Source: Candidatus Methanomethylophilaceae archaeon (GTDB lineage: Archaea; Thermoplasmatota; Thermoplasmata; Methanomassiliicoccales; Methanomethylophilaceae). Taken from it: a DNA stretch of 56,173 nt. Each line of letters begins with the position of its first letter. The stretch's first letter is position 1. The stretch spans positions 1-56,173 of the forward strand of contig CALULN010000001.1 of the NCBI GenBank assembly GCA_944321505.1, read 5' to 3'. A program made the position numbers and the translations under genes. Below, piece by piece: positions 1 through 56,173 of this stretch. The notes under the pieces were generated by a model. It searched no databases. It had not been told where the DNA came from and was given only the letters and a program-made list of their open reading frames with translations.

Positions 1-302
1 CAACGGTTATTGTTGAAGAAAACGGCTCCGTGACTGTCGTGGCAAGCGAAGCACCCGAAGGCAAAGAGTTCAAAGGCTGGAGCATTGACGGCGGCGAAAC
101 AATAATCAGCGCAGAAGCGGCTTATACGTTTACCGCAAGCGAAGATACGGTCCTGACCGCAGTCTTTGCAGACAAACAGAGCGACGTCAAGCCCGGCGGC
201 GAGCCGTCGGGAGGCGGTTCCGACCTCCTGCTGTACGTCGGCATAGCCGTCGTCGTCATCGCCCTGCTGGGAGCCGCGCTGTTCATCAGAGGGCGCATGT
301 GA
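1..302 (+). CDS. C-terminal end of a surface protein with an InlB-type repeat and membrane anchor (partial)
   Basis: The reading frame is open from base 3 and the gene begins outside the window, so about 100 C-terminal residues are seen. The visible part holds one unit resembling the Listeria-Bacteroides (InlB B) repeat, with the typical F-x-GW core (EFKGWSIDGGE) followed by a short beta-rich stretch. A Gly/Pro/Ser-rich linker and one hydrophobic segment of about 20 residues follow, ending in RGRM, which suits a C-terminal membrane anchor with a short cytoplasmic tail. Such repeats are common in large extracellular proteins of gut archaea and bacteria. Codons (gaa, aaa, aca) are less GC-rich than in the next genes. 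The function of the whole protein cannot be told from this end. Confidence 0.75.
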   Translation, partial: TVIVEENGSVTVVASEAPEGKEFKGWSIDGGETIISAEAAYTFTASEDTVLTAVFADKQSDVKPGGEPSGGGSDLLLYVGIAVVVIALLGAALFIRGRM

Positions 303-359
303 AACCGGTTACTGCCGGGCGCCGGCCCGGCATATCCTTTCTCCACGCGATGCGTGAGC

Positions 360-365
360 TATAAA
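360..365 (+). promoter_or_regulatory. TATA box for the 390-1494 operon
   Basis: TATAAA is centred about 27 bases before the ATG at 390. This is the spacing expected if transcription starts at or next to the start codon. It also argues against the GTG at 354, which lies upstream of the box. Confidence 0.55.
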
Positions 366-389
366 GGGGCGCTGCGCAATCCCGCCGTC

Positions 390-581
390 ATGACAGACCA
401 CGTGTGCGACGCCGCAGGATGCCAGGCGCCTGCGGAGAGATCGCTGAACATCAAGAAGGTGGCGCCCACCGGCATGGAGCTGAAGGATCCGGATGCCAGA
501 CAGGTCCATCTCTGCAAGGAGCACTATCGCTCCTGGAAGAAGATGGCCAAGGACGCCATCCCCGACTACCTCGGGAACTGA
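390..581 (+). CDS. small Cys/His protein, possible zinc-binding
   Basis: A 63-residue protein. ATG 390 is chosen over GTG 354 because a TATA box at 360-365 would then sit at leaderless spacing. It carries a C-x4-C pair near the N-terminus (CDAAGC) and a later HLCKEH cluster, which together could bind one zinc ion. The rest is charged and soluble. The stop is one base before the RNase Z start, so the two genes are almost certainly co-transcribed. I do not recognise a named family. Small Cys-rich proteins recur in this window (8734 and 42150). Codon use matches the neighbours. Confidence 0.7.
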   Translation: MTDHVCDAAGCQAPAERSLNIKKVAPTGMELKDPDARQVHLCKEHYRSWKKMAKDAIPDYLGN

Positions 582-582
582 C

Positions 583-1494
583 ATGCTCGGGCTCACCTTC
601 CTGGGCACATCCGCAGGTGTACCGTCCCGCGACCGCACCATGTCCTGCGTGGCGGTGAAGCAGGGGAAGGCGGTGACCCTCTTCGACTGCGCCGAGGGCA
701 CCCAGCGGCAGCTGATGGTGTCCAGGCTGTCGTTCATGAAAGTGGGGGCCATATTCATCTCCCATCTGCACGGGGACCATATGCTGGGTCTCCCCGGCCT
801 GCTGCAGACCATGGGCATGAGCGGGAGAAAGGATCCGCTGATCGTGTGCGGCCCGGAGGGCCTCGTCTCGGCGCTGGATTCCATGATGAGGGCCTGCGAC
901 GGCACCCTGGAGTACGACTGCACGGTGACCGAGCTGGGGGACGGGGATTCCGTACGTCTGCCGTCGGCGACGGTGACCGCCTTCGCCACCGACCACGGCG
1001 TGCCGTCACTGGGGTACGTGTACAGGGAGGACGACGGCCCGGGCAGGTTCGACAGAGCCAGGGCGGTGGAGCTGGGCATAAGGCCGGGCCCGGATTTCAC
1101 CAGGCTGCAGAACGGGGAGGCCGTCAACGGCGTGGAACCTTCTATGGTCATCGGGCCCCCGAGGAAAGGCATGAGCATCGTCTACACCGGCGACACCCTC
1201 CCCGGCGGGAGGGTGGCGGAGATGTCCGTCGGTGCGGACGTCCTGATCCACGAGTCAACCTACGGTCCCGACGAGGCGGAGCTCGCACCCAAGTACTTCC
1301 ATTCAACCTGCATGGACGCCGCCCGCACCGCCGCGGAGTGCGGCGTCAGATATCTCTTCCTGACCCATTTCAGCAACCGCTACGACGACGTCTCGGTGCT
1401 GGAGGCGGCTGCAAGAGAGGTGTTCCCGGAGACCCGGGCCGCCAACGACCTGGATTCCTACGAGATCTCTGAGAAAGGGCTCACACAAGTTTGA
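583..1494 (+). CDS. rnz: ribonuclease Z (tRNA 3'-end processing)
   Basis: 303 residues, the usual size of the short RNase Z form. This metallo-beta-lactamase-fold endonuclease removes the 3' trailer from tRNA precursors so that CCA can be added; the one tRNA in this window (37333-37407) has no encoded CCA. The N-terminus LGLTFLGTSAGVPS and the zinc motif HLHGDH (residues 61-66) are diagnostic, and later His/Asp ligands are visible around GDT and HFS. The ATG at 583 follows the previous stop after one base. The 3' end overlaps the convergent HTH-CBS gene by 14 bases. Confidence 0.95.
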   Translation: MLGLTFLGTSAGVPSRDRTMSCVAVKQGKAVTLFDCAEGTQRQLMVSRLSFMKVGAIFISHLHGDHMLGLPGLLQTMGMSGRKDPLIVCGPEGLVSALDSMMRACDGTLEYDCTVTELGDGDSVRLPSATVTAFATDHGVPSLGYVYREDDGPGRFDRARAVELGIRPGPDFTRLQNGEAVNGVEPSMVIGPPRKGMSIVYTGDTLPGGRVAEMSVGADVLIHESTYGPDEAELAPKYFHSTCMDAARTAAECGVRYLFLTHFSNRYDDVSVLEAAAREVFPETRAANDLDSYEISEKGLTQV

Positions 1495-2041
1495 GCATGT
1501 CCGCGCTGGTGACCAGGCCCACGATCTTCCCCTTCCTGGTCACCAGGACGGCATCCGCCGTTGCGAGCATGGACGACAGCGCCCCCATGGACGCGCTCTC
1601 CGACACCGTCGGGAAGGACTCGTCCATTATCTCGGACACCCTGACCCTGCCTATCTGGTCCATGGTCCTGCCGCTGCGGATGTGCTCGAAGATGGTCCTC
1701 TCGGATATGCTGCCCACCGGAGAATCGCCTCTGAGAACGGGGATCTGGGACACGCCGGTGCGCTTGAGGAGGTCGGCCACCTCGTGGACGGGCGCGTCCT
1801 CCTGCACCGAGATGATGTCGGTGGTGGCTATCTCCATTATGCTGATCCCCCGGTCCTTCTCTGACATGGCCTCCAGGGTCTCGAACAGCCTGACCACGGT
1901 GTCGTATCCGGCGGAGATCCGGCCGGTCTCGATCTTGGTGATGGTGCTCTGGCTCACTCCGGATGCGGCGGCGAGCTCCGACTGGGTGATGCCCAGCATC
2001 AGCCTTCTCTTCCGGATCTCGGTGGCGGGAGGGAACCTCAT
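1481..2041 (-). CDS. XRE-family HTH regulator with a CBS pair
   Basis: 186 residues. Residues about 5-60 form a Cro/C1-type helix-turn-helix (TQSELAAASGVSQSTITKIE), and residues about 68-186 form two CBS motifs (a Bateman module) that normally bind adenine nucleotides or AdoMet. This architecture is common in archaea and suggests ligand-controlled DNA binding. The gene is divergent from the AdoMet synthetase gene at 2158. A 16-base perfect palindrome (2057-2072) lies 16 bases upstream of its ATG, where its own TATA box should be, so autoregulation is likely. Control of mat by AdoMet or an adenylate is a reasonable but untested inference. Confidence 0.88.
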   Translation of the reverse strand: MRFPPATEIRKRRLMLGITQSELAAASGVSQSTITKIETGRISAGYDTVVRLFETLEAMSEKDRGISIMEIATTDIISVQEDAPVHEVADLLKRTGVSQIPVLRGDSPVGSISERTIFEHIRSGRTMDQIGRVRVSEIMDESFPTVSESASMGALSSMLATADAVLVTRKGKIVGLVTSADMLKLV

Positions 2042-2056
2042 CGGCTCTGCATCTGA

Positions 2057-2072
2057 TATTCATATATGAATA
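2057..2072. promoter_or_regulatory. 16-base perfect palindrome, probable operator of the HTH-CBS regulator
   Basis: TATTCATATATGAATA is fully self-complementary. It sits 16-31 bases upstream of the regulator start (2041, minus strand), so it covers or forms that gene's TATA element. It lies about 85 bases before the divergent mat start. Confidence 0.6.
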
Positions 2073-2157
2073 ATTTACTCAACGCCCTTTATTTACATGA
2101 AGAAGTTGTTACACTCCCATCCAACCCGTACAGGTTAATTAGAAGGGAGTCAGCACT

Positions 2158-3393
2158 ATGGCAGCACCCAAGAACATCTACGTGGAGAACATCCACGACC
2201 TACCTACGCCCCGCGGAAAGATCGAGCTTGTGGAGAGGAAGGGTATCGGGCATCCCGATTCCGTCGCCGACGCCCTCGCCGAGTCCGTCTCCAGGGCCCT
2301 CTGCAAGATGTACCTGAAGGAGTTCGGCACCGTCCTCCACCACAACACCGACGAGACGCAGATTGCCGCCGGCAGGTCCGCTCCCAGGTTCGGCGGGGGC
2401 ACCATCGTCGACCCCACCTACATACTCCTCGTCGGACGCGCCACCACCGAGGTCACCCAGGACAACGTCCTCAAGGAGCTGCCCTGCAAACCCGTCGCCC
2501 TGAAGGCCGCCCACGAGTACATCAAGAAGACGTTCCCCAACGTGGACCCCGACTCCGACATCATCCTGGATGCCAGGCTCGGCATGGGGTCCGACGATCT
2601 GAGAGGAGTGTATCAGACCTCCAAGGTGCTGGCCAACGACACCTCCTTCGGAGTCGGGTACGCGCCCTACTCCATCACCGACAGGCTGGTCCTGAAGACC
2701 GAGGAGATGATCAACAGCCCCAAGTTCAAGAAGATCCTGCCGGAGACCGGTCAGGACGTCAAGGTCATGGGCTCCCGTGTGGGCAAGGACCTGACCATGA
2801 CCATCGCCTGCGCCATGGTGGACAGGTACATCGACGACGCCGGGCACTACGCCTCCGCCATGGAGCAGCTCTACGAGAAGGTCAACGAGAACGCCCTGAA
2901 CATCATCGACAAGTCCGGAGAGGACATCAACTTCAAGCTGGAGCTCAACACCGGCGACGACTACGCCAGGGGAGTCTACTACCTCACCGTCACCGGCCTG
3001 TCCCAGGAGATGGGCGACGACGGGTCCGTGGGACGCGGGAACAGGTGCAACGGCCTGATCACCCCCTACCGCCCCATGTCCATGGAGGCCACCTCCGGTA
3101 AGAACCCCATCACCCACATCGGGAAGATCTACAATGTCATGTCCAGGCTCATCGCCCAGGACATCGCCGACAAGATCTCCGCCGACGTGGAGGTCAAGGT
3201 CAGGATCCTCTCCCAGATCGGGAAGCCCGTGTCCGAGCCTCTGAACTGCAGCGTGCAGCTGGTCAGCATGACCGAGAGGGAGTCCGCCCTCAAGAGGTGG
3301 AAGTCCGAGGCCGAGTCCATCGCCTACGACTGGCTGGACAACGTCGACAAGATCACCAAGCTCATCATCGACGGGAAGGTCAGGACCTTCTGA
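2158..3393 (+). CDS. mat: S-adenosylmethionine synthetase, archaeal type
   Basis: 411 residues, the expected size for the archaeal AdoMet synthetase family, which is only distantly related to bacterial MetK. It makes S-adenosylmethionine from methionine and ATP for methylation, radical SAM and polyamine pathways. The N-terminal block with KGIGHPDSVADALAE and the later GGGTIVDPTYILLVGRAT and DILDARLGMGSDD-like region are characteristic. The ATG is preceded by an AGAAGGGAG Shine-Dalgarno-like stretch about 8 bases upstream. An AT-rich promoter (CTTTATTTACA near 2085-2097) suggests a leader of about 40-50 bases. DUF4443 and a TIM-barrel gene follow at 3 and 0 bases, forming an operon. Confidence 0.96.
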   Translation: MAAPKNIYVENIHDLPTPRGKIELVERKGIGHPDSVADALAESVSRALCKMYLKEFGTVLHHNTDETQIAAGRSAPRFGGGTIVDPTYILLVGRATTEVTQDNVLKELPCKPVALKAAHEYIKKTFPNVDPDSDIILDARLGMGSDDLRGVYQTSKVLANDTSFGVGYAPYSITDRLVLKTEEMINSPKFKKILPETGQDVKVMGSRVGKDLTMTIACAMVDRYIDDAGHYASAMEQLYEKVNENALNIIDKSGEDINFKLELNTGDDYARGVYYLTVTGLSQEMGDDGSVGRGNRCNGLITPYRPMSMEATSGKNPITHIGKIYNVMSRLIAQDIADKISADVEVKVRILSQIGKPVSEPLNCSVQLVSMTERESALKRWKSEAESIAYDWLDNVDKITKLIIDGKVRTF

Positions 3394-3396
3394 GCC

Positions 3397-3981
3397 ATGA
3401 GGATCATCGACGTGCCCCAGTACGGGCCGATGTTCAGGTTCACCGATGCGAACGTCTACTGGACGCTCCACATCCTCTCCGACGGCAGGAGGGTGGGCAG
3501 GAAGCGCCTCGCCGAGTCCGTGGGGGTCGGCGAGGGCAGTATGCGCCGCATCCTCAAGACCCTGGAGGAGTGGGAGATGGTGCAGATCAAGCAGACCGGC
3601 ATCACCATCACCCGCGCCGGCCTCGCCTTCCTGGCGGAGGTCCCGGTTAAGGTGATCGACGTGGACCTGGGGGACATGGCCCTGGGCGACTGCGTCCAGG
3701 CGATCCTCGTCAAGGGCGTGGCGGACAAGGTCCAGAACGGCATGCAGCAGAGGGACGCCGGCGTCCGCGCCGGCGCCCTGGGCTGCACCACCCTGCTGAT
3801 ACGGGACGGGGCGCTGATGATGCCGCCTGACTGGAACATCGATCAGCACAACCCCGCCTTGGCGCAGGACATCAGGGAGAAATCCGGCATCACCGAGGAC
3901 GACATCATCATCGTCGGCAGCGCCAATGACCGGGAGGCGGCGGTCAACGCCGCCCTCACGGCGGCCTTCGAGCTGTTCTAG
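3397..3981 (+). CDS. winged-HTH protein with DUF4443 domain
   Basis: 194 residues. Residues about 1-85 look like a winged helix (GRKRLAESVGVGEGSMRRILKTLEEW, then a beta hairpin). The rest matches my memory of the archaeal DUF4443 domain, with a conserved Gly/Asp-rich core (RAGALGCTTLLIRDGALMMP). The role is unknown; DNA or ligand binding is likely from the fold. It begins 3 bases after mat. It ends with the rare stop TAG at 3979-3981, and the ATG of the next gene follows immediately in the same reading frame. Suppression of this UAG would join the two proteins. Confidence 0.8.
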   Translation: MRIIDVPQYGPMFRFTDANVYWTLHILSDGRRVGRKRLAESVGVGEGSMRRILKTLEEWEMVQIKQTGITITRAGLAFLAEVPVKVIDVDLGDMALGDCVQAILVKGVADKVQNGMQQRDAGVRAGALGCTTLLIRDGALMMPPDWNIDQHNPALAQDIREKSGITEDDIIIVGSANDREAAVNAALTAAFELF

Positions 3982-4965
3982 ATGGACCATCTGTTCAACA
4001 TATCCGTCTTCCACAGTCCCGAGGACCTCCGTTCGGTGATGGGGTTCAGAGGGGGCCTGGCGGCCATGGGGGCCGACGGGCTGGAGCTGCAGACCGGCTT
4101 CACCGACCCTCCGAGTCACTTGGAGCCTTTGACGACATCGGTGCATCTCCCCTATGCGGTGGACTGGTTCGGACCGTGGTCCGGGAGGCGCCCGGTCGAT
4201 GAGGGCCTGATGGGCGACGACCTCAGGTTCAGGAGCTACGGCGCCGACAGGGACGGCATAGCGGAGGCGGTCAGGCTATCCATGGACTGCGCCCGCAGGA
4301 TGGATCCCGTGTTCGGCGTCATGCACGCCGGCTGCGGCAGCCTGGACGAGCTCCTGTGTACAGACTACAGCTACGGATGCCGCGAGGTGCTGGAGGCGTT
4401 CTGCGATTTGATGAACGAGGCCGTCTCCGCATATCCCGGAGGCGAGCCCCCCTTCACCCTCGCCTTCGAGAACACCTGGTGGCCCGGGTTCCGCGCCTTG
4501 GACGGCGAGGGGTTCAGGCTGATGGCGGACAGGCTGGAGTTCGACGACTGGGCTCTGTGCATAGACACCGGCCACATGCTGGTGTCCGCAGGGGGCGCTC
4601 CGTCGGAGGAGGAGTCGCTGGAAATCCTGAACGCATGCGTGGACAGCTATCCGCAGGACATGCTCGACCGCATAGTGTCGGTCCATCTCCACACCGGCGC
4701 CACCGCCGGGGCCAGGAAGAGCGGCGCCCTGTCCCGGGATGAGTGCGGCTCCATCCCGATCCAGGAGAGGATAGCCAGAGCGTACCGCTATCTGGGCCTC
4801 ATAGATCCCCACAGGCCCTTCGCCACCAAGGGGGCAGCCGATCTCGTGTCCAGGATGTCCCCGGACTGCGTGGTCCACGAGATGGGCGCCGTCGATATCG
4901 CCGACCACATAAGGGACCACATATGCCAGCGCTCACTTTTCGGTCTTCCTGGGAACTTTTATTAA
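3982..4965 (+). CDS. xylose-isomerase-like TIM barrel (AP endonuclease 2 superfamily) protein
   Basis: 327 residues. The pattern fits the sugar phosphate isomerase/epimerase and endonuclease IV superfamily: HAGCGS near residue 113, an acidic site in FENTWWPG, CIDTGHML, VHLHTG, and a C-terminal VHEMG. These His/Glu/Asp residues usually bind one to three divalent metals. Substrate is unknown; homologues include hydroxypyruvate isomerase-like enzymes, myo-inositol enzymes and Nfo-like repair enzymes. The gene abuts DUF4443 with no gap, in frame across a TAG. Its 3' end runs into an AT-rich stretch (CTTTTATTAATCG) that can serve as the promoter of the small membrane gene at 4998. Confidence 0.82.
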   Translation: MDHLFNISVFHSPEDLRSVMGFRGGLAAMGADGLELQTGFTDPPSHLEPLTTSVHLPYAVDWFGPWSGRRPVDEGLMGDDLRFRSYGADRDGIAEAVRLSMDCARRMDPVFGVMHAGCGSLDELLCTDYSYGCREVLEAFCDLMNEAVSAYPGGEPPFTLAFENTWWPGFRALDGEGFRLMADRLEFDDWALCIDTGHMLVSAGGAPSEEESLEILNACVDSYPQDMLDRIVSVHLHTGATAGARKSGALSRDECGSIPIQERIARAYRYLGLIDPHRPFATKGAADLVSRMSPDCVVHEMGAVDIADHIRDHICQRSLFGLPGNFY

Positions 4966-4997
4966 TCGCGTTTCGATAACCCAACGGGAGGGAACTC

Positions 4998-5210
4998 ATG
5001 GAGAAAGGAAATCTCGCCGACGCGCTCATGCTGGTCGTCCTGGTCGTCCTCGGCCTGGTGGCCGTCCTGGTGGCGGTGCTGGTCCTCAGCCTGATCTTCG
5101 GATTCGCCGTCGACCATGTTGGCAACGGTGCCCTGGTCATCGACGCAGTGGCCATCGTCATCGCCGGCGGGCTGATCGCCGCCGCGGTGTACGCCAAGAA
5201 GAAGGCCTAG
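4998..5210 (+). CDS. small two-helix membrane protein
   Basis: 70 residues: a short charged N-terminus (MEKGNLADA), a hydrophobic helix of about 28 residues, a short polar turn (DHVGNG), a second helix of about 20 residues, and a KKKA tail that is probably cytoplasmic. GGAGGG lies 6 bases before the ATG. Its TAG stop (5208-5210) shares the palindrome CTAG with the TAG stop of the convergent gene at 5207-5638. No family recognised. Confidence 0.75.
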   Translation: MEKGNLADALMLVVLVVLGLVAVLVAVLVLSLIFGFAVDHVGNGALVIDAVAIVIAGGLIAAAVYAKKKA

Positions 5211-5638
5211 ATCAAACCCCTTGCGATCTCTATCGCATCCATGCACAGCCGCGGGCACAGGTTCTCGAACAGCCCGTCGGCGTACGCTTTCGTATTGCCC
5301 TCGTTCTCGCGGATGTCCAGGCCCATAAGCTCCGGGCAGGTGAATCCTCCGTTGCGTCTGCAGAACTCGGAGATGAACTGCTCCCTCTTGATGACGCAGA
5401 GCCCTTTCGCGGAGTAGTCGGGCTCGACGGTGCCGTATCTCCAGCCGATGACGGCCAGGCCGCCGACGATGGCCCCGCAGACGGCGCCTCTGAACATGCC
5501 CATGCCGAGGCAGGAGGCGCTCCTCATGACCGCTTCGAAATCGTCCCCCAGCTCGTCCCTGAATGCCCCCACGACGCACTGGGTGCAGTCGAACCCTCTG
5601 TCGAACAGCCCAGCGATCTCCTCCCTGTCCATGGGCAT
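5207..5638 (-). CDS. C_GCAxxG_C_C family redox-type protein
   Basis: 143 residues. The spaced cysteine pattern of the C_GCAxxG_C_C family is visible: CTQCV near residue 18, SCLGMGMFRGAVCGAIVGG near residues 44-65, then further Cys residues at CVIKRE, FCRRNGGFTCPEL and NLCPRLCMDA. Members are thought to bind metal or act in redox chemistry, often next to oxidoreductases, but no reaction is firmly established. The gene converges on the small membrane gene, overlapping it by four bases, and both stop codons are TAG. Confidence 0.85.
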   Translation of the reverse strand: MPMDREEIAGLFDRGFDCTQCVVGAFRDELGDDFEAVMRSASCLGMGMFRGAVCGAIVGGLAVIGWRYGTVEPDYSAKGLCVIKREQFISEFCRRNGGFTCPELMGLDIRENEGNTKAYADGLFENLCPRLCMDAIEIARGLI

Positions 5639-5743
5639 CGGGATGCGTTGCGCCTATTTCGGGGCTTCGAGCCATCCCGGCTGTGCGGGCGGGACAGATA
5701 TTAAATAGGGATTCAACATCGGGGCCTCCAAGAGGTAAACACC

Positions 5744-5893
5744 ATGGCACGCTTCAAAGAGGCAGAGAGCAGGCTTCTGGACAAGACCGTCTGCATGAAC
5801 TGCTCCGCCACCAACCCGAAGAACGCGACCAAGTGCCGCAAGTGCGGGTACAGCAACCTCAGGCCCAAGGCGAAGGAGAGCAGGAAGCAGTAA
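5744..5893 (+). CDS. rpl40e: large-subunit ribosomal protein eL40 (L40e)
   Basis: A 49-residue basic protein with a four-cysteine zinc ribbon, C-x2-C then C-x2-C ([19 protein letters not shown]), and a Lys/Arg-rich tail. This is the archaeal L40e, equal to the part of eukaryotic UBA52 left after ubiquitin is removed. TTAAATA at 5701-5707 is the likely TATA box, and GAGGT lies about 8 bases before the ATG. The gene stands alone between convergent and divergent neighbours. Confidence 0.93.
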
Positions 5894-5945
5894 GCGTCCT
5901 CCCCCGTCGAGCGGAGCCTGTGGATAAACCGACCCGGCCGGCGCG

Positions 5946-5960
5946 GCGCCGCAGCGGCGC
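5946..5960 (+). terminator. possible terminator hairpin after L40e
   Basis: GCGCCGC and GCGGCGC are perfectly complementary around a single A, about 53 bases after the L40e stop. Because the loop is so short, only the outer 5-6 pairs would form. There is no strong T-run, so the assignment is weak. Confidence 0.35.
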
Positions 5961-6062
5961 ACGTCCCGCTGGGCGTCACCCACCGGTTTCCCCCGGCCGA
6001 CGTCATCTAATTATTATAGGTGGGCCATCTACCCAGCACCCAACGTTTCCGGCAGGGTTCCA

Positions 6063-7010
6063 ATGAAGGTCCTCATCGTCGACGACAATTCAGCCATCAG
6101 GGAGATCATAGCGGAGATTCTCACCGTCGACGGCTGCGAGATAAGGCACGCCGCGGACACCGCCGCGGCGGAGAAGGAGATCGAGGGATTCAGACCCGAC
6201 GTCACCATCCTGGACTCCACCATCGGCGGCAGGAGCACCCTGGATTTCGCCAACGGCCTCGACCGCGACTGCGGCACCAAGATCATACTCATCGTCAGCG
6301 GGAAGGATTCCATTCCCAGGGACAACCCGCTCATAATAGGCGCCATCAGGAAGCCCTTCAGGAGCTCCGAGATCCTGGAGGCGGTCCGCGGGCAGCGGGA
6401 CGACATGGCGCAGGAGGAGCAGCCCTCATCGAAGAAGGAGCGCTCCAGGTTCAGGTTCTTCTCCTTCGGGAGGCAGAAGGAGCAGGACGAGCCGGAGGAT
6501 TCCGAGGACAACGCCATCCGCTTCGGCCACTCGTACCTGGTCCTGGAGGACTCCCCGTCCGAGGTCTACGCCGTGGCCCAGCAGTTCACCACCCAGAGCT
6601 GCGACATCCTGTTCCTGACCACCGACCGCCCCAAGGCCGTCAGGGACCGTATCGACTACAAGGAGATGGACGTCATCGGGATCTCCCCTAGGCCCAGGGA
6701 CGAATACGTGGAGATCACGCACCTGGGCACGATGATGGCGAAGGCCCTGGAGTACGCGGGCAGCAAGGTGCGCCCGGTGGTTGTGATCGACGACCTCAGC
6801 CGCATCATCGAATCCAACAACATCAACCTGGCGCTGACCATGGTGCATCAGATAGTCACCAGCGTCGACAGCCGCTTCTCGCTGGTGGTCTCCGTGAGGG
6901 AGTCGCTGCTCACCGAGAAGGACAAGGGCCTGCTGATGAAGCGCCTGGAGCTCTACCGGCCTGCCGAGGCCGCCCCCGATGCGCCCGCAGAGGGGACGAA
7001 CACGGAGTGA
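6063..7010 (+). CDS. response-regulator receiver domain fused to DUF835
   Basis: 315 residues. Residues 1-115 are a CheY-like receiver with the acidic pair D7-D8, the phospho-acceptor D51 (VTILDS) and the conserved lysine in IRKPF. A charged linker (about 120-150) leads to a DUF835 domain (SYLVLEDSPSEVYAVAQQF to the C-terminus), a P-loop-ATPase-like fold seen mainly in Euryarchaeota and Thermoplasmatota sensor proteins. It should receive phosphate from a histidine kinase not present here; the output is unknown. TTATTATAGG near 6010-6020 can be the TATA element. Enolase starts 4 bases after its stop, an unexpected partner. Confidence is high for the domains and low for the role. Confidence 0.88.
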   Translation: MKVLIVDDNSAIREIIAEILTVDGCEIRHAADTAAAEKEIEGFRPDVTILDSTIGGRSTLDFANGLDRDCGTKIILIVSGKDSIPRDNPLIIGAIRKPFRSSEILEAVRGQRDDMAQEEQPSSKKERSRFRFFSFGRQKEQDEPEDSEDNAIRFGHSYLVLEDSPSEVYAVAQQFTTQSCDILFLTTDRPKAVRDRIDYKEMDVIGISPRPRDEYVEITHLGTMMAKALEYAGSKVRPVVVIDDLSRIIESNNINLALTMVHQIVTSVDSRFSLVVSVRESLLTEKDKGLLMKRLELYRPAEAAPDAPAEGTNTE

Positions 7011-7014
7011 TGAC

Positions 7015-8280
7015 ATGAGTCGCATCGAGAAGGTTTGGGCAAGGGAGGTCCTCGATTCCAGAGGCAACCCCACCGTGGAGGCGGAGATCACCGTCTCCGG
7101 ACACAGGATAACCGCCATAGCGCCCTCCGGCGCATCCACCGGGTCGTGGGAGGCCCACGAGCTCAGGGACGGCGGCCGGCGCTACGGCGGCAAAGGCGTC
7201 CTGAAGGCTGTGGAGAACGTCAGGACCGCCATCGCGGATGCGATCACCGGCATGGACCCCGCCGACCAGAAGGCGGTGGACGCCGCGATGATCGAGGCCG
7301 ACGGCACGCCCAACAAGAGCAACCTCGGCGCCAACGCCATCATCGCCACATCCCTGGCGGTCGCCAAGGCCGGCGCGTTCTGCGAGCATGTGCCCCTGTA
7401 CAAGCACATAGGCTCCGACGGCGTCACCCTGCCGGTGCCCATGCTCAACATCATCAACGGAGGCAAGCACGCCGGTGGCAACCTGAAGATCCAGGAGTTC
7501 ATGATTATACCCGCGGGAGCCCCCAGCTTCTCCGAGTGCCTGAGGATGTCCTCCGAGGTGTACATGTCCCTCAAGTCCATGCTGAAGAAGAAGTACGGCG
7601 TGGGCGCCATCAACCTCGGGGACGAGGGCGGCTTCGCGCCTCCTCTGGACACCGCCGCCGAGGCCATGGAGACCATCGTGTCCGCCGTGTCCGATGCCGG
7701 GTACACCCCGGGGAAGGACGTGTTCCTCGCTCTGGACGCCGCCTCCAGCGAGTTCTACTCCGACGGCGTCTACGAGGTGGACGGCATGAGGCTGTCCGCC
7801 GGGGAGCTGGCGGACCATTACGTCTCGCTGACGAAGCAGTTCCCGCTGATCAGCATCGAGGACCCGTTCTTCGAGGACGACTTCGAGTCCACCGCGCAGC
7901 TGACGAAGAAGGTCAGCGGGGTGCAGATCGTGGGGGACGACCTTTTCGTCACCAACACCTCCAGGCTGGAGAAGGGCATATCCTGCGGCGCGGCCAACGC
8001 ACTGCTGCTGAAGGTCAACCAGATCGGGACGGTCACCGAGGCCGGCAACGCGGCGGAGATGAGTTTCGCCAACGGCTACAACGTGGTGGTGTCCCACCGC
8101 TCCGGGGAGTCAGAGGACGTGTCCATCGCCGACCTCTCCGTGGGATGGGGCTCCGGGCAGATCAAGACCGGAGCGCCGGCCAGGGGCGAGCGCACCGCCA
8201 AGTACAACAGGCTCCTCAGGATCGAGGAGGCCCTGGGGTCAGACGCGGTCTTCCCCGGAGTAAAGGCCTTCAGGAGATAA
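7015..8280 (+). CDS. eno: enolase (phosphopyruvate hydratase)
   Basis: 421 residues. It interconverts 2-phosphoglycerate and phosphoenolpyruvate in glycolysis and gluconeogenesis. Signatures are the N-terminal REVLDSRGNPTVE, the flexible loop APSGASTG, the metal and catalytic regions GDEGGFAPPL, SIEDPF and GDDLFVTN, and LLKVNQIGTVTE followed by VVSHRSGESED. Length and all key motifs are normal. The ATG at 7015 sits 4 bases after the response-regulator stop, with no promoter between, so it is the second gene of that operon. A GC-rich hairpin directly follows the stop. Confidence 0.97.
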   Translation: MSRIEKVWAREVLDSRGNPTVEAEITVSGHRITAIAPSGASTGSWEAHELRDGGRRYGGKGVLKAVENVRTAIADAITGMDPADQKAVDAAMIEADGTPNKSNLGANAIIATSLAVAKAGAFCEHVPLYKHIGSDGVTLPVPMLNIINGGKHAGGNLKIQEFMIIPAGAPSFSECLRMSSEVYMSLKSMLKKKYGVGAINLGDEGGFAPPLDTAAEAMETIVSAVSDAGYTPGKDVFLALDAASSEFYSDGVYEVDGMRLSAGELADHYVSLTKQFPLISIEDPFFEDDFESTAQLTKKVSGVQIVGDDLFVTNTSRLEKGISCGAANALLLKVNQIGTVTEAGNAAEMSFANGYNVVVSHRSGESEDVSIADLSVGWGSGQIKTGAPARGERTAKYNRLLRIEEALGSDAVFPGVKAFRR

Positions 8281-8281
8281 A

Positions 8282-8299
8282 CCGGCCGGCTGCGGCCGG
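8282..8299 (+). terminator. hairpin after enolase
   Basis: CCGGCCG (8282-8288) pairs perfectly with CGGCCGG (8293-8299) around a four-base loop, two bases after the enolase stop. It is followed by a pyrimidine-rich, T-containing stretch. Likely 3'-end structure of the operon transcript. Confidence 0.55.
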
Positions 8300-8415
8300 C
8301 TTCAACCATTTTCCCTCTTCATTTATCCGATGCGAGCGGGCGGTTCCGCAGCTACAGGTGCGGCCCGGTGACGGTTCCCGGACCCTGGTTTTCAACATCT
8401 GTTAAACTGTAGCCC

Positions 8416-8437
8416 GAGGGGTTTACCGATACCCCTC
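8416..8437. repeat. inverted repeat, 7-base arms
   Basis: GAGGGGT (8416-8422) and ACCCCTC (8431-8437) are perfectly complementary around an 8-base loop. CCCGAG at 8413 and CTCGGG at 8459 offer an alternative longer-range pairing. Confidence 0.6.
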
Positions 8438-8530
8438 CGTTTCCTGTGGAAACCCTTTCTCGGGGGTGCTCCGGAAGCCTATTTATACGTCCGGAATCCA
8501 GCATATATAGAAATAGACCTATGTGCTATC

Positions 8531-8552
8531 CAATGCATTAAAATATGCATTG
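8531..8552. repeat. inverted repeat, 8-base arms
   Basis: CAATGCAT (8531-8538) and ATGCATTG (8545-8552) are perfectly complementary around a six-base AT-rich centre. The form suits a dimeric protein operator more than an RNA hairpin. Confidence 0.6.
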
Positions 8553-8570
8553 ATGTACGATTTCCGATGG

Positions 8571-8596
8571 AAAAATCCCTATTTATAGGGGTTTTT
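8571..8596. terminator. symmetrical A-run/T-run hairpin (bidirectional terminator-like)
   Basis: A five-A run, then a CCCTAT/ATAGGG stem, then a five-T run, in near-perfect symmetry with one G-T pair. In both directions this is a stem followed by a T-run, so it could end transcripts from either side. Its centre TTTATA also resembles a TATA box. Confidence 0.5.
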
Positions 8597-8733
8597 CATC
8601 ACATTTCCAGCGTTAAAACGGCGTTGATACGTATCTTTATATGCTATCTTCACATGGTGAGGGAGGCCGGCGGCGGAGGGCTGAAACCTCGTCTAGAGGG
8701 GTCTGCGCCGCACGAACTGCAAAGGGGAGAGAG

Positions 8734-8988
8734 ATGGAGTTCGACAGCAACGCAGACATGTCCATGTCCCGCATCGCACGCATCGATCCGGATTGCGAGG
8801 GGCTCATGCGCAAGGTCTACTGCGGATGCGGTCGCATCCTCGATCTGGACTGCGGTTACATGAGCAGGCGCCTGTCCCTCAACAAGGACCTTGAGTGCCC
8901 CGTGTGCCGCAACGCCCGCATCTCCAGGGAGATAGACGAGCTGAATGCCCTCTACTCTCCGGAAGAGGCTGACGATTGGCTCTGCTGA
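8734..8988 (+). CDS. small zinc-ribbon-like protein
   Basis: 84 residues. A C-x-C motif (YCGCGR) near residue 30, a Cys in LDCGYM, and a C-x2-C knuckle (CPVCRN) near residue 55 could bind one or two zinc ions; the C-terminus ends WLC. AAAGGGGAGAG, a strong ribosome site, lies 2-12 bases before ATG 8734, which decides the start. The gene stands alone after the hairpin-rich gap and before the cobW operon. No named family recognised. Confidence 0.72.
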   Translation: MEFDSNADMSMSRIARIDPDCEGLMRKVYCGCGRILDLDCGYMSRRLSLNKDLECPVCRNARISREIDELNALYSPEEADDWLC

Positions 8989-8998
8989 GCGTATACCG

Positions 8999-9005
8999 TT
9001 TATAA
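8999..9005 (+). promoter_or_regulatory. TATA box of the CobW operon
   Basis: TTTATAA is centred 25 bases before the ATG at 9027, so the transcript is probably leaderless. Confidence 0.6.
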
Positions 9006-9026
9006 CGTCCTATCCGATTACCCCGC

Positions 9027-9617
9027 ATGCGCCTTCTCGTGGTGTCCGGGATGCTTGGTTCCGGCAAGACCTCTCTGATCCTCAGGCTTCTGGACGGATT
9101 CTTCCCGCAGGGGATGAAGGTCGCCGTCATCGAGAACGAGTTCGGCGAGCTGGGCGTGGACACCGAGGTCCTGGAGCGCAGCGGCATGCCCGTCAGGGAC
9201 CTGAGGGGCGGATGCATCTGCTGCACACTGGCCGGCGGCCTGGCGGAAACACTGCGCAACCTGTCGGCATCGTATTCCCCCGACATCGTGGTGGTGGAGC
9301 CCACGGGCATCGCGGATCCGTCAGTGGTCCTGAGGTCCGTGCAGGACGTGGACGGCGTCCATGTCGATCGCGCAGATGTCCTGGTGCTGATCGACTGCGA
9401 GAGGTTCCTGAAGGTCCGCAGGATGTTCGAGCGCCCTCTGAGAAACCAGCTCTCGGTGGCCGCCGCGGTGCTGCTGAACAAGACGGACACCATCCCCGCC
9501 GAGGACATCGATTCCGTGGAAGACGGAGTCAGGGGCATGGGCTATGCCGGTCCGGTGCTGCGCATCCGTGCCGACACAGGGGACGGGATGGAACGCCTCG
9601 GGGAGGTCATCCTGTGA
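9027..9617 (+). CDS. CobW/COG0523-family GTPase, G domain only
   Basis: 196 residues. It has the Walker A motif GMLGSGKTS (8-16), the family-specific metal site GGCICC with C-x-CC at 63-66, an ENEFGE switch region (36-41) and NKTD for guanine. COG0523 proteins are GTP-dependent metal chaperones for zinc, cobalt or nickel, moving metal through the CxCC site. The usual C-terminal CobW_C domain is absent, so the protein is about half the common length. The next gene overlaps its stop as GTGA and encodes a protein with a His/Cys-rich tail, which may supply the missing metal-handling part. Confidence 0.88.
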   Translation: MRLLVVSGMLGSGKTSLILRLLDGFFPQGMKVAVIENEFGELGVDTEVLERSGMPVRDLRGGCICCTLAGGLAETLRNLSASYSPDIVVVEPTGIADPSVVLRSVQDVDGVHVDRADVLVLIDCERFLKVRRMFERPLRNQLSVAAAVLLNKTDTIPAEDIDSVEDGVRGMGYAGPVLRIRADTGDGMERLGEVIL

Positions 9618-10042
9618 CCTCCGATGCCGATCCGATCCCCACGGTTGTGGCGGCTGCTGTCCGCGGGCACGTGGGCCTTCCGGCTGACGATGCCTGCAGT
9701 CTCCTCTCCGATATGCTGTCGCGCATCTCGGTGAGGTGCGGGATGATAGGGGTGATCGGGCACAACAAGGCCAACTTCCGCTGCGGCGGCGACCTCCTGT
9801 CCATAAGCTGCACCACCGAGGACGGCAACGTCCGTTCGAAGGTCCGCTTCGGGAAGGACGTCGGAGACGTCGACGGGGTCGTCGATGTCATCGTATACTC
9901 GGCAGGATACGACGAGCTGAGGCGCATAGTGGAGGAGGAGGCGACGGCATCGGGGCTGCACGCGGAGTTCGCGGAGCGGTCCGGCTGCCACGATCCTGAT
10001 TGCCACGACCCGCACTGCTGCGGGCATCATCACGAGAGGTGA
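9614..10042 (+). CDS. small protein with a His/Cys-rich metal-binding tail, partner of the CobW GTPase
   Basis: 142 residues, starting at GTG 9614, which overlaps the cobW stop (GTGA) and has no in-frame ATG nearby; translational coupling is likely. The first 115 residues are an alpha/beta domain I cannot name, possibly related to the CobW C-terminal domain (VRSKVRFGKDVGDVDGVVDVIVYSAG). The last 19 residues hold 5 Cys and 5 His in CHDPDCHDPHCCGHHH, an obvious transition-metal-binding tail. Function is inferred as metal storage or hand-over to the adjacent GTPase; hydrogenase nickel supply is one possible use. Confidence 0.78.
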   Translation: MTSDADPIPTVVAAAVRGHVGLPADDACSLLSDMLSRISVRCGMIGVIGHNKANFRCGGDLLSISCTTEDGNVRSKVRFGKDVGDVDGVVDVIVYSAGYDELRRIVEEEATASGLHAEFAERSGCHDPDCHDPHCCGHHHER

Positions 10043-10047
10043 CGCGC

Positions 10048-10560
10048 ATGGATTTCACAGAGCTTGCAAGGAAGAGGTACTCGGTCAGGGACTACAGCGG
10101 CGAACCGGTCTCCGACGGCGATCTGGACGCCGTCATAGGGGTGGGGATGCTGGCCCCCACCGGGAAGAACATCCAGCCCCAGAGGGTGTACGTCATAAGG
10201 AGCCCGGAGGGCATAGCCAAGGCCCGCAGCCTGACGAGGATGGCCTTCAACGCCCCCGTCGTGCTGATGGTCTCCTACAAGAAGGACGAGGCATGGGTCT
10301 GCCCCTTTGACGGTCACTGCATCGGCGAGACGGATGTGGCCATCGTATCCACCCACATGATGCTCAAGGCTGCGGAGCTGGGGCTGGGCACCTGCTGGAT
10401 TGGGTGTTTCGACGCAGCGGCCTTCGCGGAGGCCTTCGGCGTGCCTGATGACGAGAAGGTGGTCCACCTGATGACCCTGGGCCATCCGTCGGAGAAGGCT
10501 GAGCCCTCTCCCATGCATTATGCGTCCAAGGCCCCTTCCGACGTGGTCAGGTACCTCTGA
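10048..10560 (+). CDS. nitroreductase-family flavoprotein
   Basis: 170 residues. FMN-dependent nitroreductase fold: N-terminal ARKRYSVRDYSGEPV (the RRSxRxF-like FMN phosphate site), APTGKNIQPQRVYV, and a GLGTCWIGCFD core. Such proteins reduce nitro compounds, quinones or flavins using NAD(P)H, but archaeal members rarely have a known substrate. A Cys-containing insertion (WVCPFDGHCIGETD) is reminiscent of metal- or cluster-binding versions. It starts 5 bases after the His/Cys-rich gene, so it is third in the cobW operon. Its stop directly abuts the convergent topA stop. Confidence 0.88.
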   Translation: MDFTELARKRYSVRDYSGEPVSDGDLDAVIGVGMLAPTGKNIQPQRVYVIRSPEGIAKARSLTRMAFNAPVVLMVSYKKDEAWVCPFDGHCIGETDVAIVSTHMMLKAAELGLGTCWIGCFDAAAFAEAFGVPDDEKVVHLMTLGHPSEKAEPSPMHYASKAPSDVVRYL

Positions 10561-12819
10561 TCACTCCGGGGCCTTGCGCTTCCTGCTGTCGCAGGACATG
10601 TTGATGCATTCGCGGTGGCTGCCCATGGCGATCACGGGAGCGCCGCAGACCTCGCATGCCTCCCCCGTGGGGGTCACGGTCCCTTTGGGCCTGAGCGGGT
10701 AGGTCTGGTTGCAGTTGGGCCAGTTGGAGCATCCGGCGAAGCGCTTGCCCGCCTTGGAGTAGAGGATGCGTATCCTGCCCTCCTTGCAGGTGGGGCAGAG
10801 GCCCAGGTCGGTCCTGGCGGTGTTGCTGGGGCACTTCGGGTCTATGCACTGGACCTGCGGAGGGTTCCCCTTCCTGATGATCCTGAGCTGCGGCAGCCCG
10901 CAGACCTCGCACTTGGTGTCCACGGTCTGCACCATGGCGCCCCTCGGCATCGGATAGGCGCAGGTGCACTCGGGGTACCCGTCGCAGCCGATGAAGTTGC
11001 CGTTCTTGGACTTCTTTATGGACATGTTGCTGCCGCACTTGGGGCAGATGCCGATGTGCTGCTGCGCATGCAGCGCCTCACGGATCTCCTTGCCTATGGC
11101 ATCGCTCTGCTCGGAGATCTGCTCGGCCGCGTCATGAAGCATCTTCTGCGATTCGGAGACGACGCCCTCCAGGGTGCGCTCCCCGCTGCTGATCTTGAGC
11201 ATGTCCTCTTCGAGCCTGGCGGTCATGGCGGGCTCGGCGATGCCGCCGCCGTGCTTCTCCAGGGATCTGGTCAGCGCTATGCCGCTGGCGGTGGGGATCA
11301 TGTGGTTGCCCTGGACGTAGTTCCTGGAGTACAGCTTGCTGATGATGTCGTGCCTGGTGGACTTGGTACCCAGACTGAGGCGGTCCATCTCCTGGACCAG
11401 GGAGCCCTGGTTGTAGCGGTACGGGGGCTTGGTCTCCTCCGCCGCCATGGTCATGGACCTGATGTCTATGGGGGAGCCCACTTCCAGCTTCGGTATGTGC
11501 ACGTCGCGGGAGGGCATGTACTTCTTCCAGTACCTCTTCCAGCCCTCCTCCACGGTCTTGTGGCCGGTCGCCTTGAAGACCTCCCCGGCGACATCCACCT
11601 CCACCTCGGAGACCTCGGCCTTGGCGGTGGGGGCGACGGTGGCCAGGAACCTCCTGGCGATGAGCTCGTAGAGCTTCCACTTGTCCCCTTTGAGCTTCTC
11701 GGAGGTGGCTCCCGACGTGGGGTATATGGGCGGATGGTCGGTGGTCCTCCTCTTCCCGCGGGACGGGAAGATGGTCTTCTGGGCCAGGACCTCCTCCGCC
11801 TCCTTCCTCAGGTCGGACTCCTTCAGCTTCTCCAGGACGCTCCTGAGGTTGAGGCTCTTGGGGTACTCGGTGTTCTCGGTACGGGGGTAGGATATGTACC
11901 CTCCGGTGTAGAGGTCCTCCGCCAGCTTCATGGCCGTCGCCGGCGGGATGCCGATCTTGTTGGCCTCCACCTGCATCTGCGTCGTGTCGAACGGCGGCGG
12001 GCGGAACTCCTCCTTCTCGGAGACCTCGTACTTGGTCACCGTGCCCTTCCCGGCGCACTCGCATCTGGCGTAGACCGCGTCGGCCTCCTCCTTCTTCCAG
12101 AAGGGGTTGGATGCATGGTTCCCTTCGAAGGCCAGCATGCCGAACCTCCCGATGACCTTCCAATAAGGGACGGGGACGAACCTCTCGATCTCCTCATGGC
12201 GGTCCACCAGCAGCTTCAGGGTCGGGCTCTGGACCCTGCCGACGGACATGAAGTTCTTGCCCACCTGGCCGGAGGACAGGGAGATGAGGCGGGTGAGCAC
12301 GGCTCCCCAGGAGAGGTCGATGATCTGCCTGGCCTCGGCGGCGTCCGCCAGCCTGGCGTCGGGGAGGGTGAGGGCTTCGAATGCCCCTTCGACCTCCGCC
12401 TTGGTGAGGGCGCTGAACCTGGCCCTCTTGACCTTGGACATGTCCGCCTCGGCGGAGCGCACGGTCTCCATGCCGATGAGCTCCCCTTCCCTGTCGAAGT
12501 CGGTGGCGATGACGATCTCGTCCGCCTCCTTCATCAGCTGGCGGATGGCGTTGAGGATGCTCTTGACCTTCACGGTCTTCACCTGGGGCGCGTAGACCAG
12601 GTCCACCGGGGAGCTGGCGCTCCAGTCGTTGTACTCGGAGGGGTAGTCCAGCTCGATGATGTGGCCCCTCAGGCTCACCACGTCGTACTCGTCGCCGCTG
12701 TGGGTGAAGGAGAGGACCCTGACCCCGTTGACCGTTTTGGATGCGGGTGCGCCCTCCGACAGGATGGTGGCAATCCTCCTGGCGGCGTTGGCCTTCTCCG
12801 TGATAACAAGCTTCCTCAT
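10561..12819 (-). CDS. topA: DNA topoisomerase I (type IA)
   Basis: 752 residues. The Toprim domain starts at MRKLVITEKANAARRIATIL with the acidic DFDREGELIG motif. The catalytic tyrosine lies in GGYISYPRTENTEYP. At least three C-terminal zinc ribbons (CPKCGSN...CDGYPECTC, CEVCG...CIDPKCPSN, CPTCKEGR...CSNWPNC and CEVCGAP) follow. It relaxes negative supercoils through a 5'-phosphotyrosine intermediate. The start at 12819 is preceded by GGAGGATGGCGGGAC. An AT-rich divergent promoter region (12841-12860) lies between it and the next gene. Confidence 0.96.
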   Translation of the reverse strand: MRKLVITEKANAARRIATILSEGAPASKTVNGVRVLSFTHSGDEYDVVSLRGHIIELDYPSEYNDWSASSPVDLVYAPQVKTVKVKSILNAIRQLMKEADEIVIATDFDREGELIGMETVRSAEADMSKVKRARFSALTKAEVEGAFEALTLPDARLADAAEARQIIDLSWGAVLTRLISLSSGQVGKNFMSVGRVQSPTLKLLVDRHEEIERFVPVPYWKVIGRFGMLAFEGNHASNPFWKKEEADAVYARCECAGKGTVTKYEVSEKEEFRPPPFDTTQMQVEANKIGIPPATAMKLAEDLYTGGYISYPRTENTEYPKSLNLRSVLEKLKESDLRKEAEEVLAQKTIFPSRGKRRTTDHPPIYPTSGATSEKLKGDKWKLYELIARRFLATVAPTAKAEVSEVEVDVAGEVFKATGHKTVEEGWKRYWKKYMPSRDVHIPKLEVGSPIDIRSMTMAAEETKPPYRYNQGSLVQEMDRLSLGTKSTRHDIISKLYSRNYVQGNHMIPTASGIALTRSLEKHGGGIAEPAMTARLEEDMLKISSGERTLEGVVSESQKMLHDAAEQISEQSDAIGKEIREALHAQQHIGICPKCGSNMSIKKSKNGNFIGCDGYPECTCAYPMPRGAMVQTVDTKCEVCGLPQLRIIRKGNPPQVQCIDPKCPSNTARTDLGLCPTCKEGRIRILYSKAGKRFAGCSNWPNCNQTYPLRPKGTVTPTGEACEVCGAPVIAMGSHRECINMSCDSRKRKAPE

Positions 12820-12899
12820 CGTCCCGCCATCCTCCTGCCCTCTATTAATAATTAGTATAGGCAGGAGGTGGTAAATAGGCGCAGGGCGTGCCTCCGGGC

Positions 12900-13961
12900 A
12901 TGGCAGCAGACGCCCTACAGGCTCTGGATTCCGCGGTCCGCAGGCTGGTGTCCGGGAAGGATGTGGTTGTGGCGTTCTCTGGCGGCATCGACAGCTGCCT
13001 GGTCGCCGCCCTGTCGTTCGGGCATGCTTCGGATGCGAGTCTTCGCGTCTCGGGTTTCGAAGGCTGCCATGACATCGGATCCGCCGCATCCGCCGCGGAG
13101 GCGATGGGATGGGACCTCGGCATCGTGCCCATGGACGACGGCTCCGTGCTGAGGCTCGCCGGGACGATGGTGCGGGAACTCGGGATCGACGATCCGGTCA
13201 CTGTGTCCTTCGAGCTGCCGCTGGCTCATGTTATGGAGGCCTGCGGCGGAGGATACATCGTCACCGGGCAGGGGGCGGACGAAGCCTTCGCCGGGTACGC
13301 CCGCTACGAGGGCATGGATCTGGAGACGTTCATCGCCGCCAGGGCGGAGGATCTCCGCAGGCTCCGCTCCACGGCGGAGGCGGAGGACAGGATGGCGGAG
13401 CTCTTCGGATGCACCGTCCTGCGCCCGTTCATGGATCCGGATGTCATCGGTTATGCCGAATCCCTGGGGCCAGAGGGCCTGATGCCCCGCGACGGTGAGC
13501 GGAAGCACGCTCTGAGGGAGGCGGCCCGTCAGGTGTGCTCCGTGGCGGCCGCCAGGCCGAAGAAGGCGGCCCAGTACGGGTCCGGGGCGATGGCGTCCCT
13601 GCGGAGGGTCGCCGGCTCGCGCGGCCTTTCCGTAGGAGAGCTTATTACGGACCTCGGGGATGGCGCACGACGTGACCGACTTCGTCAAGGAGGATGTCGT
13701 CGCATGGCTGAGGAACCTGGCGACGCACGGCGTCAGGCTGGAGCTGAAGAACATCACCGAGCTGCTGGACCGCATCGGCAATCCGCAGCTCTCCTTCAGG
13801 ACCGTCCATGTGGCGGGCTCCGACGGGAAGGGGTCCACCAGTGCGATGATCGCCTCCGCGCTGCGGGAGTCGGGATACCGCACCGGATTGTACACATCTC
13901 CGCACATCATCGACCTCAACGAGCGCATCAACGTCGACGGGGAGAACATCTCCGACTATGA
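12900..13961 (+). CDS. asparagine-synthase C-domain-like (PP-loop) protein, 3' end probably frameshifted
   Basis: The PP-loop ATP pyrophosphatase motif SGGIDS (27-32 from ATG 12900) and GQGADEAFAGY match the synthetase half of asparagine synthase; the N-terminal glutaminase half is absent. Stand-alone archaeal proteins of this type probably adenylate and transfer ammonia or sulfur. GTG 12888 is an alternative start. Sequence similarity appears to end near residue 253 (GLSVGELITDLG). Beyond this the frame stays open to 13961 but reads as an Arg-rich shadow of folC. One extra G in the GGGG run at 13656-13659 would give a stop at 13675 and a normal 16-base overlap; one fewer would fuse the protein to FolC. 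Confidence 0.75.
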   Translation: MAADALQALDSAVRRLVSGKDVVVAFSGGIDSCLVAALSFGHASDASLRVSGFEGCHDIGSAASAAEAMGWDLGIVPMDDGSVLRLAGTMVRELGIDDPVTVSFELPLAHVMEACGGGYIVTGQGADEAFAGYARYEGMDLETFIAARAEDLRRLRSTAEAEDRMAELFGCTVLRPFMDPDVIGYAESLGPEGLMPRDGERKHALREAARQVCSVAAARPKKAAQYGSGAMASLRRVAGSRGLSVGELITDLGDGARRDRLRQGGCRRMAEEPGDARRQAGAEEHHRAAGPHRQSAALLQDRPCGGLRREGVHQCDDRLRAAGVGIPHRIVHISAHHRPQRAHQRRRGEHLRL

Positions 13962-14931
13962 GCTACTCATTCTGGCACACGAGGTCATGATCGTCGTCGA
14001 GTGCATGAACATGGAGGGGTTCGACTGCACGTTCTTCGAGGCGGTCACCGCCCTAGCGTTCCTGTACTTCCGCAAGAGGGGGGTGGACTTCGCCGTCATC
14101 GAGGTGGGAATGGGAGGGCGCTTCGACGCCACCAACGTCCTCGCACCCGATGTGACGGTAATCACCAATATCAGCAGGGAGCACACCAAGTACCTGGGCA
14201 ACACCATCCGCGAGATCGCCTTCGAGAAGGCCGGCATCATCAAGCCCGGCACCCCCTGCGTCACCTGCAACACCGGCGACGCCCTGGAGGTCATATCCGA
14301 GGTGGCGGCGGAGCGCGGAGCGCCTCTGGTGAGGATCGGCGAGGCCGAGATGGTCTCCATGGACGAGGACGGCTCCTTCGGCACGTACATGGGCACCAGG
14401 TACCGCATAGGCATCCCCGGGTCGTATCAGATATCCAACGCCGCCATGGCGATCGAGGCCCTGAGGCTGATACCGGACGCGGACATCCCCGAGAGCGCCA
14501 TCGCCGCCGGACTGGAGAAGGTCCGCTGGCCGGCCAGGATGGAGAAGGTGGGCGGGATGCCGCTGATCATCGACGTCACCCACACCTCCGCGGGCATGAA
14601 GGTACTCAAGCATGACATACTGGCTCTCTATGGGAGGGTGGTCACCGTCTTCGGCATCCTGGACGACAAGGACCTCTGCGGCATGGCCGCATCTGTGAGC
14701 GAGATGTCCGACAAGGTGTTCGTGGCGGCGCCCGCCACCGAGAGGGCGCTGGACCCGGCGGAGCTGCTCAGGGGCACCGGGATAATCTGCGACGACGTCA
14801 CCCCCGCAGCCTCCGTGGAGGAGGCCATAGACATGGCCATGGCGGTCAGAGGGGACCGCATGGTCCTGGTGACAGGTTCGTTCAGGATGGCGGAGGCGGC
14901 AGTCAGATGGCTGAGAAGGACATCTGCGTGA
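13660..14931 (+). CDS. folC: folylpolyglutamate/dihydrofolate synthase-type Mur ligase
   Basis: 423 residues. The ATP-binding P-loop is GSDGKGST (53-60); YTSPHIIDLNERINVDG, GMGGRFDATN and TNISREHTKYLG are typical FolC motifs. FolC adds glutamate to folates; here it may act on tetrahydrofolate used by the formate-THF ligase at 32370, or on another pterin or cofactor. It starts in the 3' part of the asparagine-synthase-like gene. Its stop overlaps the endonuclease III region by 25 bases. Translation is probably coupled to the preceding gene, since no separate promoter is seen. Confidence 0.9.
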   Translation: MAHDVTDFVKEDVVAWLRNLATHGVRLELKNITELLDRIGNPQLSFRTVHVAGSDGKGSTSAMIASALRESGYRTGLYTSPHIIDLNERINVDGENISDYELLILAHEVMIVVECMNMEGFDCTFFEAVTALAFLYFRKRGVDFAVIEVGMGGRFDATNVLAPDVTVITNISREHTKYLGNTIREIAFEKAGIIKPGTPCVTCNTGDALEVISEVAAERGAPLVRIGEAEMVSMDEDGSFGTYMGTRYRIGIPGSYQISNAAMAIEALRLIPDADIPESAIAAGLEKVRWPARMEKVGGMPLIIDVTHTSAGMKVLKHDILALYGRVVTVFGILDDKDLCGMAASVSEMSDKVFVAAPATERALDPAELLRGTGIICDDVTPAASVEEAIDMAMAVRGDRMVLVTGSFRMAEAAVRWLRRTSA

Positions 14932-15566
14932 TGCTGGACCGCATGTCCGAGGAGTACAACCGCGGATGCTATCCCGGCAGGAACTCCGAGGGCCTGAACC
15001 CCGAGTGGGAGCCGGATCCGTTCCACGTTCTGATAGCGACGATACTGTCCCAGCGCACCAAGGACGACAACACCAGGAAGGCCTCCGACAACCTGTTCCG
15101 CAGATACGATTCCATCGACGCGGTGGCGGACGCCCCCGAGGACGAGGTGGCGGAGCTGATACGCCCCGCAGGGTTCCCGAAGCAGAAGGCGAAAGGGATA
15201 ATCGGCTGCTGCAGGGAGATTCGCGACAGGTACGGCGGCAGGGTCCCGGAGGAGACCGAGGAGCTGCTCACGCTGCCCATGGTGGGCCGCAAGACCGCCG
15301 CCTGCGTCAGGTCATACGCCATGGGGATACCGTCGGTCTGCGTGGACACCCACGTCCACAGGATCGCCAACCTCATGGGGCTGGTGAGCACCCGGGATCC
15401 GGAGGAGACCGAGTACGCCCTGATGGACATCACGCCCAGGGAGAGGTGGAGCGACATAAACCGCTACTTCGTCCGCCACGGGCAGGTCGTCTGCATCCCG
15501 AACCACATGCGCTGCGACCGCTGCATGGTGGCCGACATGTGCGACCACGCCGCCGGCCAGCGCTGA
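14907..15566 (+). CDS. nth: endonuclease III (DNA glycosylase/AP lyase)
   Basis: 219 residues. The helix-hairpin-helix LPMVGRKTAACV contains the catalytic lysine, and the catalytic aspartate is in VDTHVHRI. The [4Fe-4S] cluster ligands follow the canonical C-x6-C-x2-C-x5-C spacing (CIPNHMRCDRCMVADMC) at the C-terminus. It removes oxidised pyrimidines from DNA and nicks the abasic site. ATG 14907 gives a 25-base overlap with folC; ATG 14931, overlapping the folC stop as TGATG, is an equally plausible start giving 211 residues. Confidence 0.94.
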   Translation: MAEKDICVMLDRMSEEYNRGCYPGRNSEGLNPEWEPDPFHVLIATILSQRTKDDNTRKASDNLFRRYDSIDAVADAPEDEVAELIRPAGFPKQKAKGIIGCCREIRDRYGGRVPEETEELLTLPMVGRKTAACVRSYAMGIPSVCVDTHVHRIANLMGLVSTRDPEETEYALMDITPRERWSDINRYFVRHGQVVCIPNHMRCDRCMVADMCDHAAGQR

Positions 15567-15569
15567 TGC

Positions 15570-15577
15570 TTTTTTAA
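15570..15577 (+). promoter_or_regulatory. TATA box of the hypA operon
   Basis: TTTTTTAA is centred about 26 bases before the hypA ATG at 15600. Confidence 0.55.
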
Positions 15578-15599
15578 CGGCGATACGCAATGCGCCGTC

Positions 15600-15977
15600 A
15601 TGCACGAAGTGGCGGTGGTTTCCAACATAGTGGATGCCGTCCTGAGGAAGCTGGACGAGTACCCCGATGCGGAGGTCGAGTCCGTCAACCTTATCATCGG
15701 CGACCTGACCAGCCTCGGGTTCGAGCAGCTGGAGTTCGCCTACGGCATCGTCACCAGGGGGACCCGTCTCGAGGGCACGAAGGTGACCATCGAGAGGGAG
15801 GAGGTCCGCGTCAGATGCCGTTCGTGCGGATACGAGGGCCCCGCGGGGTCCTTCGGAGAGGATTATCTTGATCACACGGTGCCCATCCTCGCCTGTCCGG
15901 AGTGCGGAGGGGATGTGGACGTGACTGCGGGCCAGGCCTGCGGCGTCAGGGACATAGAGATACGGGAGGCTGAATGA
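15600..15977 (+). CDS. hypA: hydrogenase nickel insertion protein HypA
   Basis: 125 residues. It begins MHE, whose His2 is the nickel ligand, and carries a zinc site of two C-x2-C knuckles (CRSCGYEG and CPECGG). HypA delivers nickel to [NiFe]-hydrogenase large subunits together with HypB, which is not in the window. Head of the operon hypA-hypD-17058; the stop overlaps hypD as ATGA. Confidence 0.96.
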   Translation: MHEVAVVSNIVDAVLRKLDEYPDAEVESVNLIIGDLTSLGFEQLEFAYGIVTRGTRLEGTKVTIEREEVRVRCRSCGYEGPAGSFGEDYLDHTVPILACPECGGDVDVTAGQACGVRDIEIREAE

Positions 15978-17056
15978 TGTACAAGCTGAGGGATGAGGCC
16001 ACTGCGAGCAGGATCCTGTCGAGGATCAGGGACATGGGCATGGAGGATGTCAAGTTCATGCACGTCTGCGGGACCCATCAGGACACCATGGTCCGCTTCG
16101 GCCTGGATGCGATGCTCAGGGACGTGGGCGTGGAGATCAAGCAGGGGCCGGGATGCCCGGTCTGCGTCACCACCAGCAGGGAGGTGGCGGATGCCATAAC
16201 CCTCGCCAGGAACGGCGTCACCGTCTGCGCCTTCGGCGACATGATGAAGGTCCCCACCACCATCGGCTCCCTGAACGACGCCAAGGCCGACGGGGCCGAC
16301 GTGAGGATCGTCTACTCCATCGAGGACGCCGTCAGGATGGCCGGAGAGCAGGAGAAGCCCCTGACGTTCGTGGCGGTGGGGTTCGAGACCACCGCCCCGT
16401 CGACCTGCGTGCCCCTCTCAAAGGGCGTGCCGGACAACTTCAGCGTCTACAGCTGCCACCGCATCTGCCCGCCCATACTGCAGACCCTCCTGGATCTGGG
16501 TGAGAGCAGGGTGCAGGGGTTCATAGAGCCGGGCCATGTGGCGGTGATCACCGGCACCCATATCTTCGAGCCGCTGGCCGAGAAGTACCACCTGCCCCAG
16601 GTGGTGGCCGGGTTCGAGCCTTTGGACATGCTGATGGCGGTCTACATGCTCTGCAGGCAGCTGAAGGAGGGCAGGGCGGAGGTGGAGAACGAGTACACCC
16701 GCCTGGTGAAGCCCGACGGCAACCCCAGGGCGAGGAGGCTGATGGATGATACGTTCATACCGGTGGACAGGGCCTGGCGCGGGTTCCCCGTGATACCCAA
16801 GAGCGCGCTGGCACTGAAGCCGGAGTTCGAGGCCCACGATGCCACCAAGGTCCACGAGGACATCCTGTCGAAGACGCCGGATGTGGAGGAGGAGGCCAAG
16901 GGGTGCAGGTGCGGAGACGTTCTCAGAGGACTCATCTCGTCGGAGGAGTGCCCCATGTTCGGCACCGCCTGCAGGCCAACGTCCCCCAAGGGCCCCTGCA
17001 TGGTCTCCGCCGAGGGCGGATGCAACATCGCCTTCCGCTTCTCCGGGAGGAGATGA
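15974..17056 (+). CDS. hypD: hydrogenase maturation protein HypD
   Basis: 360 residues. HypD holds a [4Fe-4S] cluster and, with HypC, assembles the Fe(CN)2CO unit of [NiFe]-hydrogenases. The motifs HVCGTHQDT, GPGCPVCVT and VAVGFETTAP, and the C-terminal Cys-rich block (CRCGDVL, ECPMFGTACRP, CMVSAEGGC), are all intact. The start is ATG 15974 (overlapping the hypA stop) or ATG 15977, as the two codons are adjacent. No hypC or hypE is nearby. Confidence 0.97.
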   Translation: MMYKLRDEATASRILSRIRDMGMEDVKFMHVCGTHQDTMVRFGLDAMLRDVGVEIKQGPGCPVCVTTSREVADAITLARNGVTVCAFGDMMKVPTTIGSLNDAKADGADVRIVYSIEDAVRMAGEQEKPLTFVAVGFETTAPSTCVPLSKGVPDNFSVYSCHRICPPILQTLLDLGESRVQGFIEPGHVAVITGTHIFEPLAEKYHLPQVVAGFEPLDMLMAVYMLCRQLKEGRAEVENEYTRLVKPDGNPRARRLMDDTFIPVDRAWRGFPVIPKSALALKPEFEAHDATKVHEDILSKTPDVEEEAKGCRCGDVLRGLISSEECPMFGTACRPTSPKGPCMVSAEGGCNIAFRFSGRR

Positions 17057-17057
17057 T

Positions 17058-17615
17058 TTGTCCGACATACCGGTCCTCAACGGCGTCCGCGGCCCGGAGC
17101 CGGTGGAGTACGTCCCCCAGAGGAAGCAGGTGCTGGTGATAACCAACGATTCCACCGTGTTCCTGACGGACAGGTGGGTCAGCGCCTACGAGATGTTCGG
17201 CGGCAGGGTCACCGAGGTGAAGAACCTGGTGGAGCGTCTGTCCGAGCATGCGCAGGTGTCCTTCGGGATAATCTCCGGGCAGTACGGCTTCGTCCCCGCC
17301 AACTACGTGGTGATGAGGTACCCCAACGTCCCCTCCTGCAGGGAGGAGTACCAGGAGGCCCAGGACCGCACCGACTACGCCGGGAAGATAGCCTTCCTCA
17401 CCCGCGGGTTCTTCGACAGGATCGTGGTGTGCGTCCCCAAGGACATGTTCGCCATCATCCGCGACAGCCTGCCGGACGGGAGGGTGATAGCGGTCACCAG
17501 CCCGGAGTTCGAGGATTACTGCGTCGGAAGGGGATGGACGTTCCTGCCCCGCAGCGGGGCCAGGGTGGGCAGCGCCAACGCGGACAGGATCGAAGGGATC
17601 GTCAGATCACTCTGA
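17058..17615 (+). CDS. unknown protein in the hyp operon, TTG start
   Basis: 185 residues, starting with TTG at 17058 one base after the hypD stop. No ATG or GTG is available in frame nearby, and GGGAGGAG lies 5-12 bases upstream. The protein is an alpha/beta type with VLVITNDSTVFLTDRWVSAYEM, SFGIISGQYGFVPANY, FDRIVVCVPKDMFAI and VIAVTSPEF blocks. It has a possible resemblance to DUF6884-like proteins, which I cannot confirm. Position behind hypA-hypD suggests a link with hydrogenase or metal-cofactor work. It overlaps the convergent alkD gene by 9 bases. Confidence 0.72.
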   Translation: MSDIPVLNGVRGPEPVEYVPQRKQVLVITNDSTVFLTDRWVSAYEMFGGRVTEVKNLVERLSEHAQVSFGIISGQYGFVPANYVVMRYPNVPSCREEYQEAQDRTDYAGKIAFLTRGFFDRIVVCVPKDMFAIIRDSLPDGRVIAVTSPEFEDYCVGRGWTFLPRSGARVGSANADRIEGIVRSL

Positions 17616-18284
17616 CCTCTTCCTCATGCCCCTGATGACCGCCTTGTCGTCATCGCTGACGCGGTACGACTCCACGATCTTCCTCAGGGCCATCTTGTAT
17701 GTGGCGTCGTCCAGGGGGCAGTCCCTCAGGAACGCCATCGTCTTCTCGGGGTAGGCGACGTAGCAGTACGAGATGGCCCAGGCGACGCCCATCTTTAGGT
17801 AGTAGCCGTCGTGCCTCGCCTCTCCGAGCAGGCGGAGGACGGAGTCGATGTGACCGTCGTCAAGATACTGCATCATCCCCACGGCGGCGAACCTCATGCC
17901 GTACTCGGTGCCGCAGCCGATGTATTCCTCGAGGACGCGCCAGTACGCGTCGCGCTCGTCCGCCTTCGGCTTGTACACGAAGGCGTCGCAGACCGCCCAG
18001 TTGTCGATGAGGGGCACGAAGGCGCGGATGCGCTCCATCCTCTCATCCAGGGGCATCGGCGCGTTCATTATCACGCCTCCCACGACGTACCTCTCCTCGA
18101 CGGAGGGCAGGTCGCCCGCAGAGTCCAGGAACCCGCGCCAATCGCTTCTGACTATGCTCCTGACGATCCTCCTCACAACGGGCGCGCGCACTCCGATGAC
18201 CGCATCGCACCCGGGTATGAGCTTCCTCTGGAACTCCCTGTACGCCGGGTCGCTCTCCGCCTCCAGGACGGCTCTGAGGTCCAT
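17607..18284 (-). CDS. AlkD-family DNA alkylation repair protein
   Basis: 225 residues built of HEAT-like helical repeats. The N-terminal half contains GVRAPVVRRIVRSI and FVPLIDNWAVCDAF, and the later part KMGVAWAISYCYVAYPEKTMAFL matches the AlkD core, where Trp and Asp residues grip the damaged base. AlkD-type glycosylases excise positively charged alkyl-purines without base flipping. The gene is convergent with the hyp operon and divergent from the DUF1848 gene. Confidence 0.9.
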   Translation of the reverse strand: MDLRAVLEAESDPAYREFQRKLIPGCDAVIGVRAPVVRRIVRSIVRSDWRGFLDSAGDLPSVEERYVVGGVIMNAPMPLDERMERIRAFVPLIDNWAVCDAFVYKPKADERDAYWRVLEEYIGCGTEYGMRFAAVGMMQYLDDGHIDSVLRLLGEARHDGYYLKMGVAWAISYCYVAYPEKTMAFLRDCPLDDATYKMALRKIVESYRVSDDDKAVIRGMRKRSE

Positions 18285-18335
18285 GTGCGGGGATGCCGGG
18301 GGAAGTACTTAACCCCGTCATGCATCGTATCGGCG

Positions 18336-19253
18336 ATGATAGTCAGCGCCAGCAGGCGGACGGACATCCCGGCCTTCCACGGGGAGTGGTTCATGAACCG
18401 CGTCAGGTCCGGGTACGCCCTTGTGCGCAGCCCGGGGAGGCCCAACATCGTCGACAGGGTGCCGCTGGACGCCGGCAGCGTGGACATGATCGTCTTCAGC
18501 TCCAAGGACCCGGGGCCGATGATGGATTCATTCGCGGAGCTGAGGGACACGGGCTACGCCATGTCCTTCCAGATCACCGTGAACCCCTACGGCAGGGACC
18601 TGGAGCCGCGGGTGCCGCCGTGGGAGGAGGTCGCCGAGGATGTGAGGGCCCTCTCCCGTCTCGTGGGTCCGGACAGGGTGGTGTGGAGGTACGACCCGGT
18701 GGTGTCCACCGAGAGGTACGACGCCGGTTTCCACAGGGAGGCTTTCTCCGCCATCGCATCAGAGCTGAGGGGCAGTGTCCTCCGGTGCAGCTTCAGCTTC
18801 CTGTCCGGCTACGGCAAGCTGGCGGAGCACATGGCGTCCGGGAGGCTCGGGAAGCCGTCGGTGGTGGAGCGGGAGGCATTCGTCCGCACCGCATCGTCCA
18901 TCGCACATGAGAACGGAATGAGGCTTACCTGCTGCTCCGGCTCCGAGGGGATATGCGCCGGAGCGGAGCCCTGCGGATGCATCGACCCGGACAGCATTCG
19001 CCGCTGGGGGATCCCATACCGTATGCCGCGTTCGCCGGTGCGCCCGGGGTGCGGGTGCGTGGCCGTGGCCGATGTCGGCATGTACGACACCTGCCTCCAC
19101 GACTGCATCTACTGCTACGCCAACTCCGCCGACAGGATGCGCAGGGCGTCGAGGCGCTTCGACCCGGAGGCGGAGATGCTCAGCGGACATCTGCGGGAAG
19201 GGGACGAGGTCCGCGACGCATCCGACAGGGTGCGCAGGATAACCGACTTCTAG
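18336..19253 (+). CDS. DUF1848 protein with a C-terminal CxxxCxxC iron-sulfur motif
   Basis: 305 residues. It starts MIVSASRRTDIPAFHGEWF, the hallmark of DUF1848. ACTTAAC is centred about 26 bases before the ATG and acts as TATA. Near the C-terminus is CLHDCIYCYAN, a C-x3-C-x2-C motif like the radical SAM signature but at the opposite end from usual, plus several Cys around CSGSEGIC and CGCID. A barrel-like core is suggested by VDMIVFSSKDPG, FQITVNPYG and VVWRYDPV. The reaction is unknown. It ends with the rare stop TAG. Confidence 0.85.
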   Translation: MIVSASRRTDIPAFHGEWFMNRVRSGYALVRSPGRPNIVDRVPLDAGSVDMIVFSSKDPGPMMDSFAELRDTGYAMSFQITVNPYGRDLEPRVPPWEEVAEDVRALSRLVGPDRVVWRYDPVVSTERYDAGFHREAFSAIASELRGSVLRCSFSFLSGYGKLAEHMASGRLGKPSVVEREAFVRTASSIAHENGMRLTCCSGSEGICAGAEPCGCIDPDSIRRWGIPYRMPRSPVRPGCGCVAVADVGMYDTCLHDCIYCYANSADRMRRASRRFDPEAEMLSGHLREGDEVRDASDRVRRITDF

Positions 19254-19268
19254 GCTCCTAGTCAATCA

Positions 19269-19274
19269 TTTATA
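19269..19274 (+). promoter_or_regulatory. TATA box of the BASS-menA-ubiE operon
   Basis: TTTATA is centred about 26 bases before the ATG at 19298. Confidence 0.6.
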
Positions 19275-19297
19275 CGGACACCCTATCCGTCCGTCTT

Positions 19298-20290
19298 ATG
19301 AATGCTAAAGGACTGCTGTGCAGCAGCGCCTTCATGATGAGCCTGGCAGTGGTGGTGTCGCTCATCACCAACGCATCCGGCCTGTTCCCGGGCGGTGCGG
19401 GGGAGGTGCTGAACTCCGACACGAGGTCCAACCTCACCGTGTTCTTCCTGGCGGTGATGATGACCATCTCCTTCTCGAGATACTCCTACAAGGACCTGAA
19501 TCCGCTGAAGAACCCCAGGTCCGTCTGCAGGGCCGTGATCCTCGGCCTGGTGGTTGCCTCCGCCATCCCACTGGTCGGGTTCTTCCTTATGGAGAACACC
19601 GAGTACTGCTCCTACGTGGCCGGACTGGTCTTCATCGCGGCCACCCCCTTCGCGGCGTCGGTTCCCGCCCTGTCCTACATCCTCAGGGGGGACATGGAGC
19701 ACGCCCTCCGCTCCACGATCGTGGTGTACATCCTGTCCCTGCTGTGGATCCCGTTCATCATCTGGTTCTGCATCGGCAACCTGGTGGACATGGGCAGCGT
19801 GGTGCTCACCGTCGTCGAGATCATCGGCGTGCCCCTGGTCGTGTCCCGCCTGCTGACCAAGGTGGAGATCGACAAGGACACCATGGCCGTGATCCTCAAC
19901 GTCATTATATTCTTCCTGGTCTGGCTCTCCGTCAGCTCCGCCAACTTCAGCATCGGCGCGCTGATCCTGTTCGCCTTCCTGATGGTGGCGTTCCTGAGGA
20001 CCTTCGTCCTCGGCAACGTCGTGGAGGCCGCGGAGAAGAGGATGGGCATCCACTGGAAGCAGAGGGTCACCGACATCCTGATGACCTCGTACAAGAACAA
20101 GGGCATCGCCCTGGCTATGTGCGCGGCCGCGCTGCCCGGGTACATGGTGCCCGACGCCATGGTCGCCATAGCGGCATCCATCATCGTGGAGGTCTGCTGG
20201 GTGGCGTTCATGGACGGCGTGCTGTTCTCCAAGAAGAGGATGGTGCGTGAGCTGGCGTCCGAGGGCGAGGATGTCTCCGGGATGATGTGA
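19298..20290 (+). CDS. bile acid:sodium symporter (BASS)-like transporter
   Basis: 330 residues with about nine hydrophobic segments, including FIAATPFAASVPALSYILRGD, which fits the BASS core where ions bind near broken helices. BASS proteins carry organic anions such as pantoate, pyruvate or bile acids with sodium; the substrate here is unknown. It starts at a leaderless-type promoter. menA begins one base after its stop and ubiE follows, so transport may be linked to a prenylated-carrier pathway. Confidence 0.75.
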   Translation: MNAKGLLCSSAFMMSLAVVVSLITNASGLFPGGAGEVLNSDTRSNLTVFFLAVMMTISFSRYSYKDLNPLKNPRSVCRAVILGLVVASAIPLVGFFLMENTEYCSYVAGLVFIAATPFAASVPALSYILRGDMEHALRSTIVVYILSLLWIPFIIWFCIGNLVDMGSVVLTVVEIIGVPLVVSRLLTKVEIDKDTMAVILNVIIFFLVWLSVSSANFSIGALILFAFLMVAFLRTFVLGNVVEAAEKRMGIHWKQRVTDILMTSYKNKGIALAMCAAALPGYMVPDAMVAIAASIIVEVCWVAFMDGVLFSKKRMVRELASEGEDVSGMM

Positions 20291-20291
20291 T

Positions 20292-21197
20292 ATGGCAGGC
20301 GTGAGGCAGGTCAAGGCCGGATGGTACAACGCGTTCCGCCCCTGGACGCTGCACGGGGCCATAGTGCCCGTGCTGCTGGGCGGGGCCATGGCCTACGGAG
20401 CAGGGTCAGAGGAGTGGATCTTGTTCATCCTCGCCCTGGCAGGCGGGGTGCTGCTGCAGTCCGCCGCCAACCTGCTGAACACCTACGGCGACTACCGCGC
20501 CGGACTGGACACCGTGGAGAACCATTCCCGCGCTCCCGAGCTGGTGAGCGGGACCCTCAGGCCGAAGGATGTGAAGATCGCCGGCCTCGCCTGCCTGGCG
20601 GTGACCGCCCTAATCGGCCTGTACATGGTATGGGCCACCGGATGGGGCATCGCCGTCTTCGGCATCGCCGGGATCGCCGGTGCTGGGCTGTACACCGTGG
20701 GGGTGTCGTACAAGTACATGGGTCTGGGACAGGCCTCGGTGTTCGTGATGATGGGCCTGCTGATGCCCATGGGCACCTACTACCTGATGACCGGCGCCCT
20801 GTCGTGGGACGTGCTCCTCGCCAGCCTCCCCAACGCCCTGATGATCACCGCGGTGCTGGGCGGCAACGAGCTGAGGGACTTCGACAGCGACTCAGCCGCA
20901 GGGGTGAGGACCCAGTCCTACCGCCTCGGCTACGGGCGGGCCATGTCCCTGCATCTGGGGATGCTGACGGCTCCCTACTTCCTGCTGATGGTGCTGATCG
21001 CCTTCGGCGTCCTGCCGGTGCACTGTCTCATCGCCATGCTGTCCCTGTGGCAGTGGCATCTCTCGTACGACAACGCCCGGGGCGCCCGCGGGGACGGTCG
21101 GAGGTCCTTCATGCTGGTCCCCCTGGCCTTCAAGCAGAACTGGGTTTTCGGCGTGCTGCTGGTGATAGGTTATCTAGCAGGTGCGCTTACGGCATGA
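20292..21197 (+). CDS. menA: MenA-like UbiA-family prenyltransferase
   Basis: 301 residues with about eight hydrophobic helices. The two aspartate-rich prenyl-diphosphate sites are NTYGDYRAGLD and NELRDFDSD, as in 1,4-dihydroxy-2-naphthoate polyprenyltransferase. It would attach a polyprenyl tail to an aromatic head group at the membrane. The head group need not be naphthoate: no other menaquinone genes are in view, and archaeal relatives may serve methanophenazine-like or other lipids. Second gene of the operon with a BASS transporter and a UbiE methyltransferase. Confidence 0.85.
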   Translation: MAGVRQVKAGWYNAFRPWTLHGAIVPVLLGGAMAYGAGSEEWILFILALAGGVLLQSAANLLNTYGDYRAGLDTVENHSRAPELVSGTLRPKDVKIAGLACLAVTALIGLYMVWATGWGIAVFGIAGIAGAGLYTVGVSYKYMGLGQASVFVMMGLLMPMGTYYLMTGALSWDVLLASLPNALMITAVLGGNELRDFDSDSAAGVRTQSYRLGYGRAMSLHLGMLTAPYFLLMVLIAFGVLPVHCLIAMLSLWQWHLSYDNARGARGDGRRSFMLVPLAFKQNWVFGVLLVIGYLAGALTA

Positions 21198-21209
21198 CGG
21201 GTGAAGGAT

Positions 21210-21968
21210 ATGGCAGACGAGCTCATCGGCAACCAGTTCGAGGGCAAGGAGGAGTACGTCAAGGACGTATTCGAGGAGATAGCCGGGTACTACGACCGCA
21301 TGAACGGCATAATGTCCATGGGTATGGTCCGCGGCTGGCACAGGTTCATGTTCAAGAAGGCCGGGGACATCCGCGGCGCCAAGGTGTGCGACGTGGGGTG
21401 CGGCACCGGCGAGATATCCTTCATGGCCGCCGAGCGGGTCGGACCCGACGGATGGGTGTGCGGCGTGGACCTCACCCCCGGCATGATCGCCATGGCCAAG
21501 AGGAAGATGGAGGAGAAGGGCCTCCCCGAGGTGGACTTCAGGGTGGGCGACGCCCTGGACATGGAGTTCCCGGACGGCACCTTCGATCTCGTGACCTCGG
21601 GATACATGCTCCGCAACGTCACGGACATCCAGAAGGCCGTGGACGAGATGTTCCGCATCCTCCGCCCCGGCGGGAAGGTGGTGGTGGCGGAGCTGTCCAT
21701 GCCGGAGAACCGCGTGGTCCGCTGGGCCCACAACATCTACGTCTTCAGGATCGTGCCGATTTTCGGCAGACGGTACGACAAGGGCAAGAAGATCGACGGA
21801 CGGGAGTCCGCCTACGAATGGCTCATGTCCTCCAGGGAGGGGTTCCCCCACGGGAACGACATGGTGAAGGTCTTCAGGAAGGCCGGGTTCTCGGACGCAC
21901 GCTTCTACAGCCGGACCTTCGGAGCCGTGAACATCTACTGCGGCACCAAGCCCTCAGAAGACCAGTGA
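21210..21968 (+). CDS. ubiE: UbiE/MenG-type methyltransferase
   Basis: 252 residues from ATG 21210 (GTG 21201 is an alternative; GGTGAAGG just upstream of 21210 supports the ATG). The AdoMet-binding motif is VCDVGCGTGE, followed by GVDLTPGMI and the UbiE-typical LRNVTD and FGRRYDKGKK. The FEEIAGYYDRMNGIMSMGM start is also characteristic. Such enzymes C-methylate prenylated quinone precursors, the step after MenA, so the pair plausibly makes a methylated prenyl carrier. The 3' end overlaps the convergent permease gene by 15 bases. Confidence 0.88.
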   Translation: MADELIGNQFEGKEEYVKDVFEEIAGYYDRMNGIMSMGMVRGWHRFMFKKAGDIRGAKVCDVGCGTGEISFMAAERVGPDGWVCGVDLTPGMIAMAKRKMEEKGLPEVDFRVGDALDMEFPDGTFDLVTSGYMLRNVTDIQKAVDEMFRILRPGGKVVVAELSMPENRVVRWAHNIYVFRIVPIFGRRYDKGKKIDGRESAYEWLMSSREGFPHGNDMVKVFRKAGFSDARFYSRTFGAVNIYCGTKPSEDQ

Positions 21969-23195
21969 GCACCAGGCCCAGGTCAGCACCAGGGTGGCCA
22001 GGCATACGGGGATGCCCGCCTTCAGGTACCCGAAGAACCTGATGGAGACCCCCTCTTTCTCCGCCTCCTCCTCCACTATCACGTTGGCGGCGGCGCCTAT
22101 CAGGGTCATGTTGCCCGCCAGCGTGGAGGATGCCGCCAGGGTCATCCACAGCGCGGTGCTGCCGGCGGGGATCATCTCGCCGATGAGCACCACCGCGGGG
22201 ACGTTGCTTATCAGGTTGGACAGCACGGCAGTGAACACCGTCAGCTCTCCGATGGACGGGTCCCCTTCGGAGAACCCCGGGAACTGGCCGGCTATGATGT
22301 CCACCAGCCCGGAGGACACGGCCCCCTCCATCACCACGAACAGGCCGATGAAGAACACCAGCACCCCCCAGTCCACCCGGAGCGCGGCCCTTCCGGCATT
22401 GTGTGCTCCGCCGGTGGCGGCTATCAGGAACGCGGCGATCCCGGCGCATAACCCTATGGCCCACAGCTCGACACCGATGGCATCGGAGAGGGCGAACGCC
22501 GCGACCGTCGCAGCCAGCAGCGTGCACATGGCCTTCAGCCTCGCAGGGTCCGTCTCCGGCCTCTCCACCGCCGCCGGCATCAGCCACAGGCGGCCGCGGA
22601 ACAGCCTGGCGAGGATGAGGTACGATACGATCAGACACATCAGAGCCAGCGGGGTCATGTACATGGAGAACTCAGCGAACCCGATCCCGGCGACGGAGGC
22701 TATGTAGGCGTTCTGCGGGTTGCCCACCGCCGTGGCGGCGCTTCCGATGTTGGCACTGACGAACAGCCCCACCAGGAAAGGCACAGGATCGGCCTTCAGC
22801 CTCCTGCAGCAGCCGATGGCCGCCGGCGTCATGAGCAGGACGACGGCATCGTTCAGCATCAGCGCCGACATGAGGGCGGAGGCGCACATCATCACCGCCA
22901 GCAGCCTCCTGCCGTCCCTGGCGCCGTGCATCAGCATCGACACCAGTATCCCGAAGAACCCGGAGGTCTCCAGAGAAGCCGTCAGCAGCATCATGCCGAG
23001 AAGCAGCAGTATGGTGCCGGTGTCCACCGCTCCCGCCGCCTCTCCCGGCGACACGATCCCCAGGAGGACCATCAGCACAGCGCCTATGGCGGTGGCATAG
23101 GGCATCCTGATGTTCACCCCTCTGACCCTCCGCACGGAGATCAGGGCGTAGGTGAGGACGAAGACCGCTCCCGCGACGACCAGCCGGGCATCCAT
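21954..23195 (-). CDS. ArsB/NhaD-type (ion transporter superfamily) permease
   Basis: 413 residues with about 10-12 transmembrane segments. The repeated inverted halves carry ASALMSALMLNDAVVLLMTPA with GSAATAVGNPQNAYIAS, and SNLISNVPAVVLIGEM with ASSTLAGNMTLIGAAANVIV. These are the conserved half-helix loops of the ArsB/NhaD/CitMHS group. It probably exports or exchanges an anion such as arsenite or a dicarboxylate, or Na+/H+. No arsR or arsA nearby supports one choice. It stands alone and is divergent from cysS. Confidence 0.85.
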   Translation of the reverse strand: MDARLVVAGAVFVLTYALISVRRVRGVNIRMPYATAIGAVLMVLLGIVSPGEAAGAVDTGTILLLLGMMLLTASLETSGFFGILVSMLMHGARDGRRLLAVMMCASALMSALMLNDAVVLLMTPAAIGCCRRLKADPVPFLVGLFVSANIGSAATAVGNPQNAYIASVAGIGFAEFSMYMTPLALMCLIVSYLILARLFRGRLWLMPAAVERPETDPARLKAMCTLLAATVAAFALSDAIGVELWAIGLCAGIAAFLIAATGGAHNAGRAALRVDWGVLVFFIGLFVVMEGAVSSGLVDIIAGQFPGFSEGDPSIGELTVFTAVLSNLISNVPAVVLIGEMIPAGSTALWMTLAASSTLAGNMTLIGAAANVIVEEEAEKEGVSIRFFGYLKAGIPVCLATLVLTWAWCSLVF

Positions 23196-23242
23196 CCTCC
23201 GGGGGATGACCCATCCCGTAGAAATAACGCGCGCACGGAAGG

Positions 23243-23248
23243 TTTATA
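23243..23248 (+). promoter_or_regulatory. TATA box of cysS
   Basis: TTTATA is centred about 27 bases before the cysS ATG at 23273. Confidence 0.6.
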
Positions 23249-23272
23249 GCACGTCCGCGCCTGCGACGTCCC

Positions 23273-24691
23273 ATGGCCCTCAGGATACACAACACGCTGA
23301 CCGGCAGGAAGGAGGACTTCGTCCCCGTTGAGGAGGGGAAGGTCAGGATGTACGTGTGCGGCGTGACCGTCTATGACGACATACACATGGGTCACGCCAG
23401 GAGCATGATTGTCTTCGACATGGTCGCCAGATACCTGCGCCACATCGGCTACGACGTCACCCACGTGACCAACTTCACCGATGTGGACGACAAGATCATG
23501 GTCCGCGCGGCGGAGAAGGGCGTGGAGCCGCTGGAGCTGTCGGCGTCGTACATAGACGCGTTCTTCAAGGACGCGGAGAGCCTGGGGATAAGGAGGGCCG
23601 ACATCTACCCCAAGGCGTCCGAGTGCATCGGCGACATAATCGCCATGGTCTCGGAGATCATCGACAGCGGGTACGGGTACGTCACCGACGACGGCAGCGT
23701 CTACTTCTCCGTGGAGAAGGTGGAGGACTACGGCAGGCTCACCAACCAGAGGCTGGAGGACATGGCCAACCAGGGCCGCCAGGTGCTGGAGGACAGCGGC
23801 AAGCGCAACCCCATGGACTTCGCCGTCTGGAAGGCAGCCAAGCCCGGCGAGATCGCCTGGGACTCCCCCTGGGGGAAGGGCAGGCCGGGGTGGCACATAG
23901 AGTGCTCCGCCATGATCAGGAGGTACCTGGGCGGACCCATAGACATACACGGCGGGGGCAACGACCTGATCTTCCCCCATCACGAGAACGAGATCCTGCA
24001 GACCGAGGCCGCCACCGGACAGCCTCTGGCCAACTACTGGATGCACAACGGCATGCTGCAGGTCAAGGGGGTGGGCATGTCCAAGGAGGAGAAGATGTCC
24101 AAGTCCCTGGGCAACTTCTTCAGGGTCAGGGACGTCGCCGCGAAGTTCGACTCCCGCGTGATCCGCTTCTACTTCCTGAACACCCACTACCGCAGCCCCC
24201 TGGTTTACGGCGAGGACATGCTGGAGGAGGCATCCGCCGCTCTGGGGAGGTTGGTCAACAACTACCGCGCCCTGCAGTCCTACGCCAAGTCCGCTGCGGG
24301 TACCGATGACGCCGCCGGCCCCATCGGAGATGCCGAGAAGGCCTTCCGCGACAGCATGGACGACGACTTCAACACCCGCGGGGCGCTGGAGGGACTGTTC
24401 GCCCTGGCCAAGGCCACCAACCGCATGATGGCCGAGGGCACCCTCTCCGCCAAGGGCGCAGCCGACGCCGTTGCGTTCCTGAAGGATGCGGACGACGTGT
24501 TCGGCATACTGCCCGAGGATGCGGCGGACGACGGGGCGCTGGATGACGTCATGTCCATACTCATCGACATCCGCGCCGAGCTCAGGAAGAGGAAGGCCTA
24601 CGACCTGGCGGACTCTATCCGCGACAGGCTGGCTGACGCCGGCATCGTGCTGGAGGACTCCTCCGAGGGTGCCAGATGGAAGAGGGTCTGA
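23273..24691 (+). CDS. cysS: cysteinyl-tRNA synthetase
   Basis: 472 residues. Class I synthetase with YVCGVTVYDDIHMGHAR (zinc Cys and the HxGH motif), the zinc-site residues in WHIECSAM and GGGNDLIFPHHENE, and the EEKMSKSLGNF signature. It charges tRNA-Cys directly, so the organism need not depend only on the SepRS/SepCysS route used by some methanogens. Leaderless-type promoter. The stop lies 16 bases inside the next gene, a radical SAM protein. Confidence 0.97.
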   Translation: MALRIHNTLTGRKEDFVPVEEGKVRMYVCGVTVYDDIHMGHARSMIVFDMVARYLRHIGYDVTHVTNFTDVDDKIMVRAAEKGVEPLELSASYIDAFFKDAESLGIRRADIYPKASECIGDIIAMVSEIIDSGYGYVTDDGSVYFSVEKVEDYGRLTNQRLEDMANQGRQVLEDSGKRNPMDFAVWKAAKPGEIAWDSPWGKGRPGWHIECSAMIRRYLGGPIDIHGGGNDLIFPHHENEILQTEAATGQPLANYWMHNGMLQVKGVGMSKEEKMSKSLGNFFRVRDVAAKFDSRVIRFYFLNTHYRSPLVYGEDMLEEASAALGRLVNNYRALQSYAKSAAGTDDAAGPIGDAEKAFRDSMDDDFNTRGALEGLFALAKATNRMMAEGTLSAKGAADAVAFLKDADDVFGILPEDAADDGALDDVMSILIDIRAELRKRKAYDLADSIRDRLADAGIVLEDSSEGARWKRV

Positions 24692-25704
24692 AGGCGAAGG
24701 CCGAGCTGGTCCTGGGGGGCGGAGTGAGGCTCCCCGAGGGGTTCCGCATACCCGTGCGGGTCTCCAGGTCCACCGCCGGGCCGGGAGCCGGATTCGGGTC
24801 CCTGGTGTTCGCATTCGGCGGCCACAGGGTGAAGAAGCCCGTATCGTACGGGGAAGGGGAGTTCGACCTCCGCGACGACGGCGGTTCCCTGTCTCTGTGG
24901 AAGGGCGGCCGTCTGATTGCGGACGGCGTCCGCATAGTCCCGGTGGGGTTCCATGCTCCCGAGCAGGCGTTCTTCACAATCGACGAGAGGTGCATGTTCC
25001 GCTGCGCCTTCTGTGCATCCCCGCATCTGGACGCCTCCGCATCGAAGGGCCTCACCCCGGAGAAGGTGGTGGGGATGATCCGCGGCTCCGAGGTCAGGGA
25101 TTCGATCAAGGCGATAGCGTTCACCAGCGGCGTGGTGGTCAGCGTGGAGCACACCGTCGGCCTCTTCGCGGATTTCGTCAGGGCCGCCAGGGAAGCGTTC
25201 CCGGACCTGCCCATCGGGGTGGAGCCCTACGTGGACGATCCCGCACAGATACGCATGCTGAAGGATGCCGGAGCCGACGAGATAAAGATAAACACCGAGG
25301 CCGCCACCCGCGATATATTCTCCCGGGTGTGCCCCGATCTGGACTACGATTCCATACCCGTCATGCTGGAGGAGGCGGTCAGGGTCTTCGGCAGGGGCAG
25401 GGTCGCTTCCAACCTGATCTATGGGCTGGGGGAGACCGACGACGACATCCGCAGGAAGGTGGAGGAGCTTGCCTCCATGGGGGTGCTGGTGAACCTCCGC
25501 CCCCTCAAGTGCAGCTCCGTGAACCTGGGCAACCTGGCCGCGGCGGGGGTGGTCCCCGAGAGGATCTCTCCGGAGCGCGCGTTGGCCCTCTCGGATATGC
25601 AGAGGGAGGCCTTCGCCAGGCACGGTCTCGATCCGTCGGATTCGAGGACCATGTGCTTCAGCTGCGGATGCTGCGACCTGATCCCCCTGAGGCCCTCTCC
25701 CTGA
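24676..25704 (+). CDS. radical SAM protein of unknown function
   Basis: 342 residues. The cluster motif CMFRCAFC (C-x3-C-x2-C) lies near residue 111 after an N-terminal beta-rich domain of about 95 residues, and the barrel shows GLGETDDDI and IGVEPYV segments. The C-terminus ends with MCFSCGCCDL, a possible second metal or cluster site. The layout resembles biotin-synthase-like or auxiliary-cluster radical SAM enzymes, but I cannot name the reaction. It overlaps cysS by 16 bases and the convergent ncsA gene by 47 bases. Confidence 0.8.
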   Translation: MEEGLKAKAELVLGGGVRLPEGFRIPVRVSRSTAGPGAGFGSLVFAFGGHRVKKPVSYGEGEFDLRDDGGSLSLWKGGRLIADGVRIVPVGFHAPEQAFFTIDERCMFRCAFCASPHLDASASKGLTPEKVVGMIRGSEVRDSIKAIAFTSGVVVSVEHTVGLFADFVRAAREAFPDLPIGVEPYVDDPAQIRMLKDAGADEIKINTEAATRDIFSRVCPDLDYDSIPVMLEEAVRVFGRGRVASNLIYGLGETDDDIRRKVEELASMGVLVNLRPLKCSSVNLGNLAAAGVVPERISPERALALSDMQREAFARHGLDPSDSRTMCFSCGCCDLIPLRPSP

Positions 25705-26602
25705 TGACGCGGGAGAGCTGGCAGGCTTTGCATTCCCTTCCCAGAGTGGGCTCGCCGCAGGCGCATCTGCCCATCTCCGCCGGCGGGAACATGCCCGACA
25801 GCGCCGGATACAGGGTGTCATAGGACGAGACGATGCTGAACCTCGTCCCCGGGGAGCGGTCCTCCAGGGAGTCCACCACGTCCCGGTACTGGTTCCTCAG
25901 AGCCTCCTCCCAGTAGGGGCAGGTGCCGTCGTGGAAGGGGATCCCGGCGACGATGGCGTAGAGCAGCGACTCCTTCTCGGGTATCATGCGCAGGGGGGCG
26001 ATCCTGGGTATGAGCCCGGGTATGACCCTCTTGTGAGGTCCTAGTCTGGCCAGCCTCTCCACGTCGCCCCTGGCGAAGTCCATGAGGATGGATTGGGCCA
26101 TGTCGTCCAGGTTGTGGCCGGTGGCCAGGTACTTCGCGCCGATGGATTCGGCCACGGAGTTCATGCACTTCCTGCGGAACACCCCGCAGTAGGTGCAGGG
26201 GCTGCTTTCCCCGGACAGGGGGGCGGCGACGTCCATGGTTAGGCCGAACACGTCCTCGAACCTGATGAGGTGGAAGGGGATGGAGTTCTCCTCGCAGTAC
26301 CTGCGGGCAATTCCCACGCTGGGCGGGCGGTATCCTCCGATTCCCTCGTCAACGGTGATGCAGTGGATCTCCACGTCCCTGCGGTCCGAGAAGACCTTGT
26401 TTATGAGATGGAGGGTGACCATGCTGTCCTTGCCGCCGGAGACGGCCACACCGATGACGCCCCCGGTGCGGAGGTCCGCCTGGCGGCGGATCTCCTTCTT
26501 GACCCTCCTCTCCGTGTACCTGATGAAATGCTCGCCGCAGAGATGTGTGCCGTTGTAGCGGATGAGCGTGACCGCGTCCTTCCCGCAGAGGTCGCACTTC
26601 AT
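25658..26602 (-). CDS. ncsA: tRNA 2-thiolation protein, NcsA/TtuA/Ctu1 family
   Basis: 314 residues. It begins with a zinc finger (CDLCGKD...HLCGEHF), followed by the PP-loop SGGKDS near residue 55. The catalytic/cluster cysteines are in CTYCGVFRRK and GTCPYWEEA, with a C-terminal zinc ribbon (CACGEPTLGRECKAC). These ligands match the [4Fe-4S]-dependent TtuA/NcsA enzymes that thiolate U34 or U54 of tRNA using ATP. It is last in the operon NIF3-cdc6-ncsA and overlaps the cdc6 stop as ATGA. Confidence 0.93.
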   Translation of the reverse strand: MKCDLCGKDAVTLIRYNGTHLCGEHFIRYTERRVKKEIRRQADLRTGGVIGVAVSGGKDSMVTLHLINKVFSDRRDVEIHCITVDEGIGGYRPPSVGIARRYCEENSIPFHLIRFEDVFGLTMDVAAPLSGESSPCTYCGVFRRKCMNSVAESIGAKYLATGHNLDDMAQSILMDFARGDVERLARLGPHKRVIPGLIPRIAPLRMIPEKESLLYAIVAGIPFHDGTCPYWEEALRNQYRDVVDSLEDRSPGTRFSIVSSYDTLYPALSGMFPPAEMGRCACGEPTLGRECKACQLSRVIRERASGGSGRSIRS

Positions 26603-27756
26603 CCCAGCAGCTCCTCGATCATGGACGAGAGGGTCTTGGTGGGGATGTCGCGGATGCTGATGGCCTTGGTGCGCCCGCCGGATTCGTCGGACACCATGGT
26701 CGTGACCACGAACCCCAGCTTCTCCAGGTCACAGATGTACGTCCAGAACTGGGTGTGCTTCCTGGCGGGCGTCTCGAACTCCTCGCAGGCGATGTGGTAG
26801 GTCTTCTCGGCGGCCGCCAGGGTGACGGACGACCTCGTCTTGATGGACCTGCTGACCGCCAGCATGGCCAGCAGCCGGTTGCGGTCCAGGGACTCCAGCT
26901 TCGCCTTGGTGAACTCGGACACGGACATGTCGTTGGATTCCCGCACATCCTCGGCGGTGATGACCCCCAGTGCCTTGGACTCGGCGATCCTGGCGGATTT
27001 GTCCAGCAGCTCCACCGCCAGGCGTGCGTCGCCGATCTCAGATGCGATGTCCGCGATGAGCGAAAGGGCATCATCGTCCGCTCCCTCGTGGACGATGGCC
27101 TCCTCCGCCCTCGCCCTGACGATGGCCAGCAGCCCGTCCCTGTCGTAGCGCGGGAAGCGGATGACGTTGGCCCTCTTGAATGAGGACCTGGAGGCGTCGT
27201 CCAGGCGGTCCAGTATGTACTCCTGGGAGATCATGATCAGGGAGACGGATGTCCTGACCGCCCCCATCTCCTCGTTGGATCTGGACAGCTGGTACACCAG
27301 GTCCCCGGACCCCTTCCTGATGAGCACGTCCGCCTCGTCCAGCACTATGACCAATCTGGATGCGGACTTCCTGATGAGACCCAGCAGGGACCTGTACATC
27401 TCCGCCGGCGAGAACCCCCTGTCGGGGAATCCCGGGTCGTAGTGCCTCAGCAGCTGCAGGAGCACGCCCGCCTCGGTGCTCTTCTGGCGGCAGTTGACGA
27501 AGACGTAGTCCATGCGGATGCCCTTGCCGGCGCAGTGGTCCGCCATATCCATGCAGAAGCGCTTGGCGGTGGCTGTCTTGCCGGTCCCCACGGGGCCGGT
27601 TATGAAGGCCGTCTCCGACAGCCCGTCGCTGACCACAGGGGCGAACAGCATGGCCAGGGAGTCCATCTGGCTCTCCCTCCCCACCAGCTTCTCCGGAACG
27701 TAGTCGAAGGACAGCTTCGCCCTGTCCCTGATTATGACCGAGGACCTCTCGAACAT
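26599..27756 (-). CDS. cdc6: Orc1/Cdc6 replication initiator
   Basis: 385 residues. An AAA+ ATPase with Walker A GPVGTGKTATAKRF near residue 50, Walker B VIVLDEAD, a sensor region and a C-terminal winged helix. The start MFERSSVIIRDRAKLSFDYVPEKLVGRESQ is typical of archaeal Orc1/Cdc6, which binds origin recognition boxes and loads MCM. The start at 27756 is 2 bases after the NIF3 stop. The frame stays open far upstream, but that stretch is out-of-frame NIF3 sequence. No obvious origin-box array lies next to the gene. Confidence 0.95.
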   Translation of the reverse strand: MFERSSVIIRDRAKLSFDYVPEKLVGRESQMDSLAMLFAPVVSDGLSETAFITGPVGTGKTATAKRFCMDMADHCAGKGIRMDYVFVNCRQKSTEAGVLLQLLRHYDPGFPDRGFSPAEMYRSLLGLIRKSASRLVIVLDEADVLIRKGSGDLVYQLSRSNEEMGAVRTSVSLIMISQEYILDRLDDASRSSFKRANVIRFPRYDRDGLLAIVRARAEEAIVHEGADDDALSLIADIASEIGDARLAVELLDKSARIAESKALGVITAEDVRESNDMSVSEFTKAKLESLDRNRLLAMLAVSRSIKTRSSVTLAAAEKTYHIACEEFETPARKHTQFWTYICDLEKLGFVVTTMVSDESGGRTKAISIRDIPTKTLSSMIEELLG

Positions 27757-27758
27757 CT

Positions 27759-28712
27759 TCAGACCCTGCTGTGCCTCAGCAGGCCGGAGCAGGGGAGCAC
27801 CTCGATGCCGTGCCTCTGCCACTCGTCCGCTATGAGGTTTATGCCCAGGGAGTCCGACGACATGTGGCCGGACACCACCAGGTTGACATGGTTCTTCCTG
27901 GCCTCCTCGATGTGGGACTCGGGGAAGTGCATCCCCACCACCGTCCCAACGCCTGCCTTGGAGAGCTCGGCGTAGATCTCCTTGGGTCCGGAGGTCCCGC
28001 CGTTCATCTTGCATATGACCTTCCCGCATCTGGCGGATGCGGACCCCACCACGATCTTCGGCGGGGAGTTGTGCTTCGCGGCCATGCGGAACTCCGGCTG
28101 CTTCATGAGTATGTCGATTATGTCGCCCACGGTCCTGGGGCTCCTTTCCTCCATCTCGCGGGTCAGGAAGGCCTGGACGCAGTTGTCCGCCGGGGTGTGT
28201 ATGTTGAGTATGGGCAGACCCAGCAGCCTTGCGGCGTCCACCGCCTGATTGTAGTTTGCGGGGAGGACTCCGCGCAGGACCTCCTCCATCCTGCCCTTCA
28301 TGAGGCCCTCCGACACGGTGATCGGCACGCCTGCGGACGCGTACATGTCGGTCTGCAGCCACATGACCTCCGGGAAAGGCGTCCTGGCCAGTCCCAGGGG
28401 GTGATGGGCCACCACGGCGTCGATCCTCTCCCCCTTCTCCCTCAGCCTGTCCGCCAGCAGGACCTCGCCGGTGCCGACGTCGATGCCCCACATGACGCGC
28501 TCCACCTCGGTGTCCCCGTCGCCCCAGGAGATCCTGGTGTCGGCATAGGGATTCCACAGGCGCTCGGCGTCGAACGCCTCCTTCGCGAACCCTTCCAGCT
28601 TGGAGTAGGACTCCTCGGCTTCCTTCAGCATCCTCTCGACCTCGCCGCGTCCCCGGGGGTCGCATCCGATGCCGGTGTCGACAGCCAGCCTGTAGGCCTC
28701 TGACAGTCTCAT
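27759..28712 (-). CDS. NIF3-family metal-binding protein
   Basis: 317 residues from ATG 28712 (MRLSEAYRLAVDTGI, the usual family start; ATG 28739 would add nine residues). A TTAATG string just before 28739 sits at TATA distance from 28712, favouring the shorter form. The protein resembles archaeal NIF3-like proteins: AHHPLG and GVVLP-type regions, HTPADN, and a final SGHMSSDSLGINLIADEW holding metal ligands. The biochemical role of this family is unsettled (dinuclear metal hydrolase-like). First gene of the operon with cdc6 and ncsA. Confidence 0.85.
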   Translation of the reverse strand: MRLSEAYRLAVDTGIGCDPRGRGEVERMLKEAEESYSKLEGFAKEAFDAERLWNPYADTRISWGDGDTEVERVMWGIDVGTGEVLLADRLREKGERIDAVVAHHPLGLARTPFPEVMWLQTDMYASAGVPITVSEGLMKGRMEEVLRGVLPANYNQAVDAARLLGLPILNIHTPADNCVQAFLTREMEERSPRTVGDIIDILMKQPEFRMAAKHNSPPKIVVGSASARCGKVICKMNGGTSGPKEIYAELSKAGVGTVVGMHFPESHIEEARKNHVNLVVSGHMSSDSLGINLIADEWQRHGIEVLPCSGLLRHSRV

Positions 28713-28873
28713 GCCGCGGTGTATCCCGTGCGCGTTCATTAACCCTTCCAGCCGCATGCAGCGGCCATCGACGGTCGCATGCGGATGCTGGCACATCCGA
28801 TGCCCGTCCCGCAATGACAACGGGGGCGATGCAATCCTTTAACCGTGAGCACGGGCATGACCGGTCGATTCCC

Positions 28874-29827
28874 ATGAAGGAGATCTGGACCGAGAAGTAC
28901 AGGCCGAAGAACCTCGACGAGGTGGTGGGCCAGAGGCACGTCACCGAGCGGCTCAGAGCGTACGTCGCCACCGGCAACATGCCGCACCTGCTCTTCACCG
29001 GTCCCGCGGGAACCGGCAAGACCACCTGCTCGCTGGCACTGGCCAGGGAGATGTTCGGCTCTGAGTGGAAGGGGAACTTCATCGAGCTCAACGCCTCCGA
29101 CGAGAGGGGGATCGATGTGGTCAGGGGCAAGATCAAGGAGTTCGCCCGCACCGCGCCGCTGGGCGGAGCGGAGTTCAAGATCATCTTCATGGATGAGGCG
29201 GACGCCCTCACCTCGGACGCCCAGGCGGCGCTGAGGAGGACCATGGAGCGCTACTCCCGCATCTGCCGCTTCATCCTCTCCTGCAACTACTCGTCCAAGA
29301 TCATCGACCCCATACAGTCCAGATGCGCCGTGTTCAGGTTCAAGCCCCTGTCCAAGGACGACGTCCGCGGGTTCCTGGAGCGCATCATCTCCTCTGAGGG
29401 CGTGGACATAGAGCCCGAGGCCATCGACGGCCTGGTGCATGTGGCCCGCGGCGACCTCCGCAGGGCGGTGAACTCCCTGCAGGTGGCGGCCTCCACCGGG
29501 CGCAGAGTGGATATGGACACGGTCTACCAGGTCACCGGCATGGCCGACCCCGACGAGGTCAGGGGCATGCTGGAGATGGCCCTGGACGGCAACTTCGTGG
29601 GTGCCAGGGACAGGCTGGACGACATCATGGTCACCTACGGCCTCTCCGGCCAGGACATCATAAGGCAGATCCACGGCTGCTTCTTCGACCTGAGCATCGA
29701 CGACAGCTCCAAGGTCCGTCTGATGGACAAGACCGGCGAGATCGAGTTCAGGATAGTCGAGGGCAGCAACGAGCGCATACAGCTGGAGGCGCTGCTGGCC
29801 TATCTGGTGATGATGGGCCGGAGATGA
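28874..29827 (+). CDS. rfcS: replication factor C small subunit
   Basis: 317 residues. Clamp-loader AAA+ protein: WTEKYRPKNLDEVVGQ, Walker A GPAGTGKTT, Walker B FMDEADALT, the SRC motif in QSRCAVFRF, and a helical collar domain. It loads PCNA onto primed DNA with RFC large subunit, which is not here. A CTTTAACC box at 28837-28844 is the likely TATA. The stop abuts the convergent Sel1 gene. Confidence 0.96.
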   Translation: MKEIWTEKYRPKNLDEVVGQRHVTERLRAYVATGNMPHLLFTGPAGTGKTTCSLALAREMFGSEWKGNFIELNASDERGIDVVRGKIKEFARTAPLGGAEFKIIFMDEADALTSDAQAALRRTMERYSRICRFILSCNYSSKIIDPIQSRCAVFRFKPLSKDDVRGFLERIISSEGVDIEPEAIDGLVHVARGDLRRAVNSLQVAASTGRRVDMDTVYQVTGMADPDEVRGMLEMALDGNFVGARDRLDDIMVTYGLSGQDIIRQIHGCFFDLSIDDSSKVRLMDKTGEIEFRIVEGSNERIQLEALLAYLVMMGRR

Positions 29828-30784
29828 TCACTTCCTGAAGATCCCGAACCTCTTCTTCTTCACCGGCTGCGGAGCGGACACCGGCAGGTCCGGCTCCCTC
29901 TCCGCGGACAGCAGGTCGGGTGTCTTCAGCACCTCCACCTCGATGAGGTGGGAGCCTCCTCCGCTCCATTTCCGCTTCTCCTTGCGGCTGCGGTCGATGG
30001 AATCGAGATACGCGGTGGCCTCCTCGAAGCCGTGCTCCTCGGCCATCTGCATGTACCTCTTGCCGTAGATGGTGTCCTTCTGGACGCCCTGTCCCAGGTA
30101 GTACATCTTGCCCAGCATGAAGTAGCACCCGTACTCCTCCATGTCGATCCCCTTGCGGAAGACCTTGGATGCCTGGATCATGTTCTGGGGGGTGCCGGTG
30201 CCGTTGTAGTACATCATGCCCACCTTGTAGAAGGCGGGAGGGTAGCCGTCGTTCATGGCGTCGTTGTAGAGGTCGTAGGCCCTCAGGGGGTCCTCGGTGC
30301 CCAGGGCTTTGGTCATCAGCACGTCGCCCATGGCGATGCGTGCCTCGTTGCACTGCCTGTCCACAGACAAGGCGAACCAGCGGACTGCCTCGCCCACATC
30401 CATGGGGACGCCGTTGCCGTGGAGGTACATGTGGCCCAGGTAGTACTGCGCTATCGCGTACCCCTTCTCCGCCGACAGGGTGAACCATTTCGATGCCTGG
30501 ACGTAGTCCTTCTGCACCCCGTCGCCGTCGTAGTACATCTTCCCAAGCAGGAACTGCCCGCGGTCGTCGGTGTGGCCGGCGGCCTGGGTGAACCACTTCA
30601 GCGCCTCGGCGCTGTTCTGGGTGACCGGTCCTCCGGGGGTGACGAAGAGCAGGCCGTAGTCGCACATGGCCCTGGTGTCGCCGGATTCGGCGGCCGCCTT
30701 CATCATGACGATGCCGTCCTGCGCCGTGGCGGGATCGGACAGCAGCTCCAGAGCCTTCTCGTATCCGGGGTCGAGATAGGTCAT
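29828..30784 (-). CDS. Sel1-repeat protein (partner of the Hsp70-like protein)
   Basis: 318 residues with about six to seven Sel1-like helical repeats (for example AQYYLGHMYLHGNGVPMDVGEAVRW and CYFMLGKMYYLGQGVQKD), between residues about 35 and 265. A basic, unstructured C-terminal tail ends KKKRFGIFRK. Sel1 repeats mediate protein-protein binding. The ATG at 30784 overlaps the stop of the Hsp70-like gene (ATGA), so the two are co-translated and probably act together as a chaperone and adaptor pair. An in-frame extension to 30880 is open but overlaps that gene and looks like shadow. Confidence 0.85.
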   Translation of the reverse strand: MTYLDPGYEKALELLSDPATAQDGIVMMKAAAESGDTRAMCDYGLLFVTPGGPVTQNSAEALKWFTQAAGHTDDRGQFLLGKMYYDGDGVQKDYVQASKWFTLSAEKGYAIAQYYLGHMYLHGNGVPMDVGEAVRWFALSVDRQCNEARIAMGDVLMTKALGTEDPLRAYDLYNDAMNDGYPPAFYKVGMMYYNGTGTPQNMIQASKVFRKGIDMEEYGCYFMLGKMYYLGQGVQKDTIYGKRYMQMAEEHGFEEATAYLDSIDRSRKEKRKWSGGGSHLIEVEVLKTPDLLSAEREPDLPVSAPQPVKKKRFGIFRK

Positions 30785-32289
30785 TGTACGCTCATCACCT
30801 TCCTCATGGAGGCCAGCATCTCCTCCTCGTTCATCTGCACGTCCTTGCCCAGGTCGCACTTGTGGGCGTGGCCGTTGCACTCCACCATCAGCGACACGGT
30901 GCCGTCGGCCTCCGCATCCATGGATATCTCGATCCTGGTCTTGCCGCGGGAGATCTTCCCCTCCAGCGGCACGATGAAGGTGCTCAGCAGTCTGGAGGTG
31001 TTGATCTCCGATATGCGGACGGAGGGGTCCGCCCTGGTGTCGCAGACCTTGATCTCCAGCTCCTTCTGGTCGTCGGACTTGGGGCGGCAGGTGACCTTCC
31101 TCCTGAGGGGGAGGCGGGTGTTGCGGTAGATTATGTTCAGCACCTTCTCCTTCCCGTCCACGCCCATGACGATGCCGTAGGTCTTGTTCAGTATGGGCTC
31201 CAGGTTCAGGTCCTTGTCCCTGAAGACGGACCTGGCGTATATGGCGGCGCCTCTGGCGACCGCGTGCGCCGGATCGTACCTGATGATCTCCACGTCCGGG
31301 AACTCCCTCTCCAGCGTCGACCTGATCAGCGGCGTGATGGAGGGGCCTCCGACCATGACGATCCTGTCCAGGGAGGACATCCCCAGCCCGGCTCCCTTGA
31401 CGGCGGTCTTGGTCATCTCCACCGTCCTGTCCACCAGGGGGCGGGTGGCGTTGTCCAGCTCCGCCCTGTTGACGGCGAACCTGATGTCGGTGCCCATGAC
31501 GGTGACGTTGCCGTAGGCCTTCTCCACCCTGTCCAGGACGATCTTCAGCCTCTCCGCCTCGTTGATGATCTGCCTGCGGAGGTGGCTGTCCCTGTCCATC
31601 TCCGCCGGGGAGATGCCGGACATGGCCACCACCTTCTTCTGGATGATCGATGCGAGATGCAGGTCCCAGTCCCTGCCCCCCAGGTACTTGGTCCCCTCGT
31701 TGCAGAGGACGGTGAACCCCTTCTCGTCCACGGATATGACGGTGATGTCGAATGTGCCTCCGCCGATGTCGTATATGGCGATGTTGCCCGAGAACCCCTT
31801 TGTGTCGTAGCAGTATGATATGGCGGCGGCATCCGACTCGTTGATGATCTCCACGCTGCGGATGCCCGCCAGGGCGGCCACCCTGAACACGGCCTCGCGC
31901 TCCGCATCCCCGAAATCCGCGGGGACGGCTATGACCGCCCTCTCCGCTCTGAAGCCGTGCTCGTCCTCGAATGTCTTGACCATCTTGCGGAGGATCATGG
32001 CGAAGAACTCGGTGACCGAGTACTCGGTGCCGTAGATGGTCTGGCGGTGGTCGGTGCCGATCATCCTCTTGAAGCTGGACTGCAGGTGGTACTTCGGCTC
32101 TGTCGCCATGCGCCCAAGGGCGGCGTAGCCCGCGTATCTCGCCGAAGGAGTGACCATGACGACGGACGGGAACTTGGAGTAGCCCTCCTCCCAGTGCTGA
32201 ATCTCCGGGGCCTCGCCCTCCCTCGCGTAGGCGAGGACCGAATTGGTCATCCCCAGATCGATCCCTATGAAGTACCCGTCGTCAGCCAT
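30781..32289 (-). CDS. Hsp70/DnaK-like ATPase without the C-terminal lid
   Basis: 502 residues compared with 610-640 for DnaK. The actin-like ATPase domain is complete: FIGIDLGMTNSVLA, AVIAVPADFGDAEREA, YDIGGGTFDIT and IVMVGGPSITPLI. A short beta domain (about 390-480) follows, and the helical lid and the EEVD-like end are missing. Pocket residues of canonical DnaK are not clearly conserved, so it is probably a specialised paralogue rather than the housekeeping chaperone; no dnaJ or grpE is adjacent. A TTTTTTATA box lies about 50 bases upstream. The Sel1 gene is co-translated. Confidence 0.88.
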   Translation of the reverse strand: MADDGYFIGIDLGMTNSVLAYAREGEAPEIQHWEEGYSKFPSVVMVTPSARYAGYAALGRMATEPKYHLQSSFKRMIGTDHRQTIYGTEYSVTEFFAMILRKMVKTFEDEHGFRAERAVIAVPADFGDAEREAVFRVAALAGIRSVEIINESDAAAISYCYDTKGFSGNIAIYDIGGGTFDITVISVDEKGFTVLCNEGTKYLGGRDWDLHLASIIQKKVVAMSGISPAEMDRDSHLRRQIINEAERLKIVLDRVEKAYGNVTVMGTDIRFAVNRAELDNATRPLVDRTVEMTKTAVKGAGLGMSSLDRIVMVGGPSITPLIRSTLEREFPDVEIIRYDPAHAVARGAAIYARSVFRDKDLNLEPILNKTYGIVMGVDGKEKVLNIIYRNTRLPLRRKVTCRPKSDDQKELEIKVCDTRADPSVRISEINTSRLLSTFIVPLEGKISRGKTRIEISMDAEADGTVSLMVECNGHAHKCDLGKDVQMNEEEMLASMRKVMSVQ

Positions 32290-32341
32290 CCTTCCTTATG
32301 CGCGCACGCATCCCCGTTGCGCGTAACTCAGGGAGGTCGTA

Positions 32342-32373
32342 TAAAAAAGGTTGTGAGGGGAGGCCCCCTTCAC
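32342..32373 (-). terminator. terminator of the formate-THF ligase gene
   Basis: On the minus strand a stem of GTGAAGGGG with CCCCTCAC, overlapping the stop codon, is followed by CCTTTTTTA. A stem plus T-run is typical of an intrinsic terminator. The T-run also contributes to the TATA box of the Hsp70-like gene. Confidence 0.6.
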
Positions 32374-34043
32374 TTCAGTCCGACGATGGTTCCGTCGGGG
32401 AGCATGTCGATCCTGAGGGCGGCAGGCTCCTTGGGCAGCCCGGGCATGAGGTTCATCTCGCCGCACACGGGGACGACGAATCCGGCGCCGCCGGAGATGT
32501 TGACCTCCCTGACGTTGAGCTCCCATCCGGTGGGCGCCCCCTTCTTGGACGGGTCGTCGGTGATGGACGCCTGGGTCTTGGCGATGCAGACCGGGAAGGA
32601 CCCCATGCCGTTGGCCTCTATGGCGGCGATGGCCTTCTTGGCCTTGGACGAGTACACCACGCCGTCTGCGCCGTAGATCTTCGTCGCAACCGCCTCGATC
32701 TTCTCGGTGATGGGGATGTCCAGGTCGTACAGCGGTCTGTAGTCCGCCTTCTCGTGCTCAAGCACGTCGGTGACCGCCTCGGCCAGCTCGATGCCTCCCT
32801 CTCCGCCCTTGGCGAAGACGTCGGACATGGCCGCCCTGGCGCCCACCTCTCTGCAGTGGGCCCTGATGAGCTCCAGCTGCTCGTCGGTGTCGGACGCGAA
32901 CCTGTTGATAGCCACGATGACCGGGCATCCGTACAGCTTCAGGTTGGAGATGTGCTTGTCCAGGTTGCTGAAACCTTTGACCATGGCCTCGGTGGTCATG
33001 GTGGACTCGTCCTTGATGTTGGCCCCTCCGTGCATCATGAGGGCGCGGACGGATGCCACCAGGACGACCGCGTCGGGGGAGTATCCCGCCTGCCTGCAGA
33101 CGATGTCCATGAACTTCTCCGCTCCCAGGTCTGCCGCGAATCCCGCCTCGGTGACGGCGATGTCCCCGAACTTCAGGGCGGCTCTGGTGGCGATGATGCT
33201 GTTGGCGCCGTGGGCGATGTTGGCGAAGGGGAACCCGTGGATGAAGACGGGGACGCCCTCCAGGGTCTGGACCAGGTTGGGGTTGATGGCGTCCTTGAGC
33301 AGCACCATCATGGACCCGACGCAGCCCAGCTGCTTGGCGGTGACCAGGTTGCCGTCGTAGTCGTACCCTATGACGATGTTCTCCAGCCTGCGCCTCAGGT
33401 CCTCCCTGTCGGAGGCCAGCGCGAGGATGGCGGATATCTCGGATGCGGATGTGATGAGGAACCCCGCCTCCCTGGGGACCCCGCCCATGGTCTTGCCGCC
33501 GAGTCCGACGATGACGTTGCGTAGCTCCCTGGCGTTCATGTCCATGGCCTTCTTGAAGAGGATCCTGGTGGGGTCGATGCGCAGCTCGTTGCCCTTGGCG
33601 ATGTGGTTGTCCACCATGGTGGACAGCAGGTTGTGGGCGCTGGTGACGGCGTGGATGTCGCCTGTGAAATGGAGATCGATGTCCCACATAGGATATACCT
33701 GAGAGTATCCTCCGCCTGTCGCGCCTCCTTTGACTCCGAATGTGGGTCCGAGGGAGGGCTCTCTGAGTGCGCCCACCACGTTCTTCCCGATCTTCTTGAG
33801 GCCCTGGATGAGGCCGATGGTGGTGACCGTCTTGCCCTCTCCCGCCGGGGTGGCGGTGATGGCGGTGACCAGGACCAGCTTGCCGTCCTTGCGGTCCTTG
33901 TACTTCTCAAGTGCGGACAGCGGCACCTTGGCAACATGCTTCCCGTAGGGGTACAGGTCGTCGGCGTCGATGCCTATCTCGGCGGCGATCTCCGTTATCG
34001 GTCTGACCTTCGCCTCCATTGCAATCTCGATATCCGTTTTCAA
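32370..34043 (-). CDS. fhs: formate-tetrahydrofolate ligase
   Basis: 557 residues, the normal size. It makes 10-formyl-THF from formate, THF and ATP. The ATP site is TPAGEGKTVTTIGL, and LREPSLGPTFGVKGGATGGGYSQV is diagnostic. The start is TTG 34043 (LKTDIEIAMEAK matches the conserved MKTDIEIA start of the family); ATG 34019 would cut eight conserved residues. CTTATTAAGG near 34075-34085 is a plausible TATA box. In methanogens that lack the tetrahydromethanopterin methyl branch, THF enzymes like this supply C1 units for purine and formyl-Met-type reactions. Confidence 0.95.
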   Translation of the reverse strand: MKTDIEIAMEAKVRPITEIAAEIGIDADDLYPYGKHVAKVPLSALEKYKDRKDGKLVLVTAITATPAGEGKTVTTIGLIQGLKKIGKNVVGALREPSLGPTFGVKGGATGGGYSQVYPMWDIDLHFTGDIHAVTSAHNLLSTMVDNHIAKGNELRIDPTRILFKKAMDMNARELRNVIVGLGGKTMGGVPREAGFLITSASEISAILALASDREDLRRRLENIVIGYDYDGNLVTAKQLGCVGSMMVLLKDAINPNLVQTLEGVPVFIHGFPFANIAHGANSIIATRAALKFGDIAVTEAGFAADLGAEKFMDIVCRQAGYSPDAVVLVASVRALMMHGGANIKDESTMTTEAMVKGFSNLDKHISNLKLYGCPVIVAINRFASDTDEQLELIRAHCREVGARAAMSDVFAKGGEGGIELAEAVTDVLEHEKADYRPLYDLDIPITEKIEAVATKIYGADGVVYSSKAKKAIAAIEANGMGSFPVCIAKTQASITDDPSKKGAPTGWELNVREVNISGGAGFVVPVCGEMNLMPGLPKEPAALRIDMLPDGTIVGLK

Positions 34044-34078
34044 GGGACTACACCGGAGGCTCGTAACGGAATCTGGCC

Positions 34079-34411
34079 TTAATAAGTTGCCAGTTTGCGG
34101 CAGCCGCTGCGGACGCTCTTGAACGGGATGCACCCGTCGGCGAACGGTCCGTCCCCGGAGGGCTTCCGCTGAGTCGGTCCGTCCGTCTGACGGGAGCCTT
34201 CGCCGACGTCGATGATCTGGTCCCTGACGAAGCGGGAGTCCTTGTTGTACTTCCTGCCGTTGGGGTATCTGTGGGTGTCCCTGAACCAGTCGATGTATGC
34301 TTCGATGGCCTCCGGCGGTGCATCCGACCTTATGCCTTTGACTCCCGTCTTGCCTTCGTCCGGTCCGTAGCACACCAGGTACCTGTTGAAGATCCTGAAT
34401 CTCGAATCCAT
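34079..34411 (-). CDS. hypothetical protein
   Basis: 110 residues, hydrophilic and basic. The N-terminal half (FNRYLVCYGPDEGKTGVKGIRSDAPPEAIEAYIDWFRDTHRYP) looks folded, the C-terminal half disordered. Codon use (third-base G/C) is that of a real gene. Its stop sits inside the AT-rich fhs promoter. A set of five 9-base repeats lies 50-95 bases upstream of its start. No family recognised. Confidence 0.55.
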   Translation of the reverse strand: MDSRFRIFNRYLVCYGPDEGKTGVKGIRSDAPPEAIEAYIDWFRDTHRYPNGRKYNKDSRFVRDQIIDVGEGSRQTDGPTQRKPSGDGPFADGCIPFKSVRSGCRKLATY

Positions 34412-34460
34412 GCTAATCCCGCGTCAAGGCTACGTCTAACGGATATTTCAAATCACTAAA

Positions 34461-34505
34461 GTTATAATTGTTATAAACGTTATTTTTGTTATAATTGTTA
34501 TACGG
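34461..34505. repeat. five tandem 9-base GTTAT-type iterons
   Basis: Units start at 34461, 34470, 34479, 34488 and 34497. GTTAT is invariant and GTTATA occurs in four of five; the remaining bases vary. Units 1 and 4 are identical (GTTATAATT). The array lies between the Sel1 gene (34536-35453) and the 110-residue gene (start 34411, minus strand). It is followed by an 11-base palindrome, TACGGTCCGTA (34501-34511). Confidence 0.7.
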
Positions 34506-34535
34506 TCCGTATCGTATACCGACGTGGGAAAACAG

Positions 34536-35453
34536 TTACTTCCGGCCGAAGTCCACCTTGTCCAGAACCTTGCGGGCGTCCTCGCTGCCGTTGGCCGCCG
34601 CCTTGCGGAACCATTCCAGGCCCCTGACGGCATCCTCCTGGGTGCCGTCGCCCTGGAAGAGCATCTTGCCCACCCTGAACTGGGCATCCGGGTCCTCCAG
34701 CTCCGCCGCCTTCAGGTACAGGGAGAATGCCGTCTCCCTGTCCACGTCCGTGCCCTCCCCCAGATAGTACATGGTGGCCAGGTTGTAGATCGCCGGCGGG
34801 AAGCCGGCCTCGGCGGCCATGCCGTACCAGCTCATGGCCTCGAAATCATCCTTCTCCACGGCGGTACCCTCGTAGTAGAAGAGAGCGGTCTTGAACTGCG
34901 CCTCCGGGAGGCCCTGCTTGGCAGATTTCAGATACCATCCGAAGGCCCTGTGCAGGTCCCTCTCGGTGCCTGCCCCCTCCTCGCAGAGGAAGCCCACCTT
35001 GAACTGGCTGAGGGGGTCCCCGCGCTCCGCCGCCATGGCGTACCATCTGAACGCCGCGGTGAGGTCCTGCTCGACACCGTCGCCGTAGAGGTGCATGGAG
35101 GCGATCTCGTTCATTGCCTCGACGCATCCCCTCTCGGCGGAGTGGGCGAACATCCTCAGAGCCAGGTCGGTGTCCTTCTCGCCGCCCAGGCCATGGCGGT
35201 AGGCGATGCCCAGACAACAGGTGCCCTCCGGATCCCCCAGGTCGGCGGACCTGCGGTACAGCGCCCTGCCCTCGACGGGGTCGCGCTCCACGCCCTCGCC
35301 GCACATGTACATGTCCGCCAGGCGGTTGATCGCAGGTACGAACCCGGCGTCCGCCGCCCTGCGGTAGATGGGTGCGGCCTTCTCCGGCCCCTCGGTCTCC
35401 GACACGGCCTGCGCCTCCTCGTAGAGGCGCTGCCCCTCCCCCGGCTCGAACAT
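34536..35453 (-). CDS. Sel1-repeat protein
   Basis: 305 residues made almost entirely of Sel1-like repeats (about seven), such as AINRLADMYMCGEGVERDPVEGRALY, AQFKTALFYYEGTAVEKDDFEAMSWYGMAAE and AIYNLATMYYLGEGTDVDRETAFSLY. There is no signal peptide, so it is cytoplasmic. Sel1 proteins are scaffolds; with the Sel1-Hsp70 pair nearby it may belong to the same adaptor set, but it is transcribed separately. TAA stop. Confidence 0.85.
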   Translation of the reverse strand: MFEPGEGQRLYEEAQAVSETEGPEKAAPIYRRAADAGFVPAINRLADMYMCGEGVERDPVEGRALYRRSADLGDPEGTCCLGIAYRHGLGGEKDTDLALRMFAHSAERGCVEAMNEIASMHLYGDGVEQDLTAAFRWYAMAAERGDPLSQFKVGFLCEEGAGTERDLHRAFGWYLKSAKQGLPEAQFKTALFYYEGTAVEKDDFEAMSWYGMAAEAGFPPAIYNLATMYYLGEGTDVDRETAFSLYLKAAELEDPDAQFRVGKMLFQGDGTQEDAVRGLEWFRKAAANGSEDARKVLDKVDFGRK

Positions 35454-35485
35454 GCCGAGTGAGTCGGATTGCTCCTATTTATCGC

Positions 35486-36316
35486 TCACCCGAAGAAGGG
35501 GCACTTCTCGACAGCGGAGGGGTCTGGTTCCACCGCTTTCACCGCGTACACGGAGCCTTCGCCGATGTCCGCGACCGCAGGCACCTTCCTGGCGGCGGTC
35601 GCCTCCTTCAGGGCGTCCACGTCGATCCTGATCTCCCTCACGTCGCTTCCGGTGGTGCAGGTCTCCAGGAACTCCCCATCGGCGCCGATGAACGCGCTCC
35701 TGCCGCCCATCTCCGTCCCGGGGTCGGGGCCGGTCATGTTGCAGACCATGACAGGCATGGAGTACTTGGCGGCGACCGCCCTGGCGGTGATCAGGAACCT
35801 GTCCATCTGCGGCGCGGTGAGGGCCGATATGCATATGAGCAGGTCGGCGCCGTCGCAGGCGTACCCCCTCATGAGGCCGTCGTCGGCGATGTCCCTCCCC
35901 ACGGCGAGGGCCATCCTCAGCCCCTGGCGCTCCACGATCATGGGCCTGTTCCCGGGGACGAAGACCTCGGAGTCGTCGAAGAGCCCGCCGGAGTCCATGA
36001 CCATCTTGTCGTACTCCGCCAGCTCGTACCCGTCGATGACGATGGCGGAGTCCCTCAGGCCGTCCTCCCTGATCAGGGGGCATCCGCAGATAACGGTGCT
36101 GCCCTTGGCCTGGGACAGTTTGGCCACGTCCTTCACGATGGTGTCCATGAGCTTCTCCGCTTTCATCAGGTCCCGGTCGCGGGTGTACCCGCTGCAGAAC
36201 ATCTCCGGGAACACGAAGACGTCGGAGTCCACGTTGTTTATCCTCATCCTCGCTTTGAAGAAGTTGTTCTTCGGATCGCCAATGATTCCCCTGGACTGGA
36301 CCAACGTGATTTTCAT
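35486..36316 (-). CDS. carbon-nitrogen hydrolase (nitrilase) homologue lacking the catalytic cysteine
   Basis: 276 residues with the nitrilase fold. The catalytic Glu (VFPEMF, E38) and Lys (EYDKMVM, K104) are present. The nucleophile segment, usually an I-C-Y-D-L-x-F-P-E type motif, reads AVGRDIADDGLMR, with Gly140 where Cys should be and Gly147 for the last Glu. The protein is therefore unlikely to hydrolyse amides or nitriles by the normal thioester route. It may be a regulator, a ligand-binding protein or a subunit of a larger enzyme. Divergent from the membrane gene at 36381. Confidence 0.85.
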   Translation of the reverse strand: MKITLVQSRGIIGDPKNNFFKARMRINNVDSDVFVFPEMFCSGYTRDRDLMKAEKLMDTIVKDVAKLSQAKGSTVICGCPLIREDGLRDSAIVIDGYELAEYDKMVMDSGGLFDDSEVFVPGNRPMIVERQGLRMALAVGRDIADDGLMRGYACDGADLLICISALTAPQMDRFLITARAVAAKYSMPVMVCNMTGPDPGTEMGGRSAFIGADGEFLETCTTGSDVREIRIDVDALKEATAARKVPAVADIGEGSVYAVKAVEPDPSAVEKCPFFG

Positions 36317-36350
36317 GCCCGTGAAACCGGGGAGTGCGGTTAAAAACACT

Positions 36351-36356
36351 TTTATA
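36351..36356 (+). promoter_or_regulatory. TATA box of the membrane-protein gene at 36381
   Basis: TTTATA is centred about 27 bases before ATG 36381, supporting that start rather than ATG 36414. Confidence 0.55.
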
Positions 36357-36380
36357 CGGTATCCGGCGCCCGGTGGCTCT

Positions 36381-37058
36381 ATGATAAATAGGTTACACCG
36401 CAATGGGCTGGGCATGTTCGAGGAAGACAGGTCCGACTTCGGTGTGCCGATAGCCGGATTCTTCATAATCGGTTTCGCCAGCATACTGGCGGGCCTCGTC
36501 CTGCTGAATTACGACTACAACTTCGTCGTCGTCGACGGAGCCTGGAGCACCCTGGTGGTCATCGCCGGCATCCTGGGCATCCTGACAGCCGCCGTGGCGG
36601 TGAAGAAGGCGTATCTGGTGGAGGGATTCTCCTTCGCCCTGTTCTCCGTGGCGCTGCTGCTGACCACCACCGTCGGCGGCCTCAGCATGGGCAACAGCAC
36701 ACTCACCGCCGTGTGCCTGGTGCTTGCCTTCCTGTTCGTGGCGTTCATGTCCTACTCCGGCGGCGTCATCGACCTGGCCATCGTCGATGTGGTGCTGGGC
36801 ATCGCATTCCTGCTGTCCTTCGCCTTCAGCGACATGCACATGGCAGCGGCCGTGCTGTTCCTGCTGGCGGGCCTGCTGTCTGTGTACGTCTGCCTCAGCG
36901 ACTGGCTCTTCGTCCAGGACCTGATGATGCAGTACGAGGAGGCCCTCTGCTGCGATGACGAGTGCTGCTGCGGCGATGAGTGCCAGTGCGGGGACGGATG
37001 CGACTGCGAAGGCGAGTGTCAGTGCGGCGAGGAAGCCTCCGAAGAGGAGAAGCAGTGA
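36381..37058 (+). CDS. six-helix membrane protein with a metallothionein-like Cys-rich tail
   Basis: 225 residues. About six hydrophobic helices (residues about 20-185) resemble small acetate/YaaH-like or DUF-type membrane proteins, but I cannot assign a family. The last 40 residues hold 11 cysteines among acidic residues (CCDDECCC, then repeated C-x-C pairs) and end EEEKQ. Such a tail should bind several soft or transition metals on the cytoplasmic side. A metal sensor, buffer or transporter role is inferred. A hairpin terminator follows the stop. Confidence 0.8.
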   Translation: MINRLHRNGLGMFEEDRSDFGVPIAGFFIIGFASILAGLVLLNYDYNFVVVDGAWSTLVVIAGILGILTAAVAVKKAYLVEGFSFALFSVALLLTTTVGGLSMGNSTLTAVCLVLAFLFVAFMSYSGGVIDLAIVDVVLGIAFLLSFAFSDMHMAAAVLFLLAGLLSVYVCLSDWLFVQDLMMQYEEALCCDDECCCGDECQCGDGCDCEGECQCGEEASEEEKQ

Positions 37059-37061
37059 TCC

Positions 37062-37084
37062 GCGGCGGGGCCAAGCCCCGTCGC
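37062..37084 (+). terminator. hairpin after the Cys-rich membrane gene
   Basis: GCGGCGGGG (37062-37070) pairs with CCCCGTCGC (37076-37084), with one G-T pair and a five-base loop, five bases after the stop. Confidence 0.55.
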
Positions 37085-37332
37085 AAACCCTTTGGAAACC
37101 ACTTGCGGTTCTGTTCGGAACGGATGCGACACCTTGATCTCCTCTCCCGCTCGAGGGGATGCGGTCCCGACCGAGCCGGCCACACGAAGCGCCGGTCCGG
37201 TTACTGCTGTGGCATTCCATCGGTGCGGCCGTAGCCAAATGCCGTCCTCGCCATCGGCTCCGTTTGCTTGATTCGGGACGTCATGGCGATGGCGAAACCG
37301 TCAACACCGAGAAGCAGACAAGAGAAACCTAG
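37085..37332. other. non-coding stretch before the tRNA
   Basis: About 250 bases between the terminator and the tRNA 3' end. No open frame with normal codon use, repeat or promoter is convincing. Confidence 0.4.
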
Positions 37333-37407
37333 TGGGCCCGACGAGATTTGAACTCGAGACCTTCCGGTTATCAGCCGGACGCTCCAACCAAGCTAAGCTA
37401 CGGGCCC
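37333..37407 (-). tRNA. tRNA-Ile (anticodon GAT)
   Basis: On the minus strand GGGCCCG (37401-37407) pairs with CGGGCCC, with discriminator A at 37333. The anticodon stem TCCGG/CCGGA encloses CTGATAA (anticodon GAT), and the T-loop is TTCAAAT. No intron and no encoded CCA are present. CTTTATATGAG lies about 35-40 bases upstream and serves as TATA box. The first T-stem pair looks mismatched, which is minor. Confidence 0.93.
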
Positions 37408-37528
37408 AGGTTTGGTAAGACACGGGATATCTATGTCTCATATAAAGGTTTGCAATTGCCAATCTGCAATTTGCAATCGGCTGGCAGACGGTGAAGCATA
37501 GTTATACTGCGTGGGCGTAACGGGGTGC

Positions 37529-37984
37529 ATGCCCTCCGTGTTCCATTGGGTGAAGGTCAAGACCATCTGCTACGCCACCGAGGATGAGGACCTGCTGTGC
37601 CGCATGACCGCGGGCATCGCGGGGACCGACGAGCTGGATGTGGACGTGTCCGAGGGGCTCCATGGGAACCCGATAACGGTCATAGACGCCACCCTGAAGA
37701 AGAACCAGCAGTACGCCGCCCTGTTCCGCGGCATGGGCCCGGGGGTCCTGGAGGCCATCATCGACGGCTTGGAGGACAGGATCGACGACGACTGCATCCT
37801 CTACGTCAGGTTCGACAAGCAGAAGGCGGTGGGCGGCGTGTTGGAGATCTCCCACGGCGGGGATGTTGTGGCCGTGACCGGGAAGGTCATGGCCCACCCC
37901 GCCAGGAAGGAGGTGGCTGTGGAGACGGTCAGGTGCTATCTCCTTGGGCTTCTTCAGGGTCCACCGTCGCCTTCACCAGCCTGA
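37529..37984 (+). CDS. archaeal RNA-binding protein, exosome-associated (COG1325-like)
   Basis: 151 residues from ATG 37529, chosen because TTATAC at 37502-37507 is at leaderless spacing. The sequence (FHWVKVKTICYATEDEDLL, GLHGNPITVIDATLKKNQQ, LYVRFDKQKAVGG) matches the small archaeal RNA_bind/DUF54 family found with exosome genes and predicted to bind RNA. Its last 56 bases overlap the convergent CNNM-type gene, so the final residues (LLQGPPSPSPA) may be variable. Confidence 0.8.
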   Translation: MPSVFHWVKVKTICYATEDEDLLCRMTAGIAGTDELDVDVSEGLHGNPITVIDATLKKNQQYAALFRGMGPGVLEAIIDGLEDRIDDDCILYVRFDKQKAVGGVLEISHGGDVVAVTGKVMAHPARKEVAVETVRCYLLGLLQGPPSPSPA

Positions 37985-39218
37985 CCCTCCTGTTGCGCAC
38001 CGATGTCACGGTGAGCTCCAGCCTGCCCTCTCTGACAGTGTCGCCGGCGATGGGGGGCTTCTGCAGCCTGTACTGTATGAAACCTCCGACGGTGGTGCCG
38101 TCGTAGTCCCCCAGCGGGATGCGGAGGCCGATCTCCTCCATCAGGTCGGAGATGTCTGCGTCGCCGATGACGGTGAACCCGCCGTCGGCGTCGGAGACGA
38201 TGTCGTGCTGTATCTCGTCGCTCTCGTCCCAGATCTCGCCCACCAGCTCCTCCAGGATGTCCTCCAGCGCCACTATTCCCACGGTGCCGCCGTAGTCGTC
38301 CACCACCACCAGCATCTGGACTGTGGACCTCTGGATCTCGTCCAGGGCCTTGGCCAGGGTGGTGGATTCGGGTATGAACCTGACCCTGCGGACTATGGGG
38401 CGTATGGACTCGTCCCTGCCCACCAGGAAGTACCTGGCGAAGAAGTCCTTGGAGTAGACCACTCCGATGATCTTGTCGATGGTGCCGTCGTAGACCGGCA
38501 GCCTGGAGAACCCGGACTGGAGGAAGACGTTCCTGGTCTCCTCCATGGTGGAGCCCTTCTCGATGGCCGTCACATCCACCCTGGGGGTGAGTATGCTGTC
38601 CACGGTCTTGTCGTCGAAGCGGATGGCACTCTTGATGAGCTGGCTCTCCTCTTCCTCGAGGGTGCCCTCCTCCCTGATCTCGTCCACCATGAGGACAAGC
38701 TCGTCTTCGGTGAGGGTGGGGACCTCTCCGTTCTTCCTGACGACGCGGTCCGTGACCGTCTGGGATATCTTCTCGAAGATCCAGGTCAGCGGCGTCAGCA
38801 CCGTGCTGATGGCGGAGATGACAGGGGTTATCCTCAGGGCGAAGCCCTCCGGACGGGCCTTGGCCATGCATTTGGGGGTGATCTCCCCGCAGGCCAGGAT
38901 CACTATGAGCATGATCACCGTGGCGTATATCGCGCCTACCTCCGCGCCTACGAGCCTGGTGAACAGCACCGTGCTCAGCGACGAGGCGGTGATGTTGACC
39001 AGGTTGTTGCCGACCAGGATGGTGGTCAGCAGCTTCTCGTAGTTGTCCAGTAGCCTGTTCGCCTTCGCGGCGCGTCTGTCGCCCTCCTCGGCCAGCTTCC
39101 TGAGCTTTATGCGGTTGAGGCTGGTGAACGCGGTCTCGGTGGCCGAGAACATGGCCGAGAACAGCACCAGCACAGCCAGTGCGGCAACGGATCCTATGAT
39201 GACGGGGTCGACTGCCAT
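37929..39218 (-). CDS. CNNM/CorC-type membrane protein with CBS pair and CorC_HlyC domain
   Basis: 429 residues. An N-terminal DUF21/CNNM domain with four helices contains FSATETAFTSLNRIKLRKLAEEG and GNNLVNI. A CBS pair (about residues 205-330) and a C-terminal CorC_HlyC domain (about 345-425; DADGGFTVIGDADISDL) follow. Such proteins act in magnesium or cobalt efflux and resistance, and adenine nucleotides bind the CBS module. It stands alone on the minus strand. Confidence 0.93.
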   Translation of the reverse strand: MAVDPVIIGSVAALAVLVLFSAMFSATETAFTSLNRIKLRKLAEEGDRRAAKANRLLDNYEKLLTTILVGNNLVNITASSLSTVLFTRLVGAEVGAIYATVIMLIVILACGEITPKCMAKARPEGFALRITPVISAISTVLTPLTWIFEKISQTVTDRVVRKNGEVPTLTEDELVLMVDEIREEGTLEEEESQLIKSAIRFDDKTVDSILTPRVDVTAIEKGSTMEETRNVFLQSGFSRLPVYDGTIDKIIGVVYSKDFFARYFLVGRDESIRPIVRRVRFIPESTTLAKALDEIQRSTVQMLVVVDDYGGTVGIVALEDILEELVGEIWDESDEIQHDIVSDADGGFTVIGDADISDLMEEIGLRIPLGDYDGTTVGGFIQYRLQKPPIAGDTVREGRLELTVTSVRNRRVRLVKATVDPEEAQGDST

Positions 39219-39393
39219 CTAATGCATCCCTGCCGTTCCGTGAATCATCGATCGGGACATCTGACTATCCACCTGATCTATGCCCGTCGGAATCCTGGTA
39301 TCGGTATTAAAGCGGGACGGTGGACGGATCCCCGTTGCATCGAAGATGTGAGAGAAAAGTGGAAGGGGTTTGGGTTCCGGCCCCTTGCGGGAC

Positions 39394-39996
39394 TCAGAAC
39401 TTGGACTTGACCTCGGGGTTCAGCAGGTACAGGAACGCCATGAGGTACATGACGATGGTAGCGACCACGTCGACGTACATCAGGGCCATGGTGAGTCCGC
39501 TGAACATGTTGCCGACTTCGAAGATGCTGAGGATGGCGAGGATCAGCAGCAGCAGGAAGATGATGACCAGGAGGATCCAGACGATCTTGTCCACGGCGGT
39601 CTTCTTGTCGTTGGTGATGATCCAGCCGATGATCAGGATGATCAGACCGAGGATGATGTCTCCGACACCGCCGCCGATGTTGTCGGTGTTGGCGATGATG
39701 AAGAATATGCCTCCGATGATGGCGGTGACACCGACAAGGAAGACGTATCCGGTCAGGACGCCGAACTTGGAGGAGATCCCCTCGGGGAACAGCGAAGCCA
39801 ATGCGCCCGGCTTCTGGGAGTAGACCATCCATCCGGCCGCCAGGTAGACGAGGCCGATGATGATGCCTCCGATCCAGTCGAGGTTGATGTTGTCGATCCC
39901 ATCGACCAGCGCGATGACGTTGACGATGAGGTCCACGAGTCCGATGATGGCAATCATCAGTCCGAAGTTCTTGGTGTTATCCAGGAATGATGCCAT
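39394..39996 (-). CDS. six-helix membrane protein, paralogue of 40259-40851
   Basis: 200 residues with about six hydrophobic helices: FGLMIAIIGLVDLIVNVIAL, a loop with SLFPEGISSKFGV, and IILGLIILIIGWII. The C-terminus is LYLLNPEVKSKF. The frameshifted neighbour at 40259-40851 shares the order of segments, the LFPEG loop and the ending LYLMEPKVASKF, so the pair arose by duplication. No known family recognised. A long, low-GC upstream region (TTTAAGTATTTTTG, around 40020) holds its promoter. Confidence 0.75.
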   Translation of the reverse strand: MASFLDNTKNFGLMIAIIGLVDLIVNVIALVDGIDNINLDWIGGIIIGLVYLAAGWMVYSQKPGALASLFPEGISSKFGVLTGYVFLVGVTAIIGGIFFIIANTDNIGGGVGDIILGLIILIIGWIITNDKKTAVDKIVWILLVIIFLLLLILAILSIFEVGNMFSGLTMALMYVDVVATIVMYLMAFLYLLNPEVKSKF

Positions 39997-40258
39997 GAAT
40001 CACAGACAAGAGTATCCGTATTTAAGTATTTTTGAATGTGTTCAAAAGAGGTAGGATCTTCGATTGGGGATGCCGGGCATTCTTCACGATGACGGGGGCG
40101 ATACGGGGGCGGTGCGAAGGGGACGTCGTAGGGATGTCTGGCTGACGAGAACCCTTCATCGTACGGTCTGACCGAAGTGTTCCGATATGCCGAACATGTT
40201 CGATTGATGCGTCAGAGAGGCACTATCGCGGTTGATTGTGTTCAAACCGTTGGGCCCC

Positions 40259-40851
40259 TCAGAACTTGGAGGCCACCTTCGGCTCCATCAGGTAGAGGAA
40301 GGGGATCAGGAACATGCAGGTCTCCGCCACTGCGGCGGCGACCAGCATCCACATCACCGATCCATCCAGGCCCGACACCCACGTCTGGAAGAAGGACATG
40401 ACCGCCTCCAGCGTCAGGATGAGGAAGAGCACTATGAGGGCCGGGAGGATCAGCCTGTCTATGGGGGTCTTCCTGGGCATGGACGCGACGTGCCCCAGGG
40501 CCATGGTCAGCACACCCGTCAGGATGTACACGGCTCCCGAGTCGGCTCCGTCGGTGGCCGATGCGGTGATGCCGATCAGCACGGAGCACAGCCCCGCCAG
40601 GAAGCAGAAGGCGATGACGCACCCGAACCCGGACTCCATCCCCTCGGGGAACAGGCGCGAGGGGGCTGCGGCAGGATCCTCCTGGCGACGGCGATGCCGA
40701 ACAGGATGTACAGGACGCCGGCGACCAGCCTTGCCACGGCTGGCGGGAAGAACTGGTATGAGAGTATGGCTGCCTGGGCGCATACCGTGAGCACCCCCAC
40801 GGCGGCGGCGAGGATGCCGAAGTTCGCGGTGTCGTCCATCAGACGGGCCAT
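40259..40851 (-). pseudogene. frameshifted paralogue of the 39394 membrane protein
   Basis: The N-terminal half reads from ATG 40851 (MARLMDDTANFGILAAAVGVL) and continues correctly to ARRILPQPP. The C-terminal half continues in another frame from SRLFPEGMESGFG to the normal end LYLMEPKVASKF. Restoring one base in the five-G run at 40661-40665 (plus strand) joins them into 197 residues, matching the 200-residue paralogue. It is either a recent inactivation, a phase-variable homopolymer or a sequencing error. Confidence 0.75.
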
Positions 40852-40918
40852 GCCTCTCGGACGGCGCTTCCGTATATAACGGTTCACAGCGTGGCCGCCG
40901 GATCCGCGGTCCGAGCGA

Positions 40919-40964
40919 AGCTAGCGTCCACTAGCTCTTATAAATAATATTATACGCATGCGTA
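40919..40964 (+). promoter_or_regulatory. promoter region with two palindromes before the PC4-like gene
   Basis: AGCTAG/CTAGCT (40919-40936) is an inverted repeat with a six-base centre. TATAAATA (about 40939-40946) is the TATA box. TACGCATGCGTA (40953-40964) is a perfect 12-base palindrome just upstream of the ribosome site AGGTGA. The arrangement suits dual operator control. Confidence 0.5.
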
Positions 40965-40979
40965 ATCCAGGTGAATGTA

Positions 40980-41207
40980 ATGGCAGAGCCTTTCGATTAC
41001 GACATTGTTGAGAAGATTGCGGTCCTCTCCACCTCCTCCAAGGGATGGACCAAAGAGCTCAACCTCATCAGCTGGAACCACAGGGAGCCCAAGTTCGACA
41101 TCAGGGAGTGGTCCCCCGACGGCACCAAGATGGGCAAGGGCGTGACCCTCTCCAAGGAAGAGGTCGCCTACCTCAAGGAAGCCCTCAACGGCAGAGAGGA
41201 CATCTGA
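40980..41207 (+). CDS. PC4/YdbC-like single-strand DNA-binding protein
   Basis: 75 residues. DIVEKIAVLSTSSKGWTKELNLISWNHREPKFDIREWSPDGTKMGKGVTLSKEEVAYLKEAL matches the YdbC/PC4 fold, a beta-sheet with a C-terminal helix, in which dimers bind single-stranded DNA or RNA. In archaea such proteins probably act in transcription or genome protection. AGGTGA lies 7 bases before ATG 40980; an upstream GTG (40971) is weaker. Its promoter has two palindromes. Overlap with nothing; the next gene begins 14 bases later. Confidence 0.82.
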   Translation: MAEPFDYDIVEKIAVLSTSSKGWTKELNLISWNHREPKFDIREWSPDGTKMGKGVTLSKEEVAYLKEALNGREDI

Positions 41208-41221
41208 ACCCCCTTCGGGAC

Positions 41222-42091
41222 ATGCCCCCTTTCGGAGAAGGCGTCACGCGCGTGGAGTACCTGACGCGCCTGACCGAATGCGTCTCCCTGGCCGCCGCCG
41301 GCAAGAGGGGGGCGCTGTCCGAGGACCGCTTCCTCACGGCTAACTACCGCCCGGAATTCTACGGCACGCTGGAGAGCCAGCTGTCGAACCTCAGCCCCCT
41401 GGTGAGGAGGGAGGCGGTGGAGCTTCTGACGGCATTGGGAGAGCGCGCGGCGATGGATGCGGTTCGCCGCATGAGGGTGGAGGATACCGAGTTCGTCTCC
41501 CTTGCCTGCCTGGGTTATCTTTCATCCATGGAGCAGGCGGACACCGCCGTCCCGGACCTCATCGACATACTGAGGCACAGCCGCGGCTCCGAGTTCGCGG
41601 TGGCCGCCAGGCGCCTGGGGTCCATAGCCCGGCCGGAGGACATCCCCGCCATAAGGAAGGAGTACGGCAGGGTCGACGGGGAGATGCGGGAGCAGATCGC
41701 CTCCGCGCTGTCCAGGATCGTCACCCGCCATCCCTCCCTGGAGCCGAAGCGCAGGTACATCATGTCCGTCCCGGTGTTCCCCGATGAGGCCGCGTTCACA
41801 GCCTTCGCGGACCGCGCCATAGACTACCTAGGCGTCAGGTACCATGAGAGCATAGAGCCCCGCAGGAGGGTCACCGAGCGCACCTACAACAACGTCGCCT
41901 CGTCCATCCGGACGATGCAGGTGAGGCTCTACAACGAGCGCGAGAACCTGCGCTACTACTCCCGCGAGGCATCCGACCGCTTCTCCTACCTGGAGGACCT
42001 GGTGGTCTGGGCCGCCGAGGACCTGGCCGGGAAGGAGGTGGTCATGGACGAGCGGAAGGTGGGCCGGCTGGCGGGGATAGACGGCCTGTGA
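41222..42091 (+). CDS. HEAT-repeat-like protein of unknown role
   Basis: 289 residues. Residues about 40-175 form repeated helical pairs (SPLVRREAVELLTALGERAAMDAVRRM, SLACLGYLSSMEQADTAVPDLIDIL, GSEFAVAARRLGSIARPEDIPAIRKEY), typical of HEAT/ARM repeats. The C-terminal 110 residues are helical and charged (RTYNNVASSIRTMQVRLYNERENLRYYSREASDRFSYLEDL), possibly coiled coil. Such proteins bind partners; which is unknown. The gene probably shares the PC4-like transcript. Confidence 0.7.
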   Translation: MPPFGEGVTRVEYLTRLTECVSLAAAGKRGALSEDRFLTANYRPEFYGTLESQLSNLSPLVRREAVELLTALGERAAMDAVRRMRVEDTEFVSLACLGYLSSMEQADTAVPDLIDILRHSRGSEFAVAARRLGSIARPEDIPAIRKEYGRVDGEMREQIASALSRIVTRHPSLEPKRRYIMSVPVFPDEAAFTAFADRAIDYLGVRYHESIEPRRRVTERTYNNVASSIRTMQVRLYNERENLRYYSREASDRFSYLEDLVVWAAEDLAGKEVVMDERKVGRLAGIDGL

Positions 42092-42119
42092 CGCCCTCTC
42101 TGTCACAGACCGACAACCG

Positions 42120-42125
42120 TTTATA
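42120..42125 (+). promoter_or_regulatory. TATA box for the zinc-ribbon gene at 42150
   Basis: TTTATA is centred about 27 bases before ATG 42150. Confidence 0.55.
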
Positions 42126-42149
42126 GCGATTAACGTGCTCCGTTGGCTC

Positions 42150-42344
42150 ATGGCATATCCGAGAGAAGGGCGCGGAGACCGCCGCCCATCGCCCCCCAGG
42201 GAGTACACCAAGGCGGTGTGCGCAGACTGCGGTGCGGAGTGTGAGGTCCCCTTCAAGCCCACACAGGGCAAGCCCGTCTACTGCAGGGACTGCTACAAGA
42301 AGCACGCCCCGCCGAGACGGGAGAGCCGGCGCAGCCTCTTCTGA
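42150..42344 (+). CDS. small CxxC zinc-ribbon protein
   Basis: 64 residues. The ribbon CADCGAECEVPFKPTQGKPVYCRDCYKK (residues about 25-52) has C-x2-C at both ends with a PFKP core and a YCRDC end, a form shared by a small archaeal/bacterial CxxC-CxxC family. Basic flanks (PPRREYSRR-like) suggest nucleic-acid contact. A leaderless promoter at 42120 supports ATG 42150 over the upstream in-frame codon at 42135. Confidence 0.8.
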   Translation: MAYPREGRGDRRPSPPREYTKAVCADCGAECEVPFKPTQGKPVYCRDCYKKHAPPRRESRRSLF

Positions 42345-42389
42345 GGCCTGCGCTCCATATTTTTTAATCGGTATGCGCATCAAGGGAGC

Positions 42390-42848
42390 ATGGATCCCTC
42401 CACGATCGCATTGATCATCCTCGTCATAGGCGCGGTCCTCCTCATCGCGGAGGCGCTGAGCCCCGGCGTGTTCCTGGTGATACCCGGAGCCGTGCTCCTC
42501 ATCCTCGGAGTGGCCGGCTGGATATGGCCCGATTTCCTCATAAGCTCCATGGCCCCGGTGGTGGGCGTGGTCATAGCGGTGCCGGTCACCGCCGGGACCA
42601 TCGTCCTCTACAGGAGGCTGGGGCGGCCGGAGCCCCCCTCCACCACCGTCGCCGATTCCCTTGTCGGAAGAGCCGGCACAGTGGTCTCCGCCACCGGCCC
42701 GGACAGCCTGAAGGGGAAGGTCCGCATAGGCTCGGACATCTGGAGCGCCAGGTCGGACGAGCCCATAGAGGCCGGTGCCGAGGTGGTCGTGGTGCATGCC
42801 GAGGGCGTGCACGTGAAGGTGGAGAGGTCCGGGGAGCGATTGCCGTGA
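42390..42848 (+). CDS. nfeD: NfeD-like membrane protein
   Basis: 152 residues. Two to three transmembrane helices (residues about 5-70) are followed by a small OB-fold domain (VGRAGTVVSATGPDSLKGKVRIGSDIWSARSDEPIEAGAEVVVVHAEGVHVKVER). NfeD proteins work with stomatin/SPFH partners in membrane domain quality control. Leaderless-type promoter TTTTTAAT at 42361-42368. The stop overlaps the next gene as GTGA, the usual nfeD-stomatin pairing. Confidence 0.92.
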   Translation: MDPSTIALIILVIGAVLLIAEALSPGVFLVIPGAVLLILGVAGWIWPDFLISSMAPVVGVVIAVPVTAGTIVLYRRLGRPEPPSTTVADSLVGRAGTVVSATGPDSLKGKVRIGSDIWSARSDEPIEAGAEVVVVHAEGVHVKVERSGERLP

Positions 42849-43945
42849 ACGTGATATTCCAAGTTCTCCTGGTGGTCTTCATCATCGCCGTCATAGTGAT
42901 GCTGCTGAGCGGCGTGAAGATCGTCCAGCCGTACGAGCAGGCCATCTACATGAGGCTGGGCAAATTCGTCAGGGTGCTCAACCAGGGCCTGAACGTCGTG
43001 TGCCCGCTGATCAACGTGGTTGTCAAGCTGGACCTGCGCACGCAGGTCCTGGATGTCCCCAGCCAGGAGGTCATCACCAAGGACAACTCGCCGGTCAACG
43101 TGGATGCCATCATCTACATCAAGGTCACCGACCCGAAGAACGCCTTCTTCGAGGTCACCGAGTACCGCACAGCCACCATATACCTGGCACAGACCACCCT
43201 CAGGTCCATCATCGGGGAGATGGAGCTGGACGAGATCCTCTCCAGCAGGGAGAAGATCAACATCCAGCTGAGGGACACCCTGGACGAGTCCACCGACAAG
43301 TGGGGCGTCAAGGTGGAGGCGGTGGAGATCCGCGAGGTGGACCCTGCCGTCAAGGTCAAGGAGTCCATGGAGGAGCAGACCTCCGCCGAGAGGAGGAGGC
43401 GCGCCGCCATCCTGCAGGCTGACGGCATGAAGAGGGCCGCCATCCTGGAGGCGGAGGGGCAGAAGAAGTCCATGATCCTCCAGGCGGAGGGTAAGAAGCA
43501 GTCCATGATCCTGGAGGCCGAAGGCAAGCGTCTGGCTACCATACTGGAGAGCCAGGGTGAGGCCCAGAAGCTGAGGATCACCTCCCTGGGGGCCGCCGCT
43601 CTGGATTCCAAGGCGCTCTCCGTGCTGTCCATGGAGACCCTCAAGGCGGTCAGCGACGGCCAGTCGTCCAAGGTCTACTTCCCGCTGGAGCTCACCAAGC
43701 TGGTGGAGGGCATCTCCGGATACATGGGTTCCGGGTCCGCAGTCCCCGAGAGGGAGGTGTCCGACATTGGGTCCATAGAGGCCGCCATCGGAGCAGCCGA
43801 CGACGTCCTGGGGAAGATCCCCACGCCGGAGGAGATAAAGAGCCAGATGGACGAGCTCGACATGGAGATGGACCGGGACCGCAAGGAGTCCGAGGCGCTG
43901 GTGAAGACCACCAGCTCCGAGTCCACCGTCGACGTGGACCTCTGA
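42845..43945 (+). CDS. stomatin/SPFH (band 7) protein
   Basis: 366 residues, starting GTG 42845 (overlapping nfeD) or GTG 42851. An N-terminal membrane helix (VIFQVLLVVFIIAVIVML) is followed by the SPFH domain (IVQPYEQAIYMRLGKFVRVLNQGLNVVCPLINVVVKLDLRTQ). A repeated helical coil rich in ILEAEGKK/ILQAEGKK units (about 195-245) is next, then an acidic C-terminus. It probably forms large ring oligomers at the membrane with NfeD. Confidence 0.93.
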   Translation: MNVIFQVLLVVFIIAVIVMLLSGVKIVQPYEQAIYMRLGKFVRVLNQGLNVVCPLINVVVKLDLRTQVLDVPSQEVITKDNSPVNVDAIIYIKVTDPKNAFFEVTEYRTATIYLAQTTLRSIIGEMELDEILSSREKINIQLRDTLDESTDKWGVKVEAVEIREVDPAVKVKESMEEQTSAERRRRAAILQADGMKRAAILEAEGQKKSMILQAEGKKQSMILEAEGKRLATILESQGEAQKLRITSLGAAALDSKALSVLSMETLKAVSDGQSSKVYFPLELTKLVEGISGYMGSGSAVPEREVSDIGSIEAAIGAADDVLGKIPTPEEIKSQMDELDMEMDRDRKESEALVKTTSSESTVDVDL

Positions 43946-43952
43946 CGGAGCA

Positions 43953-44174
43953 TCAACGGGAGCCGCCGCTCCGGCGCTCCCTCTTCATTTTCTCCCATTC
44001 AACCATAGTGTTGAGCCTCAGGCCCATGAAGCCTATCACCGCGGCGGCCACGCCCAGGCAGAGGAGCAGGGCGCCGGGTAGCGTGTGCTCCATCATCACC
44101 AGTCCCAGGCCGACGAGGGCCATGGCCGCGCCGAGGAAGAACAAGGACCTCATGGTCCCCTTGGAGTCCCACAT
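43953..44174 (-). CDS. small two-helix membrane protein
   Basis: 73 residues from ATG 44174 (MWDSKGTMRSLFF; an alternative start lies seven codons later). Two helices of about 20 residues (FFLGAAMALVGLGLVMM and ALLLCLGVAAAVIGFMGL) are followed by a basic tail (EWEKMKRERRSGGSR). It converges on the stomatin gene, 7 bases away. No family recognised. Confidence 0.65.
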   Translation of the reverse strand: MWDSKGTMRSLFFLGAAMALVGLGLVMMEHTLPGALLLCLGVAAAVIGFMGLRLNTMVEWEKMKRERRSGGSR

Positions 44175-44232
44175 CGCCACCGCCAATGCTTGATTCCTTG
44201 AAAACCGGAACGGGCTGGGAAGTGGTTTGTGA

Positions 44233-44251
44233 GGCGGGGACCTGCCCCGCC
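44233..44251 (-). terminator. hairpin terminator of the FMN-protein gene
   Basis: GGCGGGG (44233-44239) pairs perfectly with CCCCGCC (44245-44251), six bases after the stop of the minus-strand gene ending at 44258. Confidence 0.6.
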
Positions 44252-44257
44252 CCGTGT

Positions 44258-44653
44258 TCATGCGATCTTCTGGCCTGCACCGGGTCCGGCGGACTCGTTG
44301 TAGACCTCTTTGACGGCGAAGGTCCAGACGGCCCTGGCCTTCAGGTTGACCTTGGCCAGGTTCTGGTTGAGGCCGTCGAGGACGGGACCGGAGTCCTGGC
44401 GTCCGATGACCTCGCAGCGGGCCTCGAAGGCGTCCTTGCCGGCGATGACGCTGAGGGCAACCTTCTTGTTCTCCTCCATGAAGGCCTTGGCGGTGTTCAT
44501 GAGGACCTCGCCCACGGCGAGGGTGTTGTCGTCGATCACGAAGATGCTGCCGCAGACGATGGCGTGGGGCTGACCGTCCTTGGAGGCGGTGGTCAGCACC
44601 TTGACGGTGTCGGGGCGGCTGAACAGATCCTTGACGTTTGCAGGCAATGACAT
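44258..44653 (-). CDS. pyridoxamine-phosphate-oxidase-like flavin-binding protein
   Basis: 131 residues. A split-barrel fold of the PNPOx/FMN-binding type: VKVLTTASKDGQPHAIVCGSIFVIDDNTLAVGEVLMNTAKAF, then KKVALSVIAGKDAFEARCEVIGR. Such small proteins bind FMN, haem or F420 and reduce unknown substrates. AGGTGATATAA before the ATG gives a ribosome site. It is one of several redox genes clustered here with the FNR-like protein and the ferredoxin. Confidence 0.85.
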   Translation of the reverse strand: MSLPANVKDLFSRPDTVKVLTTASKDGQPHAIVCGSIFVIDDNTLAVGEVLMNTAKAFMEENKKVALSVIAGKDAFEARCEVIGRQDSGPVLDGLNQNLAKVNLKARAVWTFAVKEVYNESAGPGAGQKIA

Positions 44654-44761
44654 TTATATCACCTGGGCGGAGAATCGTATCCTGAGTATTTCAACATCTC
44701 AGATACACCGATGTAACCCAGGCGGTCCGGCGGACTCCGGAATCCGAGGAAGGGAGAGGTA

Positions 44762-44866
44762 TCACTCCTCTTCGATCTTGGCGAAGCGGTTGTAGATCAG
44801 GGTCGCGGCGAGGTAGATGGCACCCAGGGCAACGACGATCACGAAGTCCATAATCTCGAACTGCAT
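44762..44866 (-). CDS. 34-residue single-helix membrane protein
   Basis: MQFEIMDFVIVVALGAIYL begins a 34-residue frame with one hydrophobic helix of about 20 residues and the polar end YNRFAKIEEE. It has a strong TATA-like string (ATATATAC) 31-40 bases upstream and normal codon use. Small one-helix subunits of this kind often attach to membrane complexes such as hydrogenases, methyltransferases or ATPases; which one is unknown. A coding role is likely but not certain. Confidence 0.6.
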   Translation of the reverse strand: MQFEIMDFVIVVALGAIYLAATLIYNRFAKIEEE

Positions 44867-45049
44867 GATTGGGCGAATGGCGGGTTAGTATATATCCGAT
44901 TCTGTTCCAGTCCGGCGGCATCCCTGCGGAACCGTCCCCGGCTGCGGTGGTTATCGGCCGGACCGTTGCGGATTCCGCAGTAATAGGACTGAAAACCTCC
45001 GTTATTCGATGCATACGGTTCGCTATACGGAACGGCACCAGGTCATGGT

Positions 45050-45055
45050 TTTATA
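45050..45055 (+). promoter_or_regulatory. TATA box of the reductase gene at 45081
   Basis: TTTATA is centred about 28 bases before ATG 45081. Two copies of an ATACGG element (45013 and 45026) precede it. Confidence 0.55.
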
Positions 45056-45080
45056 CCGTGAAGGCATACTCCGCGAAAGC

Positions 45081-46019
45081 ATGACATCGTACGACCTGGT
45101 TATCGTCGGGGCAGGACCCGGAGGGCTCACCGCAGGAATCTACGCCAGATCCAAGATGATGAAGACCCTCATCATCGATGCCCACAAAGTCGGAGGCCAG
45201 CTGGTCAGCCTGTATCCGGAGAAGGGTATCCACAACTACCCGGGATACGAGACCATCCAGGCCAGGAAGCTCTCCGACAAGCTCTACGCCCAGGCCGAGT
45301 CGATGGAGTGCGACATCCACGAGGGCGAGAAGGTCCAGGACATCGTCAGCGGGGACGAGGAGTACATCATCAAGACGGACAAGGGGGAGTACACAACCAA
45401 GTCCGTCATCGTCGCCATCGGCATGGGCATGTTCAAGCCCAAGAGGATGGGCGTCCCCGGCGAGGCCGAGCTGGAGGGCAAAGGCCTAACCTACATCCTC
45501 CCGGTGAAGGAGGAGCTGGTGGCGAAGAAGGTGGTCATGTTCGGCGGAGGCAACAGCGCCATCGACATGGCGCTGGTGTCGTCGACGGTCACCCACACCA
45601 CCCTCGTGCACAGGAAGGACACCTTCAGGGCGGACGAGGCCACCGTCGTGCAGCTCTCCAAGAGCAGGGTCAAGACCATCATGAGCGCCAACCTTGTCTC
45701 CGTCAACGGCGACGGCAAGGTGGAGTCGGTGACGCTGAAGCAGGGCGACGAGGTCTTCGACGTCCCGGCGGACCTGGTGGTCATCAACATCGGCATCTCG
45801 TCGGACCTGGAGGACCTGAAGGTCTGGGGCATCGAGCTCACGGATTCCGGCCTCATCAAGACGGACTTCGACATGAGGACCAACCGTCCGGGCATATTCG
45901 CCTGCGGCGACGTGGTTGACTACGCGGGCAAGTACAAGCAGATCATCACCGCCTGCGGAGAGGCGGCCACCGCGGTGAACAGCGCCTACAAGTTCGTCAA
46001 GAAGCCCTATTGGGCCTGA
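45081..46019 (+). CDS. thioredoxin-reductase-like flavoprotein without redox cysteines, probable ferredoxin-NAD(P) reductase
   Basis: 312 residues. FAD site IVGAGPGGLTAG near residue 8, NAD(P) site VVMFGGGNSAIDMA, and a final FAD block FACGDVVDY. The position where thioredoxin reductases carry C-x2-C reads LPVKEELVA, so the disulfide is absent, as in the ferredoxin/flavodoxin-NADP reductases of the thioredoxin-reductase type. A ferredoxin gene lies 124 bases beyond its stop on the other strand. Its real electron partner is inferred from this neighbourhood. Confidence 0.86.
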   Translation: MTSYDLVIVGAGPGGLTAGIYARSKMMKTLIIDAHKVGGQLVSLYPEKGIHNYPGYETIQARKLSDKLYAQAESMECDIHEGEKVQDIVSGDEEYIIKTDKGEYTTKSVIVAIGMGMFKPKRMGVPGEAELEGKGLTYILPVKEELVAKKVVMFGGGNSAIDMALVSSTVTHTTLVHRKDTFRADEATVVQLSKSRVKTIMSANLVSVNGDGKVESVTLKQGDEVFDVPADLVVINIGISSDLEDLKVWGIELTDSGLIKTDFDMRTNRPGIFACGDVVDYAGKYKQIITACGEAATAVNSAYKFVKKPYWA

Positions 46020-46045
46020 GCGCTCCGCGCTCTTCTTCTTCCTCC
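46018..46045 (+). terminator. terminator after the reductase gene
   Basis: GAGCGC (46018-46023) pairs with GCGCTC (46027-46032) around a three-base loop and is followed by TTCTTCTTCCTCC. It overlaps the stop codon. Confidence 0.6.
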
Positions 46046-46143
46046 ATATCCATCACGTCAGACAAATCGCTGCGTGATACCGGAATCGTTGAGAAATCTG
46101 TAAGGGAAGAGGTTTGTACGTACCCGGTGCGGGGCGCGTACGT

Positions 46144-46308
46144 TTACTCCTCGATAGCGTTGGAGGGGCACTCGTCGACGCAGGCTCCGCAGTCGACGCA
46201 CTTGCCAGCGTCGATGACGGCGATGTCATCGACGGTGATTGCGTCCTGGGGGCAGACGTCCGCGCAGGCTCCGCAGCCAACACAGTCATCAGCTTTCACT
46301 GTAGGCAT
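46144..46308 (-). CDS. 2[4Fe-4S] ferredoxin
   Basis: 54 residues with two classical cluster motifs C-x2-C-x2-C-x3-[14 protein letters not shown] and [12 protein letters not shown]. It is acidic and lacks extensions, like clostridial-type ferredoxins used by methanogens as a low-potential electron carrier. GAGGT before the ATG and TTAAATA about 35-40 bases upstream give ribosome and TATA sites. Convergent with the FNR-like gene, its likely electron partner. Confidence 0.95.
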
Positions 46309-46475
46309 TTGATGTACCTCGGTTGGAAGATTCTGCTTGTGCTATTTAATGGGTTCTCCTGCTGGGTCTTTTCGGGAATCCTACGTATTTATACGTAGGT
46401 AAGCCTAAATATTCTCTTGCGCAGGTCATATTTAAACGGCGATGAAACACCCGCCGGGGAGTCGGACCGAGTCTG

Positions 46476-46481
46476 TTTTTA
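46476..46481 (+). promoter_or_regulatory. TATA-like box of the amidohydrolase-GlyRS operon
   Basis: TTTTTA is centred about 26 bases before ATG 46504. Confidence 0.45.
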
Positions 46482-46503
46482 CCGTGCTCGGGCATGCGCA
46501 TCC

Positions 46504-47493
46504 ATGGAGTGCTACGCCGGCGTCCTGTGGACGGAGGACCCCTTCCGCGGATACGTCTGCATCGAGGACGGGAGGGTGGTCCGCATCGGACACGGGGACC
46601 CTCCGCCGGGCGCCCATAAGTCGCGTTTCATCGTCCCGCCCGTGGTCGACTCCCACACCCATGTCGGCGACGCCGGCCTGGACCTAGGAGGCGCGAGATA
46701 CACGCTGGAGGAGCTGGTGGCTCCGCCGGACGGCCTCAAGCACAGGTACCTGAGGTCCGCCCCGCGGGAGAAGCTGGTGGAGGACATGAGGGGCTACTGC
46801 ACCGCCCTGAAGGCATCCGGATCCTGCAGGGCGATGGACTTCAGAGAAGGCGGTATCGACGGCGTGCGCATGCTCAGGGAGGCCTGCCCCGACGCGGTGA
46901 TCCTGGGACGTCCCGTATCACCGGAGTTCGATCCCTGCGAGATCGAGGCCATCCTCCGCGAGGCGGACGGCATCGGCATCTCCAGCATAAGCGACATGCC
47001 CATGGCGTACATCGAGTCGGTCGCGGATGCCGTGCACAGGGAGGGCGGCATGCTGGCATTGCATGTCAGCGAGAGGGTCAGGGAGGACATCGACGCGGTG
47101 CTGTCGCTGCAGCCTGATTTCATAGTCCACATGTGCGAAGCCACAGACCCCGACCTGAGGAAGGTGGCGGATGCGGGCATCCCCGTCTCCGTCTGCGTCC
47201 GCTCCAACCTGTACTTCGGCAGGGTGCCGCCTCTGGCACGTATGGAGGCCGCCGGGGTGGAGACGATGGTCGGCACCGACAACGCCATGCTGTTCCCCCC
47301 GGATATCATGCCCGAGATCGATGCATTCGCGGAGCTCTGCGGCCGGCAGGGATGCTCCGGTGACATGGTTGCGCGCGCATCCGTGCGCGCTCGCAAACTA
47401 TTAAGGGAGAGCATGCCACTCGGGGTGAGCGTCGGAGATGCTGCCGCAGCGGTGCCCGGTGAGACGGTCACCGTCATAGGCAAAACAAGCTGA
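46504..47493 (+). CDS. amidohydrolase-family metalloenzyme (deaminase-like)
   Basis: 329 residues from ATG 46504. The metal-binding signature VDSHTHVGD holds H51 and H53, with later ligands in LHVSERV, IVHMCEA and GTDNAM. This is the pattern of the cytosine deaminase/SsnA-type branch. The substrate is unknown; a nucleobase or aromatic amine is likely. First gene of the operon with UspA, a four-CBS protein and GlyRS. Upstream in-frame codons at 46417 are less likely because they lie before the TATA-like box. Confidence 0.8.
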   Translation: MECYAGVLWTEDPFRGYVCIEDGRVVRIGHGDPPPGAHKSRFIVPPVVDSHTHVGDAGLDLGGARYTLEELVAPPDGLKHRYLRSAPREKLVEDMRGYCTALKASGSCRAMDFREGGIDGVRMLREACPDAVILGRPVSPEFDPCEIEAILREADGIGISSISDMPMAYIESVADAVHREGGMLALHVSERVREDIDAVLSLQPDFIVHMCEATDPDLRKVADAGIPVSVCVRSNLYFGRVPPLARMEAAGVETMVGTDNAMLFPPDIMPEIDAFAELCGRQGCSGDMVARASVRARKLLRESMPLGVSVGDAAAAVPGETVTVIGKTS

Positions 47494-47507
47494 CAGGAGT
47501 GACAGGA

Positions 47508-47951
47508 ATGGCTTTCAAGAACATACTGGTGCCCACCGACGGGAGCGAGTTCACGAAGCCCGCCATCGAGACGGCGGTGGAGCTGGCGAAGGATGTGGGC
47601 GGGAGCGTCACGGCGCTCTATGTCATCGATCAGACCGTGTTCGGCAACGTGCCCATGGACTCCTCGGTCACAGCGATTTACGACATGATGAGCTCGGAGG
47701 GGCACAAGGCCACCGAGTACGTCAGGCAGCGCTGCCAGGAGGCGGGCATACCCGTGACCGAGAAGGTGGTGGACGGGTCGCCCGTGAAGGCCATCGTGGA
47801 CGCATCCCCGAACTACGACATCATCGTGATGGGGACCCTCGGCAGGACCGGCCTCGCCAAGCTCATGATGGGCAGCGTGGCCGAGCGCGTCGTCAGATAC
47901 GCCCACTGCCCGGTCCTGGTGGTGAGGTCGCCGGAGACTGATGGCAAATGA
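47508..47951 (+). CDS. universal stress protein (UspA family)
   Basis: 147 residues. MAFKNILVPTDGSEFTKPAIETAVELA begins the fold, and the nucleotide-binding signature GTLGRTGLAKLMMGSVAERVVRYAHCPVLVVR is intact, so it probably binds ATP. The Shine-Dalgarno-like GACAGGA is close to ATG 47508; an upstream GTG (47499) is less likely. It overlaps the four-CBS gene as ATGA, which suggests a shared role in adenylate sensing. Confidence 0.92.
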   Translation: MAFKNILVPTDGSEFTKPAIETAVELAKDVGGSVTALYVIDQTVFGNVPMDSSVTAIYDMMSSEGHKATEYVRQRCQEAGIPVTEKVVDGSPVKAIVDASPNYDIIVMGTLGRTGLAKLMMGSVAERVVRYAHCPVLVVRSPETDGK

Positions 47952-48799
47952 AGACAGTAGCAGACGTGATGACCAGCATGCCGATCGTGGTCAGGGTTCC
48001 CGGCAACAGGAACGACGCGATCAACCTGATGGTCAGGAACAAGCTCACCGGGCTCCCCGTGGTCAGGGAGTCCGACGGACAGCTCATGGGGGTCATCTCC
48101 AGAAGGGACGTTTTCAGGAACGTCAGCGAGGACCAGCTGTCCCTCATCATGAAGAAGAACCCTCTCACCATCGCCCCCACCGCCACTCTGGCGGAGGCGG
48201 CCAGGATCTTCCACGAGAAGAGGATCCACAGGCTGCCCGTGGTGGAGGACGGGAAGCTGGTGGGCATCATCACGCCCACCGACCTGATCCGCGAGATCAG
48301 GCACATGAAGACCAGCAAGACCGCCCAGGACGCGATCCTCCTGAAGTGCGTCACCTGCTACGAGGGCGACCCGCTCTCGTACGTGGTGCCCGCCATGAGG
48401 ATCAGCGACGTCCCCGCCATGCCCGTTCTGGATTCCCGCGGCAAGCTGTCCGGCATCATCACGGACAGGGACCTGTTCGTGGACCAGACCAAGGACCTCT
48501 CCGTCATGAGGGAGATGGGCCTGGACGACACCTGCAGCGACCTGGCCGGATACAGGAATGTGCTCCCGCTGTTCTACATGGCGACCCACGGGGACGACCT
48601 GCCGGAGGACGCCATCGTCAAGACATACATGGTCAAGGGCCCCACCACCGTCTTCGAGAAGACCACCCTCAACGAGGTGGCCAAGGTGATGGACGTCAAC
48701 GATTTCGGTCAGATCCCCGTCCACGGCGACAGGGACGAGCTGGTGGGCATGATCTACGACGTGGACGTGCTCATCGCACTCATCGGTGATGCCGAATGA
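47948..48799 (+). CDS. four-CBS-domain protein
   Basis: 283 residues made of four CBS motifs (two Bateman modules). The units begin near VADVMTSMPIVVRVPG, LIMKKNPLTIAPTATL, LLKCVTCYEGDPLSYV and IVKTYMVKGPTTVFE. No enzymatic or DNA-binding domain is attached. It should bind adenine nucleotides or AdoMet and act as a regulatory subunit. It is translationally coupled on both sides: ATGA with the UspA gene and with glyS. Confidence 0.88.
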   Translation: MKTVADVMTSMPIVVRVPGNRNDAINLMVRNKLTGLPVVRESDGQLMGVISRRDVFRNVSEDQLSLIMKKNPLTIAPTATLAEAARIFHEKRIHRLPVVEDGKLVGIITPTDLIREIRHMKTSKTAQDAILLKCVTCYEGDPLSYVVPAMRISDVPAMPVLDSRGKLSGIITDRDLFVDQTKDLSVMREMGLDDTCSDLAGYRNVLPLFYMATHGDDLPEDAIVKTYMVKGPTTVFEKTTLNEVAKVMDVNDFGQIPVHGDRDELVGMIYDVDVLIALIGDAE

Positions 48800-50496
48800 G
48801 CGATGTGGATCCCTCAGAGCTCCTGGCTCTGTGCAAGCGCAGGGGCTTCATATGGCCCTCCTTCGAGATCTACGGCGGAGTGGCCGGCATGTTCGACTAC
48901 GGACCTCTGGGCTGCGCCCTGAGGAACAACATCGTGGACGTGTGGAGAGCCATCTACAAGGGCAGGGAGGGCTTCGTGGAGATCGACTCCGAGACCGTCA
49001 ACCCCAGGGAGGTGTTCAAGGCCTCCGGCCACGTGGACGAGTTCTCCGATCTGATCACCTACTGCAAGGCCTGCGGCGCCCCGTTCAGGGCGGACCATCT
49101 GGTGAAGGGGTTCTACGACAACCCCGACGTGCTGTCCCCGGAGGAGCTGGAGGAGGCCTTCGCCGAGCACGGCATAAAGTGCCCCGAGTGCGGAGGCGAC
49201 CTGGGCAAGGTGGAGGAGTTCAACCTCATGTTCAAGACCACCATCGGCCCTGGCTCATCCAGGGTCGGCTACCTCAGGCCGGAGACCGCTCAGGGGATCT
49301 TCGTGAACTACTCCAACCTCTACCGCTACAACAGGGAGAAGCTCCCCCTGGGAGTGATCCAGACAGGCAGGGGGTACAGGAACGAGATCGCCCCACGTCA
49401 GGGCATGATCCGCATGCGCGAGTTCAACATGATGGAGGTGGAGCTGTTCGTCAGCCCGGAGGACAAGGACTGGCCCAGGTTCCCCGAGATCGAGGGATGC
49501 GAGATCACGCTGGTGCCCAACACCACCTGCGAGCCGGTCACCATGACCGTGGGCGAGGCGGTGTCCAAGGGCATCATCGCCAACAGGGTGCTGGCGTACT
49601 TCGTGTACACCACCAAGCAGCTGCTGGAGAGGCTGGGCATCGACCCGCAGAGGCTCAGGTTCAGGCAGCACCTGGCGGACGAGATGGCACACTACGCGGC
49701 GGACTGCTGGGACGCGGAGGTGCTGCTGTCCTACGGCTGGATCGAGATCACCGGCATCGCCGACCGCGGATGCTGGGACCTGTCCCGCCATGCCGAGTTC
49801 TCCGGCCAGGACCTGACCCACTTCATCCGCTTCGACGAGCCCGTGGAGATGGAGGTGGAGAGGATCCGCGCCAAGCACAAGGCCCTGGGACCCAGGTTCA
49901 AGGGCAGGGCCAAGGACATCGCCGCCGCCATGGAGTCCAAGGAGGCGTCGGACGTGAGGGACGGGAAGCTGGTCCTGCAGATCGACGGCGAAACGGTGGA
50001 GCTGACGGAGGAGTACTTCGAGATCGTCAGGGCCAAGGAGAAGGTGGCCGGCAAGAGGGTCATACCCCATGTGATCGAGCCGTCCCACGGCCTGGACAGG
50101 ATATTCTACTCCGTCCTGGAGCACGCCTACGACCGCGACAGCGAGGAGGGATACACCGTCCTGCGCCTGAGGCCCGAGGTGGCCCCCATCAAAGCCGGCG
50201 TGTTCCCGCTGATGGAGAAGGACGGCATGGACGACATAGCCAGATCCATATACTCCAAGCTGCACGCATCCGGTGTGGAGTCCTACTACGACGGATCCGG
50301 GACCATCGGCAAGAGGTACGCCCGCATGGATGAGGCAGGCACGCCGTTCTGCATCACCGTGGACTACCAGACCAAGGAGGACGGCACCGTCACCATCCGC
50401 GACAGGGACACCAAGGCCCAGCGCCGCATACCCGCCGAGGATGCGGAGAGGGTGCTGAGAGCCCTCATCGCCGGTGCGGACTTCGCCTCCGCGTGA
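48796..50496 (+). CDS. glyS: glycyl-tRNA synthetase (archaeal/eukaryotic type)
   Basis: 566 residues, class II alpha2 form. Motif 1 region FIWPSFEIYGGVAGMFDYGPLGCALRNN, motif 2 GRGYRNEIAPRQGMIRMREFNMMEVELF and motif 3 EPSHGLDRIFYSVL are intact, with a zinc-type insertion (CKACGAPFRADHL...CPECGGD). A C-terminal anticodon-binding domain follows (VLRLRPEVAPIKAGVFPLMEKDG). It charges tRNA-Gly. Last of the operon; a strong hairpin terminator follows. Confidence 0.96.
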   Translation: MSDVDPSELLALCKRRGFIWPSFEIYGGVAGMFDYGPLGCALRNNIVDVWRAIYKGREGFVEIDSETVNPREVFKASGHVDEFSDLITYCKACGAPFRADHLVKGFYDNPDVLSPEELEEAFAEHGIKCPECGGDLGKVEEFNLMFKTTIGPGSSRVGYLRPETAQGIFVNYSNLYRYNREKLPLGVIQTGRGYRNEIAPRQGMIRMREFNMMEVELFVSPEDKDWPRFPEIEGCEITLVPNTTCEPVTMTVGEAVSKGIIANRVLAYFVYTTKQLLERLGIDPQRLRFRQHLADEMAHYAADCWDAEVLLSYGWIEITGIADRGCWDLSRHAEFSGQDLTHFIRFDEPVEMEVERIRAKHKALGPRFKGRAKDIAAAMESKEASDVRDGKLVLQIDGETVELTEEYFEIVRAKEKVAGKRVIPHVIEPSHGLDRIFYSVLEHAYDRDSEEGYTVLRLRPEVAPIKAGVFPLMEKDGMDDIARSIYSKLHASGVESYYDGSGTIGKRYARMDEAGTPFCITVDYQTKEDGTVTIRDRDTKAQRRIPAEDAERVLRALIAGADFASA

Positions 50497-50516
50497 CGCC
50501 GACAAACGCCTACACA

Positions 50517-50539
50517 GGCTCCGGGGCATCCCCGGAGCC
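50517..50539 (+). terminator. terminator of the amidohydrolase-GlyRS operon
   Basis: GGCTCCGGGG (50517-50526) pairs perfectly over ten bases with CCCCGGAGCC (50530-50539) around a CAT loop. Confidence 0.75.
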
Positions 50540-50658
50540 GTTGCTACTTTCCACTCTATCTGTGCTACCCGCTTCGAAATCCGCAGTATCGCAACGGATA
50601 TCGTCTTTCTCGCAGGGTTTTTATGCTGTGCACGGCGATATGGTTACGAGGTGTAAAA

Positions 50659-51837
50659 GTGGGAATAATCGACCTACAGGATCACAAGAAGCTTGAGATC
50701 CTACGTTCTCAGATCGATGGCTACAAGGTCGCAGACGTAATGAACACCGAATACCCCACCCTGTCCCCCGATGACAGGGTGAGAGATATCCTGTCCGAGA
50801 TGAAGGCGACTGGATATCAGGACATCCCGATAATGGAGAACGGCGAATTCGTCGGGATGGTCAGCTACGGCACCCTTCTGAAGAAGAAAGGCGTCACCGG
50901 CGACTCCAAGATCAGGAACCTGATGGCGGGGAGCTCCACAGTCTCCCCCGACGACACCCTGATGGACGCCGCGGAGAAGATGGTCGTCTCCAACAGCAGG
51001 CAGATGGCCGTCATCACCGGATCCGGGAAGAAGAAGCTGGCCGGCATAATATCCAGAGGAGACATCGTCTCGGTGGTCTCCAAGCTGAGGACGATCAACG
51101 AGATCGCCGTCTGGGAGATCATGACCGCCCCGGCGGAGAGCGTGAAGGAGACCGACACCATGGCCGACGCCATAGAGCTCATGAGGAGCCTGGACATCAG
51201 GACCGTCCCGGTGCTGGGCACCGACGGCGAGGTGAAGGGCATGGTGGGCATGCACGAGGTCATCGACAACAACTGGACCGCCGGATACAGGTCCCTGTCG
51301 GACATCGGCGACCAGGTGAAGATCCAGGTGGGGTCGGTGTGCACCAACCACGCCGTCACCGTCCCCTGGGACGCGGACATAGAGTCCGTGGCGGAGATCA
51401 TGACCGACAACAGGATCTCCACGCTGCCCGTGCTGGAGAACGGGGAGCTGAAGGGAGTGGTCACCCAGTACGACATACTGGAGGTGGTGGCCGCATGCAG
51501 GGAGAGGGAGATGCTCTTCGTGCAGCTCTCCGGCCTGTCGGAGAGCGACAAGGAGCTCACCGACCAGATCTATGCGGACATACAGTCCGAAGTCACCAAG
51601 ATCTCCAAGGTCGGCAGGCCCAGCTCGCTCACCCTCCACTACGGCAAGTACAACGACAACGGCGGACGGCAGAAGTACAGCGTCACCGCGAGGCTGGCAC
51701 TGGACAGCGAGGTCTTCACCGCCAAGGAGGTCGGATGGGATCTCGTGAAGGTGTCCAACGACCTGATGAAGAAGATCACCTCCGCCGTCATGGACCGCAA
51801 GGACGCCAAAGACACCTTCCGCAAGAGGAAGAAGTAA
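50659..51837 (+). CDS. four-CBS protein fused to a ribosome-hibernation (HPF/RaiA)-like domain
   Basis: 392 residues from GTG 50659, which has GAGGTG about 6 bases upstream and a TTTTTATG box near 50617. Four CBS motifs (about 20-280) are followed by about 105 residues with a beta-alpha-beta-beta-alpha order (LFVQLSGL, ELTDQIYADIQSEVTKI, SSLTLHYGKY, YSVTARLALDS, DLVKVSNDLMKKITSAVMDRK) and a basic end KDTFRKRKK. That order and the RLxLDSEVFTAK-like strand resemble hibernation-promoting factors. It may bind ribosomes in response to cellular AMP/ATP. The HPF assignment is by pattern, not by search. Confidence 0.8.
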   Translation: MGIIDLQDHKKLEILRSQIDGYKVADVMNTEYPTLSPDDRVRDILSEMKATGYQDIPIMENGEFVGMVSYGTLLKKKGVTGDSKIRNLMAGSSTVSPDDTLMDAAEKMVVSNSRQMAVITGSGKKKLAGIISRGDIVSVVSKLRTINEIAVWEIMTAPAESVKETDTMADAIELMRSLDIRTVPVLGTDGEVKGMVGMHEVIDNNWTAGYRSLSDIGDQVKIQVGSVCTNHAVTVPWDADIESVAEIMTDNRISTLPVLENGELKGVVTQYDILEVVAACREREMLFVQLSGLSESDKELTDQIYADIQSEVTKISKVGRPSSLTLHYGKYNDNGGRQKYSVTARLALDSEVFTAKEVGWDLVKVSNDLMKKITSAVMDRKDAKDTFRKRKK

Positions 51838-51928
51838 TCCTGTCCGAACGGGCCTGTGGATTGAAGCCGCAAGAGGGAGTAATAAAACATCATGCGTCTC
51901 CTCCCAGGAGACGCCTTCACAACCTTTT

Positions 51929-51934
51929 TTTATA
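51929..51934 (+). promoter_or_regulatory. TATA box of valS
   Basis: TTTATA is centred 24-25 bases before ATG 51956; an additional ATTATAAT lies at 51937-51944. Confidence 0.55.
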
Positions 51935-51955
51935 CTATTATAATACGCAATACCC

Positions 51956-54571
51956 ATGTCGCAGTACGATGTCGCAGCCGCCGAGAAGCGCTGGGAGCAG
52001 ATGTGGAAGGATAAGGAGATCTACCGTTTCGATCCGAAGTCCGACAAGCCCGTATTCAGCATCGACAACCCTCCCCGCTACACGTCCGGGTCGCTGCACC
52101 TTGGACACGCCACCGGCTATTCGCTGATCGACTTCGCCGCCCGCTACAAGAGGATGCAGGGGTACAACGTGTTCTTCCCCCTGTGCTTCGATGTGAACGG
52201 GACACCCATCGAGGTGAAGGTGGAGAAGAAGCACGGCATCAACAAGCTGGATACCCCCAGGGCGGAGTACCGCAAGTACTGCGAGGAATATGCGGAATCC
52301 TTCATCGCCCAGATGACCCACCACTTCGAGATCCTGGGAGAGTCCATGGACCCCTCGATATATTATCAGACCAACGCACCCTACTACCGCAGGGTCACGC
52401 AGATGACGCTGGTGGATCTGTTCAAGAGGGGATTGCTATACAAGGCCAACTTCCCCGTGAACTGGTGCCCCTCGTGCATGACCGCCCTGGCGGACGCCGA
52501 GGTAGAGTACCGCGACAACGTCAACAAGCTCAACTACATCGTCTTCAAGGTGAAGGGCAGCGATGAGCAGATGATCATCGCCACCTCCCGTCCGGAGCTA
52601 CTGAGCACCTGCCAGAGCGTGGCCGTCCACCCTGATGACAAGTCCAAGACACACCTGGTCGGAAAGACCCTTATCACGCCTCTCTACAACAAGGAGGTCC
52701 CGGTCATCGCCGACCCCAAGGTCAAGCTGGACTACGGCACCGGAAACGTGATGATCTGCACCATCGGGGACAAAGACGATTTGCAGTGGTGTATGCAGTA
52801 CAAGTATCCCCTGCTCAAGGCCATCGACGAGATGGGCAAGATGACCGCCATCACCGGCAAGTACGAGGGCATGAAGGTCCTGGAGGCCAGGGAAGCGATC
52901 ATACAGGATCTGAAGGACGCCGGTCTGCTGATCAACCAGGAGGACAACCCCCAGCAGCTGTCCATATGCTGGAGATGCCACAACCCCGTGGAGTACCTGC
53001 AGGTGCCCCAGTGGTTCCTTCGCTCCATCGATTTTAAGGATAAGATTCTGGAGAGAGCCAATGAGATCGAGTGGCACCCGGAATTTATGAAGACTCGCTT
53101 GGTGGACTGGACCAACTCTCTCGAGTGGGACTGGGTCATCTCCAGGCAGAGGATCTTCGCTACCCCCATACCCATCTGGGAGTGCGAGGACTGCGGCCAT
53201 GCCGTTTGTGCCACGGAGGACATGTGCTATTGCGACCCCGTGTATGACAAAGCGCCGGTGGACTGCTGCCCCAAGTGCGGCGGCAAGATGGTCGGTTGCA
53301 CCGATGTGTGCGACACTTGGGTCGACTCGTCTATCTCATCTCTGTACAACACCTTCTACGGACGCGACGAGGAACTGCACAAGAAGCTCTTCCCCATGTC
53401 CCTGAGGCCCCAGTCCCACGATATCATCCGTACCTGGGCTTTCTATTCGATACTCAGGGCTGAACAGATCGAACAAAAGATCCCCTGGCACGACATCATG
53501 ATCCACGGATTCATCATGGCTCCGGACGGGACCCCCATGCACTCGTCCATCGGAAATGTCATCGACCCCATACCGATTCTGGAGGAGTACGGTGCGGATG
53601 CTCTGAGGTACTACGCCGCCACGTGTTCCTTGGGAATCGATCACGCCTTCCGCGAGAAGGACGTCATCCGCGGTCGCAAGCTGCTGACCAAGGTGTACAA
53701 CCTGGGTCAGTTCGCCAAGAGGTACATCACCGAGAAGCCCGGGGAGATGCCTGAGGAGCTGCATGTCTCCGACAGGTGGATCCTTACTCAGTTCAGTCGT
53801 GCGGTGAAATACGCGGAGCATTACCTAGACGCATACCTTTTTGATAAGGCGATGCGTGTGGTGGAGGGATTCATCTGGCACGAGCTGGCGGACCACTACG
53901 TGGAGATGGTCAAGGGCCGCGACGACCCCGCTGTGAAGTACACTTTGTACACCGTCCTGCTGGGCGCCATCAAGATGCTGGCACCTTTCATGCCTCATGT
54001 CACCGAGGAGGTATACCAAGGGGTCTTCGCCCAGTTCGAGAGTGTGGACTCCATCCACGTGACGGCATGGCCGGAGGCGGTGCTGGATGACGAGGAGGCG
54101 GTGTCCGAGGGCGAGGTCCTCAAGGAGGTCATCGCTTCCGTGCGTTCGTGGAAGGCGGAGAAGAAGATTCCGCTGAACGCATCCATCAAGCTGATGGAGA
54201 TCATCGGTCCTACCGCATCAAGACTGGAGCCCGCCGGTTCCGATATCATCGGAACGTTGAAGGTAGAGGAATTGAAGATGCTGGCGGATGCGGAGCTCAC
54301 CCGCAACGTGGTGGGCATCAAGCCGGTTCATGCCAAGCTGGGTCCTCTGTTCAAGGCCAAGGCGAAGGCTGTGGTTGCCGCGCTGGCGGCAATGGATGTG
54401 GCGGATGCCGCGGCTCAGCTGGAGTCCAAGGGCAAGATCGTCCTGGATGTGGAGGGCGAGAGCGTTGAGCTGCAGGCGTATCTGGTGAGTGTCGATACGG
54501 AGCTCATGCTTGACGGCAGAGCGGTGGAGACGCTGCAGGTCAACGACCTGTTGATCGCCATAGAGCTGTGA
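51956..54571 (+). CDS. valS: valyl-tRNA synthetase, with divergent KMSKS region
   Basis: 871 residues. NPPRYTSGSLHLGHATGY contains the HIGH motif as HLGH (48-51), and GYNVFFPLCFDVNGTPIEVKVEK is typical of ValRS. The editing (CP1) domain includes TSRPELLSTCQSVAVHP. Zinc knuckles (CEDCGH, CPKCGG) and a C-terminal coiled region follow. The KMSKS site reads PMHSS (527-531) before IGN, without either lysine. Codons contain more T-ending forms than those of the neighbours. A hairpin overlaps the stop. Archaeal-type valine charging is otherwise expected. Confidence 0.92.
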   Translation: MSQYDVAAAEKRWEQMWKDKEIYRFDPKSDKPVFSIDNPPRYTSGSLHLGHATGYSLIDFAARYKRMQGYNVFFPLCFDVNGTPIEVKVEKKHGINKLDTPRAEYRKYCEEYAESFIAQMTHHFEILGESMDPSIYYQTNAPYYRRVTQMTLVDLFKRGLLYKANFPVNWCPSCMTALADAEVEYRDNVNKLNYIVFKVKGSDEQMIIATSRPELLSTCQSVAVHPDDKSKTHLVGKTLITPLYNKEVPVIADPKVKLDYGTGNVMICTIGDKDDLQWCMQYKYPLLKAIDEMGKMTAITGKYEGMKVLEAREAIIQDLKDAGLLINQEDNPQQLSICWRCHNPVEYLQVPQWFLRSIDFKDKILERANEIEWHPEFMKTRLVDWTNSLEWDWVISRQRIFATPIPIWECEDCGHAVCATEDMCYCDPVYDKAPVDCCPKCGGKMVGCTDVCDTWVDSSISSLYNTFYGRDEELHKKLFPMSLRPQSHDIIRTWAFYSILRAEQIEQKIPWHDIMIHGFIMAPDGTPMHSSIGNVIDPIPILEEYGADALRYYAATCSLGIDHAFREKDVIRGRKLLTKVYNLGQFAKRYITEKPGEMPEELHVSDRWILTQFSRAVKYAEHYLDAYLFDKAMRVVEGFIWHELADHYVEMVKGRDDPAVKYTLYTVLLGAIKMLAPFMPHVTEEVYQGVFAQFESVDSIHVTAWPEAVLDDEEAVSEGEVLKEVIASVRSWKAEKKIPLNASIKLMEIIGPTASRLEPAGSDIIGTLKVEELKMLADAELTRNVVGIKPVHAKLGPLFKAKAKAVVAALAAMDVADAAAQLESKGKIVLDVEGESVELQAYLVSVDTELMLDGRAVETLQVNDLLIAIEL

Positions 54572-54585
54572 GGGGAGACCCTCAC
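54568..54585 (+). terminator. terminator of valS
   Basis: GTGAGGG (54568-54574) pairs perfectly with CCCTCAC (54579-54585) around GAGA; the stop codon lies in the stem. TTCCAACACCTTTT follows. Confidence 0.7.
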
Positions 54586-54789
54586 AATTCCAACACCTTT
54601 TGTGATCTGAGACCATCCGTCGGCAAGATACCGGTGATGTGCCAGATAATAATAATTCGCTTATGACGGTCATATTGAGGACGTGTCCCCATATGGAAAC
54701 AATCAATCTGTTACATCGGCTAACCCGTATCCATGGCCGCTCCCAACGCCAGACCTCCTGCCAGTAACATCTACTAGGTCAATCATGCA
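54586..54789. other. non-coding stretch before the HEPN gene
   Basis: AT-richer than the core regions. It holds short palindromes (TGACGGTCA, CCATATGG) and a 14-codon frame from ATG 54733 to TAG 54775-54777 whose status is doubtful. AATAATAATT near 54649 may be a promoter. No clear gene. Confidence 0.4.
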
Positions 54790-55215
54790 TTGGAAATCAT
54801 AAAGCCCCGGCTTCAGGACTTCGTGATTCGTAGCATGGAGGATACCTTCGGCAGCAGGTGGTGGGCCGATTGTGTGGTCGCTCGTAATTTAGTCCTGAAC
54901 GCCAGCAATTATCTACCGACCGGAGACGCGTCAGAAGCTGCCATCCGTTCATACATGGACATCACCCTCTGTATGAACATCATCTCGCAATATAGGCTGG
55001 TCAACGACAGCAGTGTCAGGAGCGCCAATAATCCTCTCCAGGCGGTCCGCCGCGTGAGGAACTTCCAGAGTCACAACGGCCGTACCGATATTACCGACTA
55101 CGAGGCCGCCGGCATGGTCATACAGGTGATAGCCCTCGACGAGTATATGTCCCTGGGCTGTGCGGACGGGCTCTGGGAGATTATGAGGTTCTGGGGCCTG
55201 TCGGCGTACAGGTGA
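54790..55215 (+). CDS. HEPN-domain protein (Swt1-like), candidate RNase next to CRISPR
   Basis: 141 residues from TTG 54790; the in-frame stop TAG at 54775 limits extension. The C-terminal half contains VRRVRNFQSHNG, a perfect R-x4-H (R90, N91, H95) HEPN RNase motif. The N-terminal LQDFVIRSMEDTFGSRWWADCV recalls Swt1-like HEPN proteins with a WW pair. HEPN proteins are RNases in toxin-antitoxin, abortive infection and CRISPR systems. The gene overlaps the next as GTGA. Codon use is less GC-biased, fitting mobile or defence DNA. No catalytic partner such as MNT is obvious. Confidence 0.7.
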   Translation: MEIIKPRLQDFVIRSMEDTFGSRWWADCVVARNLVLNASNYLPTGDASEAAIRSYMDITLCMNIISQYRLVNDSSVRSANNPLQAVRRVRNFQSHNGRTDITDYEAAGMVIQVIALDEYMSLGCADGLWEIMRFWGLSAYR

Positions 55216-55619
55216 ACCATTCCGTCGAGTGGAAGGACGTCACGATGACAAAAACAGCAGGGAAGGAGGGTTCCGCTTCGGCGTATGTGCCATCCGAGAA
55301 CGGTTCTCAGACAGGGGAGGTTCGTGTCGTCGGAGAGACTGGGTCTTGCAATGACGACAGAACTAGCGTATCTGCCATGTGCATAGATACCTGCGAGAGC
55401 TTCCGCCGTCAGCAGCAAGGGGATGCATGTGACCTTCCACCGCAGGGGGTCTCGGTGGGGGAGGGCAGGATGGACATCACGCCGATACTCACAGAGGATC
55501 CGGAGAAGAACATGACGGTGCAGAGGTCCACCCGTTACGGGTGCTCATTTGACAACGATGTATTCGCGGATGTGCCGGAGGAGTTGTCGGTGTTCAGGTT
55601 TGCGGGAGAGGCTCTGTGA
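55212..55619 (+). CDS. unknown protein translationally coupled to the HEPN gene
   Basis: 135 residues from GTG 55212 (overlapping the HEPN stop) or 124 from ATG 55245, which has GGAAGGA upstream. Hydrophilic, with five cysteines and no recognisable domain; an acidic C-terminal end (FDNDVFADVPEELSVF) could form a helix or beta element. Position suggests an antitoxin or partner of the HEPN protein, which is only inference. It is the last gene before the CRISPR array. Confidence 0.5.
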   Translation: MNHSVEWKDVTMTKTAGKEGSASAYVPSENGSQTGEVRVVGETGSCNDDRTSVSAMCIDTCESFRRQQQGDACDLPPQGVSVGEGRMDITPILTEDPEKNMTVQRSTRYGCSFDNDVFADVPEELSVFRFAGEAL

Positions 55620-55723
55620 GTGTAATCTGAATTCGTTTGTAATTACATGTTGCCTCAATATTGTATGAGAGGCCTTCAAGCCATGGAGAGCATCGTTAAT
55701 TGGTTGAAATAGATAATCTTGAC

Positions 55724-56173
55724 ATGTTAACCCCGCGTATGCGGGGAATATGGGGGTTCAGGCAGTGCCTGTTTTGAACTTGTGGAATCATCCCCGCACA
55801 CGCAAGGAGCATATCCTGGGGCTGATTATCGTGGCGCTCAACGGAGGATTGCCCTCGCGGATGCGGGGAGCACAACGCTCCCTGTACCGCTGTGCTTATG
55901 GGTTTGGGATCACCCCCGCGTATGCGGGGAGCACTCCGTGTAGTAGGTCGCCGAGTCCGAGTAGTAGGGATCACCCCCGCGTATGCGGGGAGCACCAGGC
56001 GTGGGTGCCTGTTTCGATGCCTTCGGAGGGATCACCCCCGCGTATGCGGGGAGCACGGGCGCCCGTCGGAGGTTGTGATGCCTCACTTCGGATCACCCCC
56101 GCGTATGCGGGGAGCACTGTTGCAACGTTCACCATAGAGCAAAACCCCAAGGATCATCCTCGCGTATGCGGGG
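55724..56173 (-). CRISPR. type I-E-like CRISPR array, leader-distal end, incomplete at the right edge
   Basis: Eight repeats of 28 bases (last cut at 56173) start at 55724, 55785, 55846, 55907, 55968, 56029, 56090 and 56151, in an exact 61-base period with 33-base spacers. The consensus begins GGATCACCCCCGCG and ends GCGGGGAGCAC, a type I-E form. Repeats from 55907 to 56117 are identical; those at 55846, 55785 and 55724 are progressively degenerate, and the last also varies. Degeneracy at the left means the leader lies to the right. On the minus strand the repeat ends GTGATCC, the expected crRNA 5' handle, so transcription runs leftward. No cas gene is in the window. Confidence 0.95.

Follow-up and report, generated by a model that had tools for sequence, protein, structure and literature searches.

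Does the gene at positions 50,659–51,837 on the forward strand of the window, that is, of the whole 56,173-nucleotide stretch of archaeal DNA analysed here, encode a protein that inactivates ribosomes, and is this protein controlled directly by the energy charge of the cell? Both had been proposed in a preliminary description of the locus, which read from it an open reading frame with four CBS motifs joined to a domain with the beta-alpha-beta-beta-alpha order and the basic end of HPF/RaiA proteins.

The hibA gene and its product

The open reading frame comprises 392 codons, from a GTG start at 50,659 to a TAA stop ending at 51,837, with a GAGGTG motif (50,649–50,654) a few bases 5′ of the start. 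Relatives, nearly all of them full length, are kept in 39 of 41 related genomes ranging from the same genus up to the same order, at 33–93% identity; the two genomes without a relative at the threshold used are fragmented assemblies (180 and 290 contigs). The gene, designated hibA for its match to P. abyssi HibA (see below), is real, and its conservation goes far beyond chance. As judged by Pfam, the product contains four stretches of PF00571 (E 7.4e-44; 50,728–50,883, 50,938–51,081, 51,112–51,267 and 51,328–51,492), which make up a CBS module of about residues 22–278 (50,722–51,492).

The likeness of the remaining C-terminal domain (CTD; 51,499–51,834) to HPF is thin by sequence and clear by predicted fold. 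The C-terminal 112 residues alone gave no Pfam match, the window protein staying below the cut-off of PF02482 (Ribosomal_S30AE), a family that nine of 19 relatives match weakly (best value 5.8e-5). A CTD profile compared with PDB sequences was marginal (bacterial RaiA chain 8rd8_D, E 0.011), and a comparison of folds was therefore needed; matches of the profile to VPS4 (E > 0.06) were judged to be chance. In the AF2 model, which was built from a 29-sequence alignment (mean pLDDT 83, pTM 0.67), the CTD follows the CBS module as a predicted strand (287–291), helix (297–316), three strands (321–331, 339–348 and 351–359) and a long final helix (362–391). When the CTD was modelled alone and searched with Foldseek against solved structures, all 21 matches at E ≤ 0.001 were HPF, RaiA/YfiA/pY or PSRP1-type proteins, most of them chains on ribosomes, and the best was 5mmj_y (E 2.6e-6, TM 0.71). 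The CTD is HPF-like by predicted fold, and is not filed as PF02482 by sequence. Its last 25 residues contain ten K/R versus four D/E, with RKRKK at the end. The reading frame, the four CBS motifs and the basic end of the preliminary description were thus all confirmed, and the structural comparison with HPF that it called for favours the HPF fold; its count of strands, however, was one short.

Relation to HibA of P. abyssi

Among solved chains, the best match to the window protein is P. abyssi HibA (chain 9sr9_H; PDB 9SR9 is the structure of HibA with ATP from Madru et al., Nat Commun 2026; PMC13324472), with residues 21–388 aligned and E-values of 2.6e-20 for the single sequence and 5.8e-43 for the profile. 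Identity amounts to 22% over 365 aligned residues and to 24% (26/108) in the CTD, where the two proteins have Q289, G292, I308, Y340, W360 and R388 in common. The HibA family, described in April 2026 and present in 47% of archaeal genomes, is defined by the fusion of four CBS domains with an HPF/RaiA domain, and its P. abyssi member has 392 residues (PMC13324472). The window protein has this architecture, this predicted fold and this homology, and so we file the gene as HibA. A whole-genome search detected no separate HPF by PF02482 in this 95%-complete genome; there is one gene for SBDS, the second factor, besides HibA, on P. abyssi ribosomes that are idle (PMC13324472). Further points in favour of HibA are the lack of a separate HPF in this search, the CM-3 type of the other four-CBS protein found, and the gene's neighbours, among them two aminoacyl-tRNA synthetases and a stress protein (see below).

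The full-length homology also supports the ribosome-hibernation reading. Binding to 70S and 30S, inhibition of translation and preservation of 70S have been reported for the P. abyssi and T. barophilus proteins, and deletion in T. barophilus delays recovery and lowers the 70S pools (PMC13324472). While architecture, predicted fold, full-length homology and conservation are established for the gene in the window, ribosome binding, translation inhibition and the protection of idle ribosomes in starvation very probably apply to its product by analogy with the P. abyssi and T. barophilus work; our literature search found no published experiments on any Methanomassiliicoccales HibA. Taking sequence comparison and structure prediction together, we are highly confident that the gene, from an archaeon of the order Methanomassiliicoccales, is orthologous to P. 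abyssi hibA, and that it specifies a ribosome hibernation factor.

Two other readings bear on this assignment. The gene could encode a CBS-regulated protein whose HPF-like domain now serves a partner other than the ribosome, such as the DNA replication and recombination partners of Pab0961/TK1186, to which a Thermococcales pulldown indeed points (PMC13324472). Yet the CTD keeps the HPF fold in prediction, the basic tail and the six residues shared with P. abyssi HibA, a protein seen directly on ribosomes by cryo-EM (PMC13324472), and we regard repurposing as very improbable. The second reading comes from the full-length model, for which Foldseek returned mainly AMPK-gamma/CBS chains; HibA entries were not among these matches, presumably because the structure library ends at 2026-04-08. 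The CBS module of this model also matches ribosome-bound Sri and Dri chains, as would suit a ribosome factor that works through its CBS module alone, in the manner of Dri or SriA-D, the CTD being incidental, but the best sequence match extends through the HPF-like domain of HibA, and this explanation deserves hardly any credence.

As a HibA orthologue, the protein would act when translation slows: the HPF/RaiA-like CTD would dock in the small-subunit channel for mRNA and tRNA and block both, the four-CBS disk would reach the large subunit and fill vacant tRNA sites (peptidyl-transferase centre, uL5, L1 stalk), and 70S ribosomes would be held together and shielded until growth resumes. The segment corresponding to the PTC loop of HibA (about residues 208–221; 51,280–51,321; aligned with P. 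abyssi HibA residues 190–207) follows CBS3 and has about 13 residues versus 18 in P. abyssi, with low pLDDT in the AF2 model (53–61). Its sequence is unconserved, in agreement with the remark that the conserved residues of the CBS module are mostly in the core rather than at ribosome contacts (PMC13324472). Since the loop is both shorter and unconserved, the PTC-bound state may differ from that of P. abyssi HibA.

A presumed adenylate site and energy charge

Across the order-wide alignment, G266, T269 and D272 of the CBS4 GxxTxxD motif (residues 266–272; 51,454–51,474) are invariant in 29 of 29 sequences. The CBS3 motif, in contrast to GxxTxxD in P. abyssi, is degenerate (GxxGxxE/D, with the Asp mostly replaced by Glu), and the CBS2 Asp is retained in just 10 of the 29. 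From this pattern we infer that one working adenylate site per Methanomassiliicoccales HibA is plausible. The CBS4 motif is presumed to be the ribose-binding part of this single site, given what is known of the CBS family and the binding of one nucleotide per module, at the CBS3/CBS4 interface, in P. abyssi HibA (PMC13324472).

A switch in which AMP in the CBS module directly raises, and ATP lowers, ribosome binding by the HPF-like domain would be an addition to the HibA assignment, not a substitute for it. Such a switch could use the CBS4 TxxD motif, and the isolated P. abyssi module (HibA-CM) does prefer AMP (12 μM) to ADP (65 μM) and ATP (113 μM). In P. abyssi ribosome complexes, however, the classes did not change with AMP, the only effect of ATP was one further uL5 state with a weak population, and native complexes contained no nucleotide (PMC13324472), and we found no demonstration in the literature that AMP or ATP binding turns ribosome binding on or off. 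We therefore consider the switch rather unlikely. Of the preliminary description, the hibernation factor composed of CBS and HPF-like parts is supported, through homology with P. abyssi HibA over the full length; direct control by energy charge is not supported, the P. abyssi complexes having been left largely unchanged by AMP and ATP. Adenylates may instead act on HibA release or on a sequestering partner.

Neighbourhood, paralogues and known systems

The genes around hibA, all on the forward strand, encode a universal stress protein (Usp; PF00582; 47,499–47,951), a stand-alone four-CBS protein of the HhpR/PH1780-like CM-3 type (47,948–48,799) and glycyl-tRNA synthetase (glyS; 48,796–50,496; Pfam class II core and anticodon domain, with glycyl being our reading of the sequence) upstream, and a leucyl-tRNA synthetase-type class I synthetase (leuS; 51,956–54,571; Pfam, with leucyl partly read from the sequence) downstream. 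The same order, Usp, four-CBS gene, glyS, hibA, leuS, recurs in most of the fetched Methanomassiliicoccales neighbourhoods, which cover six families. The exceptions are one neighbourhood in which only hibA and leuS were found (L055), two without leuS in the stretch (L048 and L049) and an extra gene pair described below. Elsewhere in the phylum, the search covered 11 genomes with HibA, and in none of them was the glyS-hibA-leuS linkage found around it (one more fetched stretch, the 12th, lacked a HibA match); the linkage is therefore not a feature of the HibA family as a whole. While the first three genes overlap by four bases at each junction (47,948/47,951 and 48,796/48,799), hibA is flanked by 162 and 118 non-coding bases, which makes a single operon that includes it unlikely. 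The four-CBS neighbour resembles HhpR/PH1780 over its full length, although with 124 bits it remains below the 520-bit cut-off of the HhpR model; this likeness agrees with a place in the CM-3 class, members of which do not exclude HibA and are compatible with it (PMC13324472).

Two further CBS genes lie elsewhere in the window, both on the reverse strand: the product of one (1,481–2,041) combines a HipB-like helix-turn-helix with CBS domains and is probably a CBS-regulated transcription factor, and that of the other (37,929–39,218) is a CorC/GldE/PaeA-like CBS-containing membrane transporter.

Three members of one family (f6; G032, G035 and G038) have two adjacent hibA genes each, which in G032 and G038 stand in tandem between glyS and leuS (L060:6,018–8,533 and L062:5,399–7,919). 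In a tree of the latter two, the copies next to glyS and those next to leuS fall into two distinct groups, both supported (100/99 and 97/96), and the duplication is therefore older than the split of the two genera. The extra pair mentioned above, a fast-evolving hibA-like tandem away from glyS and leuS in G024 (L061:5,924–8,413), has long branches and a decayed CTD, in which the conserved W360 is gone and little of the basic tail is left.

One could see in all this a lineage variant of HibA, in which the degenerate CBS3, the single CBS4 site and the short PTC loop bring a different adenylate tuning and a preference for uL5 and the L1 stalk, and in which the order-wide linkage to glyS, leuS, Usp and an HhpR-like CBS sensor marks a coordinated translation-stress locus; we consider this unlikely. 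As a HibA orthologue, the gene is a clear but unremarkable addition to a family whose central idea, a CBS-HPF hibernation factor, has already been published, and its lineage-specific features are minor. The new details are small: the order-wide neighbourhood, the invariant CBS4 TxxD with a degenerate CBS3, the shorter PTC loop and the tandem duplication in one family. They place a newly defined archaeal hibernation factor in nearly every genome of a methanogen order, within a constant gene neighbourhood that includes aminoacyl-tRNA synthetases, and the variant CBS3 site lends itself to comparison with P. abyssi HibA on whether nucleotide sensing by CBS domains controls ribosome hibernation.

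Among known systems, P. abyssi HibA has the same architecture and the same length, although the window protein carries about 20 extra N-terminal residues, a PTC loop some five residues shorter and GxxE in CBS3 where P. abyssi has TxxD. Bacterial and plastid HPF, RaiA/YfiA and PSRP1 (PF02482) are alike in the predicted fold of the CTD (TM 0.7), but lack the CBS module and show marginal sequence similarity. Dri of Pyrobaculum calidifontis (9E6Q/9E7F) and SriA-D of Methanosarcina acetivorans (9ZNF/9ZNG/9ZNI) also bring CBS modules to archaeal ribosomes, but their matches to the window protein are confined to that module, and Dri consists of two fused four-CBS modules whereas Pfam finds one here. 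Finally, HhpR/CM-3 (2yzq, PH1780), the type encoded two genes upstream of hibA, likewise has a four-CBS module but no HPF domain, and HhpR is described as a pressure-responsive transcription regulator.

Follow-up and report, generated by a model that had tools for sequence, protein, structure and literature searches.

A HEPN_Swt1 reading frame beside an archaeal type I-E CRISPR array as the probable relic of a helicase gene from a putative five-gene defence cassette

The HEPN_Swt1 reading frame and its family

Does a short reading frame with a HEPN motif beside a CRISPR array encode a defence protein in its own right, or is it part of something larger? The question was raised by an ORF at positions 54790..55215 of the window, the whole 56,173 nt stretch of a Candidatus Methanomethylophilaceae contig that was analysed (all window features given below lie on the + strand). 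The ORF comprises 141 codons from a TTG start, before which a plausible ribosome-binding stretch can be read by eye, and a first-pass annotation had taken it for a HEPN protein with a complete RNFQSH motif and a Swt1-like N-terminus. Both were recovered. The motif, of the form R-x4-H, lies at 55057..55074 (residues 90–95), and a single Pfam family, HEPN_Swt1, matched residues 1–106 (profile positions 3–100 of 115) with an E-value of 1.6e-5 and a score of 25.6 bits, below the cut-off of 27.5. The R-x4-H motif by itself is weak evidence for HEPN; it arose in 8.7 % of 20,000 shuffles of the residue composition of the ORF. PADLOC added a weak match to PDC-M34B (E 0.0018). NCBIfam matches to Rrp4 and PknI on this ORF and the next (ORF2, below) fell far under cut-off and were set aside as chance. 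The GC content of the ORF (55.6 %) is lower than that of the window (62.6 %), as had been remarked, but only mildly so; that of the neighbouring valS gene is 58.0 %.

Profile searching, the check proposed for this ORF in the first-pass annotation, returned a HEPN match not only in Pfam but also by comparison of profiles. The intact homologue in an archaeon of the same genus (G094) scored 27.8 bits against HEPN_Swt1, above the cut-off, whilst the copies on contig 21 of the window's own genome (26.5 bits) and in G051 (21.8 bits) fell below it, and the helicase of G070 gave no HEPN_Swt1 match in Pfam at E 0.01. A HEPN profile of five aligned rows (the window, these three homologues and G070) matched the N-termini of two BrxL-fusion proteins in hhalign at 96.7 % (E 3.2e-10), both of them strong HEPN_Swt1 members (Pfam E 2.7e-20 and 5.1e-21). 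Of the five rows, only that of G070 has lost the R and H of the motif, which the window, G094 (L012), contig 21 and G051 all retain; the loss of R90 and H95 from homologues, which had been named as a result that would count against a HEPN protein, was thus confined to one of the four aligned homologues. The AlphaFold2 model of the ORF is all-helical with a mean pLDDT of only 50.7, and a PDB fold search with this low-confidence model gave no match at E <= 0.001; the model of the 931-aa relative, made with no alignment supplied, was too poor to use (mean pLDDT 36.8). A profile search of the sequences of solved structures in the PDB with the HEPN domain returned 0 matches. Judged by its sequence profile, the ORF belongs to the HEPN family.

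Three lesions relative to an intact gene

Comparison of the locus in related genomes, likewise proposed in the first-pass annotation, showed the ORF to be the front end, cut short, of a gene for a 931-aa helicase. Among 102 genomes searched in the window's family, four contained a match to the ORF, and outside the window every match was part of a frame of 817–976 codons. The counterpart in G094 (region L012 on G094:C3) is the N-terminus of an intact protein of 931 aa, encoded at L012:5944-8739, in which HEPN_Swt1 is followed by an SF1 helicase of Upf1/MkoA-like type. The stub in the window shares 91–94 % amino acid identity with the N-terminal part of this protein. In BLAST alignments, window positions 54508–55427 matched G094 colinearly with 93.7 % identity over 921 columns, and positions 55404–55623 matched with 89.7 % identity over 223 columns, 5.9 kb further on.

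Three lesions separate the stub from the intact gene. The original start of the HEPN-helicase gene, at 54733..54777, begins with an ATG and runs for 14 codons, aligned codon for codon with G094, up to an in-frame TAG; this early stop replaces the fifteenth codon from the ATG at 54733 and is absent from the G094 gene, and the stub ORF opens at an internal TTG. A one-base frameshift at 55187..55191, visible as a gap in the alignment to G094, creates the last residues and the stop codon of the stub ORF. Finally, 5,940 bp of G094 sequence are missing at a deletion junction at 55404..55408, marked by the 5-bp microhomology CGCCG, up to which the flanks match G094 at 28 of 29 bases on the left and 36 of 37 on the right. 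Relative to G094, the deletion comprises the remainder of the helicase gene, two CARF-wHTH genes, an Hsp70 gene and most of a GrpE-like gene, leaving the helicase protein with approximately residues 1–225 of 931 and the GrpE-like protein with its last quarter. The junction is bridged by ORF2 (55212..55619; 135 aa), which overlaps the end of the stub ORF and joins the linker of the helicase gene (approximately residues 1–65) in-frame to the GrpE-like C-terminus. Its two parts gave separate matches about 6 kb apart in G094, and Pfam assigned it no family. What had been described as a gene directly before the array is instead an ORF fragment, with the chimeric ORF2 and about 515 bp in between.

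We consider it highly probable from these comparisons that the ORF is an inactivated N-terminal relic of a HEPN_Swt1–SF1 helicase gene that once headed a cassette of five genes with a putative role in defence. The stop, the frameshift and the 5.94-kb microhomology deletion are read directly from the assembly, a draft of 31 contigs with 95.1 % completeness that is their sole source; inactivation and loss of function are the step beyond. The deletion would have inactivated the cassette in the slot next to valS, and because of the lesions the remaining HEPN fragment most likely does nothing. Running counter to this, the stub is open for 141 codons, has kept R-x4-H and displays no decay beyond the three lesions. 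Of the readings offered in the first-pass annotation, a stowaway in a defence island fits best. Neither an independent RNase toxin nor an abortive-infection gene agrees with the stub of a 931-aa helicase gene that has lost its remainder along with three whole neighbours and most of a fourth.

A related alternative is that, once the helicase had been lost, the stub was retained as a HEPN RNase standing alone, either an orphan toxin or a small abortive-infection gene. The near-complete coverage of the HEPN profile, the retained motif and the plausible ribosome-binding stretch before the TTG are all in keeping with this, as is a dN below dS in the stub (0.017 and 0.064 over 150 codons compared with G094; NG86, stop codons left out). 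With so few substitutions, however, the ratio is low in power, and the comparison includes the functional lineage; the same calculation for valS gave a dN of 0.063 and a dS of 0.549 over 871 codons. For the 64 codons past the frameshift the values were 0.086 and 0.096, which would fit either a variable linker or relaxed constraint. Retention as an RNase is further opposed by the make-up of the ORF, which came about through a stop codon and a frameshift, ends in a C-terminus that arose by chance and uses an internal start, and by its presence in one genome only, the other homologues in a single-protein search being parts of long ORFs. No antitoxin of the HEPN-MNT type (nucleotidyltransferase) adjoins the stub, its neighbour being the chimeric ORF2 without a Pfam family. 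We regard retention as very improbable.

It is very improbable that the relic is an artefact, with an intact cassette on the chromosome that was collapsed in the draft. Such an error is conceivable in an assembly of 31 contigs, with this contig breaking off in a repeat array 0.7 kb further on, but there are three separate lesions, both flanks are 6–10 % diverged from G094, so that nothing has been borrowed from G094, and the module-type Hsp70 occurs only once in the window genome, on contig 21.

The early TAG also had to be weighed as a pyrrolysine codon, in which case the stub would keep its original start. Relatives in the same family do encode PylD, which was found over cut-off in 11 of the 31 genomes searched, but no PylS exceeded the cut-off in the window genome and PylD did so in none of six genomes of its genus; the TAG was therefore taken as a stop. 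Since recoding would also leave the frameshift and the deletion unexplained, it is largely refuted, with a negligible residual chance. Elsewhere in the family of proteins, the HEPN-helicase gene of G070 has an in-frame TAG (L017:10187-10189) past which clear homology continues in the same frame; G051, of the same genus as G070, encodes PylD, so pyrrolysine read-through is possible in the G070 helicase.

The probable relic carries a lesson for annotation: what its motif marks as a HEPN gene, next to a CRISPR array, can be a remnant left by a stop codon, a frameshift and a deletion, and its status was revealed only by comparison with a close relative.

The chromosomal slot shared with CRISPR loci

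On its left, the stub is bordered by an 871-aa ORF at 51956..54571, which we take from its translation to be valS (valyl-tRNA synthetase); over 2,616 nt it shares 86.7 % identity with the valS that precedes the intact cassette in G094. On its right, the end of a CRISPR array occupies 55731..56173 and runs off the contig. The earlier assignment of this array to type I-E was confirmed: the repeat recurs 13 times at the end of contig 13, beside cas3, cse1, cse2, cas7, cas5, cas6e and cas1e. The array continues there beside the I-E cas genes, and the window therefore holds its leader-distal end. The first three repeats (55731–55873) are degenerate, consistent with an old leader-distal end.

Adjacency to the array is what speaks for a role of the stub in the type I-E system next to it, as an accessory or effector with a HEPN domain. 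The stub, however, sits by the leader-distal end of the array and not by its cas operon. Its intact homologue in G094 has II-A and I-C genes as neighbours, and the flanking ORFs scanned on contig 21 and in G051 included no cas gene, so that consistent linkage to I-E cas genes is absent across the three intact loci. A part in I-E immunity is accordingly a vanishingly small prospect, and the first-pass view that the HEPN ORF is independent of the I-E effector holds, as does that of its HEPN/Swt1 kinship.

In G094, the intact cassette shares the corresponding slot (L013/L014, G094:C3:88001-127000) with I-C cas genes and with a II-A system that has Cas9, Cas1 and Csn2. The valS side of the window and the amidohydrolase/DEAD-helicase/hem side of contig 13 represent the two sides of this one G094 region. 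As part of the same favoured explanation as the relic, and with the same high probability, the proximity of stub and array would reflect a shared defence slot, extending from valS to the amidohydrolase/DEAD-helicase/hem genes, and not a role in I-E immunity. Because the G094 slot has I-C and II-A and the window genome I-E, CRISPR types I-E, I-C and II-A appear to have been exchanged in one chromosomal slot. The island DNA is far more alike between the window and G094 than valS is, which suggests recent exchange between lineages, presumably followed by decay in the lineage of the window. The last 64 bp of valS in G094 are duplicated imperfectly beyond the inserted I-C genes (L013:13669-13731, compared with L013:7021-7084), as would result from integration of an element at the 3' end of valS. 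The duplicate was considered as the trace of a window-like donor, an idea that was dropped as the two G094 copies resemble the window to about the same degree (87.5 % and 85.9 %).

The intact cassette and its relatives

The relic leads to an intact cassette in Methanomassiliicoccales in which a putative RNase-helicase is accompanied by CARF regulators and by an Hsp70/GrpE pair of its own. The genes run in G094 as HEPN-helicase (+), CARF-wHTH A (+), CARF-wHTH B (−), convergent with A, Hsp70 (+) and a zinc-ribbon/coiled-coil GrpE-like gene (+). On contig 21 (L016), the window's own genome has a further locus, intact and of identical order with all strands reversed. G051 (L015) shares the order and orientations of G094, but its helicase is followed by an additional 170-aa ORF to which Pfam assigned no family. 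The helicase matched Pfam AAA_11 (E 1.4e-14) and AAA_12 (E 3.8e-14), and its helicase half matched PADLOC MkoA (E 1.3e-33; profile positions 592–1086 of 1112). The CARF-wHTH proteins matched HFX_2341_N, CARF_Card1 and HTH families in Pfam, with Csa3_N in addition for CARF-wHTH A, and PADLOC CARF3 at E 1.6e-47 and 1.1e-67; the Hsp70 matched Pfam HSP70 at E 1.2e-37. Pfam GrpE was matched above its cut-off of 25.8 bits in G051 (27.2) and below it on contig 21 (23.7), with no GrpE match listed up to E 0.1 for the G094 protein. The contig-21 GrpE-like frame runs on into an M48 peptidase (a 1028-aa ORF, L016:3891-6977), the two being separate genes in G051, by either gene fusion or frameshift.

The full cassette was present in three of 147 genomes of the order (G094, G051 and the window's own genome), identically ordered in all three loci, a sample that covers two genera. 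A profile of HEPN plus linker matched in 27 of the 147, full-length only in G094, contig 21 of the window's genome, G051 and G070; the other matches besides the relic were partial, mostly to HEPN-less helicases and some to HEPN-BrxL proteins. Across 389 genomes of the phylum, 13 contained a match, all in the window's family, and a plasmid tblastn search with the intact HEPN part gave no match. Cassette-type Hsp70 at E 1e-60 or better was restricted to three of the 147 genomes and was not found in G070. The CARF B protein was found in 12 of the 147 at 1e-12, and CARF relatives therefore also occur outside the cassette.

By analogy with known systems, the intact cassette is a putative defence module. 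Its Upf1-like helicase would engage foreign RNA or single-stranded DNA and the HEPN domain of the same protein is predicted to cut RNA, whilst the Hsp70/GrpE pair may remodel or restrain the helicase complex and the CARF-wHTH pair may regulate the operon in response to a nucleotide ligand. Searched with one Cas10 model (Csm1, TIGR02578), the three cassette genomes, G000 (the window's own), G094 and G051, gave no match over cut-off; a type III CRISPR source of cOA was thus not found in them, and the CARF ligand, if any, probably comes from another source. As a small, testable model, the cassette may help to show how RNA-targeting defence might be controlled by chaperones and nucleotide sensors.

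The closest overall likeness is to CoCoNuTs of types II and III, which share with the cassette an Upf1-like SF1 helicase, HEPN RNases, Hsp70 homologues, coiled coils and CARF proteins (eLife 2024, PMC11090510). As set out in the relevant parts of that study, CoCoNuTs are defined by an McrB GTPase (CnuB) with CnuC, are nearly absent in archaea and encode HEPN as a separate protein, CnuE, whereas the HEPN_Swt1 of the cassette is fused to the AAA_11/AAA_12 helicase. No McrB or McrC family was detected in nine cassette proteins (G094 and contig 21) or in 10 further neighbouring ORFs scanned; on its left, the G051 locus begins close to a contig end. Our best reading is that the relic is probably the dead remnant of a CoCoNuT-like, RNA-targeting defence cassette without McrBC. 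More tentatively, and with somewhat less than even confidence, the intact cassette could be an archaeal defence system in its own right that has no name as yet, a counterpart to CoCoNuTs without McrB whose helicase-coupled RNase is under the control of a chaperone machine; the window would then preserve a fossil of one such cassette beside a CRISPR array.

Other known systems resemble single parts of the cassette. HEPN domains have been described in multiple independent fusions to helicases, and in one of these, MTES_1575, a Swt1-like HEPN is combined with an SF-I helicase (Anantharaman et al. 2013, PMC3710099). Like the cassette, these Abi2/Swt1 HEPN-SF-I helicase fusions have a Swt1-like HEPN (HEPN_Swt1, PF18731) with R-x4-H; MTES_1575, as presented there, also has transglutaminase, Vsr and wHTH domains, whereas in the cassette CARF-wHTH, Hsp70 and GrpE-like genes follow, and the window copy is broken. 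An N-terminal HEPN on a defence ATPase, presumed to be a backup RNase, also occurs in the BREX-related HEPN-DUF499 fusions (PMC12839542), but the ATPase of the cassette is an SF1 helicase, and no methyltransferase partner was found among the scanned genes. GAP1-N2 conflict systems have their own Hsp70 and GrpE in a defence-type operon, as the cassette does; their neighbourhoods are GTPase-centred and reported mainly in actinobacteria and firmicutes, with no HEPN-helicase or CARF pair in the descriptions given of them (PMC7159879). The likeness to Mokosh is confined to the helicase half, over the part of the MkoA profile noted above. Mokosh systems include a kinase or PLD partner, and neither was detected in the cassette by Pfam or PADLOC. 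The portions of the open-access literature covered by our search contained no description of this gene combination, although this does not prove that none exists. As a broken piece of a known kind of part, the HEPN-helicase fusion, the relic is ordinary in itself. The gene combination from which it stems is uncommon, and the intact cassette is a modestly interesting archaeal variant, undescribed in the literature searched.

Two further groups of proteins were encountered in these searches. HEPN_Swt1 with R-x4-H was observed fused to the N-terminus of BrxL in L040, L042 and L044 (G088:C4, G015:C4 and G101:C2, respectively) and on G098:C8. Pfam identified BrxL_N and BrxL_ATPase in L042 and L044, L042 matched PADLOC BrxL at E 3.9e-216, and the L040 translation looks identical to that of L042; the passages of the BREX survey that discuss HEPN make no mention of such a fusion (PMC12839542). 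Related SF1 helicases without HEPN (L030-L037, in frames of about 420–760 aa) turn up here and there across the order and may represent the stock from which the HEPN fusion arose.
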